A stretch of DNA of 64,000 bases from Bacteroidales bacterium (GTDB lineage Bacteria; Bacteroidota; Bacteroidia; Bacteroidales; VadinHA17): positions 1 through 64,000 of the forward strand of contig JALONV010000021.1 in assembly GCA_025454755.1 (NCBI GenBank). The letters run 5' to 3'. The notes beneath the pieces were generated by a model. The model did no database searches, was not told the DNA's origin, and saw only the letters and a list, made by a program, of their open reading frames with translations. Positions 1-64,000 of this stretch are shown here, piece after piece. A program made the position numbers and the translations under genes. Positions within the stretch are counted from its first letter, which is position 1. Every line of letters begins with the position of its first letter.

Positions 1-90
1 ATGGTCAAATCAAACCTGATTGATATCTTCCTCAGGTATCCTCCGTACAATAAATTTAAAGAGAAGGTTTTTGAATTGTTAATGAGATGA
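1..90 (+). CDS. 3' end of a truncated CDS (C-terminus ...NLIDIFLRYPPYNKFKEKVFELLMR)
   Basis: Frame 1 is open from the window edge to TGA at 88-90; start lies outside or at the edge. Confidence 0.45.
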   Translation: MVKSNLIDIFLRYPPYNKFKEKVFELLMR

Positions 91-103
91 AAAAGATTGC
101 TGG

Positions 104-137
104 CTTTGCCTACCGTAGCTTTAGCAAAGGTGAGTTG
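104..137 (+). repeat. Covarying hairpin family, copy 1
   Basis: ACC-GTAGCTTTAGCAAA-GGT. Confidence 0.55.
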
Positions 138-280
138 CTGGTTGCCTTCTGTTTATGTCCTGCACTTCAGGTAAAAGTTTTCACGGAGTTGTTCTCTGCT
201 TCCCCCCACTGTACTATTGTACTATTACACCATTACACCGTTATGCCTTCACACCGTCATACCGTCTTACCGTCAAACCG

Positions 281-1959
281 TCACACCATTAAGAGTATTA
301 GCAGCTGTGCAACGAAAATCCTGAGAAACATTACCAGAGGGTAAATCGTGGCATACGCGACCGCCGGTGCTTCATTCTGGGCAATGCCGTTAGCAAATGC
401 CAGGGCCGGAGGATCGGTCATGCTTCCGGCAAGAAGTCCGCAGACTTCCAGGTAATTTCTTTTCATCACCAGCCTTGCAAAGAAGCCCGTGAACCCATCC
501 ATGCAAAGCCCTCACCCGAGACAAGTGCCGGTATGAATTTCTCTCCTGATACTATTCCCACGCTTGCAAGGAAGAGCACAATACCTATCTCTCTCAGCAT
601 GAGGTTGGCAGAAGGAGTTGTATATGAGACCAGGTGCAGTTTGTACCCATAGCGGCTAAGCAAAATAGCGACAATCAGCGGACCGCCGGCAAGACCAAGC
701 TTTATTGGATGTACCATCCCCGGGAACCGGAGTGGGATGCTTCCGAGAAGAACACCAGCCAGTATTCCAAGAAAAAGTGGTATTATATTCGGTTCATCAA
801 GCCTTTTAATTGAATTTCCAATCTCTGCGGTGACCCTTGCAATAGATGGTTCATCGCCGACTACTGTAAGTTTGTCGCCCATCTGAAGACTCAGCTCCGG
901 CGTTGCAACAAGTTCCAGACCAGATCTGTATACCCTTGTTATATTAATATTGTATCTCGTCCTCAGCCTCAGGGAACCCAGCTTCTTTCCAAACACCTCT
1001 TTGTTGGTTACCAGCAGTCGGCGCGATACCAGGCTTCCTGATCTGGCAGCAATATCCATCTCGCTCAATGTTCCGATCTTCCCGACAATCAATGGAATAT
1101 TGCCTTTCCTTGTAACCACAAGGATCACATCCTTCTCATTAATGACAGTATCCGAAGCAGCCACGAGCAGTTCTCCATTATGAAGTACACGTGAAATTAC
1201 CATCCCCGTTTCAATCATTCCGGTTATTTCACGGATGCTCTTTCCAAAAACATCAGGATTTGTTACGAGGATGCTGAGGCGTGCCGGCAAAGATTCTTCC
1301 GGATGCTGGTCCCTGTCATATTCAGCAAGCTCATCCTTAACTCGTATGTTGAGCGTTTTCCTGATTATCAGCATGGTAATAATTATGCCAAGTACTCCGA
1401 ACGGATAGGCTACAGCATAACCCAGACCTATCTGTGGAATATCTTTCCCCCCGGAGACCTGGATCAGAGCCTGCTGTGCAGCGCCAAGTCCGGGTGTATT
1501 TGTCACTGCCCCCGACATCACTCCGACAAGCATCGGAAGAGATGTCTTTGTAATGAAATGTATTACCACCGTTGTCACTCCGCCAAGCAGTACGATTATC
1601 ATGGCGAGGAGGTTGAGGGTAAGTCCTCCCTTTTTAAAAGACGAGAAGAAACCCGGACCAACCTGCAAGCCTATTGAGAAAACAAAAAGGATAAGTCCGA
1701 AATCCCTTATGAATTCAACGACCTCATGGTTTACCTTAAATCCGAAATGGCCGAGGGTTATCCCTGCAAAGAGAACGAATGCTATTCCCAGTGAAACTCC
1801 AAAGATCTTTATCTTCCCAAGAAATACTCCTGTGGCAATTACCACACAGTATATTAATATGGTATGTGCAACGGAATCATTCAGAAGCAGATCTTTCAGC
1901 CAATTCATGGTTGAGGAACTTTTTTGCAAATTTACTAAAATCGTTAACTTTAACCTCAA
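281..1959 (-). pseudogene. AspT/YidE-family transporter with TrkA-C domains, apparently frameshifted near the 3' end
   Basis: ORF 466..1959 matches the duplicated AspT/YidE membrane domain with two RCK/TrkA-C domains. The conserved C-terminus ([33 protein letters not shown]) is in a different frame, in ORF 281..502. Confidence 0.7.
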
Positions 1960-1971
1960 ACCGCTGCATCC

Positions 1972-2790
1972 ATGAAAGAAGAATTCAATTCGCAGGAAAA
2001 TTCAATAAGCCCTGATGATTTCAATAAATTCGTTTCTACCCTCAAAGAGGAAGAAAAGACTGAAATTGACAGGATTATAACCAGGTATATCAATTACGAA
2101 CCAGCAATGGCTGAAGCCGCACTCCACGTCGCTGTAGATAAAGGTATGATCTCTTACGATTTGAAAGAGAGGTTGCTAAACCAGGTAAGGCTGAACTTCT
2201 CAAAAAAGGCGAAGGCTGTAAAACAGGATAACTGGGAAAGCAACAACGCTTTTAACGGTTATGTTGCAGTTTATAGTGATGATGATATCCTGAACTTCAT
2301 TGAGGATCCTGCAGATATTATAATAGATGTTTACCATGCAGTCCTTTCAGAAGCAAAGAGAAGAGATCTTATATCTCCGGAGGAATTTGAAAAAATATAT
2401 CATGACGCACTCAACTCCGGCGACGAGGATGAGGATATCCTGAGAGATATTATTAAGTACAGGTATTCAGGATTTACAACACAGGATTTTCAGCCAAAAG
2501 TAAAAGATCCCGATGAAGATGAACAGGAAGAGGAGGAGGAAGCGGACTATGAAAAGCAAAAAAAGGAAGTCGATGAATTCAGGGAAAGGTCAGGAGAAAG
2601 GCTCTTATTGAGAGGAGGAATCAGTCTCACAATTGCCGGGTCAATGATGCTGGTGGCATATATAGCGCTCCTTTTCCAGGGTGAATTTACAGAGATAGTC
2701 GTTCTTATTGTGGCCCTGGTAGCACTTGGACTGGGAATACTGCTTCTCTGGTTCTTCAAACAAGCAAGAAAGTATAATAAAGAAAATTGA
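1972..2790 (+). CDS. hypothetical protein, acidic, two C-terminal TM helices
   Basis: Full-length ORF; acidic DPDEDEQEEEEEADYE stretch then a TM hairpin. Confidence 0.6.
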   Translation: MKEEFNSQENSISPDDFNKFVSTLKEEEKTEIDRIITRYINYEPAMAEAALHVAVDKGMISYDLKERLLNQVRLNFSKKAKAVKQDNWESNNAFNGYVAVYSDDDILNFIEDPADIIIDVYHAVLSEAKRRDLISPEEFEKIYHDALNSGDEDEDILRDIIKYRYSGFTTQDFQPKVKDPDEDEQEEEEEADYEKQKKEVDEFRERSGERLLLRGGISLTIAGSMMLVAYIALLFQGEFTEIVVLIVALVALGLGILLLWFFKQARKYNKEN

Positions 2791-3002
2791 ATTTATTTCA
2801 GACGAAATAATTCTACCACTTCCACTCTTCCGCCGACCCGGAACTGCGTCGTTTCACTCCTTGTCTCCCTCTCTCTCCCTCTCATTTTGAAATATCAGAA
2901 TATTCAGCGACATTTATACTTCATTTTTAAATTCATTGCACTATGCTCTACAAGCGCCGCGATTTTATAAGGATTAGCGGGATAACTGCAGCGGGATAAC
3001 TG

Positions 3003-4469
3003 ATGATACCTTCACTGCTCCAATCCTGTAAAGGTTCAGCGTTATCCGGTAACTTCAGCACATATCTCGATCACTTCGAAGTGACTCCTGAGCTGCTGAA
3101 GAAAGTGATACGCGCAGCAATGTCGAAAGGAGGCGATTATGCCGACCTCTACTTCGAACATACACTCAATAACTACAGCAACCTTGAAGATGGCAAGGTC
3201 AACCAGGCTTCCTCAAATGTTGCCTATGGTGTGGGCATCAGGGTGCTGAAAGGCGACCAGACAGGTTATGCCTTTACAGAGATCATAACACAGGAAGCCA
3301 TGCTGAAAGCTGCAAACACTGCAGCAAGTATTGCCAATGACACCGGCAAAGCCATCGTGGAAGATATAAACGAGTATACTGCGCCAAACTTCTACCCGGT
3401 AATTACCTCATGGGAAGATACTTCGGTGAAGGAAAAGATACCATTCCTGGAACGGATAAATGAAAAAATCTTTGGACTCGATACCAAGGTCACTAAAGTC
3501 AATGCATCCATAGGCGACACCACTTCATATATTCTCTTCTATAACTCGGAAGGTCTCCTCGCCTGCGATTACCGTCCTCTTGTATATCTAAATGCTACCT
3601 GCGTTATGGAAAAGGATGGCCGCATTGAGAATTTCGGTGTATCACGGTCAGCAAGGATGGGTTCTGAATTTCTTACAAATGATCTTGTTGATACCCTCGC
3701 AAAAGATGCAGTAGAAAAGACAAACCTTCAATTTGAAGCCGGTAAACCAAAAGCCGGTGAGATGGAGGTGGTAATGAGTCCAGGTGAATCCGGCATACTT
3801 CTTCACGAAGCAATTGGACATGCTTTTGAAGCCGATTTCAACAGGAAAAAAACGTCAATCTTCTCCGACAAGCTGAACAAAAAGGTGGCAGAGAACTTCG
3901 TTACGATCGTCGATGACGGAACACTTCCGTCAAACCGCGGATCCCTGAATTTCGACGATGAAGGTAATCCTGTCGAGAACACCGTAATAGTAAAAGACGG
4001 GGTACTTACAAGTTATCTGCACGACCGGATCAGCGCTGCGTATTATAAGGTTAAACCGACAGGCAACGGCCGCCGCCAGAGCTTCAGATACATACCCGTT
4101 CCAAGAATGAGATGTACCAGGATGGAGAACGGTCCTCATAAAAAAGAAGAGATAATTGCAAGCGTGAAGAACGGAATCTATGTCGACAGCTTTAGCAACG
4201 GACAGGTAAATATTGGCGCCGGCGACTTCACATTCTTTGTTAAAGCCGGATATGTCATCGAGAACGGCAAACTGACAAAGCCGATCAAGGACATAAATAT
4301 CATAGGTAACGGCCCGCAGGCACTTGCCGATATAAGCATGGCAGCCGATGACACCAGGCTGTCTGATAGTACATGGACATGCGGTAAAGCAGGACAGAGT
4401 GTTCCCGTAACAATGGGACTTCCTACTGTAAAAATCAAAAAGCTGGTTGTCGGTGGAATTAATGCATAA
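3003..4469 (+). CDS. TldD/PmbA family metallopeptidase; upstream Tat-like leader separated by in-frame TAA
   Basis: HEAIGHAFEAD metal-binding motif and TldD C-terminal region; leader MLYKRRDFIRISGITAAG* in the same frame from 2943. Confidence 0.85.
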   Translation: MIPSLLQSCKGSALSGNFSTYLDHFEVTPELLKKVIRAAMSKGGDYADLYFEHTLNNYSNLEDGKVNQASSNVAYGVGIRVLKGDQTGYAFTEIITQEAMLKAANTAASIANDTGKAIVEDINEYTAPNFYPVITSWEDTSVKEKIPFLERINEKIFGLDTKVTKVNASIGDTTSYILFYNSEGLLACDYRPLVYLNATCVMEKDGRIENFGVSRSARMGSEFLTNDLVDTLAKDAVEKTNLQFEAGKPKAGEMEVVMSPGESGILLHEAIGHAFEADFNRKKTSIFSDKLNKKVAENFVTIVDDGTLPSNRGSLNFDDEGNPVENTVIVKDGVLTSYLHDRISAAYYKVKPTGNGRRQSFRYIPVPRMRCTRMENGPHKKEEIIASVKNGIYVDSFSNGQVNIGAGDFTFFVKAGYVIENGKLTKPIKDINIIGNGPQALADISMAADDTRLSDSTWTCGKAGQSVPVTMGLPTVKIKKLVVGGINA

Positions 4470-4490
4470 ACACGAAAAAGAAATCACGTT

Positions 4491-5807
4491 ATGAATACAC
4501 AGGAAAAATATACTCTTGCTGAACAGGTCATTGCTTATGCTCTCAAAAGTGGAGCGCAGCAGGTTTCAGTTTCGATCGACGAGAGCCGCAGTAATGATAT
4601 CGAGATCCGCGATGAGCAGATCGACAGGCTCACCGAATCGAACCGCAACAGTCTCACTGTAAGCTTATATGTCGATAAGAAATATTCTTCAAACTCAACC
4701 AACAGGCTGAAGAAGGATGAGCTCTTTAAATTTGTGGATGAGGCCATTGCCGCAACACGCTACCTCGCCGAAGATGAGTTTCGCATCCTTCCCGACCCTG
4801 TGCTCTATTATAAAGGTGGCGGTGAAGATCTGAACATGCTTGACTCTTCAATTGAAACGATTGAGACAAAAACAAAGATCGACCTGGCTAAAGCTGTTCT
4901 TGGTGAAGCATTCAACAAAGACGAAAGGATCATCTCAGTGAGTTCTTTCTATTCCGATAGCTTGAGTACCAGAGTACTGGTAACAAGTAATGGATTTAAA
5001 GGCGATTCTGCAAGAAGCAGCCTGACATTATATGCAACTGTTGCTGTAAAAAGTGATAAAGGCCGTCCTTCAGACTACTGGTATGAATCAGCACTTTTTT
5101 ATGATAAGCTCAAGAAAACTGATATCGGGAAAAAAGCTCTTGAGAGAACATTGAAAAAAATAGGACCTGAAAAGATAAGCTCCGGTAAATATCCTATGAT
5201 ACTTGAAAACAGGTCTGCTCCAAATCTCCTGTATCCTGTTTATAATGCGCTTACCGGCTATGCCCTCTACCAGAAACAATCTTTCCTGGCAGGTAAAAAA
5301 GATCAGACTATCGCTTCCAAAGTGATGACGATCTTTGATGATCCGACAATTATATCAGGACCCGGGTCAAGGCATTTCGACGGTGAAGGTCTTGCTCTTG
5401 CAAAAAGAGCAATCGTCGAGGATGGAGTTCTGCGCGGTTATTATATCGATACTTATTATGGCAGAAAGCTGGGCATGGATCCGACATCCGGAAGCTCGAC
5501 AAATGTAGTTTTCAAACTTGGAGACCGTGACATGGAGGGAATGGTCAAATCGCTGAAAAAAGGAATACTGGTTACAGGATTCAACGGGGGCAACTGCAAT
5601 GGCTCCACTGGTGACTTCTCATATGGTATCGAAGGCTACCTGGTTGAAAACGGATCGATTATCCATCCGGTGAATGAGATGAATATCACCGGCAACATGA
5701 CACAGATCTGGAACAACCTTGTTGAGGCAGGCAACGATATCATTGAGGGCAGTTCCTACAGGGTGCCATCGCTGATGATTGATAATGTAGATTTCAGCGG
5801 AATATAA
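4491..5807 (+). CDS. TldD/PmbA family protein (partner subunit)
   Basis: Family resemblance, adjacent to TldD, lacks HExxxH. Confidence 0.8.
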   Translation: MNTQEKYTLAEQVIAYALKSGAQQVSVSIDESRSNDIEIRDEQIDRLTESNRNSLTVSLYVDKKYSSNSTNRLKKDELFKFVDEAIAATRYLAEDEFRILPDPVLYYKGGGEDLNMLDSSIETIETKTKIDLAKAVLGEAFNKDERIISVSSFYSDSLSTRVLVTSNGFKGDSARSSLTLYATVAVKSDKGRPSDYWYESALFYDKLKKTDIGKKALERTLKKIGPEKISSGKYPMILENRSAPNLLYPVYNALTGYALYQKQSFLAGKKDQTIASKVMTIFDDPTIISGPGSRHFDGEGLALAKRAIVEDGVLRGYYIDTYYGRKLGMDPTSGSSTNVVFKLGDRDMEGMVKSLKKGILVTGFNGGNCNGSTGDFSYGIEGYLVENGSIIHPVNEMNITGNMTQIWNNLVEAGNDIIEGSSYRVPSLMIDNVDFSGI

Positions 5808-5953
5808 AAAGAAAGCTTCTATTAAAATAAAAATGTATGATACTATCAGCCTGCGGATTGGTTTGCAATGAGTGTGAATTCTTTAACAAGACCTGTACAG
5901 GTTGCCCCTCTCCCCCTCTTTCATAACGGGTGAGAAAAAAATGAACAACCTTC

Positions 5954-6931
5954 TTAAAATAATTTTGACAATACCATCACTACCAGTGGTAAAGTGATGA
6001 TACTGAGTATTGTAGAAATGAATACATTGCCAACGGCAAGAGAATCATCCGATCCGAATTCCTTCGCCATAATCACCACAGTTGCCATGCAAGGCATTGA
6101 AGCTTCAAGAATAATCACAGATGAAACAAGCTTATCGGGAGAAAGTCCTGCAAAATGACCGATAAGCCAGAAGATAAGTATCAGCAGTGCCGGACCAATG
6201 ATCAGCCTGTTTAGACTTATGATATACAGGCTTTTCTTCTTAAGAAGACCGCCAACATTGGAAAACACCAGCATTGCGCCGATATAGAGCATCGATAGCC
6301 ATGTGTTTGCAGCTCCAAGCTCTGTCATGGGCTTCAGAATGACAGCCGGAAGCTTAACGGAGAGCAGGAAAAATGCCAGTCCCAGGAGAGTTGCTATTGT
6401 ATTGGGATTAACCACCTTAAGAAGGCTCTTTTTCCACGAAATGCCATTGCCATGACTCAGCACTATAACACCCACAGTCCACATCAGTATACTGGATATG
6501 AGCTGGAACATGCTTGCATAAAGCAGTCCTTCGACGCCATAAAGAGCTGTAATAAGCGGAAATCCAAGGAAGATCGTATTTCCGAACATCGAGTGTGTCT
6601 TGAATACTGCAGCTTCGGCATCCTTAAATCTGAAAACCTTTGCGGCAAGCCAGCCGATGAGAAGAAGAAAGAAGACAACAAAACCTGATATGGACAGAAC
6701 CGTAAGACTGTTTGCAATGAGCCGCGGTGTTGCCTCGAGCCTGAAAAAATTGGTAAAGAGCATCAGCGGAAGCGAGATGTTGAAGATCACTTTTGAAAGT
6801 ACATCTTTCGATTCACTATTGAAAACCTTAGCCTTTGCAGCAATGGCTCCTATTACAACCACTACGGCAAGGATGGCTATCTGTGTAAGGACAATCTTTG
6901 ACTCCATGTTCGGATTAAGACAAGAAACCAA
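5954..6931 (-). CDS. AEC family (auxin efflux carrier-type) transporter
   Basis: Multi-TM ORF with AEC-like N-terminus and ILEASMPCMATVVIMAKEFG segment. Confidence 0.75.
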   Translation of the reverse strand: MVSCLNPNMESKIVLTQIAILAVVVVIGAIAAKAKVFNSESKDVLSKVIFNISLPLMLFTNFFRLEATPRLIANSLTVLSISGFVVFFLLLIGWLAAKVFRFKDAEAAVFKTHSMFGNTIFLGFPLITALYGVEGLLYASMFQLISSILMWTVGVIVLSHGNGISWKKSLLKVVNPNTIATLLGLAFFLLSVKLPAVILKPMTELGAANTWLSMLYIGAMLVFSNVGGLLKKKSLYIISLNRLIIGPALLILIFWLIGHFAGLSPDKLVSSVIILEASMPCMATVVIMAKEFGSDDSLAVGNVFISTILSIITLPLVVMVLSKLF

Positions 6932-7685
6932 TTTTCTTCCTGAAGAAAGCCATCACGGTGATAACCGTAACAACAACCATCGCAGCTATCGCAGCGATTG
7001 CAATCGTGCTGTAGTCGGAATGACGCTTGATATATATCCCCAGGAAAGCCCATATCACCGACAGGCCGATGAATGGATTCTGTAATCTCAGAAGTGTAAG
7101 AGATACTATAATTGTACCGATGGCGATCATGATTATCGTCCAGGCAGCCTCTGAAACGCCGAAACCATTCCAATTGTACTGGACTAAAAGTGCTGTGACG
7201 TTTGCTATTGCAGCAATGCATATCCAGCCCAGATAAATTCCCATGGCAGCTTTAATAAATCCGGACGGAACATCGCGTATGAGCATGTTGATATAAATAA
7301 GAGTGATGAGTAAGAGAACCATTATCATCACCGACAGAGGGATCCGCTGAAAGTGCCATGAGACTATCCAAAAGGCATTCAGCAGGCATGAAACTGAAAA
7401 AAGCCAGCCTATGTTTTCGATCACGTTCTGGTTTGATCCTTTGAATTGAACGACGCAAAAAACAGCAATAAGGAGATAGATTATACCCCATATTGAAAAT
7501 GTTAGCCCCGCAGGCACAAACAGGTTTGGAAGGGCATCGGAGAGCTGACCGGTAGTCTTATTATTAAGGGGCAGGGCATTGGCCAGGTAGTTCATTACTA
7601 TCATGACAACGAAGAAGACCAGATTCAGATATTTTAGCATGGCGTTATAATTTAGTAATCCTGTACAGTTTAATTTGTGTTTCAA
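6915..7685 (-). CDS. TspO/MBR-related tryptophan-rich membrane protein
   Basis: Trp-rich multi-TM protein, FVPAGLTFSIWGIIYLLIAVF motif; likely start is the internal Met MLKYLNL. Confidence 0.65.
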   Translation of the reverse strand: MKHKLNCTGLLNYNAMLKYLNLVFFVVMIVMNYLANALPLNNKTTGQLSDALPNLFVPAGLTFSIWGIIYLLIAVFCVVQFKGSNQNVIENIGWLFSVSCLLNAFWIVSWHFQRIPLSVMIMVLLLITLIYINMLIRDVPSGFIKAAMGIYLGWICIAAIANVTALLVQYNWNGFGVSEAAWTIIMIAIGTIIVSLTLLRLQNPFIGLSVIWAFLGIYIKRHSDYSTIAIAAIAAMVVVTVITVMAFFRKKIGFLS

Positions 7686-7709
7686 AGTTAAGAAAAGTCT
7701 TGCAGGTCA

Positions 7710-7750
7710 TGCTTTGGCAGCCGAAGCCTTGGCGAAGGCTGGCAGGTCGT
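7710..7750 (+). repeat. Covarying hairpin family, copy 2
   Basis: AGCC-GAAGCCTTGGCGAA-GGCT. Confidence 0.7.
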
Positions 7751-7771
7751 GAAATTTTTTAACTTGCGGGA

Positions 7772-8590
7772 ATGAAGCAACCTCATCCTGAATATCCGCC
7801 TGTTAACGGAAAAACATATTCCCTTTTTGGTAATAGTGATTCAACGTCAGGCTATTATGAGACAATACGGAAACTGGCCGATGAGGTGATAAATAATAAT
7901 CCGCTCACTACTGGATTTATTGAAGAGATAAGGATTTTCTCAAGGGGAAAGAGGAATCTAAGGAGATGTCTGAAAAATAATGATCCCGGTAACAGGATGT
8001 CAGCAATCCTTAGCCTTATCGATCCTCAACTCAGGAAATATACAGAGAAGGTTGATGAGCATCTGAGAAAACTTCCCATTACGAAATTCTGGGATTTCAG
8101 ACTTTCCACCACCCGTGAGCAGTATCATCTCTACATGCTCGAGATAGAGCTTACCAACAGGCTTTATGCAAGTGAGTTTCTCAAAGCCGACAGGAAGATA
8201 GCGCTTATGCCATATTGCCTGCAGGATTTCTCCGTCTCCTGTAAAGCCGGCAAGAACGGATTCGACTACCAGTGCAAACACTGCTCAAAAATCTGTTACC
8301 AGAACCATGCCAGCATGATACTCGAAGAAAATAACATCGAGCCATATATCTGGATGGGCGGCGACATGAAACAGCTGGCAAAATACACTCTTCACGAAAA
8401 AAGGACATTCGGCGTTCTCGGCATCGCCTGCGTTCCCGAGCTTACAAACGGCATGAGAACATGCAGGAAAAACCATATTCCGGTTGTCGGCATCCCATTA
8501 AATGGTAATTGTTGTATCAGGTGGCATGAAGAATTTTTTCCAAATTCGATTGATCTGGAGGAACTGGAAAGGATGTTGAAACAGGAATGA
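7772..8590 (+). CDS. DUF116 domain-containing protein
   Basis: Cys-rich CKHCSKICYQ and GVLGIACVPELTNGMRTCRKNHIPVVGIPLNGNCC. Confidence 0.7.
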   Translation: MKQPHPEYPPVNGKTYSLFGNSDSTSGYYETIRKLADEVINNNPLTTGFIEEIRIFSRGKRNLRRCLKNNDPGNRMSAILSLIDPQLRKYTEKVDEHLRKLPITKFWDFRLSTTREQYHLYMLEIELTNRLYASEFLKADRKIALMPYCLQDFSVSCKAGKNGFDYQCKHCSKICYQNHASMILEENNIEPYIWMGGDMKQLAKYTLHEKRTFGVLGIACVPELTNGMRTCRKNHIPVVGIPLNGNCCIRWHEEFFPNSIDLEELERMLKQE

Positions 8591-8609
8591 GATCGTGCAA
8601 TCGTGCAAT

Positions 8610-9248
8610 TTATTTTTCAACCGGAAAAAGTTCATAGGTGAATCCTTTTTCCGAAGCATTCATTTTAACAACCTTAAACAGGATAAGGTTGGCAAGTATC
8701 GCTTCAGCACGATAGGGAGATATGCGGGCTATCTTCCTGAACTTTGATGTTGTTATCGAACCATTCTCTTTAAGGTAATACATCAGGGCATTCTCTGCTT
8801 TGCCGAATTTAACCAGCACACCCCTGCCCTTTTCCTCTTTTCTCCAAACCTGCCGTAGAACCCTGTTTGCCAGCAGGTTCTGATCATTATGCCTGAAGTA
8901 TGTCAGCCACCTTCCATCGTCATCTTTTGCCTGGTATGGCCTCTTGTTACCTCTGGCAACCTCAACCTCAAGGATGGTCTTCCCTCCTGTTGTATGCTGT
9001 TTTATTGTATATGTGATCTCCGGACGACAGAACAGATTGGCTGCCGTATCAACCATATAGATCTCTTCGTCCGAACTGATCCCGGCAATGCTTCCATTAT
9101 CCCTTACCCCTATGAGCAGTCTCCCTCCGTCGCTATTCGAAAAAGCTGACAGCGTCCGTGCGATCTTCCTGCTGTCGGAAACACAGTACTTGAAATCAAG
9201 TTGCTGACCTTCACCGGCTTCGATTAACTTTTTAAGATTATGGTCCAT
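8610..9248 (-). CDS. AlbA_2 (Schlafen-type) putative DNA-binding domain protein
   Basis: QQLDFKYCVSDSRKIARTLSAFSNSDGGRLLIGVRDNGSIAGI. Confidence 0.8.
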   Translation of the reverse strand: MDHNLKKLIEAGEGQQLDFKYCVSDSRKIARTLSAFSNSDGGRLLIGVRDNGSIAGISSDEEIYMVDTAANLFCRPEITYTIKQHTTGGKTILEVEVARGNKRPYQAKDDDGRWLTYFRHNDQNLLANRVLRQVWRKEEKGRGVLVKFGKAENALMYYLKENGSITTSKFRKIARISPYRAEAILANLILFKVVKMNASEKGFTYELFPVEK

Positions 9249-9300
9249 AGGAACATTTTTCTTTTAATTACGCACCCCCCTCCAAGCGCTTCTTGCCATC

Positions 9301-9403
9301 ACACCCCCCCTGAAGGGGGGCTAAAACCCACAACATATTCAAATCGTTTATGGGTTTCAAGCCCCCTTCAGGGGGCAGGTCATCAGCCGGCAGGCTGATG
9401 ACC
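9301..9403. repeat. Long GC-rich inverted repeat plus second hairpin
   Basis: CCCCCTGAAGGGGGGCTAAAACCCA / TGGGTTTCAAGCCCCCTTCAGGGGG around a ~20 nt loop, then CATCAGCC-ggca-GGCTGATG. Confidence 0.8.
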
Positions 9404-9411
9404 GGGGGTTC

Positions 9412-10938
9412 CTATCCGCTTATAAACAAACTCTTACTCGAGAACTCCGGATCGCAAGTCAGATTCACCTTCAGCTTCCTCCATCCTGCTTCATCTCCAG
9501 GCGTGGGGATATGTGTGAGATGCACCTCACAGTCGCGGAGAAACTTCAGGTTTTCGAGAGCCATCTTGGCAGCGGGATTAGAGAGTGCGCTGATGCCGAG
9601 GACAATCAGTGTCTCATCAACATCGAGGCTCACCAGCTTGCCATCGAGAATATCTTTTTTCAGATGCTTCACCGAATCAATGATAGCTTCGGGGATCAGG
9701 TACATCTTATCGGGCAGGCCTGCCAGGTGCTTGGCAGCATTCAGTATAAGACTTGAAGATGCATGCAGAAGCGGTGAGTTCTTGCCTGTAAGGATAGTCC
9801 CGTCGTTCAGTTCTATGGCGGCCCCGCAGAAGATCCCGTCGTGACCCTTGCCGTTCTTCCCGGCATCACTGGCAGCCTGCCGCGCAGGAAGAACCACCCT
9901 GCGGTCTTCGGCTTTGGAACCGACTTTTATCATTATCATATTGATCCTGTCGAGTATCTCTTTTTCTGCTAGTCCCATAGCATATTCGACGGCACACCTG
10001 AAATATCTCCTGATTATCTCCTGGTACGATGCTTCGGTTATTAATTTATCGTTCACGATTCCTGCACTTGCCCGGTTCACTCCCATGTCGGTGGGCGACT
10101 GGTACATAGAACCGCCGCCCGTAATCTTCTCGATGATCCTTTTAAGCAGATGAAATGCTTCAATATCGCGGTTATAATTTACAGTCCTGATGTTATACGC
10201 TTTCAGGTGATGATCATCAATGAGGACTTTGTCGTCGAGATCGACGGTGGCGGCTTCATAGGCTATGTTCACCATATGATCTACCGGCAGATCCCATATG
10301 GGAAATGTTTCAAACTTTGCATATCCTGCCTTGACTCCCATTTTATATTCATGATACAGGTTGCATAAGCAGGTGGCAAGCTTGCCGCTTCCCGGACCAG
10401 GACCTGTGACAATCACAATGGGCTTAGTGGTTTCGATATATTCGTTTGCCCCATAACCCTGATCACTTACAATCAGGTCGACATCGGTGGGGTAGCCTTT
10501 TGTAGGATAATGAAGATATACCTTTATACCTCTCATCTCCAGCTTGTTCCTGAATGCTTTCGCCGGCGGCTGATTCTGGTAACGGGTTATCACTACTGCT
10601 TTTATATCGATACCCCACTCGCGGAAATCGTCTATTGTCTTCAGCGCATCGACATCATAGGTGATCCCGAAATCGGCTCTTACTTTTTTTCTTTCAATGG
10701 CGCCGGCATGGATGCAGAGGATCACATCGATATTCTCCTTCAGCATCTGCAGCAGCCGCATCTTTACATTCGGATCGAAACCCGGCAGCACCCTGGCAGC
10801 ATGTAAATCATAGAGGATCTTGCCACCGAACTCCAGGTAGAGCTTATGGTTGAAACGGTTCACTCTCTCAAGGATGGATGCTGTCTGTTCCTTAAGATAT
10901 TTCTCATTGTCAAATCCGATGCGGTCGGAAACACTCAT
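9412..10938 (-). CDS. DUF1846 domain-containing protein
   Basis: RIGFDNEKYLKEQTASILERVNRFNHKLYLEFGGKILYDLHAARVLPGFDPN. Confidence 0.85.
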   Translation of the reverse strand: MSVSDRIGFDNEKYLKEQTASILERVNRFNHKLYLEFGGKILYDLHAARVLPGFDPNVKMRLLQMLKENIDVILCIHAGAIERKKVRADFGITYDVDALKTIDDFREWGIDIKAVVITRYQNQPPAKAFRNKLEMRGIKVYLHYPTKGYPTDVDLIVSDQGYGANEYIETTKPIVIVTGPGPGSGKLATCLCNLYHEYKMGVKAGYAKFETFPIWDLPVDHMVNIAYEAATVDLDDKVLIDDHHLKAYNIRTVNYNRDIEAFHLLKRIIEKITGGGSMYQSPTDMGVNRASAGIVNDKLITEASYQEIIRRYFRCAVEYAMGLAEKEILDRINMIMIKVGSKAEDRRVVLPARQAASDAGKNGKGHDGIFCGAAIELNDGTILTGKNSPLLHASSSLILNAAKHLAGLPDKMYLIPEAIIDSVKHLKKDILDGKLVSLDVDETLIVLGISALSNPAAKMALENLKFLRDCEVHLTHIPTPGDEAGWRKLKVNLTCDPEFSSKSLFISG

Positions 10939-11014
10939 CTTACTTCACTGAAATAAATTTTCCAGATTATGATACAGCCATCAATATTAGCATTTTTTTC
11001 TGTTCACTATATTC

Positions 11015-11152
11015 ATGTTGATATCTAAAAAAATCAATTGGGATGGCTGTAATGACACTGGGGAAAAAGTTCCCGAAGGCATTTATTACTGCCGGCTGGT
11101 CATCAACGGCCAGGTCTCCGGCATAAAAAGGATTTTGGTTGCCGGGAAGTAA
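11015..11152 (+). pseudogene. Orphan C-terminal fragment of a secreted protein (FlgD-Ig/T9SS-tail-like)
   Basis: Hand translation MLISKKINWDGCNDTGEKVPEGIYYCRLVINGQVSGIKRILVAGK*; absent from the ORF track because of length. Confidence 0.55.
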
Positions 11153-11201
11153 GTCTTGCAGTCCTATAATCGCCTGTAGCAGGTTACCAATAGCCGGTCA
11201 T

Positions 11202-12158
11202 CTATTCGCACTTCAGATTCTTTCTTTCAGCTTTTGATGCTTCGAGAAAAGCTCCGAACATGGAATTTTTAAATGAAGCGCATGCATCTGCTGTTTGTCC
11301 TTTTCCTGACTGGGCAAGACCAAGCTGAAAGAAGAATTTTGCCTTTGCTTCGGCTACACCTGTCTCCAGGTCGAGACCTTTCTTTGCATATTCCAGACCG
11401 CTGTCGAAATTCTTCTTCTTATTATATACATCGGCAAGGAAGTAAAAGAGATCCTTGTCGTCACCATATTTTGATGCCTTGTTTAGAAGTGAGAGGGCAT
11501 CATCAAGTTTTTCGGCCTGATTGGCTTTTGACCCGGCAGCGCGGAAATATCCAAGTGCCTGTGAGGATGCCTGTTTTATTTTTGTTGTATCATTTGCAAC
11601 TTTGAGCTTTTCGATGTACAGATCGATTGATTGCTCAAAAGATGCTGCATTATCCTGTTTAAGGTATATGAGTGCCTTGTTATAGTAAGCACTTACAAAG
11701 CCGGGATTTATTGCCAGGAGGCTGTCGAATGTAACAAGCGCCTTATCGAATTCATTCTGGCTAAAATATCCTGTAGCCTGTATGTTATAAGCCTGTACAA
11801 GAAGTTTGGTTGTATTATCTTTGTGCGTCTGTGTACCATATTTTTCTGCAATGGCTACAGCATTTTTTGCAGCTTTCATGATTTCCGGAGCAGGTTTCTT
11901 CTCAGTTGCAGCTGCAGATGCAACTTTTATGTACAATCCGGGCAGAACCTTACTTGCCTTTTCTTTAAGGTCTGCAGTTTCAGCTCCGACCTGATCAGCC
12001 AGGGTTATTGCCTTTTCAAATGCCGTGATGGCAGTTACTGCATCAGTTTGTGCAGCCTTGGCACCTTCATTGTATGCGGCAACTACAGCATTGCGGTCCT
12101 GTGCACTTATGATAGTTACAAATAAAGTCGCAACAATGATTAAAATTATCTTCTTCAT
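11202..12158 (-). CDS. TPR repeat secreted protein
   Basis: Signal peptide MKKIILIIVATLFVTIISA and TPR-like helices. Confidence 0.7.
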   Translation of the reverse strand: MKKIILIIVATLFVTIISAQDRNAVVAAYNEGAKAAQTDAVTAITAFEKAITLADQVGAETADLKEKASKVLPGLYIKVASAAATEKKPAPEIMKAAKNAVAIAEKYGTQTHKDNTTKLLVQAYNIQATGYFSQNEFDKALVTFDSLLAINPGFVSAYYNKALIYLKQDNAASFEQSIDLYIEKLKVANDTTKIKQASSQALGYFRAAGSKANQAEKLDDALSLLNKASKYGDDKDLFYFLADVYNKKKNFDSGLEYAKKGLDLETGVAEAKAKFFFQLGLAQSGKGQTADACASFKNSMFGAFLEASKAERKNLKCE

Positions 12159-12307
12159 AGAAATGATACTGGTTAATATTCAGATTAATGGTCAATTTTT
12201 AAACCCGGTAAATATAGAAAAATAAATTTGACGTGCAATCTTCCTCAATTGCTTTTTGGATCAGAGTTTAATACCTTTGAGTGTAATTCCGGTTAATATA
12301 TAATTTT

Positions 12308-12661
12308 ATGACAAATAAGATCTTATACTGGCTGCCGAGGATCCTCGCGATCTTCGCTATTCTTTTAATGATGATGTTTTCCTTTGATGTTTTCAGCGGA
12401 GAAGGATCAATCGGAAAAAAGCTTCTCGGGTTCCTCGCACACAACATCCCCGTATTTATTCTGATCATTGTGCTTGTAATTGCCTGGAAATATGAGGTCA
12501 TCGGGGGTGCGATTTTCATAGTGCTCTCGGTAGCAATGGCCATTTACTTCAAGGCTTTCTCGGGAAATGCAGGTTCATTGGCGATCGTTTCACCCTTCTT
12601 TCTTACAGGTGTTTTGTTTATTCTCCATCAACTTCTGAAAGGCAAGGAAAAACAGGAGTAG
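12308..12661 (+). CDS. small integral membrane protein
   Basis: Four predicted hydrophobic segments. Confidence 0.6.
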   Translation: MTNKILYWLPRILAIFAILLMMMFSFDVFSGEGSIGKKLLGFLAHNIPVFILIIVLVIAWKYEVIGGAIFIVLSVAMAIYFKAFSGNAGSLAIVSPFFLTGVLFILHQLLKGKEKQE

Positions 12662-12717
12662 GTAAAGACGTCATACCTTCACACCGTCATACCGTTGCAC
12701 CATTGTACTGTTTTTAC

Positions 12718-12725
12718 TACCTTTG
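12718..12725 (+). promoter_or_regulatory. Bacteroidota-type -7 box TACCTTTG
   Basis: TAnnTTTG match upstream of the DEAD helicase start. Confidence 0.4.
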
Positions 12726-12760
12726 CCTTTTCTTTCATAACAATAAATTCACCTGCATAA

Positions 12761-14011
12761 GTGTTATTCGACGAATTTGACCTGAATCCGGAGCTGCTGG
12801 AATCAATAGAGTACATGGGCTTCAGGGAAACAACCCCCATTCAGGAAAAAGCCATTCCTGTTATCCTGACAGGCAGTGACCTGATAGCCTGCGCCCAGAC
12901 AGGCACCGGAAAAACAGGAGCATACCTGATCCCGGTTATGGACCATATTTCCGTGAAGCGAACCGGGCACACTCATATGCTCATTCTTGTTCCTACCCGT
13001 GAACTGGCAATTCAGATCGATCACCAGATACAGGGGCTGGCATATACACTGAACATTACATCCCTGGCTGTTTACGGCGGAGGTGATGGCAGCGGATGGG
13101 ATCAGGAGAAAGTAGCTCTCTCGAAAGGAGCGGATATCATCGTAGCCACACCGGGCAGACTGATCTCGCATCTCAACCAGGGATATGTGAAGTTCAATCA
13201 GATAGAGGTACTGGTCCTTGATGAAGCCGACAGGATGCTTGATATCGGATTTTATGACGATATCATGCATATAATCTCCTATCTGCCGAAGAAACGTCAG
13301 ACACTTATGCTGAGCGCCACCATGCCTCCCAAAATAAGGTCGCTGTCGAAGCATATTATGAAGAGTCCTGTCGAGATAGCACTTGAAATGTCGAAGCCGG
13401 CAGATGGAGTCTTGCAGGCTGTTTACAGGCTGGGCGACAATCAAAAGCTGCCTCTTATAAAAAGTCTGCTGGCAGATAATCCTTCCTATGCCAGCATCCT
13501 GATATTCAGCTCGACAAAGAAAAAAGTATATGAGATTGTGAGGGAACTGCGTTCGAAAGATTTCCTGGTAAAAGGCATCTCATCGGATCTCGAACAGAAA
13601 GAAAGGGAAGAAACGCTTGCAGGGTTTAAGGCTCATAAGACACGTGTGCTGGTAGCTACGGATGTTCTGAGCCGGGGGATAGATATAAAGGATATAGATC
13701 TTGTGATAAACTATGATGTGCCGTCTGATGCCGAGGATTATGTTCACAGGGTTGGCCGCACGGCACGAGCTGAAGCTACAGGCTCAGCAGTGACACTTGT
13801 TAGCAAGGCTGATAACCACAGGATGGAGCGTATAGAAAAGCTGATTGGCTATAAGGTCACTACTGCACCTCTGCCCTCTTTCATCGCCGACACTCATATT
13901 AAGATCCACCCTCATCATCCCTCTCAGAAAAAATCTGAAAAGGGTGACTTCAAAAAGAGGCGCAACAATAAATTCAGAAGAAAGAGAACCAGCGACAGGA
14001 ACGATAAATAA
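12761..14011 (+). CDS. DEAD/DEAH-box RNA helicase
   Basis: AQTGTGKT, PTRELA, DEAD, SAT, HRVGRTAR motifs; GTG start. Confidence 0.95.
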   Translation: MLFDEFDLNPELLESIEYMGFRETTPIQEKAIPVILTGSDLIACAQTGTGKTGAYLIPVMDHISVKRTGHTHMLILVPTRELAIQIDHQIQGLAYTLNITSLAVYGGGDGSGWDQEKVALSKGADIIVATPGRLISHLNQGYVKFNQIEVLVLDEADRMLDIGFYDDIMHIISYLPKKRQTLMLSATMPPKIRSLSKHIMKSPVEIALEMSKPADGVLQAVYRLGDNQKLPLIKSLLADNPSYASILIFSSTKKKVYEIVRELRSKDFLVKGISSDLEQKEREETLAGFKAHKTRVLVATDVLSRGIDIKDIDLVINYDVPSDAEDYVHRVGRTARAEATGSAVTLVSKADNHRMERIEKLIGYKVTTAPLPSFIADTHIKIHPHHPSQKKSEKGDFKKRRNNKFRRKRTSDRNDK

Positions 14012-14106
14012 GCGTTCTGCATTAATTTATTACTCGCCAAAATCCTTTGTTCATATGCCTTCGGCGAGCTCGTCAGGCTTACGCCTTCCCCGGTTCTTTT
14101 GCTCCT

Positions 14107-14868
14107 TTATTTTCTTTGTTCATTTTTTGCTCGCCCAAAAAATAAACCAAAAAAGGGCGCCGGAAAAGCAAAGACAATAATTCTGAGGTTATTAAACAAC
14201 CACGAAGCCTTTAACTTGTGTCCGTTACCAGGTATCTCCACCCAAAAGTTTTCTCGTATACGAATATGATACTCAATGCTTAATTTGTTAAGATACTCCA
14301 GCCATTTGTCCCCCACAAACTCTCCGTCGTCCAGCAGGCATTCAATACTACCGGATCCGAACAGCCTGATGAAGAGTTCCATTGAATCTATCCGTTCCTG
14401 TATTGAAGAGTTCCCGAATTTGAGCATTATATGGAACAGAATAGGAAAGGCTACTCCCTTATATACGATGCCAAGAGTAAGGATGTTTATGTTCTTAGTA
14501 CCGAACTTCCAGTTAGTCCTGTCCAGAACCATCCTGTATGGTTGTTCATGGGGCAGCAAAGCAAATATAAATCTTGCGACCAGGTCTGAGTCAAATGAAT
14601 ACTCTGATATAAATCTCTGTATCCTTCGCAATGACGACTCAGCTTTAACACCTGAGTCAAATCCAAAGGCCAGCTTTTCGAAGCAGAGAGTCTGCACCTT
14701 GCATAACGCACTGATAAATAAGCCAAAGAACTTTATACGTGCCAGATTCATTTTGTCACCAAAGAACTCTTTCAACGTATCAGATAAAACTGTAACTTTG
14801 TTTTCAACCTTGATTTTCATAGTCGGAAATAGTATTGGTAGTACATTTTTCAACATATTGAATATCAA
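14107..14868 (-). mobile_element. IS4-like transposase fragment, C-terminus replaced by readthrough into the structured repeat
   Basis: LDRTNWKFG...NILTLGIVYKGVAFPILFHIMLKFGNSS...LLDDGEFVGDKWLEYL transposase core; tail IIVFAFPAPFFGLFFGRAKNEQRK is encoded by the repeat. Confidence 0.75.
14118..14182 (+). repeat. Structured dispersed element, copy C (truncated)
   Basis: GTTCATTTTTT-GCTCGCCC-AAAAAATAAAC-caaaaaa-GGGCG-CCGGAAAAGCAAAGACAATAATT, homologous to copy A at 54541. Confidence 0.75.
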
Positions 14869-15089
14869 GGTTTTATATTAATAAAAGAACGTGTATTTAT
14901 TAACAATATTAATATATAATATTAACAATCAACGCGTTAGCGTTTTTTGTCATGTACTAAATGCAAATTATATAAATATTTCGTTATATTTCTTCCAGTT
15001 TGTGAAGATAGGGTATTAAAATAGTGTCCAGACTTATAAGTTCAGCCCTTTCTGGAGCTGGCTCAATATAATTTTACATCAAAATCAAT

Positions 15090-15983
15090 ATGAAAAGGTC
15101 AATCGTGTTTTTTATCTGTACACTCATACTGTTCGGTTCAATAACCGCACAGAAGGTCGGTTATTCAATATTGAAAGGCAAATATTTTGGCCAGAAAACT
15201 CCCGGCAAAACACCGGAAGTGTTTGCTGACGGGATAGTTTCGGTATCCGGTGCAAAATATATTATCATCTCATTTTCAGGCAGTATGGATGAATTTTACC
15301 TTTATAGCTGGAATGGAAATAAAGCAGAGCTGCTGTTCAGCAAAATTGATAACGGCGTTTGGGCATCTCTTCAGGACGCCGGTTTTGCAAAGGGTTATAA
15401 AGCATGGGAACCTCATATCACCTATAAAGGCGATATGATATTCTTTATCTGGGACAAACCCTTGATAACAGGTGGACAAGAAACACCCTTTAAAATCTGG
15501 GTTAGTAAAAGAACTCCAGAAGGCTGGAGCGAGCCAGATTATGAAGGGATTGGGATGTTTGTCAGTTCAGACAGGGAGGGTAATATTTACACAACCGACA
15601 TGACTTCGATAATGACAACCGGAAAAACATATTTAGCTAAAGTCAAGGTTGAAAATGGCAAGTTTATAGCCTACGAAAAATTGCAGATTCCGGAATTTTA
15701 TGGATCACAGGCACATCCTTGTATTGCACCTGATGGAAGTTACATCCTATTTGATGTTGATAGCGGTCATCACCTCTTTGTTTCATTTATCAATTGCCAA
15801 ACCACGCATGACGATTTTCCAGTTCTCTCAGGTCCATACCTTGGACAGACTCCTCCCGGGTCGGCCCCAAAAGTATTTGCCTCCGGAATTGTTTCTACAA
15901 GCATGGTTAACCATAGTTGTATAACTGTATCGCCGGATGGAACTGAAATTTACTGGATTGAATCAAAAATTATTGAAGATTAG
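15090..15983 (+). CDS. PD40/WD40-like beta-propeller secreted protein
   Basis: Signal peptide; repeated SPDG/PDGSYILFDV motifs. Confidence 0.6.
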   Translation: MKRSIVFFICTLILFGSITAQKVGYSILKGKYFGQKTPGKTPEVFADGIVSVSGAKYIIISFSGSMDEFYLYSWNGNKAELLFSKIDNGVWASLQDAGFAKGYKAWEPHITYKGDMIFFIWDKPLITGGQETPFKIWVSKRTPEGWSEPDYEGIGMFVSSDREGNIYTTDMTSIMTTGKTYLAKVKVENGKFIAYEKLQIPEFYGSQAHPCIAPDGSYILFDVDSGHHLFVSFINCQTTHDDFPVLSGPYLGQTPPGSAPKVFASGIVSTSMVNHSCITVSPDGTEIYWIESKIIED

Positions 15984-16016
15984 ATGCCTAATGAGTAATT
16001 TAAAAATCATAAAAAA

Positions 16017-16879
16017 ATGAAGAATATTTGTCTATTAACAATTTTTAGTTTACTGATTGTATCATGCAATCAAGAGAATAACAATAATATTGCCTACAGA
16101 ATCAGCGAGAAAGATCTGATCCCCGAGGGAATCACCTATTCTTCAACTACCAACTCCTTCTATCTGAGCAGTATTTTTAAAACAAAAATTATTCAGATTG
16201 ATGCTGAAACGGGAGAATTCAAAGATTTTATACCATCCGATTTGCTGAATCTGAGTTTTCTGGGATTATTTGTGGATGAAACCCGCAACCATCTTTGGGC
16301 ATGTGGAATTATGAGTCAAAATGACAATACAGAATCAATGGTTTCTAAATTTAATTTGATTACAGGCGAATTGCTAAAAACATATTCATATTCCGATACA
16401 GTCTCAAATACCTATAACGATCTGGTTCAGGATGGTGAAGGTAATGTGTACTTCACCGATTCTGACGGACAGTGTGTCTGTAAAATTGATATCCGGACCG
16501 ATTCAGTCACTGTTTTTTTCGATGGGATTGAAATATTGCACCCGAACGGAATTACAATTTCACCTGATAATAAATACCTCTATGTAGCATCGAATGATAA
16601 GGGCATCAGGGTACTCGACATCGGAAAGCGGAAGAAACAAGGAGTGATGTTAAAATAGCCCGGTATTATCTTGACAACACCGGGACAAAAATTACCGGGA
16701 TGAAAATAATCGATCAGGACAATTCCAACTTTGATATACCAACCACATTTACAATAGTTAAAAACAATATTTATTGTTTAGCAAATAGCCAGTTATGGAA
16801 TATCAGTTCCGGCGATATGAAAATAATCAAGCCCGAAAACCTGAAAGAAGTACTGATTTTAAGATACAGAATAAACTAA
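16017..16879 (+). pseudogene. SMP-30/NHL-like beta-propeller lipoprotein, frameshifted
   Basis: Lipobox signal; ORF 16017..16658 ends, but a shifted frame continues SDVKIARYYLDNTGTKITGMKIIDQDNSNF...LRYRIN* to 16879. Confidence 0.55.
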
Positions 16880-16889
16880 ATTTTGGGTT

Positions 16890-19040
16890 CTATTTCTTTA
16901 CTCCCATCTCATCAAGCAGGAAGCCAGCATTACCAAACTTCTCCGTGACAAAGAGTACATACCTCATATCCACTGAAATGCATCGCTGGAGGGCATAATC
17001 ATATTTCCAGTCGCTTATCATTGCCTCATAATTTCCATCAAAAGCAACTCCAATGATCTCGCCTCCTGCATTCATAACCGGGCTGCCACTGTTTCCTCCT
17101 GTTATATCACACTGGTTCAGAAAAGCAACCGGAACATCATTTAATACAGGATCTTTCCATCTGCCGAAATCCTTCTTTTCTTCAAGAGCGACAAGCTCTG
17201 CAGGTGCATCAAATGGCTCCACTCCCGTGTTTTTGTCCACTACTCCCTGAAGTGTGGTAAACGGATAGTACCAGACAGCATCTGCCGGTTTGTACCCCTT
17301 TACAGGCCCCCATGTAAACCTTATTGTACCACTTGCATCAGGATACATCTTTGTTCCTTTCCATTCATACAGGGCATCCATGTAGTCCGTCCTGAGGGCA
17401 GTTACATTTGCTGAAAAAACTTCAGTAACCTTATTGATCTCTTCCGACATAGGGTATATGCCCGCAGCAAGCTGAATGAATGGATCTCCTGCCTTTTCAA
17501 TATCAGCAGACGATTTCCCAACAAGGTTTTTTGCAAATTCGAGATCTTTCATCTTAGTCGAGGAGTATGCTTCATCAACCCATTGATCCGGGGTCTTACC
17601 TGAACCGTAAAGAATGCCCTCTAATCCTGTAATACGCTGACCTCCTGGTAATTCTGCCACCATTTTCAGGGTACGAACCAGCAATGCCTTATCAAGTGGT
17701 TCAAAATAGTTATTATATGCATAAACCAGTCCTTCTGCGAATTCTTTAAGGGTTTCATCAGTAAGTCCGGGCTGCCTCTCATCTACCGGCTTCTCCATCT
17801 CTTTGCTGATATAGTATATCTGACTGGCAACATTTAGCAATGTACCTGAAAGACCCTGAAGAACACCAAACACGTTATCTCTCTCCTTTGTCTTTTCTAT
17901 TAAATCGTATTGAGCTTTTTCTTTCGACAGATTATCAGCATATTTTGCTTTCCGTTCAGGAGTGCTGTTTGCCCATGCCAGGTATTCTTTTTCAAAATCA
18001 ATCTTATATTGCAAAAAATGAGTTTTCTTCATACCATCGACTTTCCCCTGGTAGTTTTTCATCACATTTGCAAGCCCTTTGATAAGGGAAGCCACTTTCA
18101 GCTCTCCGGCAGGATCATTTCTGGTAAGTTCCTGGGCCAGTGAAATGATTTCACCATAGTTTTTTATGGTGAAGGGATAGGCGAACTCCTGGTTCCATCT
18201 GACCGAGTTTGATGAACGATACCGGGTTGTGAAGCCCGGATATCCCATAATGAAATTGAAGTCGCCTTCTTTTAGGTTACCCTGTGCAACTTTTAGCCAT
18301 ACAGGCGGCTTGTAGGGAATATTTTCAGCATTAAACTCCCTTCCCTGTCCGTCAGGACTGACATAGACTCTCAGGAAAGAGAAGTCTCCTGTATGCCTGG
18401 GCCACATCCAGTTATCCGTCTCGCCCCCATATACGCCAATGGATGACGGCGGACAATAAACAATCCTGATATCCTTGAAGACTTTATATGTGTACTTAAT
18501 GTATTGTTCCCCGTCATACAAAGGAACGACTACCGACTCGTGATCACTTTCTTTTTCATTTTCCGGCCTGGTCATTTCTGAAATGCACAGATTCATTTTC
18601 CTGTCTTTTTCAACAGGATCAGAAATCCCTTTGGTTGCTTCCAGAACTTCACCGGTGACATCCTTCATCGTGATCATAAGCCGGGCCTGGTAACCCGGGG
18701 CCTGGATTTCGGCTGAATGTTCTCTGGCCAGGAATCCATTGGTCAGATAATCGTTGGTAACACTGGAAGCCCTCTGGAGTGCGCCAAAGGCTACATGATG
18801 GTTGGTTACTATCAGTCCTTCAGATGATACAAATGAAGCTGAACCTCCTCCAAGCTGAAGGATGGCGTCAGCCAGACAGGGCTTATCAGGACTATATATC
18901 TTTTCCACGGGAATCATAAGTCCCTTTTTGGCGAGGTCAAGCTGCCCAAGTTGAGTCAGCATCCACATACCCTCCTGAGCGAACGAAGAGGATACAGATA
19001 AGATGCAAAAAATCAGGATGATAAGTTGTTTTTTCATCAT
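16890..19040 (-). CDS. S46 family dipeptidyl-peptidase (DPP7/DPP11-like)
   Basis: TNHHVAFGALQ and GGNSGSPVMNAGGEIIGVAFDGN motifs. Confidence 0.92.
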   Translation of the reverse strand: MMKKQLIILIFCILSVSSSFAQEGMWMLTQLGQLDLAKKGLMIPVEKIYSPDKPCLADAILQLGGGSASFVSSEGLIVTNHHVAFGALQRASSVTNDYLTNGFLAREHSAEIQAPGYQARLMITMKDVTGEVLEATKGISDPVEKDRKMNLCISEMTRPENEKESDHESVVVPLYDGEQYIKYTYKVFKDIRIVYCPPSSIGVYGGETDNWMWPRHTGDFSFLRVYVSPDGQGREFNAENIPYKPPVWLKVAQGNLKEGDFNFIMGYPGFTTRYRSSNSVRWNQEFAYPFTIKNYGEIISLAQELTRNDPAGELKVASLIKGLANVMKNYQGKVDGMKKTHFLQYKIDFEKEYLAWANSTPERKAKYADNLSKEKAQYDLIEKTKERDNVFGVLQGLSGTLLNVASQIYYISKEMEKPVDERQPGLTDETLKEFAEGLVYAYNNYFEPLDKALLVRTLKMVAELPGGQRITGLEGILYGSGKTPDQWVDEAYSSTKMKDLEFAKNLVGKSSADIEKAGDPFIQLAAGIYPMSEEINKVTEVFSANVTALRTDYMDALYEWKGTKMYPDASGTIRFTWGPVKGYKPADAVWYYPFTTLQGVVDKNTGVEPFDAPAELVALEEKKDFGRWKDPVLNDVPVAFLNQCDITGGNSGSPVMNAGGEIIGVAFDGNYEAMISDWKYDYALQRCISVDMRYVLFVTEKFGNAGFLLDEMGVKK

Positions 19041-19160
19041 ACTTAGTTTTTGTAAATTAAATTCAGTGAGAATACAATTATTTTAGTTTTCCATTCTATA
19101 TGAACAAAGTTACACTGTCCCGATCACCGGTTAGCGTAATGACCAATTAAACAAAATTGT

Positions 19161-20252
19161 TTAAACAGCCATATTCCTTCTGATCGGAGGATGAGGATCA
19201 TAGTTTTCCACAACAAAATCATCAATGGTAAGCTGATCAAAGGGTTTCTTTGCAATATGCAGCCTCGGCATAGGTTTGGGCTCTCTCGACATCTGTTCGA
19301 GAATTGCGGTTACATGATCATATTTTTCTTCGTTGCCGTCAGCAGGAGCATTTTTATTAATCCATTCAACAACCTCCAGGTATTCTTCTCTTGCAGAAAC
19401 ATCCCTTATTCTTTTTTGCAGCTCCCTGAAATTATCCCTGTGCCATTGAGTTCTCTTCCCTATGCCGGCATAGAAATGTGAATCCCCGAAAGTATGGATA
19501 AATGTTTTCGGGACCATCCCTGCTTCCTGGGCAATTACCTGGGTAAGGGCAGCATAACTGGCTATATTAAAAGGAACACCCAGGAACTGGTCACAGCTTC
19601 TCTGGTAAAGCTGCAATTCCAGCTCGCCTTCTTCATTGGCAGTTGCCTGGTATAGAACATGACATGGTGGCAAAGACATTTTTGGAGTGTCTCCGGGATT
19701 CCATGAGTCGACAATATGTTTTTTCCCTGTTGGATTCTTTTTCAGACCCTTTATCAGCTTTCCCAGCTGATCTATTTCAACAAACTTCCCTGTTTCATGA
19801 TCAAAATATTCCCATCTTCTCCATTGCTTCCCGTAAATTGGTCCGGCATCGCCCCATCTTTCCGCAAACTCAGGATCTTCTTTTATTCTCTGGCCATACT
19901 CTTCCATTGCCTTGTCCCAGTCGGGAGAGTACTTTTCAATGTTTTCCGGGAAGATGCCTTCCTTCTGCATCCCGGGAAGATTGCCCTGGAAAGCATCAGG
20001 CCTCCATATGGGGGCGTTATTGTCTTCAAGATATTTAATATTTGTATCGCCTCTCAGGAACCATATTGTTTCATGGAACATAGATTTGGTAGCCATTTTT
20101 TTTGTAGTCAATAACGGATACCCTTCCCTGAGATCGTATTCATCCTGATACCCGAATAATGAGATGATCCCGGAACCTTTGCTTCCTCCTTTAAAATTTG
20201 AACGACTGGAAGTTAAGATTGCTTTTGAATGATCTAAATATTGCTGCGCCAT
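19161..20252 (-). CDS. thyA: thymidylate synthase
   Basis: PPCHVLYQ catalytic region, QRSCDQFLGVPFNIASYA, C-terminal MAV. Confidence 0.95.
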   Translation of the reverse strand: MAQQYLDHSKAILTSSRSNFKGGSKGSGIISLFGYQDEYDLREGYPLLTTKKMATKSMFHETIWFLRGDTNIKYLEDNNAPIWRPDAFQGNLPGMQKEGIFPENIEKYSPDWDKAMEEYGQRIKEDPEFAERWGDAGPIYGKQWRRWEYFDHETGKFVEIDQLGKLIKGLKKNPTGKKHIVDSWNPGDTPKMSLPPCHVLYQATANEEGELELQLYQRSCDQFLGVPFNIASYAALTQVIAQEAGMVPKTFIHTFGDSHFYAGIGKRTQWHRDNFRELQKRIRDVSAREEYLEVVEWINKNAPADGNEEKYDHVTAILEQMSREPKPMPRLHIAKKPFDQLTIDDFVVENYDPHPPIRRNMAV

Positions 20253-20427
20253 TTTATGCTTCTGTTTCTGGATTATTTAGTTACTAAAAGTAGACTTTAT
20301 TTCTGTTGACCCTCAACCATCAGAGGCTTAAGTACAGGTAAAATTATCAACAGCAACTGTTAATCCCTCTCTTGTCGGTCATGCGGTCGTTCTGCTTTCA
20401 ATGATCCTGAGCCTGCCGAGGGACCGA

Positions 20428-20502
20428 TTACCGATTACTGATTACCGATTACTGATTACCGATTACTGATTACCGATTACTGATTACCGATTACTGATTA
20501 CC
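20428..20502. repeat. Heptamer/14-mer tandem array (GATTACC GATTACT)n
   Basis: Direct reading: gattaccgattactgattaccgattact... Confidence 0.95.
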
Positions 20503-20612
20503 CTATACCGTCATACCGTCATACCCTTTTCTCGCCCTCTTGCCCCCTCGCCCTCACCCCTTCCTTCTTTACTCCCCTTTGCCCTGTGCCCCTTTCATTT
20601 GTTCCACACTCT

Positions 20613-20695
20613 TATTCACGATTTATTCTTATTTTGTGTGAACACAAGATATAATATTGCCTTATTTCACGTTTTTATACCAAATTACGTGAATA
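20613..20695. promoter_or_regulatory. Three TTCACG half-sites, two as an inverted pair, upstream of fic
   Basis: ATTCACGATT, TTTCACGTTT, ATTACGTGAAT. Confidence 0.45.
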
Positions 20696-20711
20696 TTATT
20701 TATTTTTTGCG

Positions 20712-20719
20712 TATCTTTG
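20712..20719 (+). promoter_or_regulatory. -7 box TATCTTTG
   Basis: TAnnTTTG consensus ~31 bp upstream of the fic ATG. Confidence 0.45.
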
Positions 20720-20749
20720 TCATAGTGCATTTTTAAATCCGACGCTACC

Positions 20750-21607
20750 ATGATACAACGAATAGCAGCATACAGGGAAAGATATTACCGTATCCTCCCG
20801 GGCAGGGAGTCATTGGTCAGGCTTATTGATGAAGCTGAAGTTCCTGAACATGTTTACAACTCCAATGCCATAGAAAACAGCACCCTCACCCTTGAGGAAA
20901 CTGAAAAGATTCTAAACCAGGTGGCTTTGGAAAGGTACATTACAGAGAGTGAAATATTCGAGGCCAGGAATCTGGCAAGAGTTGTCGGATACATCTCCGG
21001 GAAGGCATCAGAGAAGGATATGGACATCGAAATGATGCTGTTGCTTCATAAAATGATGATGTCGAATATAAACACTGAAATTGCAGGACGCTTCAGACTG
21101 CCGGGAGAGTATGTGAGAGTCGGGACACATATTGCACCACAACCTGAGAGGGTTGAGGAGCTGATTACCAGGATGCTTTACAATTATAAGGCAGTATATG
21201 ATACGACAACCATCATTAAGAGGCTGGCCAGGTTACATCTCACATTTGAGCATATACATCCTTTTATTGATGGTAATGGCAGAATTGGAAGGGTGATCAT
21301 AAACTATCAGCTTGTGCGCGAGGGTTATGTACCCATCAACATAAAGTTTGTCGACAGGCAAAAGTACTACGAAGCCTTCAGGGAATTTGACCATGAGGAA
21401 AAGACAGCATTAATGGAGGAAATACTTTTAAAAGCACTCACGCACAGCTATCACAAACGTCTGGCATATCTTGAAGGCAAAGAAATAATAACCCTTGGAG
21501 AATACTCAAAAAGGATGAATCTATCCCACTCCAACCTTCTCAACAAGGCAAACCGCCAGACAATAGAAGCCTTCATCGAAAAGGGAATCTGGAAGATCGG
21601 CATCTGA
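20750..21607 (+). CDS. Fic family protein with C-terminal HTH-like region
   Basis: HPFIDGNGRIGRV Fic motif. Confidence 0.92.
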   Translation: MIQRIAAYRERYYRILPGRESLVRLIDEAEVPEHVYNSNAIENSTLTLEETEKILNQVALERYITESEIFEARNLARVVGYISGKASEKDMDIEMMLLLHKMMMSNINTEIAGRFRLPGEYVRVGTHIAPQPERVEELITRMLYNYKAVYDTTTIIKRLARLHLTFEHIHPFIDGNGRIGRVIINYQLVREGYVPINIKFVDRQKYYEAFREFDHEEKTALMEEILLKALTHSYHKRLAYLEGKEIITLGEYSKRMNLSHSNLLNKANRQTIEAFIEKGIWKIGI

Positions 21608-21725
21608 CAGCCAACTGGTGTAACTTTCTCCCCCCTTACTTCTACATACCGTCATACTGTCATACCGTCATACCCTTTTCACCCCCTCCTTCTTCCCGCC
21701 ACTGCGCCTCTGAGCCTCTGAGCCC

Positions 21726-22286
21726 TTACTTCTTCGCATTCATATCCCACAGCACATTAACAATCATCCATTTCCCTCCTGCTTTCGACAGGTGGATATA
21801 GTCGAAGAATCCGAATTTGGTGTTCCAGGTCTTGATGCTGGCGTTTGAACCATCGATATCGAGTATCCTGATTTCAGGTGCGAGCTCTTTGCCCGGGGTA
21901 AGGTCGGGCATACGGACGCCTTTTGCATTACCCATTGCAGAAGCGCAGAGCAGTGAGCGGCTCATATCCTGGACGAACACCATCTCTCCGGCAGCGGCTA
22001 CACGGCGTTTTGACAGTTCCGGGGAGACAGAGTTCTGGATACGTTCCACATTTCCCGTTGCCCACCCTTCGATATAATCGAGAGTTGCTTTCTTAATTGC
22101 CAGAGTATCCTCCATTGATTGTCCGAAAGAAGGAAGAGCAATAAGAATAAGGAGCAGAAAAGTCAGTTTTTTCATTTTCAAATAATTTAAGATAGAATCC
22201 AAAGTTAAGCTAATGAAAGTAATAAAGATATGCCAGTTGTAAATCCGGAACAGCAGAATGTTAATTATCGCGTCCCCTGTTTCCAC
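21726..22286 (-). CDS. nuclear transport factor 2/putative lumazine-binding-like secreted protein
   Basis: Likely start at internal MKKLTFLLLILIALPSFGQS; IKKATLDYIEGWATGNVERIQNSVSPEL. Confidence 0.65.
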   Translation of the reverse strand: METGDAIINILLFRIYNWHIFITFISLTLDSILNYLKMKKLTFLLLILIALPSFGQSMEDTLAIKKATLDYIEGWATGNVERIQNSVSPELSKRRVAAAGEMVFVQDMSRSLLCASAMGNAKGVRMPDLTPGKELAPEIRILDIDGSNASIKTWNTKFGFFDYIHLSKAGGKWMIVNVLWDMNAKK

Positions 22287-22485
22287 AGTACGCTGACCAG
22301 GCTGCGTTTGCCAGGGCAGGTCTTGCAGGTTTACAGTCTTGCAATCTTGACAGGCTTGTACCTTGTACCCTGTACTTTTTTTTTGGTCTTGGATCTTTGA
22401 TCTTTGGTCTTTGATCTTTCGTTTTCATCTCGCCCTCTCCCGCTCTACTTTTATGTTCCAGACCAATAACACCAGGTATTTATTA

Positions 22486-22917
22486 TCAAACACCCAGAAC
22501 TTCAAACGAATATGCGCTTCCTCCTTTACCGTCGCAGTTGCCGTCGAGATAATCGCCCTCAAGGTCTCTTGCAGTACCATTTATTGTTATAGAGTACAAC
22601 TGCCCTTTCTTCAACACATTACCCTTGTAATACACCGTCGAATTATTGTTTGACCAGATAAATTCGCCAGAAAAGAAATTGTCAATAGTTGGATTAATGC
22701 ACATAGCGCTTTCCACACTCGCGCAGTTCATGGATTCGCTGAAAGTAATCTCGAAAGAAATGCATGGTTTCGCACTATGCTGATTATCAGGATATTTTGA
22801 GCAATATTGTAAAGAAAATGGTAAAACTGCAGATAAGTAAGCCATTTTTTTCACAAAATCCAGTCTGGTGGTTTTCCTGTTTACCCTCTGAATTTGAATT
22901 AGTTTTTTATTTTCCAT
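22486..22917 (-). CDS. Ig-like (Big_5-type) domain protein
   Basis: ISFEITFSESMN...YSITINGTARDLEGDYLDGN. Confidence 0.5.
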   Translation of the reverse strand: MENKKLIQIQRVNRKTTRLDFVKKMAYLSAVLPFSLQYCSKYPDNQHSAKPCISFEITFSESMNCASVESAMCINPTIDNFFSGEFIWSNNNSTVYYKGNVLKKGQLYSITINGTARDLEGDYLDGNCDGKGGSAYSFEVLGV

Positions 22918-23060
22918 ATCATGTTTGCTTTCAATATTGTTGTGGCTACAGGATACAATAAATTTGTCGATTCAACTAGTTAAAAGGAACAAAGAATAAT
23001 TTTAACAGCATATAAAGTAACTCTTTTGGAAAGCTCCATACTTACAGCTGAGTTTTTATT

Positions 23061-24380
23061 TCAGCCTTGAAGATGTAGATTTTTGCGCACTGAAATAATC
23101 CGAGGGGGCGAGCTTTCGATACCAGTAGGAATGCCGAAGACGCTTGAGAAAATGGTGGATAAGAGGTTCCAATTGCCAGATGCATCTTGATACCAGCCGG
23201 ACTTGACCTCGATCGTGATGTCGCCGTTGCCGTCATTGCGGTTTATAGTTACTAGCCACACGGTATCTGCCGGAGCGTTCTGGGAAACCTTGGCGCCAGT
23301 GGTGCCTCCGGTAATCTCCACCTTGGCTGCATTTCCGATCTCGGAGTCTAGAATTGCACGGTTGCTGTCGCCGAAGTCGATCGTGACATCGACTGTGGCC
23401 TGGTTGTTACTCGTGGGGCCCGTGAGGGACGGCGCCGGGCCAACGGCGTCATAAACGAAAGTTGAGGAAGTTCCAATGTTATTGTTCGTCGCCGAGTCCT
23501 GATACCAACCGGGCTTCACCACTATGTTAACGTTACTCGTCCCCGAGGTGCGGTTAATGGTAACTAGCCAGATGGTATCTGCCGGAGCGTTCTGGGAAAC
23601 CTTGGCGCCAGCGGTGCCTCCGGTGATCTCCACCTTGGCTGCATTGCCGATCTCGGAGTCGAGGATCGCGCGGTTGCTGTCGCCGAAGTCGATCGTGACA
23701 TCGACTGTGTCCTGGTTGTTACTCGTGGGGCCCGTGAGGGACGGCGCCGGACCAACGGCGTCATAAACGAAAGTTGAGGAAGTTCCAATGTTATTGTTCG
23801 TCGCCGCATCCTGATACCAACCGGGCTTCACCACTATGTTAACGTTACTCGTGCCCGAGGTGCGGTTAATGGTAACTAGCCAGATGGTATCTGCCGGGGC
23901 GTTCTGGGAAACCTTGGTGCCAGCGGTGCCTCCGGTGATCTCCACCTTGGCTGCATTGCCGATCTCGGAGTCGAGGATCGCGCGGTTGCTGTCGCCGAAA
24001 TCGATCGTGACATCGACCGAAGTCTGGTTGTTACTCGCAGGGCCAGTGAGGGACGGCGACGGGCCGACAGCATCGTAAACGAAGGTGGAAGAGATTCCGG
24101 TATTGTAGTTCATCGCAGCGTCCTGGTACCAGCCCGGTTTCACGTTAACGGTGACGCTGTTTGTGCCGTTGGTGCGGTTGATGGTGACTAGCCAGATGGT
24201 ATCTGCCGGAGCGTTCTGGGAAACCTTGGCGCCAGCGGTGCCGCCGATAATCTCCACCTTGGCTGCATTGCCAATCTCAGAGTCGAGGATTGCGCGGTTA
24301 CTGTCTCCGAAGTCGATCGTGACATTGACCGATGCTTGATTGTTTGGATTCTGGCCCGATAGAGTTGGTTGAGGTCCCAT
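23061..24380 (-). CDS. Protein of four tandem ~104-aa Ig-like repeats, no obvious signal peptide
   Basis: Repeated VTIDFGDSNRAILDSEIGNAAKVEITGGTAGAKVSQNAPADTIWLVTINR every 312 nt. Confidence 0.75.
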   Translation of the reverse strand: MGPQPTLSGQNPNNQASVNVTIDFGDSNRAILDSEIGNAAKVEIIGGTAGAKVSQNAPADTIWLVTINRTNGTNSVTVNVKPGWYQDAAMNYNTGISSTFVYDAVGPSPSLTGPASNNQTSVDVTIDFGDSNRAILDSEIGNAAKVEITGGTAGTKVSQNAPADTIWLVTINRTSGTSNVNIVVKPGWYQDAATNNNIGTSSTFVYDAVGPAPSLTGPTSNNQDTVDVTIDFGDSNRAILDSEIGNAAKVEITGGTAGAKVSQNAPADTIWLVTINRTSGTSNVNIVVKPGWYQDSATNNNIGTSSTFVYDAVGPAPSLTGPTSNNQATVDVTIDFGDSNRAILDSEIGNAAKVEITGGTTGAKVSQNAPADTVWLVTINRNDGNGDITIEVKSGWYQDASGNWNLLSTIFSSVFGIPTGIESSPPRIISVRKNLHLQG

Positions 24381-24716
24381 TTTCTGATCCTTTCATTTTT
24401 TTAAAATCTTCAGAGAAAAGATATAAACTATCTCCGAAAAATGCAAGTAAATATTTTACCAATAATTACTTCTTATGCAATAATAATATTAGCATTCTCT
24501 TTTTTCATTGAAATCAGCAAGACACTATAAATATGCAGAATTTTCCTTTATGGTCACAATTTGTTAACTTAAATTTTACATGTAGTTTATGCCTTGTTCT
24601 GCCATTTCAAGAGGAGTCTTAAGTCTCAGATCTCATGTCGTCTATCACATTTTGGACAGGCACTCTTGCAGTGTCTGGCGACCGACAACCGGCTATATTG
24701 TCTGTGTTTTGTGACG

Positions 24717-25145
24717 TTATTTATATTTACCCCTTTTACAGGTCGCCAATATGGTTCCAAAATCAGTAATCACCTTATTGTCAATTGAGAAGATGGTTTT
24801 TCCTATAGCAGCATAATCCTGACAGAGTAAAACCTGATCATGCTGCCCCTGAAATGTAATTTTATATATCCATTGATTTAAAACCTCACTCTTATCAAAA
24901 CCGGGATTATCAATGGCCTTAAAATCAATTTGTTTCAAATATGAGAAAACAAAATCCATGGTGCCTCTTTCACTGAACCTGATTGTTTCAGTTTTGTTAT
25001 GTGCGGTTCTGTTCTCAATCTGAATTTGTGTTATTTTATCAATATCCCAGTCTTTTATCCTGTTCTGAGAATTCCCTTTGATGAGGATAATCGAGAAAAT
25101 AACCATTAAGAATGCTTTTGTCTTCATTTTGTACCTCCCTGTCAT
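24717..25145 (-). CDS. hypothetical secreted protein
   Basis: Signal peptide MKTKAFLMVIFSIILIKGNSQ. Confidence 0.5.
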   Translation of the reverse strand: MTGRYKMKTKAFLMVIFSIILIKGNSQNRIKDWDIDKITQIQIENRTAHNKTETIRFSERGTMDFVFSYLKQIDFKAIDNPGFDKSEVLNQWIYKITFQGQHDQVLLCQDYAAIGKTIFSIDNKVITDFGTILATCKRGKYK

Positions 25146-25359
25146 TAGTTAATAATCGTTTAAGGATGATGCAAAAGGATATTAAATTCCATAAAAACCA
25201 GGTCTATTTCTGTTTTAGGAGATAAATATTGAGAGGAATTACATATTTCAGACCGCATATTGGACAGGCGGTCTGCAGGTCTTGCAGTCCCAGAATTTAC
25301 CGATTACCAATTACCGATTACCGATTCCCGGTCACCCTGTGCCCTGCACCATTCCTCTC

Positions 25360-25971
25360 CTACTTTAGGCTGTTCTCTTCGATCCTTTTCCTGACAATCT
25401 TCTCTATCTCATAAACATCAGGTATGCCTATAAAATATATAATATCAGGCACATAGTACGATCCGCCCTTTGACCTTTGCATTCTGCCAGTGCTCATTTC
25501 GAGAGTAATACTTCCCCTTGTGTTTGAACCTCTTATTTCGATCTTACCGTTGAACTGGCTCCAGTCGAACGAATTCAGGACACCTTTTTTATACCGGATA
25601 AGCCGCGTCGGGGTGCCGACAAACCAGGCGCCTCTCTGAAAAATTGAATAAATACCCGAGATAAGAAGGCCCAGACCGATGGAAACAAAAACCCCGAGGA
25701 AAACTATCAGCGGAAGAGCAGGTTTCAGGTTGTCAGCGGAAATAACTTTGGTCTCGCCGTTAATAATAGTCTCGGTCGATCCTCCTGCAATTACAGTACC
25801 GAGCATAAGATAAATAAAGACTGAAGTGAATGCAAGCCACATGATACTGAAGATTATCTTTCCGACAGACCGTCGGGCGGGTCTCTGACGCTTACTTTTG
25901 AAAGCAAATTCCCTGGATTCGGTGCCGACATTGATCAGCAATTCCTCCGGCAGGTTCAGATTCATTTCCAT
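25360..25971 (-). CDS. hypothetical membrane protein
   Basis: Two TM helices, ORF size. Confidence 0.55.
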   Translation of the reverse strand: MEMNLNLPEELLINVGTESREFAFKSKRQRPARRSVGKIIFSIMWLAFTSVFIYLMLGTVIAGGSTETIINGETKVISADNLKPALPLIVFLGVFVSIGLGLLISGIYSIFQRGAWFVGTPTRLIRYKKGVLNSFDWSQFNGKIEIRGSNTRGSITLEMSTGRMQRSKGGSYYVPDIIYFIGIPDVYEIEKIVRKRIEENSLK

Positions 25972-26197
25972 ATCAGGTAAGTTTTGATGATAAATGTAGC
26001 AATTTTCAGGTCAAAACAAAACCGGGGAGGTTTCATAGCAGGGCTTGTCATCAGAACTGGTCATTTAACATTATCTTGTTTCAGTTGTTCTGCATGTATT
26101 GAAAAAGATACTCAACCCGGAGAGCTAAAATACGGTGAATTGAACAATTAGTTTAAAACACCGTTTATTGTAGTAATTTTAAAGAAATTAAAAAATC

Positions 26198-27142
26198 ATG
26201 AAAGCATTTTATTCAACAGCATATGGCGGACCAGAAGTTTCTCACTATGGAGATTTCCCCGATCCTTCAGCCGGTAATGGAGAGCTGCTGGTTGAAGTTA
26301 AGGCAGTATCTCTCAATCCGGTGGATTACAAGGTAAAAAAAGGTGTTGCAAGATTAATGAGCGGCTCGAAGTTCCCGCGCATCTTTGGATCCGATTTTGC
26401 CGGAGTAGTCAGGGAAGCCGGTAACGGAGTTACAAAATTCAAACCGGGTGACAGGGTTTATGGAGTGACACCGGTGATCTGGGGCAAACCTGGCGCACTG
26501 GCACAGCTGCTGGCAGTCGATCAGAAATTTGTCACTGCTATCCCCGGACAGATATCCTTTGATGAAGCTGCATCGCTGCCCATTGCCGCGCTTACCGCAC
26601 TTAACGGCTTAAGAAAATGCAGGGTTTCAGAAGGTAAAGCAGTGCTGATAAACGGCGGCACCGGCGGGGTTGGCCATTTTGCAATCCAGATTGCCAAAGC
26701 AAAAGGAGCTGTTGTTACCGCTACATGCAGTCAGGGCAATGCAGAGCTTGCACGAAAGCTTGGAGCAGATGATACTATGGGATACAGCAGAGAGGAGTTA
26801 GCAAAGACTGGTAAGAAATTCGATGCAATTTTTGATGCATACGGGATGATGGATCTTGAGGATGTATGCAGGCTTCTGAAACGGGGAGGTGTATATGCCA
26901 CTACACAGATAAAGCCTTTTCTTTTCTTATCCTCGCTTCCTGTTCAGCTCGTTTACGGAAAGAAGCTCACCTCATCAAATGTGCGTTCGAAACCTGAAGA
27001 CATGGAAGAGATGGAGAAACTATTTCTCGATAAAAAGCTTTACCCGGTAATTGAAAATTACTTTTCCCTCAACCATTCAGCTGAGGCATTTGAGCTTGCA
27101 GAACATGGAAAGCCGAGGGGTAAGATCATCATAAGGATCTGA
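26198..27142 (+). CDS. NAD(P)-dependent alcohol dehydrogenase/quinone oxidoreductase (MDR family)
   Basis: FPRIFGSDFAGVVREAGNGVTKFKPGDRVYG; NGGTGGVGHFAIQIAKAKGA. Confidence 0.92.
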   Translation: MKAFYSTAYGGPEVSHYGDFPDPSAGNGELLVEVKAVSLNPVDYKVKKGVARLMSGSKFPRIFGSDFAGVVREAGNGVTKFKPGDRVYGVTPVIWGKPGALAQLLAVDQKFVTAIPGQISFDEAASLPIAALTALNGLRKCRVSEGKAVLINGGTGGVGHFAIQIAKAKGAVVTATCSQGNAELARKLGADDTMGYSREELAKTGKKFDAIFDAYGMMDLEDVCRLLKRGGVYATTQIKPFLFLSSLPVQLVYGKKLTSSNVRSKPEDMEEMEKLFLDKKLYPVIENYFSLNHSAEAFELAEHGKPRGKIIIRI

Positions 27143-27292
27143 TATTAAAAAAAGTCGTGCAGTCTTGCAGTAGTGCAGTCTTGCAGTCGGGCTAAGTCAA
27201 TGCCTGAACAGCACTGACTATTTTATTATAAACCCGAAAATGATAACTTTACTTCAATAAGGAGATCCTGTTAAGTTTTAACACAACTGAAT

Positions 27293-27658
27293 ATGAAACG
27301 ACTGATTCTGTTATTGTGCCTGGCTTCTTTATCCTTTAGTCTTGTAAGTGGACAACTGTCAGGAAGTGATCCATGGTACAAAACCCCTGAGGAGCTTATC
27401 CGGGATATTTATGTTGCTGTCTCTGCTAAAAACAGCGAATCGGTCAACTGGCAAAAAGTAAGATCGATGTTCATCGATGAGGCAATAGTTGTTCTGAGAA
27501 CATCCCGCGATAAATCAACCCGGTTCACAGCCGACGGATTCATAGTCGACCTGTGGCTGCTGGCTAAAAAGGATGGCCTCTGGAAGATCACATCAATAGT
27601 GAACGAAGTAATTCCTTACGGAGAGGAACTCCCGGATGAACCGGAGTGGAAATTTTAA
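27293..27658 (+). CDS. hypothetical secreted protein
   Basis: Signal peptide; NTF2-like composition. Confidence 0.5.
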   Translation: MKRLILLLCLASLSFSLVSGQLSGSDPWYKTPEELIRDIYVAVSAKNSESVNWQKVRSMFIDEAIVVLRTSRDKSTRFTADGFIVDLWLLAKKDGLWKITSIVNEVIPYGEELPDEPEWKF

Positions 27659-27778
27659 TTTAAGTCTTAAAGTCTTACGGCTACCGGATATCGGTGAAAA
27701 CAAGATACAAGACCATGGATAAAAGACCAGTGAAAAAAATTTCTTAACTTAAAGCCTGAATCGCTAATAAATGAAATC

Positions 27779-28264
27779 ATGAAAAAACTATTAATCTTTT
27801 CGCTGGCAACTTTGGTGCTGATCACTGCAGCCATGAACGCCTATGGCCAGCAACGCGATATTAAAGCAATCCTGAAAAGAGATATCGTAAAGACAGAGAA
27901 CGGAATGTACTCAATCCAGGAGTATGGAACCGCAACTGCCTTCGACAAGGAATTCAATACCAGGGAATTCCAGGTAAGCGTAAACGCAAAAGCCCCTGTA
28001 AGCATCCTCAGCAAAGATAACTTCATACGCTTCTACGGAGCGCTCTCCACTTCCATCTTTACAACTTACTTCAGCCAGGAAGGACTTAAAGCACCCGACG
28101 ACTTCAATATCCTTCTGAAAGACAAGCCGGGAGAGCCGGTTGACCTTACTGTTGAGATCGTAATGTCAGAGAGCGGCATAGATTATACTATATCATTCCA
28201 TGGAGGCAGGTCACAGATGCATCTGCACTGGCTTACACAGCTCTACCAGGAGGTGGAAAGGTAA
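27779..28264 (+). CDS. hypothetical secreted protein
   Basis: Signal peptide MKKLLIFSLATLVLITAAMNAYGQ. Confidence 0.5.
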   Translation: MKKLLIFSLATLVLITAAMNAYGQQRDIKAILKRDIVKTENGMYSIQEYGTATAFDKEFNTREFQVSVNAKAPVSILSKDNFIRFYGALSTSIFTTYFSQEGLKAPDDFNILLKDKPGEPVDLTVEIVMSESGIDYTISFHGGRSQMHLHWLTQLYQEVER

Positions 28265-28292
28265 ACTGACAAGGCTGTTTCGCAACTGCGTC

Positions 28293-28324
28293 CTTCGGTC
28301 GCCGAAGGCTTGCCGAAGGGACTG
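28293..28324 (+). repeat. Covarying hairpin family, copy 3
   Basis: CC-GAAGGCTTGCCGAA-GG. Confidence 0.55.
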
Positions 28325-28451
28325 ATTACCAATTACCCTGTGCTCTGAGCCCTGCGCCCTGAGCCCTGAGCCATTAGGCCGCTGTACCTCTGTACCGTTG
28401 CACCGTTACACCATTTTCACTGCACATTAAATCCCTAACTTTACTGCCGAC

Positions 28452-28694
28452 ATGATAAACTTAGTTCCCATAACCGTTGAGTGCCACTCCGGCTACAAAG
28501 CCGATGAATATCCGAAATGCTTTTACCGCGATGGATTGAGGTTTGAGATAACAGAAATCCTCGATCGCTGGTACCAGGGTGATGCCAATCCCGAGTTTCC
28601 GGTTTCAAATTACTTCAAGGTTGCAACTTCAGCCGGAGAGCAGTATATACTTAAGCATGAGATTGAAAGTGACAGGTGGTATTTGGTTATTTGA
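28452..28694 (+). CDS. hypothetical small protein
   Basis: ORF with plausible start, CHSGYKADEYPKCFYRDGLRFEI. Confidence 0.5.
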   Translation: MINLVPITVECHSGYKADEYPKCFYRDGLRFEITEILDRWYQGDANPEFPVSNYFKVATSAGEQYILKHEIESDRWYLVI

Positions 28695-28941
28695 TTAAAA
28701 TAACAACGCCCTGGTGCGGGGCGCTGAAATAATGGGCGTTACCCGACGCAGCATCCGGGCAGGGAACTGATACTTTAGCCAGCTAGCTGTCACGCCGTGC
28801 CCCGCGCGAGCGTAGGGAGCAGCGGGGGTGCAAGTTTTGGCAGGATTTGTCATGGGAGCAGGGTTTTGCAAAAACCATGACAGCCTGTCCCGCGAACGCG
28901 GGAAGCCCATTAATTATACAGTCCGTGTTAGCACATGTATG

Positions 28942-29244
28942 CTACTTTGGAATTGTCAGGTTATCAGGATTTTGCCTACAGTCCCAAATTGTAATAATCC
29001 TAATTGTCTCCTCAGTTACTTGATAGAAAATAGCATAATTTCCCTCAAGCAAAGTCCGTATGTTTTCAACATCAGATAGAATTCCTAAAAGTGGGTGTTT
29101 GCTAAGAAGTCTGATTGCTTTACGCAGCTTTGAGTTAAGCTTTTTACAATAGGTCTTTGATCCATTGCTGATATAGAAAAAATCCAGGATATTCGAAAGG
29201 TCAGACTTTGCTCTAGACGACCATACTATTTTTCGTTTAGCCAT
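28942..29244 (-). CDS. RelE/ParE family toxin
   Basis: VWSSRAKSDLSNILDFFY...LLEGNYAIFYQVTEETIRIITIWDCRQNP. Confidence 0.85.
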   Translation of the reverse strand: MAKRKIVWSSRAKSDLSNILDFFYISNGSKTYCKKLNSKLRKAIRLLSKHPLLGILSDVENIRTLLEGNYAIFYQVTEETIRIITIWDCRQNPDNLTIPK

Positions 29245-29462
29245 CTATCAATCTCCGCTTCAACTTGGTCATTTGAAATGGTCTCTCCTCTTAGAAATTG
29301 TTCCTGTCCTTCCTTAATCTGTTGTCTTTGTTCAGGAGTGGTCTTATAGATGAGTTTTTCAGACTTTGTATCAATGATGGTATTCATAGCAGTAAGGAAT
29401 GATTTATCATTGATCGCTGCTATCTTATGTATCAGGATATCTTTAAGTTCAATAGTTGTCAT
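29226..29462 (-). CDS. antitoxin partner of the RelE/ParE toxin
   Basis: Small ORF upstream of and overlapping the toxin by 19 bp, same strand; IDRWLNEK C-terminus. Confidence 0.75.
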   Translation of the reverse strand: MTTIELKDILIHKIAAINDKSFLTAMNTIIDTKSEKLIYKTTPEQRQQIKEGQEQFLRGETISNDQVEAEIDRWLNEK

Positions 29463-29831
29463 GATGCATAATATTTATACAAAGATACTACAAATTTCTT
29501 TTAAAAATCCTAGATTTTACCTCTGAGCCGTTAGCACATGTATTTTTCATCGCGCGATGGGAGAGTCCCAGTAGAAAGCAGTATTGTTAATTAGTTAACT
29601 GAATTATCTGGGGACGGCGGGAGGGCCTGTTGTCCGTCGCGCGCGGGCTGGTCCCGGTAAAGGTACTGAATGTATATTGTCAAGATAGAATTTATTTCTG
29701 ACGGTGCGAGGGCTAAGTTCCACATTGCCAAATATATGTGCTAGTTTTTACAAGTTAGATACTAGCTCCTAAATGCCTACATACGTTGAAATAAGTTATC
29801 TACAGGCATTAAGCAGAACAATATCATCACA

Positions 29832-30350
29832 TCAGACACTCCGTTGAAGCATATCGCTGTACGACCTGTCAGCAAGCTGGTCGTCCGTCACACCGAAAAA
29901 GCGAAGATAATGATCACACTGCGCCTTGAGCTGCTCAGTAGTGAATTCATCCCTTTCATCAATGGCTTCCACTTCGATGAAGCTGCCCAGACCTTCAACT
30001 GTGTCAAAATGAAACTTTACGTTTCCTTTGAAATAGATCCTTCTGATCTTGCTGACAATGACCTTTATCCCGAACTGCCTCCCCAGGATATCTTTCAGTG
30101 CAATATCGGGGGTATGCCTGTAAAGGATTACATCCGACTTCTTTGATCCGGAAATATCTTCCCTGTCGTAGTTAATAAGAGCATTCTCGATGTTCCCCTC
30201 ACGGAGCTTAAGACGTCCGCTCTTCACATTGAAATATGTGTCGGTCTGATGATCTGTACCCCTGAATTCCGGATCAACCGTCAGTAGCTTCTTTTCATAC
30301 TCCTGAAGATCATCCACACGTGCTTTGAATTCGTAGTTCTTTAATTTCAT
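29832..30350 (-). CDS. class IV adenylate cyclase/CYTH-like domain protein
   Basis: NYEFKARVDD...GTDHQTDTYFNVKSGRLKLREG...HFDTVEGLGSFIEVEA; internal Met chosen as start. Confidence 0.8.
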   Translation of the reverse strand: MKLKNYEFKARVDDLQEYEKKLLTVDPEFRGTDHQTDTYFNVKSGRLKLREGNIENALINYDREDISGSKKSDVILYRHTPDIALKDILGRQFGIKVIVSKIRRIYFKGNVKFHFDTVEGLGSFIEVEAIDERDEFTTEQLKAQCDHYLRFFGVTDDQLADRSYSDMLQRSV

Positions 30351-30489
30351 AGAAGCATCAATCAATCCTGTGCCAATAATTAAAGCGTCAGCGTCACACC
30401 CTCTCCCCTTCTCCCCCTCACCCCCTACTTCTTCATACCGTCGCACCGTCGCACCGTCTCACCCATTCTTTGGTCTTCGCTCTTTTATC

Positions 30490-31056
30490 TTATTTCTTAA
30501 AGTTAACGATTTCGTCAAACGCCTTCCTCGGGGTGGCTGAAGAGACTGCATCAACAGGCTTCTCGACATTTCCTACGCGTAATACCACCACCGCCTTGAA
30601 GCCTGCAGGTACCTGGTAAACATCCCTCTTCGAGTTGATATTGCCGGCAGGACTGCCGTAAATACGTGCACCCAGACCTAAAGCATGAGCTGCTACGAAC
30701 ATACTTTCAGCAGCCAGTCCGCAGTCAAAATCAGGTGTTGTCCCGGTCTGCGATTCAGCTCCGGAAATAATAATAAGCACATTCCCGGCAACAACATTGC
30801 TGATTATCTCCTTCATTGCAGCTTCATCCTTAATTACGGTAAACCTCCATGGCTGCTGGTTCCTGGCACTCGGAGCCTTAATACCGCAATTCAGTATCAT
30901 TTCGAGCTGCTGATCGGTTACCGGCTGGGTAGTGTAATTTCTCTCCGAATATGCCGAAAGGAGCAGATCGGTAACTGCGTTTCCAGTTGCCTGACCTTTA
31001 AGCAGCTGGCTTGTAAGCAGTACCACAGTTATTGTCAGAATTGATTTAATTTTCAT
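30490..31056 (-). CDS. nitroreductase family protein with signal peptide
   Basis: CGIKAPSARNQQPWRFTVIKD; LGLGARIYGSPAG. Confidence 0.85.
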   Translation of the reverse strand: MKIKSILTITVVLLTSQLLKGQATGNAVTDLLLSAYSERNYTTQPVTDQQLEMILNCGIKAPSARNQQPWRFTVIKDEAAMKEIISNVVAGNVLIIISGAESQTGTTPDFDCGLAAESMFVAAHALGLGARIYGSPAGNINSKRDVYQVPAGFKAVVVLRVGNVEKPVDAVSSATPRKAFDEIVNFKK

Positions 31057-31107
31057 TTCAGTGTCATTTATGTATTGTTCAATTCAAAGTTAAAAATATT
31101 ATCTAAG

Positions 31108-31193
31108 TCTTGCTTTGTCAGCCGTAGCTTTCTTTGAAAACCGAAGCCTTGGCGAAGGTTTTAGCAAAGGCTGGCGGTCTTGCTTTGTCAGCC
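31108..31193 (+). repeat. Covarying hairpin family, copy 4, flanked by direct repeat GTCTTGCTTTGTCAGCC
   Basis: AAAACC-GAAGCCTTGGCGAA-GGTTTT. Confidence 0.75.
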
Positions 31194-31342
31194 TTCGGAT
31201 GGAGGGGCATAGTTCCTGAGATGCTCGTCAATACGGCGCTCCAGACTGTTCCGGAATTTAAAAAGAGAAGCGACACCTGACAAAGCGCCGCTTCCCGTTT
31301 TTAAAAATAAACCACGTTTAACCATTAACCAGTTACCAAAAT

Positions 31343-31789
31343 CTACTTCTCCAAAGGTTTCGGAGTATTCTCTTCAACCCACTTTTTCTGTTCGTCGGTA
31401 AGGATACTCATAACTTTTGCCTTATGAGCCTCCCTCAGCTCCTTCATCTTCGACTGCATATCAATTCTGAGCTTTTCCATTTCAGCCATCTGTTTTCCCT
31501 TCAGGTCGGCGATATCCTTTCTTTGCTTGTCTGTCAGGTCAGGAATATTCTCCATTAACCTTATACCGGGAGTTCTGTACACCCCCCTAGCCGGGTGCTC
31601 TCTGCAAGGGCCTTTCCCCGGACGACCCATTTCCCGGGGCATATGTCTGTGTTCCATCCTCATCCTGTCCATCCCTGTTGAATCCGGTCCCATCCCTCTC
31701 ATGCCGCGCTGTGCGCTGAGAGATAAACTGCCTGCTAAAAAAAGCATCAGCAGCATACTGGTAATCTTTACTGTGTTTTTCATTTTCAA
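31343..31789 (-). CDS. Spy/CpxP-like periplasmic protein
   Basis: Signal peptide, LTDKQRKDIADLKGKQMAEMEKLRIDMQSKMKELREA. Confidence 0.65.
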   Translation of the reverse strand: MKMKNTVKITSMLLMLFLAGSLSLSAQRGMRGMGPDSTGMDRMRMEHRHMPREMGRPGKGPCREHPARGVYRTPGIRLMENIPDLTDKQRKDIADLKGKQMAEMEKLRIDMQSKMKELREAHKAKVMSILTDEQKKWVEENTPKPLEK

Positions 31790-31979
31790 TTTATTTTAGT
31801 TAATAATTTTCCCATTTTGATACATCCTGCCTTTGTCGTCTTGGTGTATCATTTTACATATAGACAAACCAAACAGGATTTTAATTCTGCTTTACTCCGG
31901 AATTAACATAGTATTAACTGAGAAGGTATAAAAAAGGCGACAGGCGTCAGGCGTCAGGCGGCGAACTCTCACTCATCCT

Positions 31980-32537
31980 TCAGACTGTCAGCAACACCGA
32001 CCTGCTGATAGAGATCTTTGGCGTTTCAATAATTGTGAGTCCTGCCGTCTGAATATGTAAGATCGTATTTTTAAACGCCCTGCCTGTCACATGGAATATC
32101 GGTTCGATGACCAGGATCCTGCCGCCGGGGAGCAGCATCGATTTCAGCTCTTCAAAAAGTCTACGCTGATCGGGCACTTCATGAACCATCCAGAAAGCAA
32201 GGACAAAATCTAACTTCAGCACAATACCGGTTTTATCACTCTGGCATAAATGCGTCTCTACTCTTTTTTCTAACTCTGTGTTTTTGATTCTATTGGTTAC
32301 CCTGTCGAGCATACCCTGCTGAATATCAGCTGCAATTACTCTTCCCTTCTCCCCTGCCAGCCTGGCAATCTCCACGGTAAAATATCCCGGACCGCAGCCA
32401 AGGTCGAGAACGGTCATCCCCGGCCTTATATATGGTTCAAGTATTTTCCCCGGATCATGCGCAAGCCTCCTGAAGAAATTGTCGAGAGTGCCGGCAAAAA
32501 TCACAGGGCAGACATAAGGTTGTTTATCTTTGGACAC
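31980..32537 (-). CDS. class I SAM-dependent methyltransferase
   Basis: VLDLGCGPGYFTVEIARL. Confidence 0.85.
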   Translation of the reverse strand: MSKDKQPYVCPVIFAGTLDNFFRRLAHDPGKILEPYIRPGMTVLDLGCGPGYFTVEIARLAGEKGRVIAADIQQGMLDRVTNRIKNTELEKRVETHLCQSDKTGIVLKLDFVLAFWMVHEVPDQRRLFEELKSMLLPGGRILVIEPIFHVTGRAFKNTILHIQTAGLTIIETPKISISRSVLLTV

Positions 32538-32705
32538 AGGTTAGCGGTTAATTGAAGATCAAAGATAAAAGATAAAAGACTAAAGAAAGAGGGAGAAGGA
32601 GTGGCGGTGTAAATTCCTTCTTTTGTTTTATTAAAAGGCAAATGAAACGGACAAGAAAACAAATTATTATCTTTGATATCTCTTTGTATTATACATACAT
32701 ATTAA

Positions 32706-33587
32706 ATGCCTGTTAAAAAGTACACCCAATCCGGAACCTTTTCAATAATAGTACTCATACCTGTTTTGCTGTTATGTATACTATTGCTGTTCATAACCGG
32801 CATTGATGAACCGATTACGGTGATAATCTTCAGCTTCATTATCCTTACATTCATAATTTGCCTTCTGATCTTCTTTAAGCTAACAATAATCATTGACGAC
32901 ACCCACCTGATATTCTCGATGGGCATTGGACTCATCAGAAAGAGCTTTCCGCTGTCGGATATTGCAGGATGCAAGCCTGTAAGGAACTCTCCATTGTCAG
33001 GGGTCGGCATTCACATGACCTCTTCGGGATGGCTCTATAATGTCTCCGGAAAATATGCAATCGAACTGACATTTAAAAGCTCCGGCAAAAAGATCAGGAT
33101 CGGGACGGATAAGCCAGATGAGATAGCCGGAGTAATAAATAAGCAGATAAACGGCAGCATGGCCGGATCATACTACGACAAGGGAGGACATGGAGGATTA
33201 TATCTCATCGTGGCAATGGTGGCTGCTACGATCTTAATGCCTGTAATTCTTATCTTCTATGGCGGAAAGGAAACTGAAGTCACCCAGACCGGCGAAACGC
33301 TGATCCTGAAGGGTATGTACGGCCTTGTAATATCTTTTTCTGATATTAAGTCAGCCGATACCATGCTGTCACTTCCTGCCATCCGGTCGAGGACTAACGG
33401 GTATGCATCAGGTAAAACACTGAAAGGGCATTTCAAGCTGCAGGATCAGTCCAGAGTACTTCTCTTTATTAAAAAGGGAGTCCCGCCATATATCTGTATA
33501 AGATCTTCAGGATTGCCGGTCTACCTGAATTTTGATGATCCTTCGAAAACACGGGAAGTGTTTTCTTCCATCAATAGGAGGAGATAA
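32706..33587 (+). CDS. hypothetical membrane protein (PH-like)
   Basis: Two N-terminal and one central TM segments, full ORF. Confidence 0.55.
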   Translation: MPVKKYTQSGTFSIIVLIPVLLLCILLLFITGIDEPITVIIFSFIILTFIICLLIFFKLTIIIDDTHLIFSMGIGLIRKSFPLSDIAGCKPVRNSPLSGVGIHMTSSGWLYNVSGKYAIELTFKSSGKKIRIGTDKPDEIAGVINKQINGSMAGSYYDKGGHGGLYLIVAMVAATILMPVILIFYGGKETEVTQTGETLILKGMYGLVISFSDIKSADTMLSLPAIRSRTNGYASGKTLKGHFKLQDQSRVLLFIKKGVPPYICIRSSGLPVYLNFDDPSKTREVFSSINRRR

Positions 33588-33632
33588 CCGGTTACCGGCT
33601 ACCAGGAAAATAAAGAATAACATTTCTTAAAA

Positions 33633-34010
33633 ATGATCTGGCATATCCTCGATATCTTCTTTGTTGTTTTTCATACCGGCATCATCATTTTCAGTCTCAC
33701 CGGGTGGATATGGAAGAAGACCAGGAGCTGGAATCTCATTGCACTTGGCCTCATTGGCGGCTCCTGGCTTTTTCTGGGGATGATTGTGGGAATGCCTGGT
33801 TATTGTCCTCTTACCGACTGGCACTTTGATGTTCTTGAGAAGCTCGGAAGAACCGATCTTCCATACTCCTATGTCAAGTATCTCGCCGACCGCCTTACGG
33901 GATTCGATTTTAATGCGAAGATGGTGGATCATGCAACACTGTGGTCATATATTGCAGCGTTGGTAATATCGGCAGGGCTTAATTTAAGGGATTTTTGGAA
34001 TTCCCGATAG
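33633..34010 (+). CDS. DUF2784-like membrane protein
   Basis: TM pattern and GYCPLTDWHFDVLEK motif. Confidence 0.6.
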   Translation: MIWHILDIFFVVFHTGIIIFSLTGWIWKKTRSWNLIALGLIGGSWLFLGMIVGMPGYCPLTDWHFDVLEKLGRTDLPYSYVKYLADRLTGFDFNAKMVDHATLWSYIAALVISAGLNLRDFWNSR

Positions 34011-34062
34011 GGTAACCTAAGTTTGTATGGTCATACCTGAGATAACCAACCTTCTACCTGAA

Positions 34063-34554
34063 ATGAAAACAGAATTCAAACGCCGTGATTTTATTGCAAC
34101 ATGCTTCAAAGCAGGTGCAACCTGCTGTGCACTGGCTTATTGTCCTGCCGCAGCCGGACAGGATCCTGCAAAAAAACAGGATGTAAAGCCCGACCCGAAG
34201 AACCTCGAATATTGCGGATATAAATGTCCTGCCGATTGTCCGCTTAAAAAAGCAACTCTTGAGAATAATGTTGAACTAAAGAAAAAAGCCTATGCTGATT
34301 TCCAGTTTAAGGAAAAGTTTAATGTGGATTTCGATCCTGATAAAGTATTTTGCTATGGCTGCAAATCAGCCGGGGATAAGCCGGTAAGCATCCCCGTGAA
34401 AGCCTGTACGGTGCGCCAGTGCGTTATGGAGAAAAAAATTGACGCATGCATACAGTGCGATAACCTTGCAAAATGCGATAAGGAACTCTGGACAAGATTC
34501 CCCAAGTTCAGGGACTCGGTGATCGAAATGCAGAAGAAATTTAAAGCCACATAA
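34063..34554 (+). CDS. DUF3795-like Tat-exported Cys-rich protein
   Basis: KRRDFIATCFKAGATCCALAYC Tat-like leader; YCGYKCPADCPLKKA and CIQCDNLAKCDKELW. Confidence 0.7.
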   Translation: MKTEFKRRDFIATCFKAGATCCALAYCPAAAGQDPAKKQDVKPDPKNLEYCGYKCPADCPLKKATLENNVELKKKAYADFQFKEKFNVDFDPDKVFCYGCKSAGDKPVSIPVKACTVRQCVMEKKIDACIQCDNLAKCDKELWTRFPKFRDSVIEMQKKFKAT

Positions 34555-34559
34555 AATCA

Positions 34560-34652
34560 TGCAATCCTGCAATCGTGCGATCGTGCCATCAAAACAGGGG
34601 AAGATTTAGATTACCATGATTGCAAGATTGCATGATAGCATGATTGCATGAT
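34560..34652. repeat. Inverted pair of 4x octamer arrays, gene-less
   Basis: tgcaatcc tgcaatcg tgcgatcg tgccatca - 25 bp - tgattgca agattgca tgatagca tgattgca. Confidence 0.85.
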
Positions 34653-34659
34653 ATATTAA

Positions 34660-35529
34660 ATGAGAACCAAAGTAACCAGGCGATCAACCCTTATGGAGTT
34701 TCTGACTGAGCAGTATCCGGATTCCCCGAGGACCAGGATAAAGAAACTGCTGCAGAGTGGCACAATACGGATAAATGACAAGCCGGTCACTCTTCATTCA
34801 TATCCCCTGAAACCGGGAGATGTTTTTGAGGTGAACAAGCAGGCAGGTATTGCTGCAAAGGCCGGTTTGCCTTTTTCTGTTCTTTTCGAGGATCAGCATG
34901 TTATTGTTATTGATAAACCTGCCGGCATATCTACATCGAGCACCGATGGAAGCCGCAACATTCAGGAGATGTTATCCGAATTCCTCAGGAGCCAGAGCAA
35001 GGGAAAGTTCAGGGCATTTGTTGTCCATCGTCTCGATAAGGAGGTGTCGGGGGTGCTTCTTTTTGCCAAGACTCAGGAGGTTATGGAGATCATCAAGGAT
35101 AACTGGCAGGAGACAGAGAAACACTATTATGCTCTTGTCGAGGGGATTCCGAAAGAACAAGAGGGAACAATAAGAAGCTGGCTCATCGAAGATAAATCAC
35201 AGAAGGTCCATTCTGTGGGTGAAAGACCTGATGCAAAATATTCAGTCACAAACTACAAAACAATAAAGAAAGTCGATAATAACACCCTCCTGGATATCAG
35301 GACAGACACCGGCCGCAAGAACCAGATCAGGGTTCACCTGTCTGATATTGGATGTCCTATTGTCGGCGACAGAAAATATGGCGCTTCGGATGAATTCAAA
35401 CGCAGGGTGAGGCTTCATGCATACTCGCTGTCATTCCCGCATCCGGCCGAAGAAAGGACGATTACTGTCAAATCGCCGATGCCGGAAGGATTTCTGTCCC
35501 TTAAGCAGAGGGATGAGAAGTATAAATAG
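34660..35529 (+). CDS. RluA family RNA pseudouridine synthase with S4 domain
   Basis: VHRLDKEVSGVLLFAKT, GRKNQIRVHLSDIGCPIVGDRKYG. Confidence 0.92.
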   Translation: MRTKVTRRSTLMEFLTEQYPDSPRTRIKKLLQSGTIRINDKPVTLHSYPLKPGDVFEVNKQAGIAAKAGLPFSVLFEDQHVIVIDKPAGISTSSTDGSRNIQEMLSEFLRSQSKGKFRAFVVHRLDKEVSGVLLFAKTQEVMEIIKDNWQETEKHYYALVEGIPKEQEGTIRSWLIEDKSQKVHSVGERPDAKYSVTNYKTIKKVDNNTLLDIRTDTGRKNQIRVHLSDIGCPIVGDRKYGASDEFKRRVRLHAYSLSFPHPAEERTITVKSPMPEGFLSLKQRDEKYK

Positions 35530-35565
35530 ACGGTATAACGGTGTGACGGTGCGGCGGTTCGACGG

Positions 35566-36561
35566 TTATAACTTCACAATCTCCGAGAGGAATTTATCTG
35601 TCTCGTTTTGTACGCCTTGCCAGTCCTTTGAACGTATATATGATGCTATCACATGCGCTCCTGTTTCAGGGAATGCCATCTTCTGCTTCAGCTCTGCCGG
35701 TGTGCCCAGCTCATCGAACATCTTCAGCATGGCAGGAACCGATACAGTCTTATCCTGTTCTTCTTCATTCTTATAATAATATGCAAGGAATACCGGACAT
35801 TTGACCTTCCCGAAAACTTCAGGCGTCATAGTGTGCGTTAGAAGATCCTGGAGGGCAACAAGCGCCTCAAGCCTGTACTGCATAACCCAGTAATTTGCAT
35901 GCGCCTCGCTTGCAGGTTCAAATTTCAGCATCGGTCCCTTTTTCACCTGTCTGATGATCTGCAGTCCCCAGTGATTATCGAGTATCGATGCTGTCTTGTC
36001 ATAGAGAGCCACACATGGTGAATAGAGAACGATTGCCTTTATCTCAGGATGCCTGGATGCCAGGAACAGTGTCAGCGCCCCTCCTGCGGATGTTCCGATG
36101 ACTATGACCTCATCGCCAAGCTTTTCAGCAATTGCAAGTGCCCTTTCAGCAGAAGCTTCATATTCATCTGCATTGAGGTTGATCATTGTGCTGTCGCCGG
36201 CATCGATGCCATGCTCTGCCAGCCTTGCAAGATAAAGATTGGCATTATATTTCTTTGCAAGGTCCCTGTGTACAGGTTCGCCTTCAGCCTGGCTTGCAGA
36301 AAATCCATGCAGATAGAGAATTGCAATCTTAGTCTTCTCCTTCGTGGCAGTATCAGCCCATACGATCCTTGCTTCATTATCCGGCTTTATGCCTTTTATT
36401 GCTTTTTCACTGTCGTTTATCTGTTTCTCCAGTTCCGCAAGCGATGACGGAAGATTGAAATCAGGTGTTTCAAATTTCGGTTTAGGCGGTTGTGGTCCTG
36501 CAAAGTAACCTGCTACAAGAACAAGTATAATTCCGGATAACCATTTGGCAGTTGTTTTCAT
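35566..36561 (-). CDS. alpha/beta hydrolase (carboxylesterase-like)
   Basis: IAILYLHGFSASQAEG; VIGTSAGGALTLFLA nucleophile elbow; Met at 36561 as start. Confidence 0.85.
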   Translation of the reverse strand: MKTTAKWLSGIILVLVAGYFAGPQPPKPKFETPDFNLPSSLAELEKQINDSEKAIKGIKPDNEARIVWADTATKEKTKIAILYLHGFSASQAEGEPVHRDLAKKYNANLYLARLAEHGIDAGDSTMINLNADEYEASAERALAIAEKLGDEVIVIGTSAGGALTLFLASRHPEIKAIVLYSPCVALYDKTASILDNHWGLQIIRQVKKGPMLKFEPASEAHANYWVMQYRLEALVALQDLLTHTMTPEVFGKVKCPVFLAYYYKNEEEQDKTVSVPAMLKMFDELGTPAELKQKMAFPETGAHVIASYIRSKDWQGVQNETDKFLSEIVKL

Positions 36562-36568
36562 ATTATCA

Positions 36569-36576
36569 TATCTTTG
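36569..36576 (+). promoter_or_regulatory. -7 box TATCTTTG
   Basis: TAnnTTTG 20 nt upstream of ATG 36596. Confidence 0.5.
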
Positions 36577-36595
36577 GCGGTTAAAAATAGGAAAA

Positions 36596-37933
36596 ATGAG
36601 GGGCAATGCAAACGATCTGGGTGAGGAAAAAGTAGGGAAACTGCTTTTACAGTATTCTATCCCGGCTATCATTGCCACTGCCGCCGCTTCGCTGTATAAT
36701 ATAATCGACAGGATATTTATCGGTCAGGGGGTAGGTCCGCTGGCCATATCAGGACTGGCACTCACCTTCCCTCTGATGAATATAACGGCGGCTTTTGGCT
36801 CCATGGTGGGTGTAGGAGCAAGTGCCATGGTATCGATACGGCTGGGACAGCATGACAGGAAAGGTGCAACTCTTATCCTGGGCAATGCGGTGATGCTGAA
36901 CCTGATCCTTGGGATCTCAATCGGCCTCCTGGCATTTATTTTTCTTGAGCCTATACTCTACGCTCTCGGTGCAAGCAAGGATACCCTTCCTTATGCCAGG
37001 GAATTCATGCAGGTAATCCTGATCGGCAATGTTTTTGCACATCTCTATCTCGGACTAAATAATATAATCAGGGCATCAGGTTATCCAGGCAAGGCAATGG
37101 TGATAACTCTTGTAACCGTAGCCGTTAATCTTATCCTAGCGCCAATATTCATTTTTGCTTTCAGGTGGGGTATCCGTGGAGCTGCGCTGGCGACAGTATG
37201 TGCCCAGTTCATCGGGACGATAAATGCTGTCTTTCATTTCACGAAGATTGACAGCTTTGTACGCTTTCTCCCGGGCTATATGAAGCTGAAGAAGAAAATC
37301 ATCGGCGAAATCATTTCTATCGGGATGTCCAACTTCCTCATGCTGATATTCGCAAGCCTCGTGATCTCGATCTTCAACCTCAGTCTCAGGAAATACGGAG
37401 GCGATTTTGCCATCGGCGCTTTCGGAATAGTTGCCAGCATCGCCAATCTTGCAGCCATGGTGGTCATTGGATTCAACCAGGGGATGCAGCCAATCGTCGG
37501 GTATAACTATGGCGCGCAAAAGATCCCCCGTTTGATCAGGGCGTTTAAGCTGACTGTTTTTGCGGCAACATGTGTAATGACCTTTATATTCTTGCTGGCT
37601 GAAATCTTCCCCCGGTTCATTGTATCGGCATTCACAAATAATGATGAGCTTATCAACCTGGCAGTCATGGGTATGAGGCTTAACCTCATGCTATTCCCGA
37701 TTGTTGGTTTCCAGATAGTTACGGCGAGCTTTTTCCAGTCGATAGGCAAAGCGAAATTTTCAATCTTCCTCTCCCTGACGCGACAGGTTCTCTTTCTCAT
37801 CCCGGCACTCTTCATCTTACCACATTTCCTGCAGCTTAAGGGTGTCTGGCTGGCAGGGCCGGCAGCGGATTTTTCATCTTCCCTGCTTACGCTATTAGTG
37901 TTGTACTGGCAATTGAAAAAATTAAAAACTTAG
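36596..37933 (+). CDS. MATE family efflux transporter
   Basis: 12-TM, IDRIFIGQGVGPLAISGLALTFPLMN. Confidence 0.9.
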   Translation: MRGNANDLGEEKVGKLLLQYSIPAIIATAAASLYNIIDRIFIGQGVGPLAISGLALTFPLMNITAAFGSMVGVGASAMVSIRLGQHDRKGATLILGNAVMLNLILGISIGLLAFIFLEPILYALGASKDTLPYAREFMQVILIGNVFAHLYLGLNNIIRASGYPGKAMVITLVTVAVNLILAPIFIFAFRWGIRGAALATVCAQFIGTINAVFHFTKIDSFVRFLPGYMKLKKKIIGEIISIGMSNFLMLIFASLVISIFNLSLRKYGGDFAIGAFGIVASIANLAAMVVIGFNQGMQPIVGYNYGAQKIPRLIRAFKLTVFAATCVMTFIFLLAEIFPRFIVSAFTNNDELINLAVMGMRLNLMLFPIVGFQIVTASFFQSIGKAKFSIFLSLTRQVLFLIPALFILPHFLQLKGVWLAGPAADFSSSLLTLLVLYWQLKKLKT

Positions 37934-37950
37934 TTTACCGGGGGGTCATT

Positions 37951-38202
37951 TTATTTCAATAAGCTGAACTTTCCAGCTACTTCATTTGCTGCTTCAGCGA
38001 TTGTTTTGTCCTTTAATCTTCCCTTATATTTATTGGTAACTTTAAGAAGTTCTTCTATCAGATCCTGTTTCAGGGAATATTCACCGGCTTTGTCAAACGG
38101 AGATTCGTCGGGTATCCACTCCCCTTTCCAATTAAAATGTCCCATTATATTTCTAATTTGTACTTCAAATATATTCTTTTCTAACTTTATAAATTTAATC
38201 AA
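37951..38202 (-). CDS. hypothetical small protein
   Basis: ORF convergent with MATE. Confidence 0.4.
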   Translation of the reverse strand: MIKFIKLEKNIFEVQIRNIMGHFNWKGEWIPDESPFDKAGEYSLKQDLIEELLKVTNKYKGRLKDKTIAEAANEVAGKFSLLK

Positions 38203-38207
38203 CAGCC

Positions 38208-38672
38208 ATGATAATCCTTTTAAACAAATCTATATTTAAGAAGTTAATCATATTCAAAATACTGCTAATACTGTCATTTGTGCCTATTACTCTTTATGGT
38301 CAGGAGGTGGAAGTGACTATAAAAAACATCAAGAACAGCAAGGGACAGATTGTGATCGGTGTCTTCAGGGATGAACCGACATATCTGAAAGAGGATGCTT
38401 TTCTGACAAAGAAATTTGTAAAACAGGGTATTGTAAACGGGGAAATGAAAGTACGGTTCACAATGGAACCCGGAGTATATGGACTCACTCTGCTCGACGA
38501 TGAGAACAACAGCGGACTGATGGAATATAATTTCATTGGCATTCCAAAGGAGGGATTCGGGTTTTCAGATTACTATCATTCCGGATTCACCAAGCCAAAA
38601 TTTATAACGTTTAAGTTCACACTCGAAAAAGGTCAGAAAAAAAATATTACAGTGAAAGTAAGATATATTTAA
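38208..38672 (+). CDS. DUF2141 domain-containing secreted protein
   Basis: VEVTIKNIKNSKGQIVIGVFRD...MEPGVYGLTLLDDENNSGLMEYNFIGIPKEGFGFS. Confidence 0.85.
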   Translation: MIILLNKSIFKKLIIFKILLILSFVPITLYGQEVEVTIKNIKNSKGQIVIGVFRDEPTYLKEDAFLTKKFVKQGIVNGEMKVRFTMEPGVYGLTLLDDENNSGLMEYNFIGIPKEGFGFSDYYHSGFTKPKFITFKFTLEKGQKKNITVKVRYI

Positions 38673-38707
38673 GCTAATTTTGGTAACACTGTCCGTCATT
38701 CGCAAGA

Positions 38708-39220
38708 ATGAAAAGAATTATCATAATATTGTTTTTTGTGTCATTTCCCATTGGAATTTATGCCCAGGAAAATAATCCCAAGTTTCAGGAAAAGCCTAAG
38801 AACTGTGTTACAGTCAGTTTGCTGGGCGATGGATCGAATGTGTCGCTGAATTATGAACGATTGCTTCCTTTAAACAATTACCTGTTTATATCAGGCAGGC
38901 TTGGCGCAGGTTATGGAAGACAGCTTACCCTCAACTCCGACAGCGTAGCGATGCCAATTTATCTTGCAATTCCTGCTCATGTAACATTAAATGCCGGAAA
39001 GGGAAGACATTACGCAGAAATTGGTATGGGTAATACATTGACTATTGGTAATGTCCAACCGCATTATCTGTATTACCTGATCTTCGGATATAAGTTCTAT
39101 CCTCTTATGCGCTACAACTTTTCGATAAGGATCTTCGGGAACCTGCTCCTGAACAATAATGATAATTTCAGAGACATATATTTTGTTCCCTTCGGATTAA
39201 GTTTAGGATACACATTTTAG
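38708..39220 (+). CDS. hypothetical outer-membrane beta-barrel-like protein
   Basis: Signal peptide, alternating beta pattern, C-terminal aromatic GYTF. Confidence 0.55.
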   Translation: MKRIIIILFFVSFPIGIYAQENNPKFQEKPKNCVTVSLLGDGSNVSLNYERLLPLNNYLFISGRLGAGYGRQLTLNSDSVAMPIYLAIPAHVTLNAGKGRHYAEIGMGNTLTIGNVQPHYLYYLIFGYKFYPLMRYNFSIRIFGNLLLNNNDNFRDIYFVPFGLSLGYTF

Positions 39221-39222
39221 AA

Positions 39223-39852
39223 TTAAATCCCCGCTTCTGCACCAGTGTGCCTTTGTACCGTTGCACCACTTAATATCCAATAGATAATAACACTTATTAC
39301 AGCTGCGAAAAAACACCATACTGATGTTACATTTTTCGCGTAGAAAATCACTGCAACCACACAGCCTGCGAACATCATGAGGCCCATGATGTACATCCTT
39401 TTTACCGTTGAAATAAATAATGGTGTAATTGTTGCTGTCACAAAAAGCAGGAATGCAGGAAGCATAAGTCGGACAATAAACGGATCGCCGTAATGAATAT
39501 GACAGTTCATTATCACGGGAGTTACGCTGAAGAGCATTAAGCAGACGCCATAATAGAGAGATACCAGGATACCGTTAATGAAAAAAATCCGGATGACTTT
39601 CCGTCTTTTCTCGTTTTCTTCCATTAATAATATTGAAAGAGGGATCAACACAGGCCACAGTACATCTGCCACTACCAGATAAACATATGTATTGATCTGC
39701 TGCAGAACAAGATGGTCGTTATTCTGCAATGTAAGCCAGAGAAAACCCTCTGCTACCTGCTGCAAAACTTGCTCCTGCTGAGAAACACATAAGTGCCTCC
39801 TTTTCTGATTCAGAAATTCTTCCATGCTAAATTTAGCATTTTTTAACTCCAT
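39223..39852 (-). CDS. hypothetical membrane protein
   Basis: Multiple TM segments. Confidence 0.5.
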   Translation of the reverse strand: MELKNAKFSMEEFLNQKRRHLCVSQQEQVLQQVAEGFLWLTLQNNDHLVLQQINTYVYLVVADVLWPVLIPLSILLMEENEKRRKVIRIFFINGILVSLYYGVCLMLFSVTPVIMNCHIHYGDPFIVRLMLPAFLLFVTATITPLFISTVKRMYIMGLMMFAGCVVAVIFYAKNVTSVWCFFAAVISVIIYWILSGATVQRHTGAEAGI

Positions 39853-39911
39853 CTGTCACAGGTTTGGTGTAACTTTGATATGCTCTTTGTCATCATTAAA
39901 ATTCTATAAAT

Positions 39912-40871
39912 ATGAAAAAGATCATTATCTTCCTGATTTTCAATGCTGTGATGATCGTTTCATTACAGTCTCAGAGTGTAACAAATTACACATGCAAACT
40001 GGATAATGGCATCACCGTCAGAATGGAGCAATGCTGGAACCATGTCTGGGTGAGTCAGGCATACGAGGCACTTAAAGCCGGCGAACCGTCGGTTGCTTTA
40101 AGTACAAGAACGCTAGGAGAACTCGCATCCAATTCGTCTTTCAAACTTTACAGCTCTGACAAAGAGGTAAAGGTTCAGGGTACAAAACCGGGCACCTATA
40201 CTATGAAAGTGACATCCAAACTTACTGGCAAACCCGGAACGCTAAGCTTCGATATAATTAATGTCACTGTAAAACCTCAGTCAAAAACCACTGTATCGGT
40301 TGTTCTGTATGACTACCAGATCTCTATTGACGAGGCAGCCGGAAGCCAGAACGGACAGTCGGTTTTCAGCTCAAAGATCGAGAGGTATAAAGGGAACACA
40401 GAGCAGAATCCTACATGCGGAGTACCCACATTATATGCTCCAGGAAAACACGATACCCCCGTAACGCCTGCTGAATTGAAGGGAAAGAACGGGAAGATAA
40501 AACCCGGATCTTACGATGTCCTGTTAACCCTGGGAGCTCCGGGCCGTGTTCAGAAGATCTGGCTCGAAAATTTCGTAATGAAACCTGACGTCAGCTATGC
40601 CATCACTGCAAACCTGAATGCAGGTGTCGTTGAATATGCAGGTGTCAACCGCGATGTTAAAGCCATTCACATGTATCCGGCTGGAACAGCCGACAAGCAG
40701 AAAGGCGCCGCAGCACCCGACAAAACACTTGAGGTAATGAAATGTGAAGGTGTGGGAGCAACAGCACCGTGTCCACCTGGAACATACGATGTACTGCTTA
40801 ATCTTGGCAGTAGATATGAATGGCGAAAGGGAATCGTTGTCAAAACCGGAAGCAGGGTGCAGGTAAAATAA
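39912..40871 (+). CDS. secreted protein with repeated PGxYDVLLxLG modules
   Basis: Signal peptide; KPGSYDVLLTLG and PPGTYDVLLNLG. Confidence 0.6.
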   Translation: MKKIIIFLIFNAVMIVSLQSQSVTNYTCKLDNGITVRMEQCWNHVWVSQAYEALKAGEPSVALSTRTLGELASNSSFKLYSSDKEVKVQGTKPGTYTMKVTSKLTGKPGTLSFDIINVTVKPQSKTTVSVVLYDYQISIDEAAGSQNGQSVFSSKIERYKGNTEQNPTCGVPTLYAPGKHDTPVTPAELKGKNGKIKPGSYDVLLTLGAPGRVQKIWLENFVMKPDVSYAITANLNAGVVEYAGVNRDVKAIHMYPAGTADKQKGAAAPDKTLEVMKCEGVGATAPCPPGTYDVLLNLGSRYEWRKGIVVKTGSRVQVK

Positions 40872-40929
40872 AGGCGTCAGGCATCGGACATCAGGTTTCT
40901 CGCTCTCTCGCCCTCTCCCCCTCTTTTTT

Positions 40930-41892
40930 CTATACTGCTTCAATAGTTGAAGGTGGTTTTGTTGCAATATTATAGGTGACACTCACTACACCCGGGACCT
41001 CTTTCAATATAGATGCTGCAAGCTTTTCAAGCAGCTCGAACGGTAATTTTGTCGGTGTTGCGGTTCTCGCATCTATGCTGTCCCAGCAGCGGACCTCGAT
41101 CTGCTGTCCGAAGTCGCGCTTCCCGTTCCTCATCCCGGTAACACGGTCTTCATGCAGGATTGCCATATACTGGAATGCTCCCTTATTGCAAAGCATTTTT
41201 TCCACAATAGTTGTAGCTTTTCTCACAGTCCTGAGTTTTTCTGAAGTCACCTCTCCAATGATACGCGCTGCAAGTGCAGGTCCGGGGAAAGGGATTCTGG
41301 CAAATAGCTCCTCAGGCAATCCCAGGGCTTTGCCGGTCATTCTGACTCCATCCTTGCGCAGTTGTATCAGCGGTTCAATTATCTGGTAACCAAATGCTTT
41401 TTGAGGATCAATACCCAACTGGGCAAACACATTGTGCTGACGCTTGATCCCTGCGACTGTCTCATCGACATCTGTAAGAATTGTACCCTGAAGGAGAAAC
41501 TTTGCGCCGCTTTTCTTCACAATACGCCCGAAGACCTTCTTGTAAAAAGTCTGGGTAATGGCTTCACGTTTCTTTTCAGGATCGGTTATGCCTTTCAATG
41601 CTGCAAGAAATTCTTTCTGCGCATCGATAATTTCAATTTCAATTCCAAGCTTTAGAAAGAATCCTGCTACCTTTTCCGGTTCTCCTTCACGCATCAGTCC
41701 GTTTTGAATAAAGAGAGTCCTGAGGTTTTTGCCGAGTGCGCGGTGACCAAGCATTGTAACGGTGGATGAATCGACTCCGCCGGAAAGGGCATTGATGGCT
41801 ATTCCTTTTCCCACAGCAGCTCTGATCTCTTTCACCTTTTCGTCGATGAATTTGTTGGTGTTTAGTTCCTTTGCAGTTATTTCTTTGATCAT
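40930..41892 (-). CDS. guaA: GMP synthase ATP-pyrophosphatase subunit (no glutaminase domain)
   Basis: SGGVDSST PP-loop; FPGPALAARIIGEVTSEKLRTVRKA; C-term VVSVTYNIATKPPSTIE. Confidence 0.88.
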   Translation of the reverse strand: MIKEITAKELNTNKFIDEKVKEIRAAVGKGIAINALSGGVDSSTVTMLGHRALGKNLRTLFIQNGLMREGEPEKVAGFFLKLGIEIEIIDAQKEFLAALKGITDPEKKREAITQTFYKKVFGRIVKKSGAKFLLQGTILTDVDETVAGIKRQHNVFAQLGIDPQKAFGYQIIEPLIQLRKDGVRMTGKALGLPEELFARIPFPGPALAARIIGEVTSEKLRTVRKATTIVEKMLCNKGAFQYMAILHEDRVTGMRNGKRDFGQQIEVRCWDSIDARTATPTKLPFELLEKLAASILKEVPGVVSVTYNIATKPPSTIEAV

Positions 41893-42221
41893 GGGTTGAA
41901 GGTATTAAGGGGTTAATATTTTAGGGCAAAATGGTACGGTATCATAGTACCCGGGTAATTATTACGAGAAATTTACGAAAATTATCTTACATTTGAAATC
42001 ATAAATAACGGCCATGCATCTGAGCTGGTTACTTGAGTACAAGATAAAGATCAACCGTTCCGGTCTCTGCTGATCAGAAGGGAATATTTCGACAATCCCT
42101 ATCAATATCATTATTCAGAATTACTCTCAAAAGAGAAATATTCTTATCTGATAATTATTATTATCTAAGAAAAATCCTCTTCTGATAATTAGAAAATAAA
42201 AACATAAAATATTATAATCCA

Positions 42222-43754
42222 ATGGAAAAACTTATTATAACAGGATCAAACCTTTCAATTTACGATGTCGTAAATGTCGCCAGGAATGGACAGAAAGTTG
42301 AACTGCACCCCGATGCACGAAAAAGAATAAACGAATGCCGTGCAATGCTCGAGAAGAAAATAGTTGCACATGAAATAATGTATGGCGTGAACACCGGAAT
42401 CGGTGAGTTTTCCGAAATGATACTTAATGACGACCAGATTAAGGATTTCCAGAAGTACCTCGTCTATAACCATGCTGCAGGTATCGGAGAACCCGCTCCC
42501 ATTGAAATAGTCAGAGGTGCAATGCTTGGCAGGATAAATGTTCATGCACACGGTAATTCAGGAAACCGTCTCGAAATAACTGATACTCTTGTTGAGATGC
42601 TGAATAAGGGTGTTACTCCATTTATCTGCCAGAAAGGCTCAGTCGGGGCTTCAGGAGACCTTGCCCCTATGTCGCAGATTGCTTTGCTGCTGCTCGGTGA
42701 GGGCCAGGCTTATTACAAAGGAGAGCTTCTCGAAGGAAAAGATGCCCTGGAGAAAGCGGGCATACCGATACCCGGATTACAGGCACGCGACGGACTGGCT
42801 GCAATAAACGGCTCAAACGTACTTACCGCCATGAGCGCCATCTGGCTCGTGGATGCTAACAACTGGCTGAAACAGGCGGAGATAGCAGCATCAATGTCGC
42901 TCGAAGCCCTTAAGGCAAATATGAAACCATATACCCCCCTTCTTCATGAAGTAAGAGGCTTTAAAGGTGCTGTTAGAAGCGCTAATGCAATTAATAAATG
43001 CATTTCGGGCGGCGACCTGAAAGAAGGAAGGGTAAAATCAAAAGTTCAGGATGCTTATTCAATGAGATCGACACCACAGGTTATAGGTTCGGCACACGAT
43101 ATGCTTGCCTATGCCAGGAGCCAGGTGGAAATTGAACTTAATGGCGTGGGTGACAATCCAATCTTCTTCCCTGATAAGAATCTAACTCTCTCAGGAGCAA
43201 ACTTCCAGGGATCGCCCGTTTGCGTTCCAATGGATATGGCGGGAGCCTGCATCACAATGGTGAGCGTAATGTCGGAAAGAAGAATGAACAGGCTGAATAA
43301 CCCTGCCCTGAGCGTCGGTCTGCCCGACTTCCTTACCAAAGGCGCAGGCATGTTCTCCGGAATGATGCTGAGCCAGTATACCGCCGACATGCTGATCGTT
43401 GAACAGAGAATTCTTTCAATGCCTGCTTCAATACAGTCAATACCGGCAGCAGCAGACCAGGAGGATTTCGTTTCGATGGGAATGAACACTGCAATTAAGA
43501 ACAACCAGATCCTCGAAGCTGCCTATGGTGTATTGGGTATTGAATTCATGGCTGCAGCGCAGGCTCTCGACTTTAGAAAAGATGAATACAAGTTCGGCAC
43601 AGGGGTTCAGAAAGCCAAGGATGTAATCAGGAAACATGTTGATTTTCTTGATATTGACAGACCTCTCTATCCTGATCATACAAAGATGAGGGAACTCGTA
43701 AGATCGTGTGAAATCCTGACTGAAGTTGAAAAAACGGTTGGGAACCTGGAATAA
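42222..43754 (+). CDS. hutH: histidine/aromatic amino acid ammonia-lyase
   Basis: GSVGASGDLAPMSQIA MIO-forming ASG motif. Confidence 0.88.
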   Translation: MEKLIITGSNLSIYDVVNVARNGQKVELHPDARKRINECRAMLEKKIVAHEIMYGVNTGIGEFSEMILNDDQIKDFQKYLVYNHAAGIGEPAPIEIVRGAMLGRINVHAHGNSGNRLEITDTLVEMLNKGVTPFICQKGSVGASGDLAPMSQIALLLLGEGQAYYKGELLEGKDALEKAGIPIPGLQARDGLAAINGSNVLTAMSAIWLVDANNWLKQAEIAASMSLEALKANMKPYTPLLHEVRGFKGAVRSANAINKCISGGDLKEGRVKSKVQDAYSMRSTPQVIGSAHDMLAYARSQVEIELNGVGDNPIFFPDKNLTLSGANFQGSPVCVPMDMAGACITMVSVMSERRMNRLNNPALSVGLPDFLTKGAGMFSGMMLSQYTADMLIVEQRILSMPASIQSIPAAADQEDFVSMGMNTAIKNNQILEAAYGVLGIEFMAAAQALDFRKDEYKFGTGVQKAKDVIRKHVDFLDIDRPLYPDHTKMRELVRSCEILTEVEKTVGNLE

Positions 43755-43777
43755 GTAAGGGCGACGGGCATCAGGCT

Positions 43778-44518
43778 TCAGGCGTCAGGCAGATTCCGGA
43801 TGTAATTCTTCATGCTTTCATAGTGTGAACCTTCCCAAAAGATACGTTCACACACGGGGCATTTTTTAAAGACGGTATAATATTTCCGGGTCCTTGGTTG
43901 CAACCGGGCGGATACTTCATCCTTGCTGACTTCAATGAGTGATTCATTACATTCAAGACACCTGGTAAACGGAAGAAAATTCCTCCTGAGATCGAACTTG
44001 TTTATTACCTCCAGGAATTGTTCGCGTGGATTAGCAGACCTTATCCAGTAGCCATGCGTGACCAGTCTGTTTTTGAGCATTCCCCTGTCGCGGGTAAGAA
44101 TGATCCTCCTTCCGCTGACAGAAAGGGCAATAATCTGGCTGTCATAGTATTCCGTGCTGTACAGTGTATCGAAGCCTGCCAGCCTCAGATATTTTGTCAG
44201 CCGTCCAAGATGAACATCACAAATGAATCTCGTTTCCCTGAGCGGCTTTACCCTAAGATGAGTGACATCAGAAATATCGAAGCCTTCAAAGACAGGGTAG
44301 ACTGATACCTGGTCTCCATCTTCCAGCTTTTGGCTGAAACCCACAGATTGTCCGTTAACAAGTATCAGATCGATCTCCGTATGAGGTACACCCTGCGATT
44401 CAATAATTTCTTTTACCGGGGGATTGCCGCTGAAAGAGACGGAAAAAGAATGCTTCTTCCTTGAAGGAGGTAAAAAATCATTCAGCTCCTCATAAAACCG
44501 AAACCATGCAGTGTTCAT
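43778..44518 (-). CDS. Mut7-C RNase domain protein with N-terminal ubiquitin-like domain
   Basis: FICDVHLGRLTKYLRLAGFDTLYS...ILTRDRGML...CxxC pairs C-terminal. Confidence 0.85.
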   Translation of the reverse strand: MNTAWFRFYEELNDFLPPSRKKHSFSVSFSGNPPVKEIIESQGVPHTEIDLILVNGQSVGFSQKLEDGDQVSVYPVFEGFDISDVTHLRVKPLRETRFICDVHLGRLTKYLRLAGFDTLYSTEYYDSQIIALSVSGRRIILTRDRGMLKNRLVTHGYWIRSANPREQFLEVINKFDLRRNFLPFTRCLECNESLIEVSKDEVSARLQPRTRKYYTVFKKCPVCERIFWEGSHYESMKNYIRNLPDA

Positions 44519-45690
44519 GGCATACTTTTATAGAGAATCTCAAGTAACTCTTCGTTTTCCAGTTTTACAGGATTATTCTTACATTCGGTGCTGCCGGCGA
44601 TATCCTCCAGATCCTCTTCCTTTACCCCCGCTTTCTTCAATCCGGGCAGCGGCAATTCCTCTGAAAGCTTATAAAGGTATTCGATGAATCCATCAATTAA
44701 GTAATCCTCTCCTTTGTTTTCTGCCTTAATAAATATTTCTCCCAGTGCAGCGTATTTTTTCAGTGCCGGAGAGTCAGGAGTGTTTTTTCTCAGCTTCCTC
44801 ACTGTAATATCATTGGAAGCAGCCATCAGCGTGCCGCAGATAACACCATGAGATATATTATACCTTGCTCCTATTGAGGACGCAAAACCATGAACCGCTC
44901 CCAGCCCTGCATTTGCCAGGCAGATGCCAGATGTAAGAGCGGCAAATGACATCCCTGATCTTGCCTCAATATCATGTCCAGTGTTGAAACTCCGGACCAG
45001 TGATGTCTTAATTGCCTTCATTCCTTCCAGGGCAAGTGCATCCGTGTATGGATTTGACTTACTGGACATATAGGCTTCCATCAGCTGTGTGAGGCAATCC
45101 ATGCCGCTTGCAGCTGTAATATGCTTTGGGCAGTTCAGGGTAAGCTCAGGATCGACAATTGCAACATTCGGAACAAAACTTTCATGCCTGAGCGATCTTT
45201 TAAAACCATTCTTTCCGATCCTTGAAATTACTGCATTTTTTGTGGCTTCGCTGCCTGTTCCGCTCGTGGTGGGAATGGCAATGAATGGCAATTTTGTGCC
45301 AGGATGATCTTTTGTTCCTACACCTTCAAGATAATCAGCGACTGATCCTGTTTTGTATATCATGGCTGAAATTGCTTTCCCTGCATCAAGCACACTTCCT
45401 CCTCCGATGCCGACGACACAATCATATTTCTCCCTGCTTAACCGGCCGACATTCTGATCTATATCATCAGGAGAAGGTTCACCGGGGATAATAATGTGTT
45501 CATGAATATAACCTTCATTGCTGAACTTCTGTAAAAGCAGTTTTGCTCCTTCGGAATCGATGAATGAATGTCTGCCTGTAACCAGAATTATGTTTCCCCC
45601 GTACTGTTTTATTATGGAGGGCAGGTCTCCTATACCTCCCGGTTTGAAATATATAACGGGCAGTGAAGCAAAATGGAAAGGCTTTATCAT
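44515..45690 (-). CDS. iron-containing alcohol dehydrogenase
   Basis: GIGGGSVLDAGKAISA; PTTSGTGSEATKNAVI; GAVHGFASSIGARYNISHG. Confidence 0.92.
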   Translation of the reverse strand: MIKPFHFASLPVIYFKPGGIGDLPSIIKQYGGNIILVTGRHSFIDSEGAKLLLQKFSNEGYIHEHIIIPGEPSPDDIDQNVGRLSREKYDCVVGIGGGSVLDAGKAISAMIYKTGSVADYLEGVGTKDHPGTKLPFIAIPTTSGTGSEATKNAVISRIGKNGFKRSLRHESFVPNVAIVDPELTLNCPKHITAASGMDCLTQLMEAYMSSKSNPYTDALALEGMKAIKTSLVRSFNTGHDIEARSGMSFAALTSGICLANAGLGAVHGFASSIGARYNISHGVICGTLMAASNDITVRKLRKNTPDSPALKKYAALGEIFIKAENKGEDYLIDGFIEYLYKLSEELPLPGLKKAGVKEEDLEDIAGSTECKNNPVKLENEELLEILYKSMP

Positions 45691-45992
45691 TTTTTTATGC
45701 CGGCTGGTTGAAGAATATTGTATTTTACTCCTTTACGCGGTTCGGCCATCATTTCCTGGACCACATCACGCCATATCAGATAATGAGGCGTACTTTTATG
45801 CGCTGCTGCAGATTCATCTGACTCATAAGCTTCATAGATCATGAAACGGCAGGGATCATCAGCCTGCTGAACGAAATCGAAGCGAAGGTTACCCTTTTCC
45901 TTTATCGATTCAAGGTGATTGGCTGTTGAGGCCTCAATGAAATCCTGGACTGATCCGGGCTTTACGTGAACATGAACACAGGTGACTATCAT
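45687..45992 (-). CDS. antibiotic biosynthesis monooxygenase (ABM)-domain protein
   Basis: VHVHVKPGSVQDFIEASTANHLESIKEKGNLRFDFVQQ. Confidence 0.82.
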   Translation of the reverse strand: MIVTCVHVHVKPGSVQDFIEASTANHLESIKEKGNLRFDFVQQADDPCRFMIYEAYESDESAAAHKSTPHYLIWRDVVQEMMAEPRKGVKYNILQPAGIKK

Positions 45993-46056
45993 GGCTTGTG
46001 CTTTTTTAGTAAAGTTATATTATCGAGGCATAAGTCCAATACTTAAATAAAAATCG

Positions 46057-46088
46057 TGCGATCATGCAATCGTGCAATCATGCAATCA
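46057..46088 (+). repeat. Octamer array (TGCRATCR)x4, left arm
   Basis: tgcgatca tgcaatcg tgcaatca tgcaatca. Confidence 0.9.
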
Positions 46089-46131
46089 TAAAAATGATTA
46101 ATTTTAGTTAAAATTAATAAATCGTGCTAAA

Positions 46132-46488
46132 ATGGGAACTATTAACAATTTCGAGGATCTTGATTTATGGAAAATGGCCAGAGAAATGGTCAACCTTATT
46201 TACTCTGATTTTGCGAAATGTAAAGACTTTACCTTCAGAAATCAGATTACGGGAGCTGGAATCTCAATAATGAATAATATTTCTGAAGGCTTTTGCCGAA
46301 GAAGTGACGCTGAATTCCGTCATTTCCTCAATATCTCCAAGGGATCAGCAGGTGAAGTGAAAAATATGTATTATATCGGCGAAGACCAGAATTATATAAG
46401 TCCTGAGAGCGCTGCTGAGAGAAGAACCAAATGTCAAAAACTCTTAAATAGCCTCGGAGGCTTCATGAAATACCTGAAACCCTTATAA
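46132..46488 (+). CDS. four-helix bundle protein (23S rRNA IVS/S23-like family)
   Basis: FEDLDLWKMAREMVNLIY...FRNQITGAGISIMNNISEGFCRRSDAEFRHFLNISKGSAGEVKNMYYIG. Confidence 0.9.
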   Translation: MGTINNFEDLDLWKMAREMVNLIYSDFAKCKDFTFRNQITGAGISIMNNISEGFCRRSDAEFRHFLNISKGSAGEVKNMYYIGEDQNYISPESAAERRTKCQKLLNSLGGFMKYLKPL

Positions 46489-46493
46489 TCCAT

Positions 46494-46627
46494 CGATTGC
46501 ACGATTGCACGATTGCATGATCGCACGATTGCACGATTGCACGATTGCATGATCGCACGATTGCACGATTGCATGATCGCACGATTGCACGATTGCATGA
46601 TCGCACGATTGCACGATTGCACGATTT
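46494..46627 (+). repeat. Octamer array (CGATTGCA/TGATCGCA), ~16 units, right arm
   Basis: cgattgca and tgatcgca units in 24-32 nt higher-order periods. Confidence 0.95.
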
Positions 46628-46796
46628 AAGAAAGACTTCATCTTATCTTCATTTTAAATCCGTAATTTTGTGTTATTAGATCTTAAAAAGCTTTCAAACA
46701 GATTGAAAATGAATTATTTCACAAATGTACAAGAAAGAAACAGGAAGGAGAGGGAAATCATGAAAAACTTCATTAAAACAGCTTCATTTATGATTT

Positions 46797-47138
46797 ATGG
46801 TTTTGCTGGCATTTTTGGGTATGACCTGTTTTTCACAGACTGTTACAACTACTTCAGATACTACTCAAATTGTACAAAAACAGAATCAATCAGAGGAAGG
46901 TAATCAGAACCAGGTTCAGAATAAGGTTCAAAATCAAAACAGGAATCAGGGTTCAGCTAAAGGCCAGGGCAATAGTCAGAATTCAGGGGGTGCCAATGCT
47001 GTAAAAAAAGTTAACAGCGCAAAACCTGACTGGAGCAAGGCAAAGGGTGCAAGACCAAATATCGTAAGGCCTTCAGGTTCCGGGGTACCTAAAGGTGCTG
47101 GCAAACCTGGTGGAGCAGGACGCGTCGGTGGCAGGTAA
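46797..47138 (+). CDS. Gln/Asn-rich small exported protein; signal peptide split by frameshift
   Basis: QKQNQSEEGNQNQVQNKVQNQNRNQG; upstream ATG 46760 encodes MKNFIKTASFMI in another frame. Confidence 0.6.
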   Translation: MVLLAFLGMTCFSQTVTTTSDTTQIVQKQNQSEEGNQNQVQNKVQNQNRNQGSAKGQGNSQNSGGANAVKKVNSAKPDWSKAKGARPNIVRPSGSGVPKGAGKPGGAGRVGGR

Positions 47139-47158
47139 TCAGTAATAATTTTTTTACC

Positions 47159-48130
47159 ATGGTCCGTTACGGAGGAAAGATATTATTCACTTTGTACATG
47201 GGACTATTTATGTCCCTGTCACAGAAAGCACTGCCACAGGCAGATGTACTTTCTTCAGCCCCTGGGGATACCCTGTCAGAATCCGCAAAAAAGGATAATC
47301 ATTCATTATATTCTGCCGCTGGCTATGGCAGCAATATGATCTACCTGGGATCAACAATCTCACAGGATAATCCTTATGGTTTTGCTGCACTCTCCTATAG
47401 TTATAAAAATTCACTTTATCTGACAATATCTGCCATGCATCTGGCAAATTATACTCCTTACGTTGCATTTTATACCGGAAGCCTTGGGTACAACCATACC
47501 TTCAATTCATGGTTCGATATTTCTTTCAGCGCATCAAGATATCAGGTCTCCCCCCAGCTCAGGGAGGTACTCTTCAACAACTTCTATTACGGAGACCTTA
47601 CCCTTGGAGTCGACTGGAAAATACTCTACACAAAGCTCTCTGCCGGATTGCTTTATACAACAGAAAGCAGCACGTACTACCAGGTAAAGAATTCACGGTA
47701 CTTTGCAACACCTTCATTTTTCAAAAAGAAAGCATGGATCTCTTTTGATCCTTATGTGAATATCCTCTTCGGAACACTCTCTACTATTGAATCCAATACA
47801 GACACGATAGTTACAGTAACCTATCCTTTCTATAAGAGCGGCAGCGGAACCGGTGCAGGTTCCGGAAACGGAAACGGTCCCGGTTCGGGATCCGGCACAA
47901 GTACAACACCCACTTCTCCGGTAACCACAACACAAACAGTAACAACTTCAGTGCTATCAAAGAAATTCAGCATTATGGAGATTGATATGGGAATCCCGGT
48001 GGCATTCAATACAGGGAAATTGATCATAGAGGCTGAACCGGGATATATAATTCCTATGTTTGACGAGACATATTTCCCAGGAACAAAAGGATTCGTATTC
48101 ATGCTTAACTGCTATATCAAGATCTTTTAA
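47159..48130 (+). CDS. outer-membrane/secreted protein with Gly/Ser-rich linker
   Basis: Signal peptide, beta-rich pattern, SGSGTGAGSGNGNGPGSGSGT segment. Confidence 0.6.
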   Translation: MVRYGGKILFTLYMGLFMSLSQKALPQADVLSSAPGDTLSESAKKDNHSLYSAAGYGSNMIYLGSTISQDNPYGFAALSYSYKNSLYLTISAMHLANYTPYVAFYTGSLGYNHTFNSWFDISFSASRYQVSPQLREVLFNNFYYGDLTLGVDWKILYTKLSAGLLYTTESSTYYQVKNSRYFATPSFFKKKAWISFDPYVNILFGTLSTIESNTDTIVTVTYPFYKSGSGTGAGSGNGNGPGSGSGTSTTPTSPVTTTQTVTTSVLSKKFSIMEIDMGIPVAFNTGKLIIEAEPGYIIPMFDETYFPGTKGFVFMLNCYIKIF

Positions 48131-48139
48131 TTAAAGCAA

Positions 48140-48826
48140 ATGAATGTACTTATAGTAGAGGACGAGAGGAGTCTCGCAAGAGAAATTGCAGATTTTCTTA
48201 AATCGGAGAATTTCCTTTGCGACATAGCAAATACCGGGACAGAGGCATCGGAAAAAATAGCCATTAACCTTTACGACTTTGTGCTTCTCGATCTCGGTCT
48301 GCCTGATTACAACGGCATTGATCTTCTTAAGGAAGCAAAAAAAATAAACAGCGAAGCATCCTTCATTATAATTACTGCACGAGGAGCAGTTGAAGATAAA
48401 GTCAAAGGCCTTGACCTGGGGGCTGATGACTACTTGCCTAAACCTTTTGCCCTCATAGAATTGCTTTCACGCATTAATGCCGTGGCAAGAAGAAAATTCA
48501 ATGTTACGAACCCTGATGTCATCCTTGGAGATTTCACAATGCAGGTTCATGCACGAAAGCTTATCTGCAAAGAAACAGAAGTTGATCTTACAAAAAAAGA
48601 ATACGACCTCCTTCAGTATCTGGTACTGAATTCCAACAAAGTTCTGACCCGCCAACAGCTTTATGAGCATATCTGGGGAAATATACTGGATGATCAGTAC
48701 GACAGCAATTTCATCGATGTTCATATTAAAAATCTCCGGAAAAAACTTAATTTGCATGCTCCCTCACCATGGCTTGAAACAGTAAGAGGAGTTGGTTACA
48801 GGGTAAGTACAGGACATAAGGAATGA
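48140..48826 (+). CDS. OmpR-family response regulator
   Basis: FVLLDLGLPDYNGIDLL, LGADDYLPKPF, winged-helix YDLLQYLVLNSNKVLTRQQLYEHIWG. Confidence 0.95.
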   Translation: MNVLIVEDERSLAREIADFLKSENFLCDIANTGTEASEKIAINLYDFVLLDLGLPDYNGIDLLKEAKKINSEASFIIITARGAVEDKVKGLDLGADDYLPKPFALIELLSRINAVARRKFNVTNPDVILGDFTMQVHARKLICKETEVDLTKKEYDLLQYLVLNSNKVLTRQQLYEHIWGNILDDQYDSNFIDVHIKNLRKKLNLHAPSPWLETVRGVGYRVSTGHKE

Positions 48827-50154
48827 CCGGATATCCAATGTTGAAATTAAAATTCAAACTTTCATTATTTAACCTTCTGTCAAAGATCGTATTCACAGGA
48901 ATGTTCCTTTTATTAATGCCATATATTATAGAAAGGATCAACCTGAAATATGTAGACAACGACCTGGTTCAGAAGAGAGAGCAGGTGCTTTCCCTTATTT
49001 CTGATATCGGCATTGAACCTTTTATCACATCAGACTCCTCCTTTGGAAGTTTTAATATACTTAAGGAGGAATTTATCAGCATTGAAAGAATAAGTCTGGA
49101 AGAAGACTTGAATTTTATTGAAGAGAGTTCAAGACTTATTGATGATGAAGAAATAGAATACAGAGTTCTCAATTATTCATTTAAAATTGACGACCAGCCA
49201 TACCTGCTTGAGGTAGGCAAGAGCCTTGAAAGTATTTCAGCTACCGGGAAGAATATCAGGAGTGTAATGCTCGTCTTTCTTGCCTTCATTATCATAATTA
49301 CCTTTGTTACTGACACTCAGTATACAAGAATATTACTGACACCTCTTGAGAGGATAAAGGATAAACTTAAAATGATATCCGATCCGTCTCTTTTTGATAA
49401 TGCCCCTGTTAAGACCAATACTTCTGATTTCCATAAGCTTGATTGCGCACTTTGTGAAGTGATGGAGAACCTTGGCACTCTGTTTCAGAAAGAAAAGGAG
49501 ATCACTGTCAATATTTCACATGAGCTGATGACTCCCATTTCGGTCTTAAGGAGCAAGCTGGAAAACCTTCTTTTAAAAGAAGACCTCAATTATGACACTT
49601 CAGCTAAATTAGAAGACTCATTGAAAACACTTCACCGGCTTCAGAGTCTTGTCAATTCACTTCTGATGATTGCGCGGATTGAGAGCAATCAGTATCTCCG
49701 TGAAGATTCATTCCAGCTAAGAGAGCTGCTAAAGGATATTATACTCGAGCTCGATCCTATTGCTGAGGATGCTGATATAATGATCAGGAATGATCTGAAG
49801 GATGACATTCTGATGAAGGAAGCTAACCGGTCTCTGGTATTTTCAATGTTCTATAATGTAGCCAACAATGCCCTCAAAAACACACCAACGGGAGGGAATG
49901 TTCTGATAAGCACTTCACTGAATCAGGAAAAGTTCATAGTAGCTATTTCTGATACCGGTAGGGGATTGACAGAAGTCCAGAAAGAAACACTGTTCTCCAG
50001 GTTTAAGACCAGGGATAAAAACAGCGGTGAGGGAACAGGTATAGGTCTCGCAATTGCAAAAACCATAGCCGATTTTCATAAAATAAAAATATCTGTTGCA
50101 TCTGAACTTGAAAAAGGAACAACTTTTTCTTTCACTTTTTCTGGAAATTCATAA
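48823..50154 (+). CDS. sensor histidine kinase
   Basis: NISHELMTPISVLRSKLENLL H-box; NNALKNTP; DTGRGL; GEGTGIGLAIAK. Confidence 0.95.
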   Translation: MTGYPMLKLKFKLSLFNLLSKIVFTGMFLLLMPYIIERINLKYVDNDLVQKREQVLSLISDIGIEPFITSDSSFGSFNILKEEFISIERISLEEDLNFIEESSRLIDDEEIEYRVLNYSFKIDDQPYLLEVGKSLESISATGKNIRSVMLVFLAFIIIITFVTDTQYTRILLTPLERIKDKLKMISDPSLFDNAPVKTNTSDFHKLDCALCEVMENLGTLFQKEKEITVNISHELMTPISVLRSKLENLLLKEDLNYDTSAKLEDSLKTLHRLQSLVNSLLMIARIESNQYLREDSFQLRELLKDIILELDPIAEDADIMIRNDLKDDILMKEANRSLVFSMFYNVANNALKNTPTGGNVLISTSLNQEKFIVAISDTGRGLTEVQKETLFSRFKTRDKNSGEGTGIGLAIAKTIADFHKIKISVASELEKGTTFSFTFSGNS

Positions 50155-50212
50155 TTCCTTCATTATTGACATCGTATCATTGCTTCATAATTATTAATTA
50201 AAATTTGAAGCG

Positions 50213-50581
50213 ATGAAAAGAACATTATTTACGATTGCCATTGCTCTTCTGGTAAGTGCAGGCGTCGCAGCCCAGAATTCAACACAGACTCAAAATCAGA
50301 CACAAACTCAAACACAGACCCGGGATCAGGTTCAGGATCAGGTAAAAATCCAGAACCAGACACAGGCGGGTGATCAGGCACAGATCAGAGACAGGACACA
50401 ATCCAGGCAGCAGCTTCAGGATGGTACATGCCTTCAGCCGCAGACACAAACAAGGACAAATGCTGCAAGGCAGGGCGGTTCAGGAGCAATGACCAGGACC
50501 AGGTTGCAAGATCCTGCAAATTGTCCCAATGCGACGATCCGGAATAATATCAGGACTTCGAACGGTAAAGGACGCAGGTAA
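50213..50581 (+). CDS. Gln-rich small exported protein with basic C-terminus
   Basis: Signal peptide MKRTLFTIAIALLVSAGVAAQ then STQTQNQTQTQTQTRDQVQDQVKIQNQTQ. Confidence 0.65.
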   Translation: MKRTLFTIAIALLVSAGVAAQNSTQTQNQTQTQTQTRDQVQDQVKIQNQTQAGDQAQIRDRTQSRQQLQDGTCLQPQTQTRTNAARQGGSGAMTRTRLQDPANCPNATIRNNIRTSNGKGRR

Positions 50582-50658
50582 AAGCATATCTTCATCAGAT
50601 TTTCATTTTCGGGATCATAACTTGGTCCCGAAATTCTTGTTCAATTAAATATAAGATC

Positions 50659-51489
50659 ATGAAAAAAATAATATTCTCAATTTTAACGCTTGCACTGCTG
50701 GTCCTGTTGAACAGTTGCAATAAGTCTGCGGAAAAGAGCGGTATCGGAAATCTTGCAATAAAAGTCACTGATGCACCATTCCCTATCGATATGGTGGAAT
50801 CGGCCACTGTAACTATTACAAAAGTTGAGATCAGGAAAGCCGGCGATGGCATTTCTGACGGAAATCCATTCATAGTTCTTCTTGAAGACACTATAACATT
50901 CAACCTCATTGAACTGAGGAATGGTGTGGTCGACGAACTTCTCGCAATGGAGATCCCTGAGGGCAAATACAACCTTCTGAGACTCTATGTGGAAGAAGCA
51001 AGCCTCAAGATCAAAGATGGTGACACATATAAGGTAAAGGTCCCTAGCGGACAGCAGACGGGCATAAAGATCTTTGTAAGACCCGAATTTTATGTTGCCG
51101 GAGGACTGACCACGGAACTTCTTCTCGACTTCGATCTTTCACGTTCATTCCAGATGATTGGGAGCTTTAGTAATCCACACGGTATCAATGGTTTTCACTT
51201 TAAACCGGTTATCAGGGCGGTAAACAACTCTACTGCCGGAAGGATAACAGGCATGGTTACCGATACTTCACTGGTCAGGCTGGTCAACGCACAGGTATGG
51301 GTAAAACAGGATACAGTAATTGCAGAAACTTATACAGACACGCTTGGTCACTATGCATTCATAGGAATGCCGGCCGGAGAGTATTCAATTTTCGCTACGA
51401 AGGAGAATTATGATACTGTAAACTATTCAGGGATTAATGTAGTTGCAGGCAACAGGACAATTAAGGATTTTATGCTGACGCATAAATAA
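50659..51489 (+). CDS. DUF4382 domain lipoprotein with C-terminal carboxypeptidase-regulatory-like domain
   Basis: Lipobox LLNSC; GNLAIKVTDAPFPIDMVESATVTITKVEI. Confidence 0.85.
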   Translation: MKKIIFSILTLALLVLLNSCNKSAEKSGIGNLAIKVTDAPFPIDMVESATVTITKVEIRKAGDGISDGNPFIVLLEDTITFNLIELRNGVVDELLAMEIPEGKYNLLRLYVEEASLKIKDGDTYKVKVPSGQQTGIKIFVRPEFYVAGGLTTELLLDFDLSRSFQMIGSFSNPHGINGFHFKPVIRAVNNSTAGRITGMVTDTSLVRLVNAQVWVKQDTVIAETYTDTLGHYAFIGMPAGEYSIFATKENYDTVNYSGINVVAGNRTIKDFMLTHK

Positions 51490-51515
51490 TCAGGTTGGTT
51501 TTAATTTGTGAAAAG

Positions 51516-51541
51516 ACCCGGCATCCTGCCGGGTTTTTTTA
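51516..51541 (+). terminator. Rho-independent terminator
   Basis: CCCGGCA-tcc-TGCCGGG followed by T-tract. Confidence 0.85.
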
Positions 51542-51574
51542 TGAAAAAAAATTGACTTTGAATATAATACGGCG

Positions 51575-51582
51575 TACCTTTG
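51575..51582 (+). promoter_or_regulatory. -7 box TACCTTTG
   Basis: TAnnTTTG upstream of lipoprotein ATG 51624. Confidence 0.4.
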
Positions 51583-51623
51583 CTTTGACATAGACCAGTA
51601 TCCACTAATCTAATTGATTGACT

Positions 51624-52677
51624 ATGAAAAAAATGTTGATCAACAAAATCTGGTTCATTTGCCTGCCTGTACTGTTAATTTCATGCGAGAAAAACGAATC
51701 AGACCTAAAGCCGGATGGAGGTTTTATTTCATTTTCCTCTAACGGCCAGACAATACTTTCAACTGCCATCAACAATGGCCATCAACAATGAAAAGCAGGA
51801 GATAAAATTTGAGGTTGAAACTGGAGTTGATGTTACAAAACTCGTTCCACAGTTCGAGGTTATGGAAGGGTATACAGTTTATCTGAACGGAGAAAAGCAG
51901 GTTTCCGGCATCTCAACAGTCGATTTTTCACAGACAGTTAAATATGTTCTGGAAGATCAGGAAAACAGTAAAGGAGAGTGGAGCGTCTGCGCAGTTCCTT
52001 TGAGCAAGAGAATTGTAATCGACGCATCACACGATGGAGGCGTATGGTGGGCCCCGCAATCAGTGTTAACCGGTTTTGATACCGCTAAATACCACCAGGG
52101 AAAGGTGTTTGCAGATCTCCTCAGGCAGAAAGGATTTAAAGTGGATGAGCTCGGCCGGGATTGCAAGCTGAAGGAGGAACATTTCTTCGGTTATTACATT
52201 GTCATAAGAGTCAATGGCTTCCAGACATATACACAGGATGAACTGGATGTTTATACTAAGCTTGTAAAAAGAGGTATGAACATGGTATTCTTCACAGATC
52301 ACAAGAAATACGATTACAGGGATGAGCTTGGAGATCTTCTGGGCTTGAATTTCGCCGGAGTTGCAAGGGGAAAAGTGACAAAGTTTGCTCCGCATACCAT
52401 AACTCAAAACCTGACAACACTCGATTATGGAGCAGGATCTGCACTTATGAATGCTGATCAGAATCCTGATATCGAAGTGCTGGGATGGCTTGGTGAAAAC
52501 GATTATGCTGACCTGAATATGAATGGAATTAAGGATGAAGCAGAACCTTCAGCACCTCCTGTGATGGGAATCTTGAATTACCCGAAAAGCAAGGTGTTTT
52601 TCATTGGCGATGCAAATGGCTTGCAGTTCATGCCTCAACCATTTATCGACAACTTACTGAAATGGCTGAAGGAGTAA
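51624..52677 (+). pseudogene. lipoprotein (DUF4350/GATase-like fold), frame broken by 13-bp tandem duplication
   Basis: MKKMLINKIWFICLPVLLISCEKNESD... stops after GCCATCAACAATG x2; main body in ORF 51715..52677. Confidence 0.75.
51765..51790 (+). repeat. 13-bp perfect tandem duplication GCCATCAACAATG
   Basis: Direct reading. Confidence 0.97.
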
Positions 52678-52730
52678 GATAAATTCGTGCTGACCTGACT
52701 AATCCCGGGGACAAAAAGTTGAAATAATCC

Positions 52731-52772
52731 AAAAACAAAAACCCTGTGTCAGCTATTCGGTTGACCAGGGTT
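52731..52772 (-). terminator. Terminator-like hairpin downstream of the decayed tRNA copy
   Basis: minus strand AACCCTG...CAGGGTTTTTGTTTTTGG. Confidence 0.6.
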
Positions 52773-52781
52773 ATTATTTGC

Positions 52782-52845
52782 AGCGAGACGGGGGAATAGC
52801 TTGTCCCGATGATATCGGGGATCCCCGGACCTCATGATTATGAAT
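52782..52845 (-). pseudogene. Decayed tRNA-Met 3' half with 22-nt palindromic insertion
   Basis: agcgagacgggggaat [agcttgtcccgatgatatcggg] gatccccggacctcatgattatgaat; same sequence without the insert in the tRNA at 53891..53964. Confidence 0.85.
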
Positions 52846-52903
52846 TTTCACCGGATAAGTCATAGTCTGGTAGTATTCCTTGCATTATTAAAAGAGGTCA
52901 TTA

Positions 52904-53248
52904 TTGGTGTCTAATGTTTCATCCTCTTTTATTACTTTTGCGATTATGAAAGAAATGATAAAACCCATATTCAACAAACGCATTTTCTGGGATGTAAACT
53001 TTGAGCAGATCGACTACGATGCAAAAGCCAACTTTGTTATAGAGCGGGTTTTTGAACGTGGTGATGTTGAGGATATCCGTCAGTGCCGCAGGTATTATGG
53101 CGATGAAAAAGTGACTTCTGCCCTGTTACAGGCGAAGTACCTGCCGCTTCATACAATCCATTTTGCCAGTGCAATAATTGATAAGCCACTAAATGAATTC
53201 AGATGCTACATACTGAGGCAGTCGAATCCGGGACTTTTTCCTTACTGA
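52904..53248 (+). CDS. DUF6922-like putative antitoxin partner of AbiEii-type toxin
   Basis: RIFWDVNFEQIDYDAKANFVIERVFERGDVEDIRQCRRYYGDEKV, overlaps the next ORF; likely start at MKEMIK. Confidence 0.6.
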   Translation: MVSNVSSSFITFAIMKEMIKPIFNKRIFWDVNFEQIDYDAKANFVIERVFERGDVEDIRQCRRYYGDEKVTSALLQAKYLPLHTIHFASAIIDKPLNEFRCYILRQSNPGLFPY

Positions 53249-53829
53249 AAAAACTGATGGACCTGCCATCCCTCAAACCGTTCTCTTTGGTTGGAGGAAC
53301 AGCATTATCTCTGCGATATGGACATCGCAGTTCTATTGATCTTGATCTTTTTTCCCACGTAAAATTTGATCATCAGCAGATAATTAAGGAACTTGAAACA
53401 ACTTTTCAGGAAAGATTTGTTTACAAGCAACAACAGACAGAGTTTGGAATTTTTTGTTTTATTGATGACATAAAAGTTGATATTGTTTACTTTCCCCACC
53501 AGCCTATTGCAGAAATTGAAGAGGCCGATAATATCAGGATGTATAGCAGCGCTGATATTTCTGCAATGAAAATTCAGGCCATACTTGGCAGGGCTAAGAA
53601 AAAGGACTTCTGGGATTTATATGAATTGCTGCATCATTATCCTTTGCAGCAATTGATCGACTGGCATAAACAGAAATATCCAAGCCAGATGCTCGCAATA
53701 AGCATACCGCATGCTATCACATATTTTGCCGAAGCAGAGGATAGTGAAACACCGGTAAGTTTTAAAAATCAGACCTGGAACCAGATAAAAAAGGGGATTT
53801 CAAAGAGTGTCAGCGATTACCTGAGATAA
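53203..53829 (+). CDS. AbiEii/AbiGii-type nucleotidyltransferase toxin
   Basis: FSLVGGTALSLRYGHRSSIDLDLFSH; AMKIQAILGRAKKKDFWDLYELL. Confidence 0.88.
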   Translation: MLHTEAVESGTFSLLKKLMDLPSLKPFSLVGGTALSLRYGHRSSIDLDLFSHVKFDHQQIIKELETTFQERFVYKQQQTEFGIFCFIDDIKVDIVYFPHQPIAEIEEADNIRMYSSADISAMKIQAILGRAKKKDFWDLYELLHHYPLQQLIDWHKQKYPSQMLAISIPHAITYFAEAEDSETPVSFKNQTWNQIKKGISKSVSDYLR

Positions 53830-53843
53830 AACCTGGCACAAAC

Positions 53844-53879
53844 AAAAAACCACCCACATATTTGATAATGTAAGTGGTT
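53844..53879 (-). terminator. tRNA terminator hairpin
   Basis: minus strand AACCACTTACAT...ATGTGGGTGGTTTTTTG. Confidence 0.65.
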
Positions 53880-53890
53880 GATTTCCTTCG

Positions 53891-53964
53891 TAGCGAGACG
53901 GGGGAATGATCCCCGGACCTCATGATTATGAATCATGCGCTCTAACCAACTGAGCTATCTCGCC
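53891..53964 (-). tRNA. tRNA-Met (CAT anticodon)
   Basis: GGCGAGATAGCTCAGTTGGTTAGAGCGCATGATTCATAATCATGAGGTCCGGGGATCATTCCCCCGTCTCGCTA folds as a cloverleaf. Confidence 0.95.
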
Positions 53965-53966
53965 GT

Positions 53967-54024
53967 GTCCACCGAAGCTTTCTTTGACCTCCGATGCATT
54001 TGCGCAGGAGGTAGTGAAAGTGGG
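53967..54024 (+). repeat. Covarying hairpin family, copy 5, abutting tRNA-Met
   Basis: ACCTCC-GATGCATTTGCGCA-GGAGGT with outer CTTTC/GAAAG. Confidence 0.75.
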
Positions 54025-54156
54025 CCGTGTCCATCGCTAAAAGGTGGAAGTTTTAAGCCTGCAAATATAAAGAGTTTGCGGTTAAATAACAATATGAAAA
54101 TTTTTAAGTTTCATTATTTTTTCTATATTGCAGAATAGTAATGAGGTTAATTCAGG

Positions 54157-54537
54157 ATGAGATTAAAGTATGAACTGGAATATACTCTGAACTGCTCGCC
54201 TAAAGTCCTTTTTTCAAGGCTGAGTACTCCCGAAGGACTATGTGAGTGGTTTGCAGACGATGTCAGTGTTGATGGGGATATTTTTACTTTCTTGTGGAGC
54301 AAATCCGCGACCAGGGCAAGGCTGATAGCTATCAAGGAAAATAAGTTCGTCAGGTTTGAATGGTCTGATGATACCAATGAAGAATCTAACTATTTTGAGT
54401 TCCGCATCAATATAGAAGAATTAAGCGGAAGTCTCGCGCTTATCATAATCGATTTCTCAGAACCCGAAGATAAAGAAGATGCCATCTCACTGTGGGATGC
54501 ACAGATCACTGATCTGAAAAGAGTACTGGGCGTGTAA
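54157..54537 (+). CDS. START-like/AHSA1-type domain protein
   Basis: ELEYTLNCSPKVLFSRLSTPEGLCEWFADDVSVDGDIFTFLW. Confidence 0.8.
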   Translation: MRLKYELEYTLNCSPKVLFSRLSTPEGLCEWFADDVSVDGDIFTFLWSKSATRARLIAIKENKFVRFEWSDDTNEESNYFEFRINIEELSGSLALIIIDFSEPEDKEDAISLWDAQITDLKRVLGV

Positions 54538-54540
54538 TAT

Positions 54541-54667
54541 GTTCATTTTTTGCTCGCCCAAAAAATGAACCAAAAAAGGGCGCCGGAAACGCAAAGACAA
54601 TCATTTCCTTGCCCACATGCCCTCCCGAACAAGGGCCGGAAATGATTGCCTTTCCCGCCGTTTCCGG
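54541..54667 (+). repeat. Structured dispersed element, copy A (hairpin + pseudoknot + long hairpin)
   Basis: GTTCATTTTTT/AAAAAATGAAC stem; loop CGCCC complements GGGCG 54578-54582; CCGGAAACG/CGTTTCCGG and CAATCATTTCC/GGAAATGATTG. Confidence 0.85.
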
Positions 54668-54833
54668 TTTTTTGCTCTCGCGCCGTCTTATTTTAAATCC
54701 ATTATAAAGTTTTAATTCGAATACCCTATGTAATACCACTATTTCTGATTGTTACAAGTGGCGTATTAATTTTTCTGATATGCAGGAGCCCAATATTATC
54801 ACCAACCACAGAAATGGTATGAGTGGTGGCAAA

Positions 54834-54972
54834 CCGGAAATGGTGCGAACCACGGCCTTTTTGGTGGCGCCTTTAAGGCTTTGTGTAGCAGGCGGACAAA
54901 AAGACCGGGGTTGGCATTTCCGGCCTCCTTTTCTTTGGTTCATTTCTTTTGGAGGAGCAAAAGAAATGAACA
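54834..54972 (-). repeat. Structured dispersed element, copy B (covariant)
   Basis: minus strand GTTCATTTCTTTT/AAAAGAAATGAAC stem; loop CCTCC complements GGAGG; CCGGAAATG/CATTTCCGG. Confidence 0.85.
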
Positions 54973-54997
54973 ATATGAATTTTAGTAAAAATGAAGT

Positions 54998-55005
54998 AGT
55001 TTTGC
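54998..55005 (+). promoter_or_regulatory. -7 box TAGTTTTG
   Basis: TAnnTTTG ~18 nt upstream of the LptF/G start. Confidence 0.4.
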
Positions 55006-55023
55006 ATCCAAATTACGTCAGTA

Positions 55024-56544
55024 GTGAAGAAGCTTGACAAATTTGTCGTAAAATCATTCATAGGCCCTCTGATACTCACATTTTTTATTGTGCTTATCAT
55101 CCTTCTTTTACAGTTCCTGTGGATGTATGTCGATGAACTTGCCGGGAAAGGACTTAACTTCCCCATCCTTGCAGAACTGCTCTTCCAGTTCTCCCTCTCT
55201 TTCGTCCCCACAGCACTGCCGCTGGCTATACTCCTCGCATCGCTTATGACTTTCGGCAATATGGGTGAATTCAGTGAACTGACTGCACTCAAATCCTCGG
55301 GTATTCCCCTGAAGCGCATAATGATGCCACTTATCGTGATAATCACCATCCTGGTCGGCGTATCATTCTTTTTTTCAAACTATGTTCTGCCCTACTCCAA
55401 CCAGCAGGCACGCTCGCTTCTGTATGACATCCGGCGCAAACGACCCGATATTAACCTTCAGGCAGGGACATTCAACAACGACATTGACGGTTTCAGCATT
55501 AAGGTCGGTTCCAAGGATCCCGGCACCAATCGCCTCGATAAGCTGATAATATACGATCACCGCAACAAGAGAACAAATCCTCCTGTTACAATCGCCGATT
55601 CAGGTTATATTAAAGTAACACCTGATGAATCGTCGATGATAATGGTGCTTTATAATGGCCATTCCTATTCCGAACTTGAAGAAAAGAATGTTATCCCTGC
55701 CGAAAAAAAATACCCTTCAAGGAAAGATTATTTCAAGGAACAGACTATCGTTCTTCCGCTTTCCGGATTCGACCTTGAAAGAAGCGGACACGAAATATTC
55801 AGTAAAATGTCATGGAGCATGAACATGGAACAGCTCGCATATTTTGTTGATTCACTTACTGAAGACTACACTCAAAGACAGGCAGGTCAATATAAGGAGT
55901 TTTTAACCAGCAAACTATATGTTGAACAAAAACAACAGGTTCCAGGCTACGCAAGGAGCGATGAAAAGATTAATTCCACATCCGATTCTCTGGTATTCAG
56001 TGCAAGAGCTATTTATGATACAATGCCTGTCGCCGAGAAGCTGGATATCCTGATAAAATCAATCGAGGGAATGACTGACGCGAACAGTTACATTGCAGGA
56101 AAGGTAGAAACAATGGAATCAGCCATCAGAAATATTGGAGCCTACGAGGTCTACTGGCATGAAAAACTGACCATTCCCTTTGCCTGCATCGTCTTCTTCC
56201 TTATAGGAGCCCCGCTGGGTGCAATAATCCGGAAAGGCGGACTTGGAACTCCTGCAGTCATTTCAATCTTTTTCTTTGTCGTATGGTATGTAATAACCAT
56301 CTCAGGGAAAAAACTTGTGGAAGAAGGCGTTATAGCTAGCATTGCAGGTATGTGGGCTTCATCCTTCCTTCTTCTTCCCGTTGGCATATTCCTGACATAC
56401 AAGGCTTCCAATGATTCGGTAATAATGAATATTGATACATATCTTGGGATTTTCCGCAAGATAAAGAACTATATATACAGGATCACTTTTCAGGGAAAAA
56501 GTAAAAATCCTGACAATAAAACACTGGATAATGACGAATTATAA
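55024..56544 (+). CDS. LptF/LptG family permease
   Basis: N-terminal [37 protein letters not shown]. Confidence 0.93.
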
Positions 56545-57763
56545 ATTTAACACAATTGAAGAAGCTATTGAAGATATCAGGAAGGGAAAGCTTCTTATTG
56601 TTGTCGATGATGAAGACCGTGAAAATGAGGGTGATTTCATTTGCTCAGCAGAACTTATTACTCCCGAACTTGTAAACTTCATGGCAAAGCATGGAAGGGG
56701 GCTTATATGCGCCCCGCTTCCTGAAGAGAGATGCGAGGAGCTTGAACTCGACCTGATGGTCGCCGTTAACACTTCATTTCACGAGACCCAGTTCACCGTA
56801 ACTGTTGACCTTTTAAGCGATGAGACGAGCACCGGAGTCTCTGCAAAAGACAGGGCGCTGACAGTAAAAGCTCTGGTCGATCCTGCAACAAAACCCTCAG
56901 ACCTTGGCCGTCCTGGTCATATTTTGCCACTCAGGGCAAAAACCAAGGGAGTGCTCAGAAGAGCAGGGCATACTGAAGCAGTGGTTGACCTTACACGTTT
57001 TGCCGGACTTAATCCCGGGGGAGCGCTGGTCGAAATAATGAATGACGACGGCTCGATGGCAAGAGTGCCTGACCTTGTTAAACTGAGAAAGAAGTTCGGG
57101 ATTAAGATTATTACCATCCGCGACCTCATCAAATACAAACTCGAGAGAGATTCCATTATTGAAATCGGAGAAAGAGTTAAATTACCCACCGAGCAGGGTG
57201 AATTCGAATTCATTCCTTTCAGGCAGACTAGCAACGGATTAGAGCACAGCGCCCTGGTAAAGGGCAACTGGACTCCGGATGAGCCTGTGCTCGTGCGAGT
57301 CCACTCTTCATGCTTCACCGGCGACATTTTCGGATCAATGAGATGCGATTGCGGAGCACAGCTTCACAAAGCAATGGAGATGGTGGAGAAGGAAGGCAAG
57401 GGAGTAATAATTTACCTCAACCAGGAGGGAAGAGGTATCGGCCTTTTTAATAAAATAAAAGCATATCGCCTGCAGGATGAAGGCATGGATACAGTTCAGG
57501 CGAATATAAAGCTTGGCTTTGGAGAAGATGAAAGGGATTATGGTGTTGGCGCAAGCATTATGAGAGCCCTTGGCCTGGGCAAAGTGAAGCTTATTTCAAA
57601 CAACCCCGTTAAAAGAGCAGGACTCGAAGGATATGGGATACATATAGTGGAAACCATACCTCTGATTATTGAATCGAATCCGTTTAACAAATTCTACCTT
57701 GAGACAAAGGCAAACAAGATGGGTCATGACCTGACCTGCTACAAGCATATTGTCAAGGACTGA
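56531..57763 (+). CDS. ribBA: bifunctional 3,4-dihydroxy-2-butanone-4-phosphate synthase/GTP cyclohydrolase II
   Basis: [41 protein letters not shown]. Confidence 0.96.
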
Positions 57764-57772
57764 GAATTTTAG

Positions 57773-57780
57773 TAGATTTG
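57773..57780 (+). promoter_or_regulatory. -7 box TAGATTTG
   Basis: TAnnTTTG 20 nt upstream of fmt ATG. Confidence 0.5.
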
Positions 57781-57799
57781 TCCTATTGTACTGTCCGTT

Positions 57800-58765
57800 A
57801 TGAAGAACATCAGGATCGTATTCATGGGAACGTCAGAGTTTGCAGTGGCTACACTTGGCTCATTGCTCATGAATGGATTCAATGTAGTTGGTGTCGTTAC
57901 AGCGCCTGACAAGCCGGCCGGCCGGGGCAGGAAGATTGCGAAATCGGCAGTCAAGGCTTTTGCCGAATACAGCTCACTGCCAATAATGCAGCCTGAGAAC
58001 CTGAAAGATCCTTTTTTTACCGATTCTCTTCAGAAGATAAATGCCGACATTTTTATTGTCGTCGCATTCAGAATGCTTCCTGAAGTAATCTGGAAGATGC
58101 CGCCACTCGGGACCATAAACCTGCATGCATCATTGCTTCCTCATTACCGGGGCGCAGCCCCCATTAACAGGGCGATAATGAATGGAGAAACACTCACAGG
58201 GGTAACCACATTTTTCATCGACGATAAGATTGATACTGGAAAAATCCTCATGCGCGAGGGAATCCAGATCTTTCCATTTGAAAATGCCGGAGACCTGCAC
58301 GACAGACTGATGAAGCATGGGGCAAGACTTATAATCAGAACACTCGAAGGACTTGTGCAAGGTATAATAGTACCGCATCCTCAGTCAAAATTCCTGAAAC
58401 CCGGGGAAATACCAAAAGAGGCTCCAAAAATCTTCCCGGAAGATTGTCTGATAGACTGGAACAATGAACCTGTAACCATTCATAATTTCATAAGAGGGCT
58501 TGCGCCATACCCGGGTGCTAAATCATTTATAAAGACAGGCGCGGAGAATATCTCCTTCAAGGTGTTTGAAAGTCTGCCGGAAAACGGAACTCATATGCTG
58601 AAGCCGGGATTTATAATTTCCGACGGCAAACATTTCATCAAGATAGCCTGCAAAAACGGATTTTTAAATATCCTGAATCTTCAGCTCGAAGGTAAAAACA
58701 GGATGAATACAGTGGAGTTCCTCAGAGGTAACAGTATCTTAAACTCATCAGTTTCTTCTAGTTAG
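57800..58765 (+). CDS. fmt: methionyl-tRNA formyltransferase
   Basis: RIVFMGTSEFAV; INLHASLLPHYRGAAPINRAIMNGE. Confidence 0.96.
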   Translation: MKNIRIVFMGTSEFAVATLGSLLMNGFNVVGVVTAPDKPAGRGRKIAKSAVKAFAEYSSLPIMQPENLKDPFFTDSLQKINADIFIVVAFRMLPEVIWKMPPLGTINLHASLLPHYRGAAPINRAIMNGETLTGVTTFFIDDKIDTGKILMREGIQIFPFENAGDLHDRLMKHGARLIIRTLEGLVQGIIVPHPQSKFLKPGEIPKEAPKIFPEDCLIDWNNEPVTIHNFIRGLAPYPGAKSFIKTGAENISFKVFESLPENGTHMLKPGFIISDGKHFIKIACKNGFLNILNLQLEGKNRMNTVEFLRGNSILNSSVSSS

Positions 58766-59777
58766 CCGGCTTCATTGCTCTGAGCCATATCTTCTGCCCG
58801 GCAACAGGATCTTCACCTTCCGGTATCATGTTGTATTCATACAGCTTTTTAAGCTTTACTCCATATTTCTGTGAGATGTAATACAGAGTCTCGCCTTCAA
58901 CCACGATATGTACTTCCCTTCCGGGTTCAGCTTTATCCCTTTTCGGCTGGAGATAAAGTATCTGGCCCGCTACCGGTGTGAAATCATTGTCAAGTTCATT
59001 ATACCTTGTCAGTTCCCACTTCAGCAGTTCAAAATCCTTTTCGATAGACCCGATCGTTTCTCCCTCCTTAACAATGATATATTGTATCCTGTTATTCTCC
59101 ATGATCCTCGGAACTCTGGCCTGTACCACAGATGTTCCGTTATTTATGTTTACCGGGGTAACAGGTTCACCAGGAACCGGTCTTACAGTACCTGGTTTTG
59201 GCGGAACTGTTTCTGCAACAGGCTTCTCCGGAGCTTTAAAACCTCTGTCGTAATAATATAAATTGTTTACCTCTATTTTTCTGATAAGCATGTCTGCATA
59301 ATCGGGATTGGTAGCATATCCGGCTTTCTTAAGTCCTTTTGCCCAGCCTTTATAATCTGTCGAAGGAAGATCAAAAAGGAAACTGTACCTCGAAGTCGAT
59401 TTAAGAAAGTCGGAATGGTCATAAAAGGAATCTTGAGCGCGGCTGTATTTCCTGAAACATTCGTTCCTCCTGTCATCGTTATGCCTGATTGTTGGTCCGG
59501 TCCAGTTATCATGGCATTTTATTCCGAAGTGATTATTAGCTTCTCTTGCCAGCCGGCTGCGGCCAAAATCAGATTCAATCATCCCCTGTGCAAGGGTTAT
59601 ACTCGCAGGAATACCGGTCCTCTTCATTTCACTTACCGCCAGATCTTTGTATTTCGCGATGTAAGCTGCGGCATTCGGTTCTTCTGATGAAGAGTTTACA
59701 ACAGGTCTGGACGACCTGCAGGAATCAAGCAGGATTAAAACAATAATTAAAAAAGATATGGTCCTTATTTTATACAT
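58758..59777 (-). CDS. glucosaminidase domain lipoprotein with LysM repeats
   Basis: GIPASITLAQGMIESDFGRSRLAREANNHFGIKCH; two LysM-like repeats. Confidence 0.9.
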   Translation of the reverse strand: MYKIRTISFLIIVLILLDSCRSSRPVVNSSSEEPNAAAYIAKYKDLAVSEMKRTGIPASITLAQGMIESDFGRSRLAREANNHFGIKCHDNWTGPTIRHNDDRRNECFRKYSRAQDSFYDHSDFLKSTSRYSFLFDLPSTDYKGWAKGLKKAGYATNPDYADMLIRKIEVNNLYYYDRGFKAPEKPVAETVPPKPGTVRPVPGEPVTPVNINNGTSVVQARVPRIMENNRIQYIIVKEGETIGSIEKDFELLKWELTRYNELDNDFTPVAGQILYLQPKRDKAEPGREVHIVVEGETLYYISQKYGVKLKKLYEYNMIPEGEDPVAGQKIWLRAMKPAN

Positions 59778-59810
59778 TCAAAGTTTTTTCTGACTGGTTT
59801 CTGATAGTTT

Positions 59811-59961
59811 TGGAGATTCCTCGCTAACGCTCGGAATGACACAAATTGTTGAGATGAATGGGAGAGGGAAAGAGGAATTCCATCGGAATTCCTCTTTCCC
59901 TCTCCCATTCCAAAAAAACTCCATGTCATTCCGAATGGAGCGAAGCGAAATGAGGAATCTC
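59811..59961. repeat. Nested inverted-repeat element with 26-bp perfect inner stem
   Basis: GGAGATTCCTC..CGGAATGACA..[GAATGGGAGAGGGAAAGAGGAATTCC-atc-GGAATTCCTCTTTCCCTCTCCCATTC]..TGTCATTCCG..GAGGAATCTCC. Confidence 0.95.
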
Positions 59962-60220
59962 CTTCTATTTAAACTTATTCTTTTTATGTTGACTTCGTTT
60001 TGGCAAATGTAGTAAAGGACATTTCGAATCAAAATCTAATTTATTGGCATTTATGCATTTTTATTAACCAAGTTATGATACTATCTTTCATATTATGCTG
60101 ACACGGATTGAGAATCCGCACTATCGGGAGTAGTAACCATTTGATTTCCTCCGTGGTAAAATTTCTTATTCCAAATCCATAATTATTCTAACTTTGTAAT
60201 ATGTACTGAAACAGAATGTT

Positions 60221-60721
60221 ATGAAACGGAACAAAAATATTTCCTTTACCTATAAAGAATTTGACAAGGCTGAAGATCTTGCAAAAGCTGACCTGGAGCT
60301 GTTAAACTCTGCAAAAAAGGCTTCTGAAAATGCCTATGCTCCCTACTCAGGATTCATGGTTGGTGCTGCACTGAGGCTTGAGAGCGGAAAGATCATTACC
60401 GGGGCAAATGTTGAAAATGCCGCATTTCCGTCAGGGATATGTGCTGAAAGAAATGCCATCTCAAATGCATCAGCCAATTATCCTGGCGACAAGCCTGTGG
60501 CTCTGGCTATAGCTGCATATTCAGAGAATAACCATTCGCCTGAACCTGTATCCCCCTGTGGCAACTGCAGGCAGGTAATTGCTGAAGAGGAGCTCAGGAA
60601 CAGAAAGAAAATAAGAATAATAATGGGAGGAAAGAGCAAGATCAGATTAGTTGAGTCAGGAGGAGATCTTCTTCCTCTTCAGTTTAACAGCAACAGCCTC
60701 AAAGTCAACCCTCGGAAATGA
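60221..60721 (+). CDS. cdd: cytidine deaminase
   Basis: GANVENAAFPSGICAERNAI; PCGNCRQV. Confidence 0.95.
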   Translation: MKRNKNISFTYKEFDKAEDLAKADLELLNSAKKASENAYAPYSGFMVGAALRLESGKIITGANVENAAFPSGICAERNAISNASANYPGDKPVALAIAAYSENNHSPEPVSPCGNCRQVIAEEELRNRKKIRIIMGGKSKIRLVESGGDLLPLQFNSNSLKVNPRK

Positions 60722-61400
60722 TAAGCTGGAACCCCGCTCCATGTATGTTCTTTATATTGAGCCGCGGATCTTCAGACAGAAATTTTCTCAGCTTGGTAAT
60801 ATAAACATCCATGCTTCTCGCTGTGAAGTAGTCGTCGTTACCCCAGATCTTCTTTAATGCCATCTCCCTGCTGATCAGAGCATTTGGATTAAGGGCGAGC
60901 AGCTCCAGAAGCTGAGCTTCCTTGGGTGAAAGCTTTTTCTCATCGTCACCTGCCGTCAGTGTTCTTAGTTTTGAATTGAAAATGAACTTGCCTATCTCAT
61001 AAATATCCTTTGTTCCGCTTTGATAATCACGCCGGGCAAGAATAGCTCTTATCTTGGCCAGCAGGATCTCGGTGTCAAAGGGTTTGGTTATATAATCATC
61101 CCCGCCGGCATCATAGCCTGTAAGAACATCTTCTTTAAGCTTCTTTGCAGTAAGAAAAATGATCGGCACAAGGTTGTTTATCTGTCTTATCTCCCTTGCT
61201 ATCGTGAATCCGTCGACATGAGGCAGCATGACATCAAGGATGCAAATGTCGAACATCCCCTTGCGGAAATGATCGACAGCATATTTGCCGTCATCGACCC
61301 ATTCAACAGAAAACTCATTTATCTCGAGGTATGATTTAAGCACTGATCCAAAGCTCAGATCATCTTCAACAAGAAATATTTTTACACTCCTGGAGCTCAT
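60705..61400 (-). CDS. OmpR-family response regulator
   Basis: ICILDVMLPHVDGFTIA, GGDDYITKPFD, winged helix. Confidence 0.95.
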   Translation of the reverse strand: MSSRSVKIFLVEDDLSFGSVLKSYLEINEFSVEWVDDGKYAVDHFRKGMFDICILDVMLPHVDGFTIAREIRQINNLVPIIFLTAKKLKEDVLTGYDAGGDDYITKPFDTEILLAKIRAILARRDYQSGTKDIYEIGKFIFNSKLRTLTAGDDEKKLSPKEAQLLELLALNPNALISREMALKKIWGNDDYFTARSMDVYITKLRKFLSEDPRLNIKNIHGAGFQLIISEG

Positions 61401-63022
61401 TTTTCATTTTCCGTATTAAATGGTAAATATACATCAAAACGGCTTCCCTTACCGGGTTCGCTGAAAACAGTAACATTTCCCCTGTGTGCATCGACAATTG
61501 CACGCACGTAATTAAGTCCCAGGCCGAATCCCTTAACGTCATGAACATTTCCCGAGGCCTGACGATAGAATCTTTCAAAGATCTTTGATTGCACGCTTTT
61601 AGTCATCCCGATGCCCTTGTCTTCAACAGACAGGATGATCCCATCCCTGCTGTTTTTAGTTTCCACTGTTATTTCCGGTGATCCGGTCGAATATTTAATG
61701 GCATTGTCAAGGAGGTTATTCACCAGGTTGAAAAGATGCTCGCTGTCGCCTCTGATTACAGGCTGACCTGCATCCAGCTTCATCATCACCCTGCCGTTAT
61801 TCAGGCGAATAATTATATCAATAGTATCAACTGCATGATTTATGATGTCATGAAGCGAAATGTTCTCGAATTTGAAATGTATCTCTTTTTTATCGAGTGA
61901 AGCGATCTGAAGTATTGTCTCCACCTTCTTGTCCATCCGGCTGTTCTCCTTTTTAATCATTCCAATGAAATGTTTAATGCTTGATTCATCGTTGATGACC
62001 TTTGGATTTGTAATGGTATCAGCAGCCAGCGATATTGTAGCGATGGGCGTCTTGAATTCATGTGTCATGTTGTTAATGAAGTCCGATTTCATCTCCGATA
62101 CTTTTTTCTGGCGTATAAGGAAGAACAGGCTCAGCGCGAAAGTCGCGAGTATGATAAGTGAAAAGAGCAACGATCCTCCAAGTATCCATGCCATGGAACC
62201 CAGGACATAAGTGGTTCGTTCAGGGAAAACAACAGAAAGAGTAAGATCCTTGCGGATGATATTATCTGCAAAAAGCCTTACTTTATATTTGCTCCTGAGA
62301 AAATCATTTTTGCCGGCTTTCCTGAAACTGCCATCTTCCACCTTCCCATCCCGGATTATGGCATATTCATAAGATGGTCTTATAGGTGAAAACATAAATG
62401 CACGCTCTAAAGCAAACCCAACTTCCTCCCTGTCTATATTGGTAGTTTTTTCCCAGTTATAAAGCTCAGCTATCATCTTATCGTTCATGTTGCGAAGCTC
62501 ATCAGACCGTTTTTTCGCCCATTCAATAAATTCCTCCTGCTTTATATATATGCCGTGTGGGGTGTTCATATTTCCCCCGTTGCTGTTCATGATCACTATT
62601 TCGCCGGGATCTTCAGGTGATGTCATTATTACTTCGGAGGAATCAGTTGTATAGATAGTATCATGAATCGTCACAACAGGTGCCTCTCCCGGATTTTGAG
62701 TAACTGACTGGTTCGTGATCCTCACACTTATGTTACCGTTGCCGCCAGTCGAATAGCTGTTCACACTGAAATAGCTCGTGATGTCATTTGAGGTATCTCC
62801 TGCTGAGGCTGTTCCCTGGAACAAAAAATCGTCGAAAAAATTCATCTTTCTCGATGATTCTATCGAATTAGCAGCCTCCCTGATGCTTGAAGTAACATAA
62901 AAATCGAAGTTCTCATTCCTGATGCCAACAGCATTCCTGATCCATCTTATCTGAACCCAGATGATCCCGATTATGGAAAACAGCATCATGAAAATGAGTC
63001 CGGCGAATTTACTCCTGTTCAT
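61397..63022 (-). CDS. sensor histidine kinase
   Basis: NNMTHEFKTPIATISLAADTI; DNAIKYSTGSPEI; DKGIGM; KGFGLGLNYV. Confidence 0.95.
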   Translation of the reverse strand: MNRSKFAGLIFMMLFSIIGIIWVQIRWIRNAVGIRNENFDFYVTSSIREAANSIESSRKMNFFDDFLFQGTASAGDTSNDITSYFSVNSYSTGGNGNISVRITNQSVTQNPGEAPVVTIHDTIYTTDSSEVIMTSPEDPGEIVIMNSNGGNMNTPHGIYIKQEEFIEWAKKRSDELRNMNDKMIAELYNWEKTTNIDREEVGFALERAFMFSPIRPSYEYAIIRDGKVEDGSFRKAGKNDFLRSKYKVRLFADNIIRKDLTLSVVFPERTTYVLGSMAWILGGSLLFSLIILATFALSLFFLIRQKKVSEMKSDFINNMTHEFKTPIATISLAADTITNPKVINDESSIKHFIGMIKKENSRMDKKVETILQIASLDKKEIHFKFENISLHDIINHAVDTIDIIIRLNNGRVMMKLDAGQPVIRGDSEHLFNLVNNLLDNAIKYSTGSPEITVETKNSRDGIILSVEDKGIGMTKSVQSKIFERFYRQASGNVHDVKGFGLGLNYVRAIVDAHRGNVTVFSEPGKGSRFDVYLPFNTENEK

Positions 63023-63150
63023 GCGGCAAATTTAACTTATCGGTACACAAAGCGGATATGTTTTAACTTTTCATTAACTCTTATTAACCTGATTTTAACG
63101 GCATAAGGTGGGTTATGGAGTAATTTTGATCAGCAAAAACCGAAAAATAT

Positions 63151-63255
63151 GTGATTGCGAAGGATGGTGTAGTAATCACAGTGGAAAGCAAGGATGAGGC
63201 AAAGGCAAAGGAGATAATCGAAGAGCTTGAGAAAAAGCTCGACGTAAAGAAATAA
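63151..63255 (+). CDS. possible small protein (34 aa), GTG start, or gene remnant
   Basis: MIAKDGVVITVESKDEAKAKEIIEELEKKLDVKK*; TAATTTTG box at 63121. Confidence 0.35.
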   Translation: MIAKDGVVITVESKDEAKAKEIIEELEKKLDVKK

Positions 63256-63419
63256 CTTCCGATTCTTTCATGTTCATTCCTGAAAATGAGTCCGGTATTC
63301 CGGCTCATTTTCTTTTTAAACTACCTCATTAAATTAAGATCTGCGAAAATCAGCGAAATCAGCGGGAAAAAAGAAAATGCTCCCGCAGATAACGCAGATG
63401 TACGCAGATGAAATCAGTT

Positions 63420-63995
63420 TTATACCTCTGTGTTCTTAAATACCTCCCAGATATCTCCTTCAGGAAAAGGCGCGGTAATAACAATATTTTCCTTCTTTAC
63501 CGGGTGAATGAATTCAATTCGTCTTGCCATCAGACTTATACTGCCATCTTCATTCGACCTGGGGAAACCATATTTCAGATCACCTTTGATCGGACAGCCA
63601 ATTTTTGCCAGCTGTGCTCTTATCTGGTGATGACGACCGGAATGAAGCTCTACCTCCAGCAGATAATACCGGTCGGAACGACCGGCAACCCTGTATGACA
63701 AACTGGCTTTTTTTGACTCTTTCACCTCATAATCATAAACATATGTCTTGTTCTGCTTCTCATTCTTCTTAAGGAAATGAGTGATTGTGCCTTCATCTTC
63801 AGGAGGTCTCTCCTTTACTATTGCAAGGTATGTCTTCTTTACCTGTGTGCTCCTGAACATCTCATTAAGCCGAGTAAGAGCTTTAGAGGTACGCGCATAA
63901 ATTATCACACCGCTCACAGGACGGTCGAGCCTGTGGACTACTCCAAGAAATGCATCGCCGGGTTTATTGTACTTGCGCGCTAAATATTTCTTCAC
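63420..63995 (-). CDS. RluA family pseudouridine synthase, N-terminus outside window
   Basis: VHRLDRPVSGVIIYARTSKALTRLNEMFR; GRHHQIRAQLAKIGCPIKGDLKYG. Confidence 0.92.
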   Translation of the reverse strand: MKKYLARKYNKPGDAFLGVVHRLDRPVSGVIIYARTSKALTRLNEMFRSTQVKKTYLAIVKERPPEDEGTITHFLKKNEKQNKTYVYDYEVKESKKASLSYRVAGRSDRYYLLEVELHSGRHHQIRAQLAKIGCPIKGDLKYGFPRSNEDGSISLMARRIEFIHPVKKENIVITAPFPEGDIWEVFKNTEV

Positions 63996-64000
63996 ACCGG

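Follow-up and report, generated by a model that had tools for sequence, protein, structure and literature searches.

Intergenic composite units with ends predicted to fold into triplex pseudoknots in Bacteroidota and Proteobacteria

The composite unit between the START_2 and LptF/LptG genes

In this study, we analysed a stretch of 64,000 nucleotides from a Bacteroidales genome, referred to here as the window, in which a unit of 431 bp lies between a START_2 domain gene and an LptF/LptG permease gene. A sequence-only reading had described two element copies, A and B, placed head-on between a START-like gene and lptF/G, and a third copy, C, elsewhere in the window. This gene setting was confirmed, and the quoted letters are all present at the positions claimed. 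However, while the sequences of A and B are real, they are not independent copies but the two ends of one composite unit. The features are listed below with their evidence in brackets.

54157..54537, plus strand: START_2 domain gene, directly left of the unit (context)
54541..54971, no strand assigned: composite unit of 431 bp, modules A (left) and B (right) facing inward (matching unit elsewhere in L085, facing-pair counts)
54541..54570, minus strand: module A hairpin, in plus-strand letters GTTCATTTTTTG-CTCGCC-CAAAAAATGAAC, arms at 54541-54552 and 54559-54570 (3'-terminal hairpin of the folded minus strand)
54571..54577, minus strand: module A linker CAAAAAA (minus TTTTTTG), predicted third strand (T.A-T) over the hairpin (mirror rule)
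54578..54582, minus strand: module A pseudoknot strand GGGCG (minus CGCCC), partner of the hairpin loop (covariation)
54583..54667, minus strand: module A body hairpin CCGGAAACG...CGTTTCCGG (folding and body covariation)
54668..54833, no strand assigned: inter-module spacer including conserved module tails (TTTGCYCWCGCGCC-like) (L085 alignment)
54834..54923, plus strand: module B body hairpin CCGGAAATGG...CATTTCCGG, the top strand being the folded strand (body covariation)
54924..54928, plus strand: module B pseudoknot strand CCTCC, partner of GGAGG in the hairpin loop (covariation)
54929..54937, plus strand: module B predicted third strand TTTTCTTT and connecting G (T.A-T, one C+.G-C) (mirror rule, three-way changes, strand test)
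54938..54971, plus strand: module B 3'-terminal hairpin GTTCATTTCTTTTG-GAGGAG-CAAAAGAAATGAAC (sequence, covariation)
55024..56544, plus strand: LptF/LptG permease gene, right of the unit (context)
14118..14159, quoted on the plus strand, folded strand minus: copy C, a truncated end with hairpin, all-T third strand and CGCCC, body lost (sequence)

Read on the minus strand, module B runs from its hairpin (54971-54938) through the linker (54937-54929) and GGAGG (54928-54924) to the body (54923-54834). An A/B pair with 80% identity over 54540-54973 is found at an unrelated place, with unrelated flanks, in another Bacteroidia genome (L085), and the alignment halts at both outer hairpins. Among the fetched loci, neighbouring ends face each other in 26 cases, with 4 direct and 3 back-to-back arrangements. 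The L085 alignment and the excess of facing pairs thus establish A and B as one two-module composite. Within a unit, the sequences of the ends often differ, as in GTTAC/CTTGAT opposite GTTCA/CTCCTC, and unit lengths range from 95 to 726 bp. The unit in the window begins 4 nt past the START stop codon, and a homologue of the AbiEii-type nucleotidyltransferase toxins (type IV toxin–antitoxin) is encoded nearby, at 53203-53829.

Only three ends are present in the window's genome, namely A, B and the truncated C. Copy C is cut inside its body, and a longer piece around it folds poorly. It adjoins a long minus-strand frame (14107-14868) without a Pfam match, in the stretch 14160-14950. Since a near-identical stretch lies beside a Y1-like gene in another contig (C157, L007), this neighbour is likely to be a repeated mobile element, to which copy C owes its truncation.

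Fold of the ends, folded strand and mirror linker

A and B fold with energies 6-7 standard deviations better than dinucleotide shuffles. Using 51 distinct ends of equal length, we counted 93 double-change cells in the hairpin and pseudoknot as compared with 32.6 after shuffling, none of 500 shuffles reaching the observed value, whereas slid controls gave 3-17 such cells. Ten pairs have changed on both sides, and about 18% of the pseudoknot cells are unpaired. In an independent test, helices of at least 5 bp between loop and downstream strand were possible for 59% of the distinct loops, as against 16% of permuted ones (maximum 37%). The loop and clamp types involved are unrelated in sequence (CTCCTC/GGAGG, CTCGCC/GGGCG, CGCGGC/GGCCGC, CGTGGC/GGCCAC, CTTGAC/GTCAAG, CTTGAT/ATCAAG and AGGGG/CCCCT). 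Two helices in pseudoknot order therefore both covary, with controls far lower, and in the body hairpin of A/B type double changes that keep pairing occur at 14 of 34 pairs, all in the body (30 sequences). The covariation counts are uncorrected for phylogeny. The sequence-only reading had proposed a pseudoknot backed by covariation and three paired regions (hairpin, loop/downstream and long hairpin) that keep pairing as the sequence diverges, and covariation was indeed demonstrated in all three. Together with the Rfam result given below, this supports its suggestion of a dispersed element selected as an RNA or ssDNA fold. That reading was nevertheless incomplete, as it missed the third strand, the identity of the folding strand and the union of A and B as the ends of one unit.

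It can be asked which of the two strands folds. When departures from Watson–Crick pairing were scored on the plus strand of 279 distinct ends, by a scheme that treats G.T and A.C alike, the clamp contained 125 A.C and 5 G.T and the pseudoknot 58 A.C and 11 G.T. Over all such departures, this amounts to 183 minus-strand and 16 plus-strand G.T. An A.C on the plus strand is a tolerated G.T wobble on the minus strand, which indicates that the minus strand folds. However, the A.C cells cluster at two clamp positions, so that the independent events are fewer than the counts. On the folded strand the order is body, CCTCC, TTTTCTTT and hairpin, and the third strand, pyrimidine when read on the minus strand, runs parallel to the purine strand. 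The T.A-T / C+.G-C motif is stable, and an all-T third strand is natural and an all-A one poor; that of copy A is of the all-T type on the minus strand. As far as sequence comparison can tell, the fold and its strand are well supported, and fold-level selection on one strand of the unit ends has been shown at this same level.

The A/G-rich linker noted earlier is present, but it is no mere spacer. Lying between the hairpin and the pseudoknot strand, it exactly mirrors the purine arm, and arm and linker are paired as AAAAGAAA / AAAGAAAA, AAAAAAGAAA / AAAGAAAAAA, AGAAAAAA / AAAAAAGA, GAAAGAAA / AAAGAAAG, AAGAGAAA / AAAGAGAA, AAAAGGAAA / AAAGGAAAA and GGAAAAA / AAAAAGG, among others. In 1.28 Mb scanned, exact mirrors were found for 30 asymmetric tract types at 140 loci, as compared with 8 tract types at 22 loci for direct repeats, and mirror controls gave 1 in reversed sequence and 0 in unrelated loci. 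Part of this material was found through patterns or a model containing the common linker, and the diversity of tracts therefore weighs more than the number of loci. Mirror and direct repeats could not be told apart in a scan that used the pseudoknot alone and short mirrors, and full-length asymmetric tracts were used instead; these rule out that the linker is a direct repeat. The third strand matches the stem pair by pair (T.A-T, C.G-C), with departures almost only at the edges, and in one fixed-length alignment three positions change jointly, from C.G.G to T.A.A once and from T.A.A to C.G.G in two ends. These data establish the mirror rule. Duplication produces direct repeats and palindromy inverted repeats. 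By the established rules of triplex formation, a stem with its mirror repeat next to it is the mark of Hoogsteen pairing in a triple helix. Since neither copying nor inversion can yield a mirror repeat, we take the linker to be a Hoogsteen third strand. All-A tracts likewise fit T.A-T, not A.A-T. In a single lineage (G863), a T interrupts the purine arm and the third strand has a G at this position, which we take to be the G.T-A triplet known from synthetic triplexes. Each end would thus be a pseudoknot of the H-type containing a T.A-T / C+.G-C triplex, the physical formation of which is inferred.

One aspect of the geometry counts against this interpretation, as a loop of 3 nt has to span a 5-bp helix, which is short for A-form RNA. 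A loop of 2-3 nt over the deep groove would be sterically easy if instead the plus strand folded as an A-minor pseudoknot, with the A-rich linker in the minor groove and no Hoogsteen triplex. Frameshifting pseudoknots often have an A-rich loop 3 that crosses stem 1. However, a plus-strand fold would not lead one to expect the linker's G positions to mirror the G:C pairs of the stem, and the wobble asymmetry of 183 to 16 favours the other strand. We regard a plus-strand fold as scarcely tenable.

Distribution, mobility and search for a mobilising enzyme

The sequence-only reading had proposed a covariance-model search. Of 396 genomes sampled from the window's phylum, 41 gave a match to the end in such a search, as did 69 of the 299 sampled from the phylum of a Neisseriaceae bacterium (rough E-values in both cases). 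A genome-wide pattern scan, in which the 5' arm and the pseudoknot strand were left unspecified, showed that many Bacteroidota, and also several further groups, carry the element. The design recurs in many Bacteroidota and Proteobacteria, carriers including Chitinolyticbacter, Chitinilyticum, Fodinibius, Fulvivirga and Aestuariivivens. Chitinolyticbacter albus YIM B06366 and Aestuariivivens sediminicola MTV5-3 are examples of carriers in culture. An existing Rfam entry would have refuted the earlier reading, but the copies gave no Rfam match at the gathering threshold and none below E=0.26. No earlier description was found in the literature searched, from which subscription journals and ISfinder were excluded. 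A weak full-length match to whalefall-1 (24.8 bits, gathering 37) was observed at 2812-2856 of a goat rumen Bacteroidaceae locus (L263). It falls in the interior of a related unit, outside the ends. The whalefall-1 family carries a GGAGAG arm and, downstream of it, a GUGAGG stretch that might be a purine third strand of similar kind.

The copies of the G863 genome are 95-97% identical across about 320 bp and have unrelated flanks. As far as can be read from sequence alone, such displaced near-identical copies show that the unit is mobile. Within the window's genus, the START-lptF gap may contain a complete unit, only a solo end or a decayed unit, or may be empty, and the end modules found there differ between species. 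One old insertion with exchanged ends and repeated insertion are both possible explanations of this pattern. In the left end of the L085 unit (525-558) a B-type hairpin is fused to an A-type linker, and at another locus (L054) the hairpin loop is flipped. Both the chimeric and the flipped end have a broken pseudoknot, and their make-up suggests exchange or inversion of hairpins. They also hint at inversion of a palindrome, or at template switching from one end of a unit to the other.

Other arrangements were also observed. In two loci (L255 and L256), three to four solo ends follow one another as a direct array, at a spacing of 320-350 nt and all in one orientation, unlike the usual facing pairs. 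In Neisseriaceae JH1-16 (G207, loci L254-L261), an outer small hairpin, GTCGGTCTCGCCCGACTGGCGA / CGCCCCGCCGGGCGGGACCGGC, flanks the units. Beside them lie inverted pairs of a repeated TTCGGCCAACGTT motif, which might be a DNA uptake sequence.

The inverted ends, the lack of coding capacity and the displaced near-identical copies would also be expected of a classical MITE, whose terminal inverted repeats are cut as dsDNA by an IS DDE transposase of the same genome, with the folds serving something else. AATAT occurs on either side of the window unit (54536-54540 and 54972-54976) and is a possible target duplication there. This is however not general, as no consistent target duplication was found across units, which otherwise show just 2-3 nt matches. 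Furthermore, unit ends often differ yet share a single-strand fold, which a sequence-specific dsDNA transposase would not need, and the strand-specific wobbles and the mirror rule would be left unexplained. A classical MITE is thus, in our view, an improbable explanation.

It has been reported that unspecified atypical structures occur next to Bacteroidetes genes of TnpA subclass 2.6 (Quentin et al., 2018; PMC6006769), and the inverted, often heterologous intergenic dimers described here resemble BIMEs, which would suggest a REP/BIME family moved by a Y1 tyrosine transposase (RAYT). However, no end was found within 1.5 kb of any of 30 RAYT loci of the order, most of which carry subclass 2.6 motifs, or of 30 further Y1 loci (0/60 in total). 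In addition, no Y1 gene was found in five copy-rich genomes (G205, G207, G209, G212 and G174) with 7 to 31 copies each, and a Y1 transposase is therefore no necessary partner. The window's genome has only three Y1 genes of the Y..NQ..HH type, none near a copy, and the ends lack the GT[AG]G foot. By proximity and by absence from copy-rich genomes, RAYT/Y1 is ruled out as mobiliser, and the REP/BIME-RAYT reading is largely refuted, leaving it a very slim chance.

Other candidates were rejected as well. Reverse transcriptase was absent from 9 of 16 copy-rich genomes and cannot be a universal mobiliser. Wide facing pairs in Chitinolyticbacter, considered as an autonomous version, enclose ordinary genes and no transposase. 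A search for phage or plasmid carriage gave no match.

The main rival is a role of the 3' triplex in RNA stability. According to this model, the minus-strand transcript of a structured RNA module would end in a triplex that blocks 3' exonucleases and stabilises RNAs, dispersal being secondary; the composite being symmetric, transcripts from either side would end with a folded module. This would be consistent with the strand-specific wobble, with the position of the triplex at the 3' end of the fold, with the intergenic location of 36 of 37 units and with the start of the window unit so close to the START stop codon. However, the gene contexts of the units are near random (tandem 9, convergent 8, divergent 7) without preference for gene ends, although a 3'-UTR element would be expected to stay out of divergent gaps. 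In addition, the units of a single genus vary in both copy number and position, and there are no transcript data. The near-random contexts also speak against a gene 3'-end or terminator role. Although we consider the RNA-stability model unlikely, it retains more weight than the other alternatives.

The explanation we favour, and consider probable, is a non-autonomous dispersed insertion unit, the ends of which fold strand-specifically into triplex pseudoknots recognised in single-stranded form by unidentified machinery acting in trans. According to this proposal, each module would form, on one defined strand, a long body hairpin and then a short pseudoknot helix, with a T/C-rich third strand running along the 3'-terminal hairpin in its major groove (T.A-T / C+.G-C; U.A-U in RNA). 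The fold of the 3' strand at each end, as RNA or ssDNA, would then be recognised by the trans-acting machinery, which may move the unit into intergenic sites and swap end modules. Both this recognition step and the function of the triplex as the mobility signal are inferences. More tentatively, and with rather less conviction, we suggest that these units represent an undescribed, widespread class of mobile elements with triplex-pseudoknot ends, moved by an enzyme other than a Y1 transposase or reverse transcriptase, which reads shape, not sequence. Under such an enzyme, end sequences could drift freely while the triplex is kept.

Comparison with known systems

The telomerase RNA pseudoknot is of the H-type, with a pyrimidine-rich loop 1 and a U.A-U major-groove triplex, and PAN and MALAT1 carry 3' ENE triplexes; viral and MALAT1 ENE triplexes block 3' exonucleases. 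In their predicted fold, the unit ends share with the telomerase RNA pseudoknot and other H-type triplex pseudoknots the order of helix 2 strand, pyrimidine loop and hairpin, a third strand parallel to the purine strand and an unpaired clamp below the triplex, and with the PAN and MALAT1 ENEs the 3'-terminal position of the triplex. Unlike telomerase RNA and the ENEs, the unit is a dispersed bacterial genomic repeat with 6-10 consecutive triplets and an adjoining long body hairpin, and has no known RNA product or protein partner. Conserved natural nucleic-acid triple helices across phyla are very rare, and we know of none at the ends of dispersed bacterial repeats. Through the mirror rule, a triplex becomes recognisable from sequence and shows a three-way covariation of its own, and the evolved triplet codes of the unit ends form a natural library. 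The mobile element, defined by its shape, would be common to two large phyla, and the protein that reads it is a testable search target.

With regard to genomic repeats, the unit resembles the REP/BIME/REPIN elements with their RAYT (TnpA_REP) and the TIR/TIRYT families (PMC3733652), which are non-coding intergenic inverted dimers, often of two different modules and of low to moderate copy number. The criterion of inverted intergenic dimers is met by the unit. However, REP elements have a GT[AG]G tetranucleotide at the hairpin foot (PMC6006769), whereas the feet of the unit hairpins are GTTC, GTTA, GGTA, GATA and similar, with no GTAG or GTGG. The unit modules are also longer (130-200 nt versus 20-40), contain a predicted triplex pseudoknot, and neither need a Y1 gene nor have one nearby, and membership thus fails on the foot tetranucleotide and the Y1 partner. 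The dispersed CGTC palindromic repeats are likewise inverted dimers without a dedicated transposase in partly the same phyla but have 8-9 bp stems, 4-5 nt loops and a CGTC tag, with no pseudoknot or third strand described (PMC3733652). Like MITEs, the unit has terminal ends that are inverted in orientation and no coding capacity, at a size of 200-700 bp. Unlike those of MITEs, its ends, often different in sequence, are single-strand folds for which a sequence match is not needed; no cognate transposase has been identified, and membership fails on target duplication. By analogy, the architecture is that of an H-type triplex pseudoknot, and the genomic behaviour is like that of BIMEs or MITEs.
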